DNA of 31,318 nt from the IMG/VR virus record IMGVR_UViG_3300033147_000062, positions 1-31,318 of that record; one strand, given 5' to 3'. Within the stretch, counting starts at the first letter, position 1. Each line of letters starts with the position of its first letter. A model generated the notes under the pieces. The model was given only the letters and a program-made list of their open reading frames with translations. It was not told where the DNA came from and searched no databases. Positions 1-31,318 of the stretch are shown here, piece after piece. Source of the DNA: a virus. The translations under genes were made by a program, and so were the position numbers.

Positions 1-2
1 AC

Positions 3-995
3 ATGGTCGAAGCGCGCAAGCTGGAGATCGAAAAGGTGATGAAGCTGGAGAAGCTCCAGCTCGAACTGTTCTTCACGCACCCAGCTGGCAGCCTGTCGCT
101 CGTCGAGCTCAGAGAGAGAACACGGCTCGACCTCGAAGTGACAGGCAACGCCTACTGGGAGATCGTGCGCGATGGCCGCGGTCAGATCAGCATGTTGTCG
201 CACGCGCCGAGCATCGAGATGCGACTTCGTCCGCTCGACGCAGAGTCAGTCGAGGCCGCCGAGCCGCGACGCATCAGCGCAGTGAGCTTCCGAGAGATCA
301 AGATCCGCAAGCGCTACCGCACCTTCGTGCAACGCGTGAACGGCCAAGAGGTGCGCTTCTTCAAAGAGCTAGGCGACCCGCGCCTGGTGTCAGCGGTGAC
401 TGGCATCGCCTACACCAACGACGCCGCGGCAAAGAAGGCAGAGAAAAACTTTCTCCCTGCCACAGAGATGATGCACTTCAGGATCTACTCGCCGCTGAGC
501 GTCTACGGCGTGCCGCGATGGGTGGGCGCTACGCCGGCGGTGCTAGGCACGCGAGCGGCCGAAGAAGTCAACCTGCTCTACTTCGACAACAAGGCGGTGC
601 CACCGTTGGCGATCCTGGTGAGCGGCGGCACGCTAGCGCGCGGAGCCGTCCAGCGGATCAAGAATTACATTCGCGATCACATCAAAGGGCGCGACAACTT
701 TCACAGCATCTTGGTGCTCGAAGCAGAAGGCCGAGCGGCGATCGCTGGCTCGACGCCGCCACGCGTGCGCATCGAGCTAAAGCCGCTCACCGATGCGCAG
801 CAGCAAGACGCGCTCTTCATGAAGTACGACGAGCGCAACACCGAGAAGATCGGCGGCATGTTTCGGATCCCGCGCATCCTTCGCGGCGACGTGCGCGACT
901 TCAATCGTGCGACAGCCGACGCAGCGCTACGCTCGGCAGAGCAACAGGTATTCCAGCCTGAGCGCGTGAAAGTCGACTTCATGGTGGTTACCTGA
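3..995 (+). CDS. Phage portal protein, 5'-partial and frame-broken
   Basis: The portal forms the dodecameric ring at the capsid vertex through which DNA is packaged and to which the connector attaches. The visible 330 residues resemble the PBSX-type portal family. They contain LDLEVTGNAYWEIVRDG near residue 42, a segment on the MHFRIYSPLSVYGVPRW pattern near 155, a stretch around residue 235 where such portals read 'hsilvle', and EQQVFQPERVKVDF near the end. The true N-terminus lies upstream of the window, since the first visible residues already match a position roughly 100 residues into such proteins; the ATG at base 3 is probably internal. The frame ends abruptly at TGA 993-995, right after the FQPER motif. 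A portal-like C-terminal segment follows in a different frame (962-1348), so the gene looks broken by an indel. Family call is strong; the break could be real or a sequence error. Confidence 0.85.
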   Translation: MVEARKLEIEKVMKLEKLQLELFFTHPAGSLSLVELRERTRLDLEVTGNAYWEIVRDGRGQISMLSHAPSIEMRLRPLDAESVEAAEPRRISAVSFREIKIRKRYRTFVQRVNGQEVRFFKELGDPRLVSAVTGIAYTNDAAAKKAEKNFLPATEMMHFRIYSPLSVYGVPRWVGATPAVLGTRAAEEVNLLYFDNKAVPPLAILVSGGTLARGAVQRIKNYIRDHIKGRDNFHSILVLEAEGRAAIAGSTPPRVRIELKPLTDAQQQDALFMKYDERNTEKIGGMFRIPRILRGDVRDFNRATADAALRSAEQQVFQPERVKVDFMVVT

Positions 996-1348
996 CGCCG
1001 GAAGAAGCGCGCGCCATCGCAGGCCCACTCTTCGGCACAGATTTCAAGTCGATCGATCAGCCGTGGACGAAGGTGCCGCCAACGCTCTTCCAGGCCATGC
1101 TGCAGCAAGGCATCGGGCTACCGACGCAGCCGCAGGCGCCAGAGCAGAAGACCGACGACGGCTCGATGGTCGACCGACTGCTCGACATGCGCAACAGGCT
1201 CGAAGCTCGCGCCGACGAAGCTGCTGTGCTGGAGCTCAGCAAGTCGCGCGACGCCGAGCTCGACACCGTGCTGGTCAAGGTTCCCGCGTCAGAGTTTGCC
1301 AAGTGGGTCGAGCTCGGCGCAGCTGGTGATGCCAGTGCGGCACAGTAG
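962..1348 (+). pseudogene. Portal C-terminal segment, displaced into another frame
   Basis: This frame is open from base 962 to TAG 1346-1348 and reads GGYLTPEEARAIAGPLFG from about base 983, followed by DFKSIDQPWTKVPPTLFQ. The 'GYLTPEEAR' pattern is the usual start of the C-terminal part of PBSX-type portals. It lies one frame behind the upstream portal reading, consistent with a net deletion of 3n+1 or insertion of 3n+2 bases near 980-995. Homologues as I remember them carry some 30-40 residues between FQPER and this motif, so a deletion is more likely than a simple indel. The only early starts in this frame are a CTG near 992 and the GTG at 1073, and neither has a good ribosome site, so independent translation is doubtful. 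The end overlaps the next gene by about 20 bp, as expected for the natural portal terminus. Confidence 0.6.
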
Positions 1349-2408
1349 CGTCGACCTGGGCGACGCTCTCGCCGAGCTCGACGCAACTCTCGAGCTCGTC
1401 GGAGTCGCCCAGGTCGAGAAGGCAGGACCGAACCCGCTCAAGCCAAAGGGCTTCGACCAGCTGATCATCGAGCTAGAGCGAGACATACGGCGCGTCGTCG
1501 GCAAGCGCGAGCGCGAAGCCATCGCACGAATGATCCGCGATCTCGATCGCAACTGGTCAGGCATGACAGAGGCGGCAGCCGCAACGGTGATCGCTGCAGC
1601 CGTCGCCAACGTCGGCAAGCTCGGCCCAGTGCTGGCGAAGCCGGTCGGCGAAGTGGTGATGCGATCGTTCGGTGAAACAACGATCGCGAGCAACGCTGCA
1701 GCCGCCACACAATACAACGCGGTTAGCATAATGGGCTCGACCGACCTCGTAGACAATCGCGTCGTGAAGACGGTGCGCACGCGCCAGGCATTCTTCGTGC
1801 GCAACGAGTATGGCGTGCGACAGCAGCGGCTCTCTGCGATGGCGCGCAACATCGTCGCAGACGGAACGGCGAACGGCTTCACATCGAAGGCCATCAGCGA
1901 AACGCTGAGCGCCAGGCTCGGCGCTGCAGGCATCAATCGATCGGTGCACTACTACCGATCGGTCGCCGGAATCTACCAGGCGCGCGCTCGAAGCTACGGG
2001 CTGCTGCGCAGCTTCGCAGACGGCGGCATCGATCGATTTCGCTTCGAGGCCGTGCTCGACAAACAGACGACGGAGCAGTGCCGCTTCATGCACGGCAAGA
2101 CGTTCAGCGTGCCGCGCGCGCTGAAGTCGTTCAACGATGTGACAGGCGCCGGCCCAGAGTCGGTGTATGCGCTACAGCCGTTTATGAACACCGGCCGCGA
2201 CGCCAACGGAAACTCGATCCTGTACTACAGCAAAGGGCAAGGCGGGCCCCGCGTTCAGGTCGCGCGCGTCGACACGCCAGGCGTCGGAGCGGCCGACCGC
2301 CGCGGGGGCTACAGTCGCGCTATGTCGAGCAGTAGGCTAGAGTCAGCAGGCATCACGACCCCGCCGCTTCACGGGCTGTGCAGGTCGACAATTCTCGCAG
2401 AGGTATGA
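1329..2408 (+). CDS. Mu gpF-like head morphogenesis protein (minor capsid)
   Basis: A 359-residue protein directly after the portal, the normal place for the Mu gpF/SPP1 gp7-type minor head protein that associates with the portal during head assembly. The C-terminal half shows the family signature: VLDKQTTEQCRFMHGKTF around residues 241-258 and TPPLHGLCRSTILAEV at the very end, i.e. the conserved D-x-x-T-x-x-C-x-x-x-H-G and P-P-x-H-x-x-C-R pairs. The N-terminal half is helical and Ala-rich. I chose ATG 1329 because it overlaps the portal end by only 20 bp; an in-frame TTG at 1296 would add 11 residues of doubtful value. The stop TGA overlaps the region just before the next start. Confidence 0.82.
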   Translation: MPVRHSSVDLGDALAELDATLELVGVAQVEKAGPNPLKPKGFDQLIIELERDIRRVVGKREREAIARMIRDLDRNWSGMTEAAAATVIAAAVANVGKLGPVLAKPVGEVVMRSFGETTIASNAAAATQYNAVSIMGSTDLVDNRVVKTVRTRQAFFVRNEYGVRQQRLSAMARNIVADGTANGFTSKAISETLSARLGAAGINRSVHYYRSVAGIYQARARSYGLLRSFADGGIDRFRFEAVLDKQTTEQCRFMHGKTFSVPRALKSFNDVTGAGPESVYALQPFMNTGRDANGNSILYYSKGQGGPRVQVARVDTPGVGAADRRGGYSRAMSSSRLESAGITTPPLHGLCRSTILAEV

Positions 2409-2410
2409 TC

Positions 2411-3286
2411 ATGACCGCAGACGTCGTCGACATTCGCAAAGCAACGAACCAGATCAGCGGGCTGATCTCAGCCGTCGGACTGGAGCAGGCTTGGACTGCC
2501 GTAGCCAACGCGCAAGAAGATCAGCTGGGCGCCGACGAGCGCGACGCCGTCATGCGTGAGATCACCACGCTGCAGCTCGTCAAGGCCGGCGAGCTCGTGA
2601 AGACAACCGGGCTCACACCCGAAGTCGTGCAGCTGCTGCAGCTGTTGATCAACCTGATGGCCGGCGACCCAGGCCTGGCACCGGGCACGCCCACCGAAGA
2701 CGCTCCGCCACCGGTCGAGCAGGCTCACACGCCAGCACCACCGCCGGCAGCGGCCGCACCAGCCGCCGCACCTGCGCCAGTCGCACCGACCGCCAAGGAT
2801 CTGCCGGCGCCGCTGGCGAACGCTGGCACCGCACCGCTGCACGACGACCCCGCCGATCTGCCCGATGCGAACAAGGGCACCTATGGCCAGACGGCCGACG
2901 GTGAAAAGAGCTTCACCGAGACCGGCAAAGATGTGACCCAGAAGGATCTGCCGCCACCGCAGAAGGATCCGCAGCCGAGCTCGGCGCAGAAGGATCCGCC
3001 GATCGCGACGCCGCAGGCCGACGCCGTGCGAGGTGGCAGCGGCGGCGGCGGCAAAGAGGGCGGCGACGCCAACGCGCTCGACGCGCCCCAGAAGGACGCA
3101 CCGCTGACGTCGCCCCAGAAGGACCCGCAGCCAGGCACGCCGACACGCAAGGCGGCGCAGGTGCAGAAGGATGCGCGCACCGGGCTGCCGCTCGCGAGCT
3201 CGCCTGGCTTCTGGCACGAGGCAGACATCGGCAAGAAGACGAACCCGCTACTCGACCGCCCACGCCACCGCAAGACCACGCGCTGA
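2411..3286 (+). CDS. Pro/Ala-rich head-module protein with QKD repeats, function unknown
   Basis: A 291-residue protein. The N-terminal ~90 residues are an ordinary helical domain (RKATNQISGLISAVGLEQAW onward, ending near LLQLLINLMAGDPG). The rest is a Pro/Ala/Gln/Asp-rich, probably disordered linker with six QKD motifs, several as PQKDP. ATG 2411 is preferred over ATG 2405 and GTG 2378 because AGAGG at 2399-2403 lies 7 bases before it. The gene begins 2 bp after the stop of the gpF-like gene and ends 9 bp before the protease fusion, so it is translated as part of the head operon. A role as a minor head or scaffold-associated protein is only inferred from position. The repeats could be a flexible spacer or sites for the downstream protease. 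Confidence 0.75.
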   Translation: MTADVVDIRKATNQISGLISAVGLEQAWTAVANAQEDQLGADERDAVMREITTLQLVKAGELVKTTGLTPEVVQLLQLLINLMAGDPGLAPGTPTEDAPPPVEQAHTPAPPPAAAAPAAAPAPVAPTAKDLPAPLANAGTAPLHDDPADLPDANKGTYGQTADGEKSFTETGKDVTQKDLPPPQKDPQPSSAQKDPPIATPQADAVRGGSGGGGKEGGDANALDAPQKDAPLTSPQKDPQPGTPTRKAAQVQKDARTGLPLASSPGFWHEADIGKKTNPLLDRPRHRKTTR

Positions 3287-3295
3287 GCATGCGAG

Positions 3296-5671
3296 GTGCC
3301 AGAGCCGCTCGAAAAGAAGAAAAACCGTCCCGGATATGAGGGCGAGGCAGAGCGGCGAGAGCGCAAGCGAGCGCGCGACGCCATCAACGGCGCGATCCGT
3401 TACGGCACCATAAAGAAGGGCCCATGCCGTCGGCAAAACACGGGCCAGGGCGAATGCACCGGCCGGATCATTGCCCACCACTATCGAGGCTACGACAAGG
3501 CCAACGCGCTGAAGGTTCACTGGTACTGCGACCACCACCACACCCAGGTGCACCACGAGCTCGGCGATCGGGCGCACTACAAGAAGGCGACGAGTTCGCC
3601 GACCCCCGCGAGCTTCGTCGAGCTCGTGCGCGCGCTCGACTTCGGCAAGCGGGTGCACGGCCGGCGCTACGTTCACGTCGACGCGCTGAAAGGCACCGAG
3701 CTCGCCGACGTCATCGACGACGCGCTCTCGAAGCATGGGCTCGACCTGCGCGCAGGCGACGGCGACGCCAACGTGATCAAGCTCAGCGAGCGAGAGCCGT
3801 CGCTCAAAGTGTCGCTGCTGACCTATCGCTTCTTCGACGAGCTCGGCTACCCTGAGCTCGCGCGCAGCGTGCAGGTTGACCTGGGGACCGGCGAGCACCA
3901 GGTGCGATCATACGGGCGCGAGAACCCGCCGATCCTGCACCGCAAAGAAGAGCTGCTGCGCAGCGACGATCCGAGGCGCGAGACATTCGAGAAGCTCACC
4001 GCCCAGGCCGAAGCCGCAGGTCTCTTCGACGGCGAGCTGAACACGATCGGCACATTGCGTGGATGGCATAAACGACTCGACGCGAAGGGGCTCAGAGTGG
4101 ACGGCAACAGGCTACTGACGACGACGAAGCAAGAGGCCGTCAAGCGCTGGCTGCAGAAGCGAGAGAACGTCGTCGGCTGGAATACCGCGATCAGCAGAAC
4201 GTCGCCCAGCAAGCCGAGCCGCTGGCTCATCGAGCATGGGCTGCTCAAAGGGCGCGTGCTCGACTATGGCTGCGGCCGCGGCGACCTGTCGAAGGCCGAG
4301 CCACCGATCCCGAATTTGCAAGAGTGGGATCCACACTGGAGCGACAACGAGCCGAGCGGCGTCTTCGACACCGTCGTCTGCAATTACGTGCTTAACGTTC
4401 TGGAGCCTGGCGATGTGAACGCCATCATCGCCGACGTGCGTAGCAAGTTGTCGCCGACCGGCCGCGCGTTCTTCTCAGTGCGGCGCGACATCAAAACCGA
4501 AGGCGACAACGGCCGCGGCGGTCAGCAGCACACCGTCGAGCTCGACCTGCCAACGCTCGTCGAGCTCGCCGGCGCCTTCGCGATCTACGAGCTGCGTGCA
4601 GAGCGCACCACGACCAAGTCGCAGATGCGTGAGCTGATGCGCCTGGCGCTCACGTTCACATCGAAGCAAGACGTCGCCGACAAGCTGGAAGCGACCACCT
4701 TCCAAGACATCGAGCTGCTGATCGATCGGCCGAAGGGCTTCGTGCAGACCGGCGTCGCCGAAGACGGCACCGAGTGGGCTCGAGAGTTTCTCTTCGACAA
4801 CGGCTTCATTCGCGGCACGCGCGGCGGCGACGGCGAAGGGCTCGACGTCTTCGTGGGCAACCAGGCCGACGCACCGATCGCATATTGGATCACGCAGCGC
4901 GACAGCTCTGGCGCCTTCGACGAGTTCAAGGTGATGCTTGGATTCACCAACCAGGCCGACGCGATCGACGCCTACCTGGCGCACGTGCCAGCGGAATTTT
5001 TCGCCGGCGTGCAAGAGGTCACGGTCGAGGCCATGAAGGCGCTGCTCGGCCTAGAGCCGGCGGTGATGATACAACAGGGGGCGACCATGAAGGCACTTGA
5101 CGATCTGCAGGCGGCGGTGACGAAGGGCGACACCAGCGACGAGCTGCGCGAGTCGGTTGCGCGCGAGCTGCTGCTGGAGCTCTACCGAGCTGAGCCCGAA
5201 GCAGTGACGAAGTGCATCGCGGAGATCGCCAGCCAGGCCGGCGCCCCGCTGCCGCTCGAAGAGTACCGCCCGCAGGTGCTCGACCTGGAGCGCGCGCACG
5301 TCTGCAAGGTGGCTGGCGAGGCCGAGGCCGAAGAGCGCACCGTGCTCGGCGTCGTGCTGGAGCCCGACGTGACCGACAGCCAGGGCGACACCTACGACGT
5401 GCGCACCATCAAAGAGACGGCGCACCTGTGGCTGACGGACTATCGCAACATCGGGCTGCAGCACAAGGCGCTCGTCAACCGGCACGTGAAGGTTGTCGAG
5501 AGCTACATCGCACCGATCGACATGGTGATCGAGGGCACCAGCGTGAAGGCTGGCACCTGGCTGATCAAGGTTCGGATCGAAGACGACGAGCTCTGGGCCC
5601 AGGTCAAGAGCGGCGAGCTCACGGGCTTCTCGATCGCCGGCTTCGCGACGCGCAAGCCAGTGGCAGCCTGA
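3296..5671 (+). CDS. Multidomain fusion: HNH-like Zn domain, methyltransferase, InPase-like domain, XkdF-type prohead protease
   Basis: A 791-residue protein in the prohead-protease position. Domains by eye: residues 40-90, an HNH-like Zn domain (C44, C54, H61-H62, C78, HH-x4-HH); 105-272, a segment with VHGRRYVHVDAL, NPPILHRKE and IGTLRGWHKRL, like the C-terminal part of DNA-phosphorothioation-associated putative methyltransferases; 290-435, a SAM methyltransferase (motif I VLDYGCGRGD at 321-330, EWDPHW, NYVLNVLE, FFSVRRDIK, FAIYEL); 475-585, an inorganic-pyrophosphatase-like domain known from phage polyvalent proteins (PKGFVQTG, GDGEGLDVFVG, FDEFKVMLGF); 665-790, an XkdF-type serine protease (LGVVLEPDVTDSQGDTY, H723, VVESYIAP, GTWLIKV, GFSIAGF with S779). 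The family protease alone is under half this size. GTG 3296 is the only plausible start. The protease part is the surest call; the joint function is unknown. Confidence 0.85.
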   Translation: MPEPLEKKKNRPGYEGEAERRERKRARDAINGAIRYGTIKKGPCRRQNTGQGECTGRIIAHHYRGYDKANALKVHWYCDHHHTQVHHELGDRAHYKKATSSPTPASFVELVRALDFGKRVHGRRYVHVDALKGTELADVIDDALSKHGLDLRAGDGDANVIKLSEREPSLKVSLLTYRFFDELGYPELARSVQVDLGTGEHQVRSYGRENPPILHRKEELLRSDDPRRETFEKLTAQAEAAGLFDGELNTIGTLRGWHKRLDAKGLRVDGNRLLTTTKQEAVKRWLQKRENVVGWNTAISRTSPSKPSRWLIEHGLLKGRVLDYGCGRGDLSKAEPPIPNLQEWDPHWSDNEPSGVFDTVVCNYVLNVLEPGDVNAIIADVRSKLSPTGRAFFSVRRDIKTEGDNGRGGQQHTVELDLPTLVELAGAFAIYELRAERTTTKSQMRELMRLALTFTSKQDVADKLEATTFQDIELLIDRPKGFVQTGVAEDGTEWAREFLFDNGFIRGTRGGDGEGLDVFVGNQADAPIAYWITQRDSSGAFDEFKVMLGFTNQADAIDAYLAHVPAEFFAGVQEVTVEAMKALLGLEPAVMIQQGATMKALDDLQAAVTKGDTSDELRESVARELLLELYRAEPEAVTKCIAEIASQAGAPLPLEEYRPQVLDLERAHVCKVAGEAEAEERTVLGVVLEPDVTDSQGDTYDVRTIKETAHLWLTDYRNIGLQHKALVNRHVKVVESYIAPIDMVIEGTSVKAGTWLIKVRIEDDELWAQVKSGELTGFSIAGFATRKPVAA
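5076..5089 (+). promoter_or_regulatory. Likely internal translation start for a free protease form
   Basis: AGGGGG at 5076-5081 stands 5 bases before an in-frame ATG (5087-5089) inside the fusion gene. Starting there gives a 194-residue product (5087-5671) containing the whole XkdF-type protease and nothing of the nuclease, methyltransferase or pyrophosphatase-like domains. This ribosome-site match is better than that of the full-length GTG start at 3296. An in-frame ATG at 5066 is a weaker alternative. Inferred from sequence only. Confidence 0.45.
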
Positions 5672-5677
5672 CGGCGC

Positions 5678-5731
5678 AGCGCGGCACAACTTGACCCACT
5701 GTGGCAGCCTGTTACCGTTGCCGGCAGGACA
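5678..5731 (+). promoter_or_regulatory. Promoter-like element, copy A
   Basis: TTGACC (5691-5696), a 16-bp spacer and TACCGT (5713-5718), the latter preceded by TG-N as in extended -10 promoters. The block upstream (CAGCGCGGCACAAC) and the CGTTGC block at the -10 recur almost unchanged at 20901-20952, with the same spacing. It precedes the scaffold and major capsid genes, so it probably boosts their transcription. Confidence 0.6.
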
Positions 5732-6748
5732 GTGGCACAGGCGGCAATCCAAAAAGCGCAGGAGCGCGAAGCCAAGACGAGGCTCACCGACATCATCACG
5801 CAAGAGGTGTCGCTCGTCGATATGGCCGCAAACCTGCGCCGATTCATTGCGATCAAGCGAGGCGAAATGCAACCAGCAGACGAGACCACGAAGGACGCAC
5901 CAGCCGCACCGCAGCCGCCGGCCGCGGCACAGCCTGCGCCAGATGCGCCACCTGCGCCAACCGAGAAGGCGCCACTCGCTCTGCCGGCTGCCGCGAAGCA
6001 GACCATGATGGACGGGCTCGCAGGCGTGCTCGAACAGCTGACGGCCGTCGCGACCATCGTCGGCGAAGCCGGGGTCGACGAAGCTGCCGCGGTGCCGCCT
6101 GAGCTCGTGCAGATGCTCGGCGATCTGAGCATGATGCTCACCGGCCTGGCCGACCAGTTCGCCGCACCTGCGCCAGCTGGCGAGCCGGAAGGCGAAGCCG
6201 CACCGGCCGAGATGGCAACCGGCGACGAAGACGAAGACGGCGAAGAAGACGAAGAGCAGAAGGCGGCGACCGGCGACGACGAAGAGCAAGAGAAGGCGAA
6301 GGCCGACGACGAAGACGGCGACGTCGCCAAGGCCGGCCGCAAGATCGCAGGCCGTCGCCTGAAGAAGCTCGTCTCGCTGTCGAGCGAGCTCGCCAAGCTG
6401 CTCGAAGAGCTCGGCCACGACCCAGGCAACGTCGCGAAGAGCGCCACTGCTGACGACGACACCGACACCGAGGGCGACGAGCTCGTGGCGAAGGTGGCGA
6501 AGGCCGTGCTCGCCGAGCTCGCGCCGCAGCTCGACGACGTGAAGAAGGCCGTCGTCAACAAGACCGACGCTGAGGCGGCGGCAGTCGCGAAGGCGAACGA
6601 CAAGGTCGCAGAGCTGAGCGCAGCTCTGCGCTCACCAGGCGAGAGCCGGGTGGGCACCAACGAAGGATCGGGCAAAGCGGACGGCACGGTCTGGGCGAAC
6701 GACATGGCAGCCGACGTGGCGAAGCGACGCTTCGCTGAGGCAGGCTAA
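5732..6748 (+). CDS. Acidic scaffold-like head assembly protein
   Basis: A 338-residue protein between the prohead protease and the major capsid gene, the usual place of the scaffold. Residues 25-45 read EVSLVDMAANLRRFIAIKR, a motif seen in proteins next to or fused with XkdF-type proteases. Then come a Pro/Ala-rich stretch (residues ~50-90), a helical segment, a highly acidic run of Asp/Glu (about 160-200), and a helical C-terminal half rich in Lys, Glu and Ala that ends in GTVWANDMAADVAKRRFAEAG. Such charge-rich helical composition fits a scaffold that is degraded by the protease during maturation. The start is GTG 5732, with AGGA shortly upstream and a promoter-like element in front. The scaffold role is inferred from context and composition, not from a recognised domain. 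Confidence 0.65.
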   Translation: MAQAAIQKAQEREAKTRLTDIITQEVSLVDMAANLRRFIAIKRGEMQPADETTKDAPAAPQPPAAAQPAPDAPPAPTEKAPLALPAAAKQTMMDGLAGVLEQLTAVATIVGEAGVDEAAAVPPELVQMLGDLSMMLTGLADQFAAPAPAGEPEGEAAPAEMATGDEDEDGEEDEEQKAATGDDEEQEKAKADDEDGDVAKAGRKIAGRRLKKLVSLSSELAKLLEELGHDPGNVAKSATADDDTDTEGDELVAKVAKAVLAELAPQLDDVKKAVVNKTDAEAAAVAKANDKVAELSAALRSPGESRVGTNEGSGKADGTVWANDMAADVAKRRFAEAG

Positions 6749-6799
6749 GGAGCCGACTAACACAGGCGGCTTCGCAGCCACCACCTACGAGGATTGAAC

Positions 6800-7744
6800 A
6801 TGGCATCGAATCAAACTTTCATCGAGAAGGCCGACCTCGCCGTCTCTGACCTGGTGACCGAAGGCGGCTTCCTGAACGCAGAGCAGGCTCGCGAGTTCTT
6901 CGAGATCATGATCGAAGACTCCGTGCTGATGGGTCTGCTCACCGTCAAGCCCATGACGTCGCCGAGCTTCGAGCTCAGCAAGATGGGCTTCCTGGGTCGC
7001 GTTCTTCGCGGCGCTGTCGAGGGGCAGGGCCTGGGCGATGGCGAGCGCGTTCGTCCGAACCTGGGCAAGACCACGCTCACAACGGTCGAGTTCATCGCCG
7101 AAGTGCGCGTGCCCTACGCGGCAGTCGAAGACAACGTGGCGCAGGGGCAGTTCGTTCCGTTCGTCATGCAGCTGCTCGGCAAGGCAGTCGCGCGCGACAT
7201 CGAAGACATCGTGATCAACGGCGACACCGCCGGCGGCGATCCTGTGCTCGACAAGCTCGACGGCTTCCTGAAGCAGGCGACGTCGCTCGTCGTGACAACC
7301 GGGCAGACTCGTCTGACCAAGTCGATCCTGAAGCAGATGGCGCAGACGATGCCGTCGCAGTTCTTCCGCGGCTCGCAGGGGATGGCCTACATCACCAGCA
7401 AGAATGCGGTGATCGACTACGCCGACTCGCTCGCTTCTCGAGCGACGCCGCTCGGCGACAAGATGCTCGTCGAGGCTGCTGACGCCGAGTACAACTCGAC
7501 GCCGGTCATCGCGATCCCCAAGTTCCCCGAAGACCTGGGCGGCGGCACGAACGAGACAAACGTTCTCTACTCGGAGATCAAGAACATGGTGGTCGGTATC
7601 CAGCGCGACGTGCGCATCGAGACCGATCGCGACATCAGCGCACGAGAGTGGATCATCGTCACTACCGTGCGCTTCGATGCGAAGTTCACGCACGAGCCGG
7701 CGGTGGTCAAGGCGACCGAGGTGCTCGCGAGCGCAGGGCCCTAA
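6800..7744 (+). CDS. Major capsid protein (HK97-fold type)
   Basis: A 314-residue protein that builds the icosahedral shell. It shows the pattern of HK97-fold capsid proteins: an N-terminal helical arm, a central stretch FIAEVRVPYAAVEDNVAQG, then a helix LLGKAVARDIEDIVINGD typical of the spine helix and loop, and a C-terminal part reading VVGIQRDVRIETDRDISA and REWIIVTTVRFDAKFTHEPA. ATG 6800 is chosen because GAGG at 6788-6791 stands 8 bases before it; the TTG at 6794 is inside that spacer. Position after protease and scaffold genes and before small head-surface candidates is exactly that of a capsid gene. Codon use is strongly GC-ending with many CTC, GTC and GAC codons, as expected for a highly expressed gene here. 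Confidence 0.88.
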   Translation: MASNQTFIEKADLAVSDLVTEGGFLNAEQAREFFEIMIEDSVLMGLLTVKPMTSPSFELSKMGFLGRVLRGAVEGQGLGDGERVRPNLGKTTLTTVEFIAEVRVPYAAVEDNVAQGQFVPFVMQLLGKAVARDIEDIVINGDTAGGDPVLDKLDGFLKQATSLVVTTGQTRLTKSILKQMAQTMPSQFFRGSQGMAYITSKNAVIDYADSLASRATPLGDKMLVEAADAEYNSTPVIAIPKFPEDLGGGTNETNVLYSEIKNMVVGIQRDVRIETDRDISAREWIIVTTVRFDAKFTHEPAVVKATEVLASAGP

Positions 7745-7800
7745 TCCCTAGCAGCTGACACCACATCACAACCACCAACGGACTAACGGAGAAATCACAC

Positions 7801-8136
7801 ATGCCTCTCGGAGCAATCACCCCCGGCGCAGCAGCCAATAACGCGAAGGGCGCACAGGGCGCTCCGCAATTCATGGACAAGATCGCGATCGTTGGCCCCG
7901 CCAGCTACACGACTGGCGGCGACACCGGCTTCGACGCAGCGCTGGCGACTGCGCTCGGCAAGGTCGGCGTAAACGTTCTCGACATCATCTCTGGCGACTG
8001 CGGAGATCACTACGTGGTCTACAAAGACGCCGGCGGTGGAACCCTGATGGTCTTCCTGCGCTCGACTGGCGCAGAGGCAGCCGGGGCAGCGAACCTGGCG
8101 GGCTCAACCTTCAACCTATCGGTCGTCTACCAGTAG
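7801..8136 (+). CDS. Small virion protein after capsid, possible head decoration
   Basis: A 111-residue protein whose ATG is preceded by CGGAG at a good distance. It has a Gly/Ala-rich N-terminus, a predicted beta-rich body (FMDKIAIVGPASYTTGGDTG) and a short segment GDCGDHYVVYKDAGGGTLMV that resembles small proteins found right after phage capsid genes. No enzymatic motif is seen. Its place between capsid and the next small protein, with its own strong ribosome site, suggests a protein made in high copy, such as a decoration or cement protein. That role is inferred from position. Confidence 0.7.
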   Translation: MPLGAITPGAAANNAKGAQGAPQFMDKIAIVGPASYTTGGDTGFDAALATALGKVGVNVLDIISGDCGDHYVVYKDAGGGTLMVFLRSTGAEAAGAANLAGSTFNLSVVYQ

Positions 8137-8150
8137 ACCGCTGCGGTCCC
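8134..8150 (+). other. Small inverted repeat at the stop codon
   Basis: GACCG (8136-8140) and CGGTC (8144-8148) form a 5-bp stem with a CTG loop overlapping the TAG stop. There is no T-run after it, so it is not a convincing terminator. Confidence 0.3.
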
Positions 8151-8176
8151 AACGGGGCAGCAACTGAAAGGAAGAT

Positions 8177-8548
8177 ATGACCGCCATCAAAGCGGACCAC
8201 TTCGACGGTGGTCAGAACATCAGCGGCAAGGCCAGCACCGGCAAGCCTGGCGAAGACCTGGCCACGATCCTGCGCGAAGGGCTCGTGCTTGTTCCGCAGT
8301 GGCTCACCGGGATCACCGTCACGACCCACGTGGCAGTGATGTCGGTGGCAGGCTGGGTGGTCGCAGTCGAGGCGACAACTGCGACGTCCGCGGGCCCGAA
8401 GCAACAGATCCAAAGCGGATCGCCAGCAGCAGGATCGGTCGACGTGGCCTATGATGCAGCCGGCATCGCAACGTTGACATTCAACGCCGTCGACGCAGTG
8501 ACTGCTGCTGCAGTCACACTGCTGCCGACTCCGCACACAGCGCCCTGA
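8177..8548 (+). CDS. Small virion protein, possible head decoration
   Basis: A 123-residue protein with a strong ribosome site (AAGGAAG before ATG 8177). The N-terminus (KADHFDGGQNISGKASTGKP) and middle (DLATILREGLVLVPQWL) are followed by a C-terminal VDVAYDAAGIATLTFNAVDA and a TAAAVTLLPTP ending. This beta-rich ending is common among small phage head and virion proteins, in my recollection. No catalytic motif is visible. Together with the preceding gene it forms a pair of capsid-adjacent, strongly translated small proteins. It is followed by a strong hairpin at 8574-8604, which may limit read-through to the next gene. Confidence 0.7.
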   Translation: MTAIKADHFDGGQNISGKASTGKPGEDLATILREGLVLVPQWLTGITVTTHVAVMSVAGWVVAVEATTATSAGPKQQIQSGSPAAGSVDVAYDAAGIATLTFNAVDAVTAAAVTLLPTPHTAP

Positions 8549-8573
8549 GCAAAGGCAGCGCTTGCGCACGAGT

Positions 8574-8604
8574 GGGCCTGGTGCGTAAGCTACGCGCCAG
8601 GCCC
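8574..8604 (+). other. Strong intergenic hairpin (possible attenuator or terminator)
   Basis: GGGCCTGG (8574-8581) pairs perfectly with CCAGGCCC (8597-8604); inside, GCGTA (8583-8587) pairs with TACGC (8591-8595), with a U-G wobble between the arms and an AGC loop. That makes a 14-bp stem 25 bases after the stop of the preceding gene. The bases after it (GTTCACGTTC) are not a clear U-tract, so a classical terminator is uncertain; RNA processing or attenuation between abundant head proteins and later genes is possible. Confidence 0.6.
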
Positions 8605-8637
8605 GTTCACGTTCAGCACCAGGAAAAGGGAACCCAC

Positions 8638-9066
8638 ATGTCAGCCGTTTACATCCGAATCAATCCACGCTGCAAGCGTCAGACATCCGTCGTCATGGGG
8701 CGCAGCTTCGAGAAGCGTCGCAACTGGTACGGCCCAGTAGACGACGCAGACCCAGAGGTCGCCAAGCTGATCAAGAAGCTGGAGACCATCAGCGACAACG
8801 ACAGCAACCCGCACGCCGGCCAGAAGGTCTTCGAGATCAAGGGGCGCACCCAGGCGGCCGACACCGAGAAGGTCGAGAAGGCTGTCGCGAATCCCCGTGG
8901 CACGGTCGAGAACCCTGTGCCCGTGCCAGGCAAGCCCACGAAGGCGGCTCAGCCGGCCGCTGAGGCCGCGCCTGATGCAGAGGCGACAGCCGAGCCGACC
9001 GAGCCAGAGGCCGAGCCAGAGGCGCCCAAGCGGCGCAGCAGACGGGGTGGGCGGAGCAGCGAGTGA
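8638..9066 (+). CDS. Small head-module protein, function unknown
   Basis: A 142-residue protein. The N-terminal ~65 residues (MSAVYIRINPRCKRQTSVVM onward, including FEKRRNWYGPVDDADPEVAK) look folded. The C-terminal half is a Pro/Ala/Glu-rich low-complexity tail ending in a basic patch (PKRRSRRGGRSSE). ATG 8638 is chosen because AAAAGGG lies just before it and because an upstream GTG at 8572 would place the start inside the hairpin. It overlaps the next gene by 4 bp. Genes of this size and place often encode minor head or head-completion proteins, but no family was recognised. Confidence 0.65.
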   Translation: MSAVYIRINPRCKRQTSVVMGRSFEKRRNWYGPVDDADPEVAKLIKKLETISDNDSNPHAGQKVFEIKGRTQAADTEKVEKAVANPRGTVENPVPVPGKPTKAAQPAAEAAPDAEATAEPTEPEAEPEAPKRRSRRGGRSSE

Positions 9067-9455
9067 TCGACCGGCTGATCAAAGAAGCGGCGACACTGGA
9101 TCGCGAGGCGCAGGAGATGCACGACGCGTCAGCTGCCGCCGCTTCGAAGTCGGCCACCATCGCCGAGCTCGGCAAAGACCTGTCGCGCCAGTTCGCGAAG
9201 GTGGCGAAGGACGAGCTCGGCGAGCTCGACGACGCCCAGGCCAGCCAGCTGCTCGGCAAGCTCGACCGGCTGATGGTCGTTCACGCGAAGCGCTGGCACG
9301 ACACGTCGAGCACGTGCGCTGGCATGGCGACTGCCAAGATCCAACAGGCCGCGAAGCTTCGCCAGATCGTCGAAGACGACACGCCGGCGAAGGCGAAGAA
9401 GACGAAGAAGAAGACGCCGCGCTCCAACGGATCGCAGCCTCGTGATACAAGTTAG
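9063..9455 (+). CDS. Small coiled-coil protein, function unknown
   Basis: A 130-residue, mostly helical protein starting at GTG 9063 in a GTGA overlap with the previous stop, so its translation is probably coupled. Heptad-like runs (LIKEAATLDREAQEMH, ELGKDLSRQFAKVAKDEL) suggest a coiled coil. The C-terminus is very basic (AKAKKTKKKTPR). It ends 3 bp before the next start. No known domain was recognised; a minor virion or assembly role is inferred from the operon only. Confidence 0.6.
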   Translation: MIDRLIKEAATLDREAQEMHDASAAAASKSATIAELGKDLSRQFAKVAKDELGELDDAQASQLLGKLDRLMVVHAKRWHDTSSTCAGMATAKIQQAAKLRQIVEDDTPAKAKKTKKKTPRSNGSQPRDTS

Positions 9456-9458
9456 GCC

Positions 9459-9896
9459 ATGCAGCGAGAGCGACACCAGCGACTAGGCGCCAATGCGGCT
9501 GCGGTGATCACCATCGCGAAGACGCATGGCGTCAGCGTCGACGAGCTCATGGCGTCGCTGGGCGAGGTGGTCGAAGCAGGCACCGAGCTCGGCGAGCACG
9601 CTGGGCACCAGGCCGCTGTCGTCGCTCTGGCTGAGATGCCAGCACTCAAGAAGATCACCTGGCCCAAGCGACCGGCAACAGCTGCCGAGCTCAAAGCGCA
9701 GCGCCAGGCCGACTGGCAAGCCGACAACGCCGAGCGCGTGAAGAAGAAGCTCGCAGCGCGCGAGCTCGAAGCGAAGCGCCAGGCCGAAGCGGCCGAGCTC
9801 GCAGCGGCCGAAGCCGCACCCAACGATCCAAGGGAGCCCGACGAAGCATCTGGATCGCCGAAGCCAAAGAGGCGCCGGCGCAAAAAGTCAGGCTGA
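9459..9896 (+). CDS. Small charged helical protein, function unknown
   Basis: A 145-residue protein. The N-terminal part (ITIAKTHGVSVDELMASLGE) could form a small helical bundle. The second half is a long charged helix rich in Ala, Lys, Glu and Arg (KKKLAARELEAKRQAEAAEL) ending in a strongly basic tail (KPKRRRRKKSG). It resembles the previous gene in its charge pattern and basic C-terminus, and it sits 5 bp upstream of the large virion protein gene. No family was recognised. Confidence 0.6.
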   Translation: MQRERHQRLGANAAAVITIAKTHGVSVDELMASLGEVVEAGTELGEHAGHQAAVVALAEMPALKKITWPKRPATAAELKAQRQADWQADNAERVKKKLAARELEAKRQAEAAELAAAEAAPNDPREPDEASGSPKPKRRRRKKSG

Positions 9897-9901
9897 GTTA
9901 G

Positions 9902-12235
9902 ATGGCTATTGCGGACGATTTCTCTATCGCGGTAAACGGCGACATTCGCTACACGGGCTCTGGTGCAAATCACACCGTGTTGGCGTTCCACGTTTGGATC
10001 GGCACGCTGCTCGACGACGCGCAAGCGGCCGGCGACGACCTCGCCGACATCACGACGGACACGATCTCCGATCGCTCGACCGACAATATTCTGGAGCTGA
10101 ATGCTCCGTTCAACATCGACGACACTGCAGCGCGACACCTGCACGACGGCAGCATCACGCAAGCCGGCGGCGATACCGTCTACTCTGGCCTGAAGGTGCT
10201 CGGCGTAGTTGTCGGCGGCACCGAGGTTATGATCGTTCAAGACGACAAGGTGCTGCCGGCATACTGGGGAACGGGCATCAACGTCGACGCACCCAACAAC
10301 GTGATCATGTCGCTTATGATCAAGAGCCGCGAAGGCGGCGCCGACATCGACGGCAAGCGCATCCTGACCTTCGGCCGCGAGCTCGGCGACACGTTCGCCG
10401 AGTTCCCTGTGACGCTCGGCCTGGGCAACAGCGTGTCTGCAATTTCGTCGCTCGCCGATCTGAACAACATCAAGACGCGCACGACGCTCGAGGGTTACAC
10501 ATCGATCGGCGTGATTGAAGGCCTGCGCCTGCTCGACATCGACAACGACACTGTCGACGAAGAATATTACCAAGAGTGGGACAAGGGCACGCAGTCGCTC
10601 AACGACACTTTCGAAGTCAGCAAGTGGTGGTCGGCGCGCTCGCTCATCACGCTGAGCGGAGCCGACACCGGCACGAACTACGTCATCGACGACGCCACGA
10701 TCGTTGGCCAGGCGCAGTCGTTCACCGCGCGCGGCCAGGATGAGAAGCTGACCGAAGCCCGGTTCAATATCAAGATCGGCGCGCTCGCTCCGACGGGCCC
10801 GCTCACGGCCGAGCTCTACGCGAGCACGGCCGGCATCATCCCGACCGGCGCGGTGCTCGCCACCAGCGAAGAAGTTCTCTCGTCGCTCATCACGTCGGCC
10901 TACACAGAGATCATCTTTCGGTTTAACGACAACGTGACGCTGACGGCGAGCACGCAGTATTGCATTGTTGTCCGTCACCCGGATGGCACCGCGACAGACT
11001 ACTTCCACGTAGAAGGCGCGGCAGTCGGCTCGGTCGGCAGCGAGAACGCAGCCGAAGAAAACCCCGCGGCGACCTGGACCGCTGCCGCCGGCGCAGACCT
11101 CTTCTTCACCGTGAAGTCTTCGCCACTGCTGCACGGCAGAGCTGGCGAGCTGCACCGCGGAGTGACGCACCAGGTCGTCTATGACGGCGAGAGCGGCGGC
11201 CCGTTCACCCAGGCGGCGACGTTGTTCTGGGGCACGCGCATCACCTACGACGGCGAGAGCGGAGCATTCGCGCCAGGCCGCTACGTCGAGATCCAACCGA
11301 GCGGCGGCGGCACGATTAAGAACGGCGGCAAAATTCTCTTCGACGACACGACTGGCAAGGTGCTCTACGTCGCGCTCGAAAACATCGCGCCGACAGTGGC
11401 GCTCGCCGACAACGACATCATCACCCAGATCGGCGGCACAGCTGCGTCGGCCAACAGCACCGCCACTATTCTCGACGACGACAAAGACGGCGGCGAAGGC
11501 ATTCTGCTGGCGCTCGACGACGACGGTGTGATCGGCAACGTTTACCTGCAGGTGATCAGCGGCAAGGCGCCAGTCGACGAGCTGCGCATCAATGAGACCG
11601 AAGCAAAGTTCGCGGTCGTCAATGTGACCGTGACCGGCCGAGCTCTGTCGCAGCCGTTCATCGGCTCGACGACTGGCACCAACTTGATCGGCGCCTACGG
11701 CATCGGCTTCGAGACTACCGACGTAGGCGCGGCCGACAAGTTCTTCGACCTTTCCAACCAGCAGAACATCCCGCCCAACAACGTGACGTTTAAGGTCACC
11801 GGCATCGTGAGCGGAGAAGACCGCGTGCTGGTAGGACCGCGCACAGGCACGGCGCTGAACAAGGCGCAGTTCACGACCGACGTGGCGCTGACCACTGGCG
11901 CAGAGGTGTCGATCTCGATCGCCACTGTGGCTATCCCAACGGACACGCCAGCGACCGGCACCGGAGCCGACACAACGCGCCTACGCGTGCAGCTCGACTC
12001 TCTTACGACTCAGGCACGCCTGGCAACTTCGCGATCGCATCGGCCGACTACAGCGGCGCGCTATCGGCGGCTTCGGGCAACGAGGTCTTCGTTGCATACA
12101 TTGACGTGCTGGCAGGCGGCATCGAAGAAGAGTACACGGCCGTCTACGACACCGATCGTGACCTGCTCGTGCGCGTGCGCGATGGCGGCTCGACTCCGAT
12201 CAAAACCTTCGAAGGTACTGCGGCGCAATTCCTGA
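9902..12235 (+). CDS. Large virion structural protein, frameshifted near its end
   Basis: A 777-residue reading frame starting MAIADDFSIAVNGDIRYTGS, a type of large structural protein I recall from many tailed-phage genomes, where the same opening recurs. The body is beta-rich and Asp/Gly/Thr-rich, and includes NAPFNIDDTAARHLHDGSI and GELHRGVTHQVVYDGESGG. Roughly residues 250-408 (10650-11125) look like an inserted module with a lectin- or jelly-roll-like texture, since the flanks read as one continuous module. The short repeat YDGESG occurs twice (11188 and 11250). From about base 12000 the translation turns into Arg/Ser/Thr-rich nonsense; the natural C-terminus continues in another frame to 12279. 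Probable role: capsid- or neck-associated fibre. Exact function unknown. Confidence 0.7.
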   Translation: MAIADDFSIAVNGDIRYTGSGANHTVLAFHVWIGTLLDDAQAAGDDLADITTDTISDRSTDNILELNAPFNIDDTAARHLHDGSITQAGGDTVYSGLKVLGVVVGGTEVMIVQDDKVLPAYWGTGINVDAPNNVIMSLMIKSREGGADIDGKRILTFGRELGDTFAEFPVTLGLGNSVSAISSLADLNNIKTRTTLEGYTSIGVIEGLRLLDIDNDTVDEEYYQEWDKGTQSLNDTFEVSKWWSARSLITLSGADTGTNYVIDDATIVGQAQSFTARGQDEKLTEARFNIKIGALAPTGPLTAELYASTAGIIPTGAVLATSEEVLSSLITSAYTEIIFRFNDNVTLTASTQYCIVVRHPDGTATDYFHVEGAAVGSVGSENAAEENPAATWTAAAGADLFFTVKSSPLLHGRAGELHRGVTHQVVYDGESGGPFTQAATLFWGTRITYDGESGAFAPGRYVEIQPSGGGTIKNGGKILFDDTTGKVLYVALENIAPTVALADNDIITQIGGTAASANSTATILDDDKDGGEGILLALDDDGVIGNVYLQVISGKAPVDELRINETEAKFAVVNVTVTGRALSQPFIGSTTGTNLIGAYGIGFETTDVGAADKFFDLSNQQNIPPNNVTFKVTGIVSGEDRVLVGPRTGTALNKAQFTTDVALTTGAEVSISIATVAIPTDTPATGTGADTTRLRVQLDSLTTQARLATSRSHRPTTAARYRRLRATRSSLHTLTCWQAASKKSTRPSTTPIVTCSCACAMAARLRSKPSKVLRRNS

Positions 12236-12279
12236 CCAACGACCAGTCAGTGGCAGCGGTGCGGCAGAGTGATGCGTGA
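12001..12279 (+). pseudogene. True C-terminus of the 777-residue virion protein, in another frame
   Basis: From base 12001 this frame reads SYDSGTPGNFAIASADYSGA, then ends with LLVRVRDGGSTPIKTFEGTA and RQSDA, stopping at TGA 12277-12279. This is the normal, compositionally consistent ending of the upstream protein. The break falls in CTCTCT (11998-12003): removing one CT gives RVQLDSYDSGTPGNF with no other change. The stop then overlaps the next start by 4 bp (GTGA), the same tight packing as elsewhere, which supports this as the ancestral end. Confidence 0.75.
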
Positions 12280-12491
12280 CATCTATGCTCGTGGCCGAGC
12301 TTCAGTCATGGGGAACGTGCGGCGCATGCGGCGTCAGCATTTGGGTTGAACCCAGCCCGCACGAGCAGCGCTGCTCGTGCTCGTGCGGCTCGTGCGAGCT
12401 CCACGACGACGCGCGTCTGCCGTCTGCTAACTGGGCAGACCAAACCGAAGCAGAGTTTCAGGCCATCGTCGACGCGGAGCTCGGCGAGTGA
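12276..12491 (+). CDS. Small Cys-rich, possibly zinc-binding protein
   Basis: A 71-residue protein with seven cysteines clustered in its first half: CGACG followed about 14 residues later by CSCSCGSC. The pairs suggest a metal-binding, rubredoxin- or zinc-ribbon-like fold. The second half is acidic (ADQTEAEFQAIVDAELGE). The GTG start overlaps the restored stop of the upstream gene by 4 bp, and the end overlaps the next start by 4 bp, which argues for a real, coupled gene. ATG 12285 is an alternative start. Function unknown. Confidence 0.6.
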   Translation: MTSMLVAELQSWGTCGACGVSIWVEPSPHEQRCSCSCGSCELHDDARLPSANWADQTEAEFQAIVDAELGE

Positions 12492-14353
12492 CCGCAGCAG
12501 CGTACACGTCAGACCTGACTGACATCTTTCTATTTCAATCGACGACGAGCGTCAGCGCCTACGGCGGCGGCGGCGCGGGGCTCGGGACGGGCGTCGACTT
12601 CGCGATGGAAGGAACGCTAGCCGTCGACAAGCAGATCGGCTCGGGTGGCTCTGGCGCCGAGAAGGGGTTTCTATACGACAACACATCCAACTTCACGATC
12701 GGCGCCGACGATCACTTCTTCATTTGGATCATGTTGGCCACGCCGGGTACGGCCGACAGCCGTGACAACCGCGGCATCGTCGGGTGTATTGGTGACTCGA
12801 CGTCGGCGTTCGTCAAGTTCCACCTGCACGGCAACGACACGCTGCCGCTCGGCGGCGGTCGATCCTACGCGCTCCGGTTCGACAACACGACGCTCAGCAA
12901 CTTTCGCACGCTCGTCGGGTCGCCTGGGACGACGCCATCGTGGATCGGCGGCGGCGCCAACACGACAGCCGCGGCGAAGGCCGCGAACCTGGGCGTTGAC
13001 GGTGCGCGCATCGGCACCGGCTACGATGTCACCGGCGGCACTGGCGCAGACCCAGAAGCCAACTTCGCCGGCATCGCAGCCGACGACGAGAGCACCAGCG
13101 AAGGCATCTTCCAAACCGCGCCAGGTGGATACACCTGGAAGGGCAAACTGCGCATCGGCAACAGCGGTGGCGGTGGCACGCCTTGCGAGTTTCTCGACAG
13201 CAACGCGCTGCTACAGATCGAGGACACGAGACACAGTCTCGCTGACTTCACCGAAATGCTGCTGGAGGACGCAGCGTCGATCCTTACGCTCGACCGCGTC
13301 ACTTTCCTCGGATTAGGCACGAACAACCCCGGCCGGTTCGAGATGATTACATCCGCAGCGACGGCCAACCTTACCGACTGCACCTTTCAAGACTTCGGCG
13401 ACACGGTGCTCGGCACCGGCGCGACGTTTCTTCGAGTGGCGTGGATCAACGCCGACGTCGTGACCGCAAACGGAGCCGACCTGTCTGGCTCGTCGGTGTC
13501 GGGATTCGAAGGCGCAGACGACACGGCGGCGCTGCTCTGGAATACGGCGACCGATCCCGACGGGCTGCTCGACGACATGACCTTCACGCAGGAGTCTGGA
13601 GTCTTCTTCACGCACGCGATCGAGTTCACATCGTCAGCACCGCTCACGCAGACGATCAACGGAATGGTCGCGAACGGTTATCACGCGAGCGACGGAAACG
13701 ACGACTCGACCTTCCTGTTCGCCGATCGCGGGTCTGATGTCACCTGGACGCTCAACATCATCGGGGGCAGCGGCAACTTTAGCTACAAGAAGGCGCGCGC
13801 TGGCGACACGGTGATCATCGTTCTCGACCCCGTCACCGCGCTTGTGCGCGTCACCGATGAGAACGCAGACGACTTCCAAAGCGTGCGCGTGCTTCTCGAA
13901 GCCGGCGACGGCACAGGCGACCTGCCCTTCGAAGACACTGTGACCATCACGCGAGTGTCGAGCACCGCGTCGGTCGCGCACACGACTCACGGCATGTCGA
14001 GCGGCGCAAAGGTCGCGATCCGCAACTCCGCACAGCCGGAATACAACGGCGTATTCGCCATCTCCAACGTGACCACGAACGCCTACGACTACACAGTCAC
14101 TGGCACGCCAGACACGCCAGCGACCATCGCCAACGGCAAGGCGGCGATCACTGCTACCGGGGTCGTGTTTGAAGGTCTCACCGACGTGAACGGCGAGATC
14201 AGCGCCAGCATGTCCTACAGCGTCGACCAGAACGTGAGAGGCAAGGCTCGCCGCTCTACGACCTCGCCGCTCTACAAGACCGCCGACTTCACCGACGTGA
14301 TCGACAGCGTCGACGGGCTCACAAAGGGCATTCAAATGATCCGCGACGACTGA
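12488..14353 (+). CDS. Large fibre-like virion protein
   Basis: A 621-residue protein from GTG 12488 with a Gly/Asp/Thr/Ser-rich, beta-strand-rich sequence and no enzymatic motif. The region around residues 250-330 (CEFLDSNALLQIEDTRHSL, FEMITSAATANLTDCTFQDF) has the look of a right-handed beta-helix, as in phage fibres and tailspikes. The part around residues 455-560 (VRVLLEAGDGTGDLPFEDTV then ATIANGKAAITATGVVFEGL) resembles Ig-like virion modules. The end (DVIDSVDGLTKGIQMIRDD) is helical. It is one of three large proteins between capsid and connector genes; a capsid- or neck-fibre role is inferred. GAGCTC, frequent in core genes, seems absent here. Confidence 0.65.
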   Translation: MTAAAYTSDLTDIFLFQSTTSVSAYGGGGAGLGTGVDFAMEGTLAVDKQIGSGGSGAEKGFLYDNTSNFTIGADDHFFIWIMLATPGTADSRDNRGIVGCIGDSTSAFVKFHLHGNDTLPLGGGRSYALRFDNTTLSNFRTLVGSPGTTPSWIGGGANTTAAAKAANLGVDGARIGTGYDVTGGTGADPEANFAGIAADDESTSEGIFQTAPGGYTWKGKLRIGNSGGGGTPCEFLDSNALLQIEDTRHSLADFTEMLLEDAASILTLDRVTFLGLGTNNPGRFEMITSAATANLTDCTFQDFGDTVLGTGATFLRVAWINADVVTANGADLSGSSVSGFEGADDTAALLWNTATDPDGLLDDMTFTQESGVFFTHAIEFTSSAPLTQTINGMVANGYHASDGNDDSTFLFADRGSDVTWTLNIIGGSGNFSYKKARAGDTVIIVLDPVTALVRVTDENADDFQSVRVLLEAGDGTGDLPFEDTVTITRVSSTASVAHTTHGMSSGAKVAIRNSAQPEYNGVFAISNVTTNAYDYTVTGTPDTPATIANGKAAITATGVVFEGLTDVNGEISASMSYSVDQNVRGKARRSTTSPLYKTADFTDVIDSVDGLTKGIQMIRDD

Positions 14354-14356
14354 TGC

Positions 14357-14369
14357 TATGGTGGGGACC
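14357..14369 (+). promoter_or_regulatory. Extended -10-like box close to a start codon
   Basis: TATGGT (14357-14362) is preceded by TGC, as in extended -10 promoters, and lies 7 bases before ATG 14370. A transcript from it would have almost no leader. No good -35 box is seen. GGGG at 14363-14366 might instead serve as a ribosome site. Confidence 0.35.
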
Positions 14370-14831
14370 ATGAACGACGACAACGCGACCCCGGCAGGCG
14401 ACAACGGCACACACTACCCAGACTCGCCACCCGCCACGCTCGGCGATCTGAAGAGCATCAAGCGACACCCGCAAATGAAGATCGTTGCGCCGACGATCAA
14501 GTGGGGCAAGGACTACAAGAAGTGGCCCATCGAAAAGCGACTGCGCTATGCCGAGCGCCTGGCGTCGACGATGAACCACGCGGCCGACGTGCTGCAGACC
14601 GAGCGCAACGAGCAGAACGTGACGATCGCAACGCTCGAGAAACAACTCGCGCAACAGGAGACGGCCGGCACCACCACGCATGAGATGATGCGCGGTCAGC
14701 TCGGCAGAGACAACGAAGAGAAGCAGAAGCTCGGCTTGCAGATCGTCGAGCTCACCAAGGCCAACAAGAAGCTACGGCGGACCGCATGCGAAAGCCCGTG
14801 CGGCTGCTGCGATGCTTGCGCCAGAAAGTAG
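14370..14831 (+). CDS. Coiled-coil protein with Cys-rich C-terminus
   Basis: A 153-residue protein. The N-terminus is polar and probably disordered (MNDDNATPAGDNGTHYPDSP). Then comes a basic segment with KIVAPTIKWGKDYKKWPIEK, and a long coiled coil (ADVLQTERNEQNVTIATLEK onward). The last 14 residues contain CESPCGCCDACARK, five closely spaced cysteines that could bind a metal ion or form disulphides. ATG 14370 is preferred; ATG 14358 adds only four residues and overlaps the -10-like box. Lying between two fibre-like genes, it could be a trimerising or assembly partner for them, but that is a guess. Confidence 0.6.
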   Translation: MNDDNATPAGDNGTHYPDSPPATLGDLKSIKRHPQMKIVAPTIKWGKDYKKWPIEKRLRYAERLASTMNHAADVLQTERNEQNVTIATLEKQLAQQETAGTTTHEMMRGQLGRDNEEKQKLGLQIVELTKANKKLRRTACESPCGCCDACARK

Positions 14832-14843
14832 GCGGCCTGGGCT

Positions 14844-17093
14844 ATGGCGATCACTGTCGACTGGGGGGCGAAGATCATCAACGTTCCGAAGGCCGACACC
14901 GCGGTGGTGTCGGCCGGTCCGCCAGAGATCCGATCGCTAAGCGTCGACGTGCTTCGGCTCGCTCTCAAAGCGCTCGAAGCTAGCGTCGAAGGCCAGGTCT
15001 TCGACGACACGCACGAGCACAACACCGAGGTGTTGCTGAGCGGTCTCTTGTACGCCAGAGTCGTTCGGATCATCAACGGCTACACGCTCACCTTCGAGCC
15101 TGGTGCGTACACAGTTGTGCTCACCAGCGCGAACCACAACATCGCCGACGTGCAGAACCAGAACGGCGTCGGCATCGTCACGCAGAACAGCGCCGGCCTG
15201 ATCAACAACAGCACCGAGCTCGCCGAGATCCTGTTGAGCACGATCTTGTCTACGTACACCGCGCCGGGAACGTTCGGGCACTCCGCGCTGCTCGCACTGT
15301 ACCGAAGCCAGCACGGCTTGGCCGTTTACTGGGATGATGGCAACGGCACAGCCGGCCAAGTGCCAGGCGTCAACGGAACCTACCTCAGCCCGTGCGACAC
15401 CGAGACGGATGCGCGCGCGGTGGCCGACGCGCTCGGCATCCGGGCGTACATCTTTGGTCCACACGCTGGGTTCCCCCTTCTGCTCACCCTCGACCATGAG
15501 CATTGGTCGTTCTACGGCCAGTCGGAACAGGGGCAGGACTTCCCGTTCTTGGACGTCGGCGGTGTCAGTGTCGACCAGGGCTACTTCTCGCACGTCTCAC
15601 TTAGCGGCGACTTGGGCAACAGCTGGATCAACGTGGTCGACAGTTTCGTGCAGGATTGCACCAACGTCTACGGCCGCTTCAAAGACTGCCAATTCTTCGG
15701 CAACTTGGTTGTGTCGGCCAACGTCAACATCCTCAACTGCATGGTGGCGAACGCCTCGACCACCATCACGCCGACGCTTCCCGCGCCGCTGTTCCTTCCA
15801 GACGGGAGGATGTTCGCGAGCTTTCACGATTGCAGCGGCAACTGGGTCATCGGCGGATCGACGCACTCTGGCACAGCGGTCACATGGTTGGCTGGGAGCG
15901 GCAGCGTTCGCCTACTCGCAACGAACACACAGGGCACGTTCGTTATCGACGGCGACCAGCGAGTCATCAATGAAACGACGCCGGCCGCTGGGCTCACCAT
16001 CATCACGAACAATCAACCGCATGTGCTCGACAAGTACAACGACGGCGAAGGCCTCGCCGTCCACTTCGATTCCGTCGCCGGTTTCGCTGGCCAGGTGCTC
16101 GGCGTCAACGGAACGATCGACAGGCCGAGCAGCAACGAGACGGACGCGAAGGCCATCGCCGACGCGCTAGGGATCAGAGCTTACGTGTTGCGCGATGGCA
16201 CGTTCACCGCGTCGGTCGACCACACGGACTGGCTGTTCCGTGGAGGCGTGGGCGGCTACTTCGGCTTCCTGCAATTCGACGGTGGTGGCGGGGCCAGCTT
16301 CGCGGGGTCAAAGGTCGAAGACCTCGCGTGCAGCGGGGATGCTGGTGCTAGTTACATTTGGTTCGTTGGCGCGCTTGTGAACGCTGTGACGAATCTGCAG
16401 CTCGCAGACCTGTGGAATTGCCAGCTCTCCGGCATCAATAAAAGCAACGCAGGGATTCGCCTCCTTGATTGTAACTCCGGCTTCGGTGCCTTTGCGCCGT
16501 CCATCGAACCGCACACACCGGGCTCCACCTGTGCTGTTACGACTATCAGATACGGCGGCACACTTACTTTGCTGGGCATTGTCGGAACGGGCATTGAACA
16601 CGACATTGGATTTGCCCACGGCAACCTCACGCTCGACGCGACAGTCACACAAGGTGACTTCACCTACTCGGGGAATATTCGCATCATCGACAACACGACT
16701 CCCCAGGCCGGCCTGAACCACAACTTCGACGCGGTCACACAGGAGCTTGTCGACGCGACGCTAACAGCAGCACACGACGCCGGCTCGTGGGCTGGCGGCG
16801 GCGGCGGTGGCGCGGCCAACATCCTTGGCGACTTCACGATCGGCGCCGGCGCGACCGCTTCGGTGATCCCAACCGACGCCACCCAGGCCGACAACTTCTT
16901 CGACGGACAGCTCGCTCTCATCACAACAGTGGGCGGCGAGCTCGTGAGCCGCAGCGTGCGCATCTACTCCAACGCAGGCGGCACCTTCACGCTCTCGCCG
17001 GCGCTTCCCATCGTGCCGAGCTCGGGCGACAACCTGAAGGTGATCGCCTGGTCGCCAGAAGATCCCGTCGTCGTTGGCGGCGGCGTGCAGTAA
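14844..17093 (+). CDS. Large fibre-like virion protein with internal duplication
   Basis: A 749-residue protein. Residues 30-118 (SVDVLRLALKALEASVEGQV, then IINGYTLTFEPGAYTVVL and HNIADVQNQNGVGIVTQNSA) match an N-terminal module I recall from other phage structural proteins, likely the attachment end. Residues 158-384 and 403-624 are two diverged copies of one unit, each with a GQVPGVNGT- or GQVLGVNGT-type segment, ADALGIRAY, and an ending INETTPAAGL or IDNTTPQAGL. A Gly run (GGGGGGA) near 653 leads to a small C-terminal domain. The duplicated part is beta-rich like a receptor-binding fibre. Bases 16321-16500 are about 57 % GC by hand count, well below core genes, and GAGCTC is missing from about 15230 to 16910. 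This suggests an exchanged, host-range-related module. Confidence 0.65.
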   Translation: MAITVDWGAKIINVPKADTAVVSAGPPEIRSLSVDVLRLALKALEASVEGQVFDDTHEHNTEVLLSGLLYARVVRIINGYTLTFEPGAYTVVLTSANHNIADVQNQNGVGIVTQNSAGLINNSTELAEILLSTILSTYTAPGTFGHSALLALYRSQHGLAVYWDDGNGTAGQVPGVNGTYLSPCDTETDARAVADALGIRAYIFGPHAGFPLLLTLDHEHWSFYGQSEQGQDFPFLDVGGVSVDQGYFSHVSLSGDLGNSWINVVDSFVQDCTNVYGRFKDCQFFGNLVVSANVNILNCMVANASTTITPTLPAPLFLPDGRMFASFHDCSGNWVIGGSTHSGTAVTWLAGSGSVRLLATNTQGTFVIDGDQRVINETTPAAGLTIITNNQPHVLDKYNDGEGLAVHFDSVAGFAGQVLGVNGTIDRPSSNETDAKAIADALGIRAYVLRDGTFTASVDHTDWLFRGGVGGYFGFLQFDGGGGASFAGSKVEDLACSGDAGASYIWFVGALVNAVTNLQLADLWNCQLSGINKSNAGIRLLDCNSGFGAFAPSIEPHTPGSTCAVTTIRYGGTLTLLGIVGTGIEHDIGFAHGNLTLDATVTQGDFTYSGNIRIIDNTTPQAGLNHNFDAVTQELVDATLTAAHDAGSWAGGGGGGAANILGDFTIGAGATASVIPTDATQADNFFDGQLALITTVGGELVSRSVRIYSNAGGTFTLSPALPIVPSSGDNLKVIAWSPEDPVVVGGGVQ

Positions 17094-17102
17094 GATGGGC
17101 CC
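17091..17102 (+). promoter_or_regulatory. -10-like box close to a start codon (weak)
   Basis: TAAGAT (17091-17096) lies 6 bases before ATG 17103, the same geometry as at 20941 and 25454, but without the TG-N extension or a -35 box. It overlaps the preceding stop codon. Weak evidence. Confidence 0.25.
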
Positions 17103-18176
17103 ATGGCGAGCGTAGCGCGCGGCGAGACCATCGACTGCAGCAACTCCAAGCTGGACGTCTTCACGAAGGTGAACGGGGTCAAGGTCGACGTGTTCGCGCT
17201 GAGCTATCGCATTCTCGACCCGCTCGACGCCGAAGTGGTGAGCTCGACGGCCGTCGACGTGGATCAGGACTGCCCAACAGGGCAACGCCTGGGCGTCGGC
17301 AACTACGTGATCACCAGCTGGACGGTGCCAGTCGGGCAGCTGCTCGGCACGCATAAGCTGGAGTGGACGATCACGCTAGCAGTCGGCGTGGCAGCGACCT
17401 TCTTCGTCGAAGAGTTCGAGGTGCTGACAGTCAGCGGCGCAGCCAGCGACGGCTATGTGACCGTCGGCGAGCTCAGAGCGGAGGGCTTCCCTGACGAGTC
17501 GGCCGGCGGCATGAGCGACGCTGACCTGGCGACGCTGATCACGCGCGAGTCGCGACGCATCGACAGGCTCACCCATCAGTGGTTCGAGCCGCGCAGCCTG
17601 GTGCTCGCGCTCGACGGCTCTGGGCACCGAGCTCTGACGCTGCACGTTCCGATCGTCAGCATCGCAAGCATTACAATTCTGGAGAGCGCAGAGGTGCTCG
17701 ACGCAACGTCATACCGAGTCTACAACCGGCACCTGACGCAGCAGCTCGTCGACCCAGACGACCGCACCGATCCGCGCGTCGAGTTCGCGCAGCAAGATGG
17801 CACGGTCGGCGACATCTTCCAGCGCTTCGGGGCTCGAGTGTTTCCACGCGGCCAGCAGAACATCGAGCTCGACGGCGTCTTCGGCTACACCGATCCGCCT
17901 GGCCCCGTTGGCGTGACGCCAGAGCTCATCAAATACGCAACGCAGCTTCTGGTGATGCGCAACTTCGGCAAGGTCTGGACTGACCAGGGTGCGATCTCTG
18001 CAGCCCAGGCGCAGTCGCGCGTCGCAGCCGAGCGCACGCGCGACCAGCAGATCAACTACAAGTCACCGCGCGAGGCCGGAGCCTACGGCTACCTGACTGG
18101 CGATTCCGAGATCGACGGCATTCTCGAACACTACATGGCGCCGCTTAGCATCGGCGACACGAGCGGCGGACTGTAA
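17103..18176 (+). CDS. Head-tail connector (adaptor) protein
   Basis: A 357-residue protein. Residues ~115-357 have the pattern of head-tail adaptors of the HK97 gp6/SPP1 gp15 type: YVTVGELRAEGFPDESAGGM, a helix ADLATLITRESRRIDRLTHQWFEPR interrupted by family-typical positions, then a beta part (HVPIVSIASITILESAEVLD) and a C-terminal helix set (VTPELIKYATQLLVMRNFGK). The N-terminal ~110 residues (VDVFALSYRILDPLDAEVVS) form an extra beta-rich domain not usual in short adaptors. It is the first gene after the fibre-like block and begins the connector and tail-completion set. Confidence 0.65.
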   Translation: MASVARGETIDCSNSKLDVFTKVNGVKVDVFALSYRILDPLDAEVVSSTAVDVDQDCPTGQRLGVGNYVITSWTVPVGQLLGTHKLEWTITLAVGVAATFFVEEFEVLTVSGAASDGYVTVGELRAEGFPDESAGGMSDADLATLITRESRRIDRLTHQWFEPRSLVLALDGSGHRALTLHVPIVSIASITILESAEVLDATSYRVYNRHLTQQLVDPDDRTDPRVEFAQQDGTVGDIFQRFGARVFPRGQQNIELDGVFGYTDPPGPVGVTPELIKYATQLLVMRNFGKVWTDQGAISAAQAQSRVAAERTRDQQINYKSPREAGAYGYLTGDSEIDGILEHYMAPLSIGDTSGGL

Positions 18177-18179
18177 GCC

Positions 18180-18713
18180 ATGGCGCGCGGCCGTCTCATC
18201 TTTCCGTTTCTGGCTGACATTCGAAGGCTAGACACCAGCGCAACAGAGAGCGCCGAGCCGCCACCCGACACCGGCTACGACACGCGCTTTCGTGCGCCAC
18301 GCATCGACTACCCAGTGGGGCAAGACGGACCGCGCACAACGACCCAGCGCTACCTGCCCCAGGTGCTCGTGCCGTGCCAGGTCGAGCCGTTCGCCGAAGA
18401 CCGTCAGCGGCAGATGCCGAGCGGCAACGTGCCAGACGCGAGCATCCTGCTGGTGTTTCACTTCGAGTCGCTCGAAGGCCTGGGCCTGGTAGACACGACG
18501 ACCGGCGAGCCGCTGATCCGCGTGAACGATAAGCTCGTCGCGCTGCTGCATCATCGCACGCGTGCAATGGTTCACAACTTCGCCAAGCGCAAACCGCCAG
18601 GCCTGTTCGCCGTCGAGTCGCGCGGGCAGAGCTACGGCCTGACGAGCCTAGAGCGGAACCTTCTGCTCGTGCCATTCAACGACCGGCCGCAGGGCTTGAC
18701 TGGGCAGCCATGA
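18180..18713 (+). CDS. Probable head-completion or stopper-like protein
   Basis: A 177-residue protein between the adaptor and the gpG-like protein. That is where a head-closure (stopper) protein normally lies. Visible are a Pro-rich N-terminal part, LPQVLVPCQVEPFAEDRQRQ, a beta-rich centre (ASILLVFHFESLEGLGLVDT) and VNDKLVALLHHRTRAMVHNF. No sequence family is recognised with certainty, so the role rests on position. It overlaps the next gene by 4 bp (ATGA), so translation is coupled. Confidence 0.55.
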   Translation: MARGRLIFPFLADIRRLDTSATESAEPPPDTGYDTRFRAPRIDYPVGQDGPRTTTQRYLPQVLVPCQVEPFAEDRQRQMPSGNVPDASILLVFHFESLEGLGLVDTTTGEPLIRVNDKLVALLHHRTRAMVHNFAKRKPPGLFAVESRGQSYGLTSLERNLLLVPFNDRPQGLTGQP

Positions 18714-19309
18714 CGATCCGCGTCACGCTCACGCCTGGCTGGCACAACGGCGAGCGCATGATGCGCCAGTTTCCGAAGCTGTTCCCGATCGCGATCAAAA
18801 TGGCGCTGGTGCAAGAGGCTCACTTCATCCGCAATAAAATGGTGACGTCGCTCAGCAGCGGCTGGCCTGGGCACTCGCCGCTAACGCTCATCATCCGCCG
18901 AGCTCGCGGGAGCTCTGGCGGCAAGATGCTTGTCGAGAGCGCGTCGATGCGCAACGCGATCACCGTCGTGCCCATCGCCGGCGGCGTCTTCGTCGGCGTG
19001 AAGCGCGGGCGCGGCACCGGTCGCGGCGGAAAGGACGCCGTCGACATCGCGAAGATCCACCACACCGGCGCGCGCGCCACCCAGGTGATGACAGATCGCC
19101 AGCGTCGCTTCTTGTTCGCCATGCTCAAGAAGGCAGGCCGACCGCCGAACCCGAAGAACCCAGGCGGCGGCGGCAAGGCTATGAGCATCTACATTCCGCC
19201 CAGGCCGTTCATCACTCGAGCCCTGACGCGCCACGCGCTGCCGGCGATGCTGCGCCCACGGCTACGTCGACGCGTTGCGAAGAACATGCGAGGCCTGATC
19301 GGAACATGA
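18710..19309 (+). CDS. Virion morphogenesis / tail-completion protein (HK97 gp10 or Mu gpG type)
   Basis: A 199-residue, very basic protein. It has an N-terminal helix set (ERMMRQFPKLFPIAIKMALV, then EAHFIRNKMVTSLSSGW), a middle with HHTGARATQVMTDRQRRFLF, and the signature IPPRPFITRAL near the C-terminus, which is the most characteristic motif of this tail-completion family ('..PPRPFl..A'). It lies just after connector genes and before the tail genes, as expected for the protein that joins tail to head. The ATG overlaps the previous stop in ATGA. Confidence 0.7.
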   Translation: MTIRVTLTPGWHNGERMMRQFPKLFPIAIKMALVQEAHFIRNKMVTSLSSGWPGHSPLTLIIRRARGSSGGKMLVESASMRNAITVVPIAGGVFVGVKRGRGTGRGGKDAVDIAKIHHTGARATQVMTDRQRRFLFAMLKKAGRPPNPKNPGGGGKAMSIYIPPRPFITRALTRHALPAMLRPRLRRRVAKNMRGLIGT

Positions 19310-20892
19310 AGCCAGCGATCGCCAGCATCACGCCGAGCTCGGGCCACTCTGGTGGCGTGCTCGTGCAGATCATCGGCTCCGACTTCCGTCTGCCGAGCTC
19401 GGACATACCAGACACGCAGCCGGCGCCAGCTCCACCCGATACAGTCGAAGTGCTCTTCGGCTCGACCACGTCGCGCGAAGTGCTGGTGCAGAGCGCCACC
19501 GAGCTGCACGTGCTGAGCCCCAGCTTGGATCCCTTCCAGGTCTCGACGGTCTTCACCGCAGACGCTGGCACCGACACGCTCACCGCGGCCGACCACGGCC
19601 TGCCCAACGGCCGGCGCGTCGCGCTCAGCGTGGCCGACACCGAGACCGAAGCGCTGCCGCTCGGCCTGGTCGCGCTCGACGCCAACGAGAACCCCCAGGC
19701 CTACTTCGTGGTAGGCGCCACGACCAACACCTTCCAGCTGTCGCTGACCGTGGGCGGCGCTGCCGTCGACTTCACCGACAACGGCACCGGCACGCTCACC
19801 GCTTCGAGCGACGGCTACCTCGACGTGACCGTGCGCAACCTGCGGCAAGAGCCAGCGCGCGTCGCCAGCGTGGCCGAGCTCTTCGCGCTCGCCGATGGGC
19901 AGACGCTCGATGTCGTCGTCGACGAAGGCCAGGCCCAGCAGGTGGTCTTCAATACCGCCGAGTTCGCCGCCATTGGCGCAGCCACGGCCGTCGAGGTGGC
20001 GGCGGTGCTGAACGCCGAGCTCGCCGGCATCAAATCGACGGCGAGCTCTGGCTTCGCCAACCTGGAGACCGACAGCGAGGGCACGAGCTCGGCGATCGAG
20101 ATCACCGGCGGCACCGCGGCTGCTGCTCTGGGCTTCCCCGCTGTGGCCGTCAGCGGCACCGAGACGCTCGAACCTGTGCCAGGGGAGTCAACCACCCAGG
20201 CCAACGCCTTCGCGCCGCTACGGCCCGACCTGAGCCAAGAGAGCCACCTAGCGACGACGGTCGGGCAGCTCATCCTTGAGCTACGGCGACAGGTGATCGA
20301 GAACGTCAGCTGGACAACGCACACCGACTACGACGAAGACACCGGCGACACGCTCAACTTGACCTACCTCAGCGAGCTGCCGGCCGTCGTGCTCGCGGGG
20401 CTGAGCGCACCAGAGAATCGCGAGCACGCTATACACGAGCCCGAAGACTTCGCGATCAATGATCCGACTGGGCCCGACGGCGACTTCTACACGACGCGCG
20501 CGCCAGTCGTAGTCGACCTCGAAGGCACGCTGGTGGGCGTGACCGACAACGATCCGCAGCTGCTCAACATGCTGCAGGCGGTGCGCATCTTCTTCAAAAA
20601 GAACCCGTTTCTCTACGTGCCGCGCGAGTTCGGCAACGCCGACGCAGGCGAGATCAAATACGAGCTCGAAGGGCGCATGAGCAGCGAGGCGGTGATCTCC
20701 CCGCAGGGCGACAACAGCAACGTGCAATTCTTCGGCTTCGACTTCCGCGTGATCGGGATCAGGCTCGAAGATATGCCAGGCTTGCCAGCTGGCGAGGCCG
20801 CTGGGCTGCCGAGCTCGCAGCCTGCGGAGCCCGTGATCAGCGTGGGCAAGACCGCCGACTCGACCTCGATCAGCTTCGTGCCGAAGAGCTGA
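19306..20892 (+). CDS. IPT/TIG-domain tail-module protein with inserted domains
   Basis: A 528-residue protein. It opens with an IPT/TIG-like Ig fold (IASITPSSGHSGGVLVQIIG, residues 5-24, then VEVLFGSTTSREVLVQ). That fold looks interrupted at 80-168 by another beta domain (LTAADHGLPNGRRVALSV, GLVALDANENPQAYFVV) and resumes with GYLDVTVRNL. Residues 195-277 form a third domain (TAEFAAIGAATAVEVAAVLN) that recurs in the tail sheath gene. The C-terminal ~200 residues (VDLEGTLVGVTDNDPQLLNM, AVRIFFKKNPFLYVPRE, NVQFFGFDFRVIGIRLE) look like a separate compact domain, perhaps a tail-terminator-like part by position. It starts in an ATGA overlap with the gpG-like gene. Confidence 0.6.
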   Translation: MKPAIASITPSSGHSGGVLVQIIGSDFRLPSSDIPDTQPAPAPPDTVEVLFGSTTSREVLVQSATELHVLSPSLDPFQVSTVFTADAGTDTLTAADHGLPNGRRVALSVADTETEALPLGLVALDANENPQAYFVVGATTNTFQLSLTVGGAAVDFTDNGTGTLTASSDGYLDVTVRNLRQEPARVASVAELFALADGQTLDVVVDEGQAQQVVFNTAEFAAIGAATAVEVAAVLNAELAGIKSTASSGFANLETDSEGTSSAIEITGGTAAAALGFPAVAVSGTETLEPVPGESTTQANAFAPLRPDLSQESHLATTVGQLILELRRQVIENVSWTTHTDYDEDTGDTLNLTYLSELPAVVLAGLSAPENREHAIHEPEDFAINDPTGPDGDFYTTRAPVVVDLEGTLVGVTDNDPQLLNMLQAVRIFFKKNPFLYVPREFGNADAGEIKYELEGRMSSEAVISPQGDNSNVQFFGFDFRVIGIRLEDMPGLPAGEAAGLPSSQPAEPVISVGKTADSTSISFVPKS

Positions 20893-20900
20893 CACACAAA

Positions 20901-20952
20901 GGCACAGCGCGGCGCAACTTGACCCAAACAGGCGTGCTGGTATCGTTGCGAC
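20901..20952 (+). promoter_or_regulatory. Promoter-like element, copy B
   Basis: TTGACC (20919-20924), a 16-bp spacer and TATCGT (20941-20946), preceded by TGG as in extended -10 promoters. The upstream block CAGCGCGGCGCAAC and the following CGTTGC match copy A at 5676-5720 with the same spacing. The -10 lies only 6 bases before the GTG start at 20953, so the transcript would be nearly or fully leaderless. It stands at the start of the tail module. Confidence 0.65.
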
Positions 20953-21507
20953 GTGGCACACGCAGAGAAGCAAGGCGCATCGGTAACTCTGAAGAACAAG
21001 AGCCGGCAGATGCTGGTCTTCAATCTTCCCTACCAGGTGCTCGGCTCGGGCTACATGCGGCGCCAGGTCGTCGGCTCCCTGACCTGGGTGCACGACCAGA
21101 AGCTGAAGGGCCAGGTCAAGCGAGCTCGCGGCGGCAACAAGCGGCTAAGCGAGAGCATGCGTCTGCTCGGCAAGGGCAAGACCGGCGACACCGCCACCGG
21201 GCTGCCGCCGGCGATCGTCCGCTGCCCCGATGTGGCCGGCGCGATCAAGGCTGGCCTGGTGCAGGTGATCCAGCTCACCGCCGAGCAGAGCTCGAAGCAG
21301 AAGACCGAGCTCGAAGCAGCGGCGAAGAAGGCAGCCGCTGCCAAGAAGGCTGAGGCCGAGCGACTAGCCGCAAAGCAGAAGGCGAAGACCGCCGCGGCTG
21401 TGGAGGCGCTCGAAGCCAAGGCGGCGAAGAAGGCGAAGCCAGCGGCGAAGCCTGCGCCCAAGAAGACGACACGCAACACGGCCCAGGCCGACATCAGCAA
21501 CGACTGA
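20953..21507 (+). CDS. Small tail-module protein with Lys/Ala-rich tail
   Basis: A 184-residue protein just before the sheath gene. The N-terminal ~105 residues are a small folded domain (ASVTLKNKSRQMLVFNLPYQ, RQVVGSLTWVHDQKLKG, VRCPDVAGAIKAGLVQVIQL). The C-terminal ~75 residues are almost only Lys, Ala and Glu (KKAAAAKKAEAERLAAKQKA and so on), a long charged helix or disordered basic tail. GTG 20953 is the only good start and lies 6 bases after the -10 of copy B. Small proteins in front of sheath genes are common in contractile-tailed phages, but I recognise no family. Confidence 0.65.
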   Translation: MAHAEKQGASVTLKNKSRQMLVFNLPYQVLGSGYMRRQVVGSLTWVHDQKLKGQVKRARGGNKRLSESMRLLGKGKTGDTATGLPPAIVRCPDVAGAIKAGLVQVIQLTAEQSSKQKTELEAAAKKAAAAKKAEAERLAAKQKAKTAAAVEALEAKAAKKAKPAAKPAPKKTTRNTAQADISND

Positions 21508-21530
21508 GAAGCTGAAGAGGGAATAGCAAA

Positions 21531-23780
21531 ATGCCTGGTCTCGCATCCGAGGTAATCACCCAGCAAGAGGCGCGCGTTATCCGCCGCATTCCAGCCGGCG
21601 CCGTGCTCGCGCTCGCCATGCTTGGCGTGACTGAACGCGGCCGCTTCGGCGAGCCTGTGCTGACGCAGGATCTGCCAGAGTGGCAGACCGAGTTTGGTAG
21701 CTTCACCGCCGAGTCGGTGATCAACGAGGCGCGCGCGTTCTTCGACAACGGCGGCACACGGCTCTGGCAGTCGCGCGTCGTGCATGTCACCGACAGCACC
21801 GACCCGCTGACGAAGGCGAGCGCTGCCGCGACGCTGAACCTGCTAACCGCGGTGCTCGGCGCAACGTCTGGCACCGTGCTGGGCACCAACGCCGCACCGT
21901 TCGATCTCGAGCCTGGCGACGATCTCGACATCGCCATCGACGCCGGCGGGCCAGTGACGGCCACGTTCACCGCGACACCGGCCAGTGTGACTGGCACCAC
22001 CACCGAGACGTTTGTGCTGGCCGACGGGTTTACCCTGACCTGGCTGCTCGACTCGGGCCTAGCCCGGTCGGTCACATTCCTGACCGCGGAGTTCGCGGCC
22101 ATCGGCGCGGCCACCGCGCTAGAGGTCGCGGCAGTGGTCAACTCCAAGGCGGCCGGCATCAGCGCCGACGTCAACGCCGGCGCGCTTCGGATCACGAGCG
22201 ACCTGCGCGGCACTGATTCCGACCTGGGCACCTTCGCCGGAACGTCGGCAACGGTGCTAGGCATCAACACCGAGAGCGACACCGGCACCGGCAACGTCGC
22301 CGACATCGACGCCGTGACTGCGGCAGAGGCGATCACCGTGATCGGCACCGCTGTCGGCGGCGCTGGCAGCGTCACCCAGGAGAGCGGCGCGATCCGAATC
22401 ACGTCGGCAACGACCGGCGGATCCAGCGACGTGCTCGTGCAGGCGAGCTCGACGGCAGACGACGAGTTTGGCTTCGACAACGCCACGCACATCGGCGCGG
22501 CGGCTGGTGCAGTGGCCACGCTGCAGCTCGACGGCAAGACCGACGGCGACTACGGCAACGAGCTCAGCATCGAGATCGCTGCCGCCACCAGCGGCGACGC
22601 TGACGAGTTCAACCTGAACGTGATCCGCAGCGGGCTGACCGTCGAGAAGTTCAGCAACCTGAGCATGACCGACGCCGACGCCAACTACGTCGAGCTCGTC
22701 ATCAACAGCGGCGTCGACGGACAGGGCCCCAGCAACCTGATCGCGGCGACGGATCTCGACGTGGTGCTGCCAAGCCCGAGCGACATCCCGGCGACCGGCA
22801 CGCTCGGCCCGATGGCAGGCGGCGACGATGGCCTGGGGTCGCTCGTCGACGCCGACTACATCGGCGGCTCTGGCGTAAACGGCGAAGTCGGCCTGCGCAC
22901 CTTCGACGTCACCGACGACCTCGACGTGCTCGTGGTTCCTGGCCAGGCGACCAGCGGCATTCACAACGCCATGGTGACCTATTGCGACATCAACCGCGGC
23001 GGCCTGCTCTTCGCGGTGCTCGACCCGCCAGCCAACCAGACTGCGGCGCAGATGGTCACCTATGTGATGACCACCGCGAGCCTGTTCAACCTGACCGAGA
23101 ACGCAGCCATCTACTGGCCGCGCGTCAAGATCGCCAACCCCAGCGCCACGGTATACGGCACCAGCGAGACGCTCACCGTTTCACCGTGCGGCCACATTGC
23201 TGGCATCTACGCACGCACCGACGCGAGCAAGATCGGCGGCGCCTTCGAGCAGCCTGGCGGCACCGAGAACGGGCAGCCGCTCGGCGTCATCGGCTTCGAG
23301 ACCGACGAGGTGCTGAAGAAGCCCAAGCGTGAGCTCGTCTTTCCCGCGAACATCAACCCGATCTCGCGCGAGAAGGGCACGCCGATTTTCGTCGACGGCG
23401 CGCGCAACTTGGACATCACCGGCAACTGGCCGAGCGTCGGACAGCGACGCGGCGTGCAGTTCGTCGAGAAGCGTTTGATCCCCGGCCTGGCATTCATCCG
23501 CCACAAGAACATCAAAACGAAGCTCTACGAAGAAGGGAAGCTGACCGTGCAGAGCTTCCTTCTGGAGCTCACACAAAACGACGCCTTCGCTTCGAAGAAA
23601 CCGAGCGAAGCATTCAGCGTCGATTTCGGGCCAGGTCTGAACCCGCCGAGCGTGGCGGCCAGCCGGCAAGTGAAAGCGCGCATCGGACTGGCCACCAGTG
23701 TGCCTGCCGAGTTCATCACCCTGATCATTGGGCCCGACAACCAGGCGCTCGAAGAAGAGCTCGCGGCTCTCGCTGCGTGA
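21531..23780 (+). CDS. Tail sheath protein
   Basis: A 749-residue protein that forms the contractile sheath around the tail tube. The N-terminus (VIRRIPAGAVLALAMLGVTE, DLPEWQTEFGSF) and the C-terminal third (TPIFVDGARNLDITGNWPSV, then QRRGVQFVEKRLIPGLAFIR, and VPAEFITLIIGPDNQALEEE) follow the sheath family pattern. Between them, residues ~125-325 hold inserted beta domains: one with TAEFAAIGAATALEVAAVVN, shared with the IPT protein upstream, and a second, diverged copy (IDAVTAAEAITVIGTAV, AIRITSATTGGSSDVLVQ). These inserts make it longer than a minimal sheath and would decorate the outer tail surface. GAGGG before ATG 21531 is a strong ribosome site. The tube gene follows at once. Confidence 0.92.
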   Translation: MPGLASEVITQQEARVIRRIPAGAVLALAMLGVTERGRFGEPVLTQDLPEWQTEFGSFTAESVINEARAFFDNGGTRLWQSRVVHVTDSTDPLTKASAAATLNLLTAVLGATSGTVLGTNAAPFDLEPGDDLDIAIDAGGPVTATFTATPASVTGTTTETFVLADGFTLTWLLDSGLARSVTFLTAEFAAIGAATALEVAAVVNSKAAGISADVNAGALRITSDLRGTDSDLGTFAGTSATVLGINTESDTGTGNVADIDAVTAAEAITVIGTAVGGAGSVTQESGAIRITSATTGGSSDVLVQASSTADDEFGFDNATHIGAAAGAVATLQLDGKTDGDYGNELSIEIAAATSGDADEFNLNVIRSGLTVEKFSNLSMTDADANYVELVINSGVDGQGPSNLIAATDLDVVLPSPSDIPATGTLGPMAGGDDGLGSLVDADYIGGSGVNGEVGLRTFDVTDDLDVLVVPGQATSGIHNAMVTYCDINRGGLLFAVLDPPANQTAAQMVTYVMTTASLFNLTENAAIYWPRVKIANPSATVYGTSETLTVSPCGHIAGIYARTDASKIGGAFEQPGGTENGQPLGVIGFETDEVLKKPKRELVFPANINPISREKGTPIFVDGARNLDITGNWPSVGQRRGVQFVEKRLIPGLAFIRHKNIKTKLYEEGKLTVQSFLLELTQNDAFASKKPSEAFSVDFGPGLNPPSVAASRQVKARIGLATSVPAEFITLIIGPDNQALEEELAALAA

Positions 23781-23793
23781 GAGGATCTGACAC

Positions 23794-24264
23794 ATGACCG
23801 TCACCGGAGAGCCACGCCGTTACGACAAGAAGTTTCTCTACTCGATCGAGATCGCCGGCCTGACCGTCGCTCACTTTCAGAGCTGCAGCGAGCTCAGCTT
23901 CGAGGTGGGAGTGGTCGAGCAGCACGAAGCTGGCCTGATCAATGTCGCCGACCAGTCGCCTGGAAAGGTCAAGTTTCCCCCGATCGATCTCGCCATCGGC
24001 GCCACCAACGATCGCGAGCTCCACGACTGGGCGATTCAGGTAATCGACGCAGCCGCCAACACCGGCGAGCCTGACGACGAGTACAAGAAGACGATGGCGA
24101 TCGTGCAGCGCGAGCGCGATGGCAGCGAGAAGAAGCGTTACAACTTGTTCAAGGCCTGGCCGTTCAAGTATGTGGCTGGCGACTGGGATGCGACCGCCGA
24201 AGAGAACGTGATCGAGTCGATGTCGATCACGTTCATTCGCTGGGAACGTCAAGACGCAGCCTAG
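23794..24264 (+). CDS. Tail tube protein (T4 gp19-like)
   Basis: A 156-residue protein that forms the inner tail tube through which DNA passes. The sequence follows the T4 gp19-like family: YSIEIAGLTVAHFQSCSELS, then VGVVEQHEAGLINVADQSPGKVKFPPIDL in the usual order, DWAIQVIDAA, and the ending NVIESMSITFIRWERQDA. Length is typical. GAGAGGAT before ATG 23794 is a good ribosome site. Sheath then tube is the standard order in myoviruses. Confidence 0.93.
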   Translation: MTVTGEPRRYDKKFLYSIEIAGLTVAHFQSCSELSFEVGVVEQHEAGLINVADQSPGKVKFPPIDLAIGATNDRELHDWAIQVIDAAANTGEPDDEYKKTMAIVQRERDGSEKKRYNLFKAWPFKYVAGDWDATAEENVIESMSITFIRWERQDAA

Positions 24265-24332
24265 CCAAGCGGCACCCAGGTCGGCTAAGGTTCCACACCG
24301 AGCAACGTTAAACGCTCGATGAGGGAACCCGT
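24265..24332 (+). promoter_or_regulatory. Short intergenic region with ribosome site
   Basis: This 68-bp gap holds GAGGG before ATG 24333, an imperfect inverted repeat (CGAGC...GCTCG, about 24298-24317) and a TAAGGT box near 24286. None is a clear terminator or promoter. Confidence 0.3.
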
Positions 24333-25196
24333 ATGTCGATCAAGATTGTATGCCCCAGCGGCTTCGCAGGCGAAGCGCGCCGCTGGAAGGGGCTCGAAGT
24401 TATCAAGCTCGCCGACTCGCTCGAAGACGACGAAGACATCCCAGACGGCGGCATGAGCCACCTGCTGCACGGACCGTGGGAGACGACGACCAACACCGGC
24501 CCCTATCGCTTCATCACCGAAGGCACGACGAAGCCCGACTGGTCGCGCATGCTCAAAGGCGACATTCTCGGAGCGCTCTACCAAATGCGGATCGGTAGTT
24601 TCCGCGATGGCGCCAACTACGATTTCGACTTTCAATGCGAGCGCCCCAGGTGTCGCAAGGGAACGCCCTGGACGATCGACCTGCACACAATTCTCGAGCG
24701 CGAGCAGAAGCTGCCGAAGGAAAGCTTCGACGCAATGCGTGAAGGTGTCGACCACCGCACGACGCTCTTCGACGGCACCGAGCTCAGCTACAAGCTCGGC
24801 AGCACAGCGATCGAAAAGGACATGAACGCGCTACGCAAGCAACAGGTCGCGCGCGGCGATCGTCTCAGCAAGACCAGCGGAATGATCGACGCCATCGCGG
24901 CGCAGGTCTCGACCGTCGCCGGCGCTCGGCTCGACATTCGCGAGCGCTGGAAGTGGGCGAGCGAGCTCGACCTCGACGACCTGATCGACATCGCCGACAA
25001 GATCACCGGCAGCGACTGCGGCTACGAGACAGAGATCGAAGTGAAGTGCATGCACTGCAACTGGGTGCAGGGTCTCGACCTCCCTTTAGGAAAGAGCTTC
25101 TTGGTTCCAACTCGCGGCCGCCGATCCAAGAAAGCGGATCACGCGGACCCCTCGACTACGGATCAGGAATCGACCCCGGCGGACTCCCCGAAATAA
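24333..25196 (+). CDS. Tail assembly chaperone, short form
   Basis: A 287-residue protein between tail tube and tape measure, the normal place for the tail assembly chaperone (lambda G-type role; T4 gp26-like family in myoviruses). It is thought to coat the tape measure during tail assembly and is usually absent from virions. Two Cys pairs (C102/C107 and C239/C242, in FQCERPRC and KCMHCNW) probably form one zinc site. The end (RRSKKADHADPSTTDQESTP) is polar low complexity. At P251-L252 the codons CCT TTA are part of the heptamer CCCTTTA, where -1 slippage gives a longer form. GAGGG before ATG 24333 is a strong ribosome site. Confidence 0.75.
   Translation: MSIKIVCPSGFAGEARRWKGLEVIKLADSLEDDEDIPDGGMSHLLHGPWETTTNTGPYRFITEGTTKPDWSRMLKGDILGALYQMRIGSFRDGANYDFDFQCERPRCRKGTPWTIDLHTILEREQKLPKESFDAMREGVDHRTTLFDGTELSYKLGSTAIEKDMNALRKQQVARGDRLSKTSGMIDAIAAQVSTVAGARLDIRERWKWASELDLDDLIDIADKITGSDCGYETEIEVKCMHCNWVQGLDLPLGKSFLVPTRGRRSKKADHADPSTTDQESTPADSPK
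25082..25088 (+). promoter_or_regulatory. -1 ribosomal frameshift site (CCCTTTA)
   Basis: The heptamer reads C CCT TTA in the frame of the upstream gene, matching the X XXY YYZ rule exactly. Slippage leaves both tRNAs paired (CCT to CCC, TTA to TTT). The -1 frame is open from 24953 to 25447. An inverted repeat (GGAA 25089-25092 with TTCC 25105-25108) follows at once and might help. Confidence 0.7.
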
Positions 25197-25447
25197 TCCA
25201 ACCGCGCACCGCGCACGGCTATCTGATGCATGTGCTCTTCGGCAAGTGGGTGCAGCCTGCGCACCTGCTCGAAGCAGAGCATCAACTATGCTGGAGCCAG
25301 CACGGCGGCTCTGGGTACAGCTACACCAGAGCCGACTTTCTCGACATGACTGTGCGCGAGATCGCCGACCGCACCGACCGAGCTCGGGTAGCGCGAGCTC
25401 AGATGTCCAAGGCCATGAAGAAGGCACAGAAGGCTGCGAAGAGCTAG
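25088..25447 (+). CDS. Frameshift-extension domain of the tail assembly chaperone
   Basis: In the -1 frame after the slippery site the translation runs 119 codons to TAG 25445-25447. The first third (KELLGSNSRPPIQESGSRGP) is linker-like. From about 25215 a folded part follows: HGYLMHVLFGKWVQPAHLLE, HQLCWSQHGGSGYSYTRADF, LDMTVREIADRT, then a basic helix (SKAMKKAQKAAKS). No good start codon with a ribosome site precedes this part (the first ATG is inside it, near 25226), so a fused product of 371 residues is the best explanation, like lambda gpG-T. It ends 18 bp before the tape measure gene. Confidence 0.7.
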   Translation, partial: RKELLGSNSRPPIQESGSRGPLDYGSGIDPGGLPEIIQPRTAHGYLMHVLFGKWVQPAHLLEAEHQLCWSQHGGSGYSYTRADFLDMTVREIADRTDRARVARAQMSKAMKKAQKAAKS

Positions 25448-25453
25448 CTCTGC

Positions 25454-25465
25454 TATATTGCGCCC
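25454..25465 (+). promoter_or_regulatory. Extended -10-like box before the tape measure gene
   Basis: TATATT (25454-25459) is preceded by TGC and lies 6 bases before ATG 25466. It is the most AT-rich hexamer in this neighbourhood. No -35 box is apparent. There is no Shine-Dalgarno site before the ATG, which fits a leaderless transcript. Confidence 0.45.
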
Positions 25466-28159
25466 ATGGCTCTGAACGCGCTCGGCATGGGCATCATCTT
25501 CACGGCGAAGGATCTAGCATCCGCCACCGTGACGCGGCTCAACGGCCGGATGACCACGCTGACCGGCACGACCAAGCGGCTCGGCCTGGTCGCGCGTGGA
25601 ACGATGCGCACGTTCAAGGTCGGGCTTGCGTCGATGGCTGTCGGCCTGGTCGGCCTGGCTGTCATCAACAAGGTGACGAAGGCGACGGCAGACTTCGAGG
25701 TAGGCCTGGCGAAGGCAGGCCTGATCATGCAGGCCAGCACCGAGGATCTGGCAGCGCTAAAAGAGGCGGCGATCCAGGCTGGGATCAAGACGCAGTTTAG
25801 CCCGAAGGAGGCGACCGAAGGACTGGGCGACCTGGCGGCGCAGGGCTTCAATGCGACCGACGCGATCTCTGCTCTGAACCCAGCTCTCGACCTGGCAGCC
25901 GGCGGCCAGATCAGCGTGAGCGCAGCAGCCAAAACAACAGCGGCCACGCTGAAGGTCTTCGGGCTCGACGCCGACCAGGCAGCCGAGTCGGTCGACAAGC
26001 TGCTGCGCATCAGCAACGCCACCGCACTGCAGGCCGGCGACCTGCAGATCTCGATCGCCAACGTATCGCGCGGAGCCATCGCGGCGAAGCAGTCGCTCAA
26101 CGAGATGCTGCCAGCGCTCGGCCTGGTGAAGAACAGCGGCGTCGACGCCAGCGTGGCTGGCACGGCGGTGAGCTCGGCGCTGCAATTCATGGGCAAGAAC
26201 GCCGACGCGATCAAGAGCAAGCTCGGCGTAGCGATCACCGATTCGACTGGCGCCTTCCGACCGTTTCTCGACATCGTCAACGAGTCGCGCATCGCGCTGG
26301 CCGAGAAGTTCCCCGACGGCGCGAAGCGGCTCGCCGCCGGCGTGAAACTGTTCGGCCGCTTCGGCGTCGGCGCGATTACATCGATCAGCGCACAGCTTGA
26401 GAAGGGGATCAAAAACTTCAATGGCGACATCGTCAAGGGCGCAGAGGCTATCGAGTTCCTGCGGTCTTCAATGGTCGGCGCGAAGGGCGCGGCGAAGGCG
26501 TTCAAAGACGGGCTGCTCGACACGCTCGACGGTCAGAAGAAGCTGCTAAAGGGCTCGCTCGAAACGCTGGCGATCGTCGTCGGCGAACCCCTCGCCAAGG
26601 GGCTGCGCCCGATCGTCGAAGGGATCACCGGCGCCATCAACAAAGTGATCGTGTTCATTACCAAGATGGATCCGAAGACGAAGGCCTTCTTCGGTCGCGT
26701 CGTCGTCGGCGGCTTCGCGCTGCTCACGTTCGGCGGCGCCATCCTGACAGCGGTCAGCGCGATCGGTTTCATCCTGCCAGCACTGAAGGCCGGCGCGGTG
26801 GCGATCGCGAGCATGACCGCCGGCATGCTGCCCTTCATCGCGGTGGCTGCGCTCGTGGGCGCAGCGGTGCTCGCACTGAAGCACGCCATCGACAACAACA
26901 TCGGCGGCATGGGCGACAAGTTTCACCGAGCCTTCGACGCGATCAAGCTGGTGGTCAGCGGCCTGAAGCAGCTCTTCTCTGATGGCGGCTTCTCTGGCGC
27001 TGTCGCCGACGAGCTCGGCAAGGCCGAGAACGCTGGGCTCTTGAAGTTTATCTTCGGGGTCGAGAACATGGTGATCGCGGTCAGGGGCTTCCTGTCTGGC
27101 ATCGCCGAAGGCTTCGAGGCCGCCATGCAACAGGCAGCCCCAGTCTTCGACGCGCTCGGCTCCGCGCTCGACGAGCTCGGCAAAGCCTTCGACGCGATCG
27201 GCGGCGGACCGGCCGCCACAATGAAGGAGGCTTTCGACCAGGGCGAAGAGTCTGGCTCGTTCTTCGGCAACGTGATCGGCAAGCTCGCAACCCTGCTGGC
27301 TGCAGCGTTCACGATCGGCGTGAAGGTGGTCACCGGATTTCTCGAGGCTTGGAACCTGCTCGCCGCAACCTTCGCACCAGTGACGGCCGCCTTCGGCGAG
27401 ATCTTCGACGCGCTCGGCGAAGTCGCCGACGAGCTCGGCCTGGCAGGCCAGTCGGCTTCGGAGTCTGGCAGCATCTTCAAATGGCTGGGCGGCGCGATAG
27501 CGTCGACGCTGACCCGAGCCTTTCGAGTGGCGGCGCCTGTGTTGCGCGGGATCGCTGGCCTGATCCGTTCGGTGGCGACCGTCTTCGGCGGCGTCGTCGA
27601 GGTCATCCGTGGCATATCAAACGGCAGCTGGTCGCAGATCTGGGGCGGCATGAAGAGCGTCGCGGTCGGCGCGGTGAACGCGATCATCGAAGTGCTGGCG
27701 GCGCTGGTGGGCGTCGTCGCCGGAGCGATTGACGGCATCGCCAAAATGCTTGGCAAAGAGAGCAACCTCGCGAAGGGGGTCAACGGCATTCGCGACTCGC
27801 TGCTGATCGGGCGAAGTGGGACAGGCGGAACGGGCGGCGCCGGCGTCGGAGCCGGCGCAAGCGGCGGCGCACTGTTCACGCCGGCCGGCCCAGCGCTCGC
27901 GCCATTCGACCCGTCCAACCCGGCGGCTGCCTTCGGGGTCTCAGCTGCCCCCGCAGTCGCCGCCATTGGGCCCCAGGCGAGCTTCGACCCGACACAGCTC
28001 GCATCGGTCGCAGCGTCGGCCGCTGCCCGTGGGGCGGCTTCTGCGCCCCCTGTCGTGGTATCAGGAGACGTGACGCTGAACGAAGAGATCGTCGGCACGA
28101 TCATGCTCAACGCGTCGAAGGACAACGACAACCTCGACGCGTCGCAGACGAGACTCTGA
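25466..28159 (+). CDS. Tail tape measure protein
   Basis: An 897-residue protein that sets tail length and is probably ejected ahead of the DNA. Residues ~70-380 match the tape measure core (ATADFEVGLAKAGLIMQAST, IKTQFSPKEATEGLGDLAAQ, LDLAAGGQISVSAAAKTTAA). Residues 411-471 are a long hydrophobic segment (GGFALLTFGGAILTAVSAIG onward), possibly for membrane insertion. The rest is helical Ala-rich sequence, and near residues 785-880 a Gly/Ala/Pro-rich flexible part. At ~0.15 nm per residue the length would predict a tail near 130 nm; this is a rule-of-thumb estimate. The ATG stands 6 bases after a TATATT box with no ribosome site. The end overlaps the next gene (TGATG). Confidence 0.93.
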   Translation: MALNALGMGIIFTAKDLASATVTRLNGRMTTLTGTTKRLGLVARGTMRTFKVGLASMAVGLVGLAVINKVTKATADFEVGLAKAGLIMQASTEDLAALKEAAIQAGIKTQFSPKEATEGLGDLAAQGFNATDAISALNPALDLAAGGQISVSAAAKTTAATLKVFGLDADQAAESVDKLLRISNATALQAGDLQISIANVSRGAIAAKQSLNEMLPALGLVKNSGVDASVAGTAVSSALQFMGKNADAIKSKLGVAITDSTGAFRPFLDIVNESRIALAEKFPDGAKRLAAGVKLFGRFGVGAITSISAQLEKGIKNFNGDIVKGAEAIEFLRSSMVGAKGAAKAFKDGLLDTLDGQKKLLKGSLETLAIVVGEPLAKGLRPIVEGITGAINKVIVFITKMDPKTKAFFGRVVVGGFALLTFGGAILTAVSAIGFILPALKAGAVAIASMTAGMLPFIAVAALVGAAVLALKHAIDNNIGGMGDKFHRAFDAIKLVVSGLKQLFSDGGFSGAVADELGKAENAGLLKFIFGVENMVIAVRGFLSGIAEGFEAAMQQAAPVFDALGSALDELGKAFDAIGGGPAATMKEAFDQGEESGSFFGNVIGKLATLLAAAFTIGVKVVTGFLEAWNLLAATFAPVTAAFGEIFDALGEVADELGLAGQSASESGSIFKWLGGAIASTLTRAFRVAAPVLRGIAGLIRSVATVFGGVVEVIRGISNGSWSQIWGGMKSVAVGAVNAIIEVLAALVGVVAGAIDGIAKMLGKESNLAKGVNGIRDSLLIGRSGTGGTGGAGVGAGASGGALFTPAGPALAPFDPSNPAAAFGVSAAPAVAAIGPQASFDPTQLASVAASAAARGAASAPPVVVSGDVTLNEEIVGTIMLNASKDNDNLDASQTRL

Positions 28160-28827
28160 TGACTGACTTTCTCGACGAGTACCCAGAGCGCATGCACATC
28201 GTGCACCTGAAAAGCCAGGATAGTGCAAGCGCGCAATACAACCCCACCGAGGTGAACGAGAAGCTCGGCTCGGTCTGGAGCCGTCTCAAAGTGATGGGCT
28301 CGACGTCGGAAGAATTGCAATGGGTGCAGACGAAGAACCTGCGCATCAGCTTTACCCTGAAGTTTGACGAGAAGAGCGCGACCGGGATCCGCGTGCCCGA
28401 CTTCGCCGGCCGACCGGCGCAGCTGTCGCAGGCGCTGCCGACCAAGGTGCGCACGAGCTCGGCCGTTGCGATCTCCAGGCCGAGCGAGAACGTCACCATC
28501 ACCAGCCGGCGCGGCGTCACCAGCCAGCCGGGGCGCACGCGCCTGGTGCGCAACTTTCTGATGGCGCTGCAGTACCCAACCCGCGGAGCTCAGACGGTGC
28601 GTGACGGTGCCCCCTCGCGGCTGCTGTTCGTGTGGCCGGAGATGTGGCGCATCACCTGCCGCCTGGTCGGCATCGACTTCGGCCACAGCGACTTCGGGAT
28701 CAGCATGATGTCGGCTCGCTTCTCGGCGTCGCTGAAGCTGGAGGTCGACAGCATCGGCCAGCGGCTCACATACGAAGACGTGCTCGAACAGGGGACCATC
28801 AGACACGACGCGTCGGTGCAGGGGTAG
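28159..28827 (+). CDS. Baseplate / tube-cap protein (CIS tube-like)
   Basis: A 222-residue protein after the tape measure. It follows the pattern of small contractile-injection-system tube or baseplate proteins: YNPTEVNEKLGSVWSRLKVM, SFTLKFDEKSATG, VRNFLMALQYPTRG, then SRLLFVWPEMWRITCRLVGI and SDFGISMMSARFSASLKLEV. The motif 'P..l.F.W' followed by 'F...g.pm.A.v...l' is typical. It most likely joins the tail tube to the baseplate hub. ATG overlaps the tape measure stop in ATGA or TGATG style; the LysM gene follows by 3 bp, again as in related systems. Confidence 0.7.
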   Translation: MTDFLDEYPERMHIVHLKSQDSASAQYNPTEVNEKLGSVWSRLKVMGSTSEELQWVQTKNLRISFTLKFDEKSATGIRVPDFAGRPAQLSQALPTKVRTSSAVAISRPSENVTITSRRGVTSQPGRTRLVRNFLMALQYPTRGAQTVRDGAPSRLLFVWPEMWRITCRLVGIDFGHSDFGISMMSARFSASLKLEVDSIGQRLTYEDVLEQGTIRHDASVQG

Positions 28828-28830
28828 ACC

Positions 28831-29178
28831 ATGCCGCCAGGAAGATTCAGCCGACATCGTTTCACCCAGGCCGTACTGCAGGGCGACGGCCGCCTGGTGC
28901 TGACCGACCGCGTGCCGTACACGTTCAAAGACTTCGCCGACAACAGGCGGCACACCGTCAGCCAGGGCGACACGCTGCACGCGTTGGCCGGAGTCTTCTA
29001 CCGGTCGCAGTCGATCCAACGGCCGAGCGGTCTCTGGTGGGTGATCGCCGACTACCAACCGCAGCCAGTCTTCGACCCGACGCGGCGGCTCGCCGTCGGC
29101 CGAGTGCTGCACGTGCCGAGCTTCCGCACATTGTTCGAGCAGATCCTGAGCGAGAAGCGCAGAGCTGAGCATCTCTGA
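28831..29178 (+). CDS. LysM-domain baseplate protein
   Basis: A 115-residue protein. Residues ~40-95 are a LysM-like domain: HTVSQGDTLHALAGVFY, then GLWWVIADYQ, and the ending AVGRVLHVPS, the normal 'G..L.iP' close. Such small LysM proteins of phage baseplates connect hub components and may contact peptidoglycan. AGGGG lies about 7 bases before ATG 28831. The TGATG overlap with the gpD-like gene means coupled translation. Position between tube-cap and hub genes is canonical. Confidence 0.8.
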   Translation: MPPGRFSRHRFTQAVLQGDGRLVLTDRVPYTFKDFADNRRHTVSQGDTLHALAGVFYRSQSIQRPSGLWWVIADYQPQPVFDPTRRLAVGRVLHVPSFRTLFEQILSEKRRAEHL

Positions 29179-30611
29179 TGGCAGAGCGGCGCGACTCGCC
29201 AGTCTTCTACGTGAGCGTAGGCGGACCGGGCCACGGCAAAGACCGCATCGAGCTCAGCGATCGCATTCGTTCGCTGACCTACGATGACAGCGAATCAAAG
29301 GCGGACAAGTGCACGCTGTCGATCGACAACTTCGACCTCTCGCTGCTCGACTCTCCGATCATTCGCAAGGGCACAGAGATCGAGGTGTCCTTCGGCTACA
29401 TCGGACGCATGAGCCCGGTGCGGATCTTGACCATCGAGAAGGTGAGCGGCGGCCCGATCCTGAAAGTCGAAGCGCATGACAAGGCGATGGCGATCCACAA
29501 GGTGCAGAAGTGCCGGCGGTGGGAGAACACCACGCGCGCGCAGGTTGCCCAGTTCATCGCAGACGAGATGGGCTTCTCGCGCGACGACCAAATGATCGAA
29601 GAGACGACCGAGGTGCTCGAACAGGTGACGCAGTCGCGCATGACTGACGCTCAGATGCTGCGCGACATAGCTCGGCGCGAGGGCTTCGACTTCTACGTAG
29701 ACTTCGACGGCTTCCATTTCCACAAGCGCGACCTTGCACAGAAGCCGCTGCGCACATTCATCTGGTACGTGGACCCAGGCCAGGGCGACCTGCTCAGCTG
29801 GAAGGTGAGCGACTACGTCAAGGGCACGAAGCCAGGCCGCATTCGCGCGAAGGGCATTGACCCGCTGACGAAGCAGCGCATCGACGTCGTAGGCGACAAC
29901 ACCGAGGCGAGCGACCGCACAACGCTGGCTGCAGTTCTCGAGCTCGTCGCGCCAGACGATGCGATCGCTGCAGGTGAACCACTGGCAAAGAACCTGGCGA
30001 GCGAGTGGTTCATTCCGACGACAGAGAAGACCGAGGCGACAGCTCGGCGGATGGCGCTGGCGAAGTATGAGCGCGCCCAGCTCGAAGCCATCGAGCTCGA
30101 CTGCGGCGCAGTCGGCGATCCGTGGCTGGTGGCGAAGAGCGTCGTCTTGATCTTGGGCATCGGTGAAACGCTGAGCGGTCTCTTCTACATCAGCGGCGTG
30201 AAGCACAAGGTCGGCAGCGGCTACAAGATGAGCTTCAAATGCAAGAGCGACGGCAAGGCCAGCCACACCGTCACCGCCTTCGAGCAGAGCGTGAAGGGCC
30301 AGGGCAAGGGCGTGGCGGCGAAGGCGAAGAAGAACGAAGCGGCCGACGACGTGCCACCGCCTACCGGCGTGCCGACCAAGCTCGACCCGACCGGAGTAGC
30401 GCCGAGCGGCGCTGTGCTCTTGTATCGCGACACACAGGGGCGCGTTATCAAGCGAGACCCGCTCACCGGCGAGACGGTCTCGGTCGACGGCGCCCCGGCC
30501 GGCGGAGCTCGGCCAGGTGTGAGCGGCAACGCAGCCAACCCCTTTGCGCCACCGCCGGCCCTGCCACCCTTCGACCCCAACGATCCGTCAACCTTCTTTC
30601 CGACACCGTGA
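29178..30611 (+). CDS. Baseplate hub protein (late control gpD type)
   Basis: A 477-residue protein of the gpD/T4 gp27-like hub family. Visible features: LSDRIRSLTYDDSESKADKC and TEIEVSFGYIGRMSPVRILT in the first beta domain, AQFIADEMGFSRDD with MLRDIARREGFDFYVDFDGF in the middle, and LSGLFYISGVKHKVGSGYKM near the end of the core. The hub sits at the centre of the baseplate and holds the spike. Beyond residue ~365 is a low-complexity, Pro/Gly-rich tail (PPPTGVPTKLDPTGVAPSG onward), an extension that many relatives lack. The ATG overlaps the LysM gene stop in ATGA fashion. Confidence 0.88.
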   Translation: MAERRDSPVFYVSVGGPGHGKDRIELSDRIRSLTYDDSESKADKCTLSIDNFDLSLLDSPIIRKGTEIEVSFGYIGRMSPVRILTIEKVSGGPILKVEAHDKAMAIHKVQKCRRWENTTRAQVAQFIADEMGFSRDDQMIEETTEVLEQVTQSRMTDAQMLRDIARREGFDFYVDFDGFHFHKRDLAQKPLRTFIWYVDPGQGDLLSWKVSDYVKGTKPGRIRAKGIDPLTKQRIDVVGDNTEASDRTTLAAVLELVAPDDAIAAGEPLAKNLASEWFIPTTEKTEATARRMALAKYERAQLEAIELDCGAVGDPWLVAKSVVLILGIGETLSGLFYISGVKHKVGSGYKMSFKCKSDGKASHTVTAFEQSVKGQGKGVAAKAKKNEAADDVPPPTGVPTKLDPTGVAPSGAVLLYRDTQGRVIKRDPLTGETVSVDGAPAGGARPGVSGNAANPFAPPPALPPFDPNDPSTFFPTP

Positions 30612-30615
30612 CCAT

Positions 30616-31212
30616 ATGCCAACCGTCGCCGAGCTCTCAGCCGACCAGCGCTTCCTGACACCCTGGCCAGGCGTCGTCGTAGACAACGCCGACCCAGAGG
30701 GGCTGCACCGCGTGCGCGTCGAGGTGCCAGGCCTGATCGACGTGTCGGCCTGGGCTGTCCCTGTCACCAACGGCGGCGGCTCGCGGCGGCGCGGCGCACA
30801 CATCGCGCCGCACCTGGGGGCGCACGTCATTGTGATGTTTGTCGGCGGCGATCCAGAGTGGCCGATCTACTTCGGCGGCTGGTGGGGCAAGCGCCCCGAA
30901 GGCACCGAGGCGCCGAGCGTCATGGCCACCGCCGGAGCCGATGCGCACCGCGTGAGCGTCGTCGAGATCGGGCGCATCCTGGTGACCGTCGACGAGCGGC
31001 CGCGCGACACCGAGGCCGGCACCGGTCAGCTCGCGAGCGTGCAAGACACGACGACCGGCGACGAGATCACCTTCGACCTCGAAGGCGCTGGCATGACGAT
31101 CAAGGCGAGCTCGGAGCTCAACCTGAAGGCCGACGGCGTCGTGAATATTGAGGCCGCCCAGGTCGTGATCAACGGCCGCGTGTTCAGTAACACGACAGGT
31201 CGCCAGGTGTGA
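30616..31212 (+). CDS. Baseplate spike / assembly protein V (gp5 OB-fold type)
   Basis: A 198-residue protein. Residues ~15-95 are an OB-fold of the gp5/VgrG/gpV type: GVVVDNADPEGLHRVRVEVP, AWAVPVTNGGGSRRRG, HVIVMFVGGDPEWPIYFGGW. The C-terminal part (MTIKASSELNLKADGVVNIE) has the repeating pattern of a spike beta-helix. It caps the hub and pierces the outer envelope. ATG 30616 is 4 bp after the hub stop and sits right at the start of the conserved region; an upstream in-frame ATG at 30544 would add unlikely Arg-rich residues. No lysozyme domain is present, unlike T4 gp5. Confidence 0.85.
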   Translation: MPTVAELSADQRFLTPWPGVVVDNADPEGLHRVRVEVPGLIDVSAWAVPVTNGGGSRRRGAHIAPHLGAHVIVMFVGGDPEWPIYFGGWWGKRPEGTEAPSVMATAGADAHRVSVVEIGRILVTVDERPRDTEAGTGQLASVQDTTTGDEITFDLEGAGMTIKASSELNLKADGVVNIEAAQVVINGRVFSNTTGRQV

Positions 31213-31318
31213 GGCGCGCCATCTTCGGGCTAGAACGAAGGCCGAAAATAGGCCGATCGGACGCCGAAAACGGTCAAAAAACCGTGTTTTGACGATTCCA
31301 AATATTCGGTCGGAGCTA
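31213..31318 (+). terminator. Possible weak terminator after the spike gene
   Basis: This last stretch has no gene and is more AT-rich than the rest. ACGGT (31270-31274) and ACCGT (31281-31285) make a stem with a CAAAAA loop, followed by GTTTTG; a flanking AAA/TTT pairing could extend it. A smaller stem GGCC...GGCC (31240-31254) lies before it. It could end the structural operon. The window ends too soon to see what follows. Confidence 0.4.

Follow-up and report, generated by a model that had tools for sequence, protein, structure and literature searches.

Phage polyvalent proteins, some of them with an InPase domain, were described by Iyer et al. (2017; PMC5512222), whose main text gives the assemblin-like peptidase a limited distribution and an "always" C-terminal position. 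DdrB and DarA of P1, which appear in the same text as processed and packaged proteins, provide a precedent for carriage in the head (PMC5512222), and the prohead proteases of giant phages process head proteins that are later ejected and also cut themselves (PMC5694885). Enzymes or anti-restriction factors are tied to head proteins, or processed and then packaged, both in DdrB and DarA and in MuF or portal fusions, but these systems have another peptidase (a zincin in DdrB) or another carrier, and no XkdF protease. The latter is found in protease-scaffold proteins (PF14550, phrog_3017; e.g., L035, L038, L112), with the protease at the N-terminus and the scaffold later in the same chain.

The window studied here is the whole of the 31,318-base virus fragment IMGVR_UViG_3300033147_000062, which comes from a myovirus and carries tail sheath and tape measure genes. 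Upstream of its major capsid gene we observe one open frame combining an HNH-like domain, an NPP domain, a methyltransferase (MTase), an InPase and an XkdF-type protease (Table 1). In our assessment, this fusion is rather probably a polyvalent phage protein, whose C-terminal module would be a self-processing prohead-maturation protease bringing enzymes into the head. The protein shares with those described in the main text of Iyer et al. the presence of unrelated enzyme domains in one late-gene product, the InPase, the C-terminal prohead-type peptidase and a proposed processing in the virion.

Table 1. Head-module genes of the window and parts of the fusion protein (residue numbers refer to the fusion).
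Feature	Position	Strand	Evidence or remark
Portal protein, truncated at the window start	3..995	+	PF04860, E 6.7e-21
MuF-like minor head protein	1296..2408	+	PF04233 (weak); phrog_13868, E 4e-46
Pro-rich protein, 302 aa	2378-3286		Between the MuF-like gene and the fusion
Five-part fusion protein, 791 aa, GTG start	3296..5671	+	Single open frame
HNH-like Zn domain, residues 19-91 (C44, C54, H61-H62, C78, H81)	3350..3568	+	phrog_2340
NPP domain, residues 117-276 (NPPILHRKE at 210-218)	3644..4123	+	TIGR04096 second copy; phage homologues
Class I SAM methyltransferase, residues 290-440 (LDYGCGRGD 322-330, WDP 344-346)	4163..4615	+	Pfam, AF2 model, VIA
Phage-type InPase, residues 465-583	4688..5044	+	Pfam PF18823
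Linker, residues 590-668, expected place of the release cut	5063..5299	+	Inferred only
XkdF-type prohead protease, residues 676-786 (D694, H723, S779)	5321..5653	+	PF14550
Scaffold, separate gene	5732..6748	+	Matches the C-terminal part of the protease-scaffold family phrog_3017
Major capsid protein	6794..7744	+	PF05065 and phrog_1623

The initial annotation had read five parts in this order from the letters alone, and its reading is borne out by Pfam, NCBIfam and phrog matches and by a uniform coding signal. GC3 equals 0.79-0.91 in every segment of the gene, GC3 and codon usage are as in the other genes, and by codon usage the given frame scores best of six in all six segments; this uniformity argues against a frameshift or a junk junction in 3296-5671. 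By the same domain matches the polypeptide contains at least two unrelated enzymatic domains. Its gene lies among portal and capsid late genes, and PF18823 together with a C-terminal PF14550, both above cut-off, belongs to the polyvalent-protein repertoire.

The late-gene context anticipated for the fusion is likewise confirmed by its position between the MuF-like gene and the scaffold and major capsid genes. The order MuF - fusion - scaffold - capsid is common to the window and L119, L120 and L121, the scaffold gene being syntenic in these three and in L039, and the portal gene is found upstream of this block wherever the contig extends that far. No protease besides that of the fusion was recognized among the scanned ORFs of the head module, so the fusion would be the obvious enzyme, if the phage processes its head. 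The Pro-rich protein encoded just upstream contains six QKD motifs, most of them in a PQKDP-like setting, and a Pro/Ala-rich protein is found at the matching position in L121; it is possibly an internal-core protein or a protease substrate. The search for a cleavage motif, made with a single short QKD-like motif, identified none in the linker: of the three proteins, this motif is present only in the Pro-rich one, being absent from the fusion and the scaffold.

The protease domain matches Peptidase_S78_2/XkdF (PF14550) with E 1.4e-29 and 103.1 bits, well above the gathering score of 24. Its D694, H723 and S779 are invariant among 50 protease relatives, in line with the earlier assignment to the XkdF type with H723 and S779 in place, and catalysis is predicted from the family assignment. 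The domain, its residues and the position ahead of the capsid gene are the same as in the protease-scaffold proteins, but here the protease ends the protein, the scaffold is the next gene, and the enzymes stand ahead of the protease.

The InPase domain also scores above its Pfam cut-off (PF18823, E 7.3e-26, 91.1 bits, gathering score 26.8). The conserved residues D512, D517, D542, E543 and K545 are retained, whereas position 502 is occupied by Asn instead of the Tyr observed in 18 of the 18 relatives compared; the activity of the domain is therefore uncertain, and it may be inactive. An InPase-like domain is also present in the portal protein gp19 of Pseudomonas phage Pa193 (PDB 9b41 chain L, residues 639-731), where density for residues 529-765, InPase included, is absent from the virion map (PMC11042391), and hence this region may be disordered or removed.

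At the other end of the fusion, the HNH-like domain is recognized by the HNH endonuclease family phrog_2340 (E 3.3e-8, with a 276-residue fragment as the query), with no Pfam HNH match. The following NPP domain has stand-alone phage homologues in L011 (L011:4611-5126), L012 and L013 (L013:7866-8489). In phages it is encoded on its own, sometimes adjoining a small methyltransferase gene (L005, L012, L013). NCBIfam TIGR04096 matches the fusion in two partial stretches (E 1.9e-33, 115.9 bits, below the cut-off of 150), which falls short of full-length membership in this family. Plasmid-borne Dnd-associated methyltransferases start with NPP followed by the methyltransferase, some having a second, C-terminal NPP copy, and the window protein is 34-40% identical to them over about 270 residues (98 or 117 to 370). 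Judged by these alignments, NPP and the MTase behind it form a single natural unit, equivalent to the N-terminal half of TIGR04096-type proteins. The likeness to DNA-phosphorothioation-associated methyltransferases, suggested earlier, holds for the succession of NPP and SAM methyltransferase, but the window protein lacks the C-terminal half with the second NPP copy, and its MTase is itself more similar to a small phage family.

AlphaFold (AF2) models have pLDDT 91 for NPP alone and 85 for NPP-MTase. The best matches of NPP alone to PDB folds reach only Foldseek E 0.47 and VIA Z 3.3, which does not prove that the fold is new; in fold searches with the NPP-MTase model the match lists are filled by the methyltransferase half. 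The domain, for which these searches gave no solved relative, constitutes a link between phage cargo and DNA-phosphorothioation loci.

The methyltransferase is closest to a stand-alone phage family of approximately 145-180 aa (L021-L025), also found as a C-terminal domain in L010 and L020. In the domain search that had been proposed as a check of the InPase and methyltransferase calls, the InPase passed, as reported above, and the MTase remained just under the cut-off (Methyltransf_23 against residues 318-396, E 5e-6, 26.7 bits, cut-off 27). The AF2 model of the MTase gave a fold match in a VIA search (Z 11.4, rmsd 3.0, 136 aligned residues), the best matches being small-molecule methyltransferases. 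According to the model, this domain is a generic class I Rossmann methyltransferase fold with motif I (LDYGCGRGD). Its sequence has no [DNS]PP[YFW] motif IV characteristic of amino DNA methyltransferases (N6A/N4C); as the motif is absent and the fold generic, DNA methylation by this domain is unsupported, and the previous proposal that it modifies viral DNA is weakened. The same small methyltransferase family is fused to a ParB-like region in another contig (L026:1099-2223).

Scans with the protease yielded many relatives, plus two in bacterial genomes, those of Gallionellaceae (L119) and Polyangiaceae (L120); the whole protein, used first against viral sequences, gave no match, its patterns being too specific, and eight divergent proteases proved too variable, when aligned, to serve as a query. 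Counts were made on 62 non-redundant relatives from the first protease scans. With N-terminal lengths being upper limits, since the first possible start codon was used, at least 100 residues precede the protease in 49 relatives: in 44 the protease is C-terminal, with a median of approximately 384 residues in front, and in five there is sequence on both sides. Seven more have the protease first, followed by at least 90 residues (the protease-scaffold type), and six consist almost of the protease only.

A Pfam scan of 50 proteins (the window fusion and 49 relatives) identified as cargo InPase (11 proteins), D12 N6-adenine (Dam-type) methyltransferase (seven), DNA ligase (five), uracil-DNA glycosylase (UDG; four) and other methyltransferases, as well as single cases of NUDIX with histidine phosphatase, 2H, AAA, a metallo-beta-lactamase fold and GNAT. 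Among pairs with 40-60% protease identity, N-terminal similarity is absent in 851 of 945, so the cargo is replaced much faster than the protease changes; above 80% identity, the N-terminal parts are similar in every pair. Such exchange of enzymes in the slot ahead of the protease suggests a route by which helper enzymes might be brought into the virus head. The initial annotation had proposed that enzymes ride as passengers on a prohead protease, and this idea gains support from the related phages, many of which keep the protease at the C-terminus and vary the enzymes in front of it.

In proteins of about 1,150-1,240 aa (L080:126-3845, L097:119-3841, L079:378-3839 and L151:651-4361; L097 was judged by similarity to L091 and L080) DNA ligase and UDG together precede the capsid protease, which gives a head protein its own repair kit; those of L079 and L080 have a methyltransferase as well.

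In a quick protease tree L121 is nearest to the window (support 0.80). Its protein of 320 aa is an InPase-protease only, 48% identical to residues 472-790 of the fusion, and is encoded at the same locus, between MuF and the scaffold and capsid genes; accordingly, HNH-NPP-MTase looks like an N-terminal addition. The protein of L120 (339 aa) is also an InPase-protease only.

Under the polyvalent-protein reading, the position of the gene implies that the fusion would be made together with the late head genes. Its protease domain would have to sit in the growing prohead beside the scaffold encoded just downstream, so that HNH-NPP-MTase-InPase would be carried in. At maturation, the protease would cut the scaffold and its own linker, and the enzyme part would stay inside with the DNA and reach the next host along with it. 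There, speculatively, the InPase-type domain might use pyrophosphate or compounds of nucleotide type as substrates, and the HNH domain and the NPP-MTase pair might, equally speculatively, act on nucleic acid or a defense-related target. A more general proposal is put forward tentatively: in tailed phages the XkdF-type protease may be a general self-cleaving loader that takes exchangeable N-terminal cassettes of enzymes (for DNA repair or modification and for nucleotide hydrolysis) into the prohead, the cassettes being cut free and injected with the genome, and NPP may be a cargo module with a fold not seen before, also present at DNA-phosphorothioation loci.

The enzymes could instead act late in the same cell, for instance on nucleotide pools or on DNA as it enters the motor, with the fusion fixing only their place or timing and the cargo degraded together with the protease at maturation and never injected. 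D12 methyltransferase, UDG and DNA ligase could indeed serve DNA being packaged, and prohead proteases are able to cut themselves (PMC5694885); still, InPase, 2H, NUDIX and GNAT match the published polyvalent-protein repertoire proposed as injected, and we consider this scenario unlikely. Production of two proteins from the gene, the full fusion and an InPase-protease from the internal start M444, would mean that HNH-NPP-MTase may not depend on the protease. The first in-frame ATG is codon 444, located at the junction of MTase and InPase, and the nearest relatives, L121 and L120, consist of InPase and protease only. On the other hand, M444 has no clear Shine-Dalgarno site, although neither do most window genes, and cargo starts differ in other relatives; this possibility seems to us quite improbable.

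Less probable still is a neutral or recent fusion of a neighboring enzyme cassette to an InPase-protease gene, with no role in packaging: the five-part order is indeed found in the window alone, but many enzyme types have been fused independently to the same protease end, with its residues invariant, which argues for a function of the fusion. The uniqueness of the order could also point to an assembly chimera of separate genes, and the joins HNH-NPP and MTase-InPase are the only ones that have no outside support. Such an artifact is hardly credible for an in-frame gene with a uniform coding signal: independent contigs and two bacterial genomes also have InPase joined to the protease, and Dnd-type proteins also have NPP joined to MTase.

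The five-part order was observed in no other contig or protein of the collections searched, and literature searches on the fusion revealed nothing beyond Iyer et al. (2017; PMC5512222). The early statement that no described protein has this order fits every search, but the kind of protein had already been described, as the main text of that paper makes clear. Relative to the literature searched, three features are new. One is the HNH-NPP-MTase cargo, of which the main text of Iyer et al. makes no mention. Another is how widely cargo, DNA repair enzymes included, is distributed on XkdF and how fast it is exchanged. The third is the set of arrangements with InPase behind the protease (L064, L066, L129); according to that text the assemblin-like type is limited and always C-terminal, whereas here it is frequent and, in these three, has the InPase after it. 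If the maturation protease indeed brings cargo in and then cuts it free, this would explain enzyme delivery by phages without known injected-protein signals, sequence ahead of XkdF would be a simple marker for early-infection effectors, and the protease might serve as a tag loading proteins into heads.

Upstream of an InPase-protease fusion in L123 we observe a 1085-aa MuF-like protein, much extended at its C-terminus (L123:3-3260), which might serve as another cargo carrier. Several XkdF proteases are labeled "DNA methyltransferase" (records PP496417, KX456208, MN988459; also phrog_1530). Phage proteins with this label were considered as prior fusions and rejected, the shortest one checked, from Roomu-2 (155 codons), being too small; as PP496417 is too short for such a domain, the label looks like a spreading misannotation.
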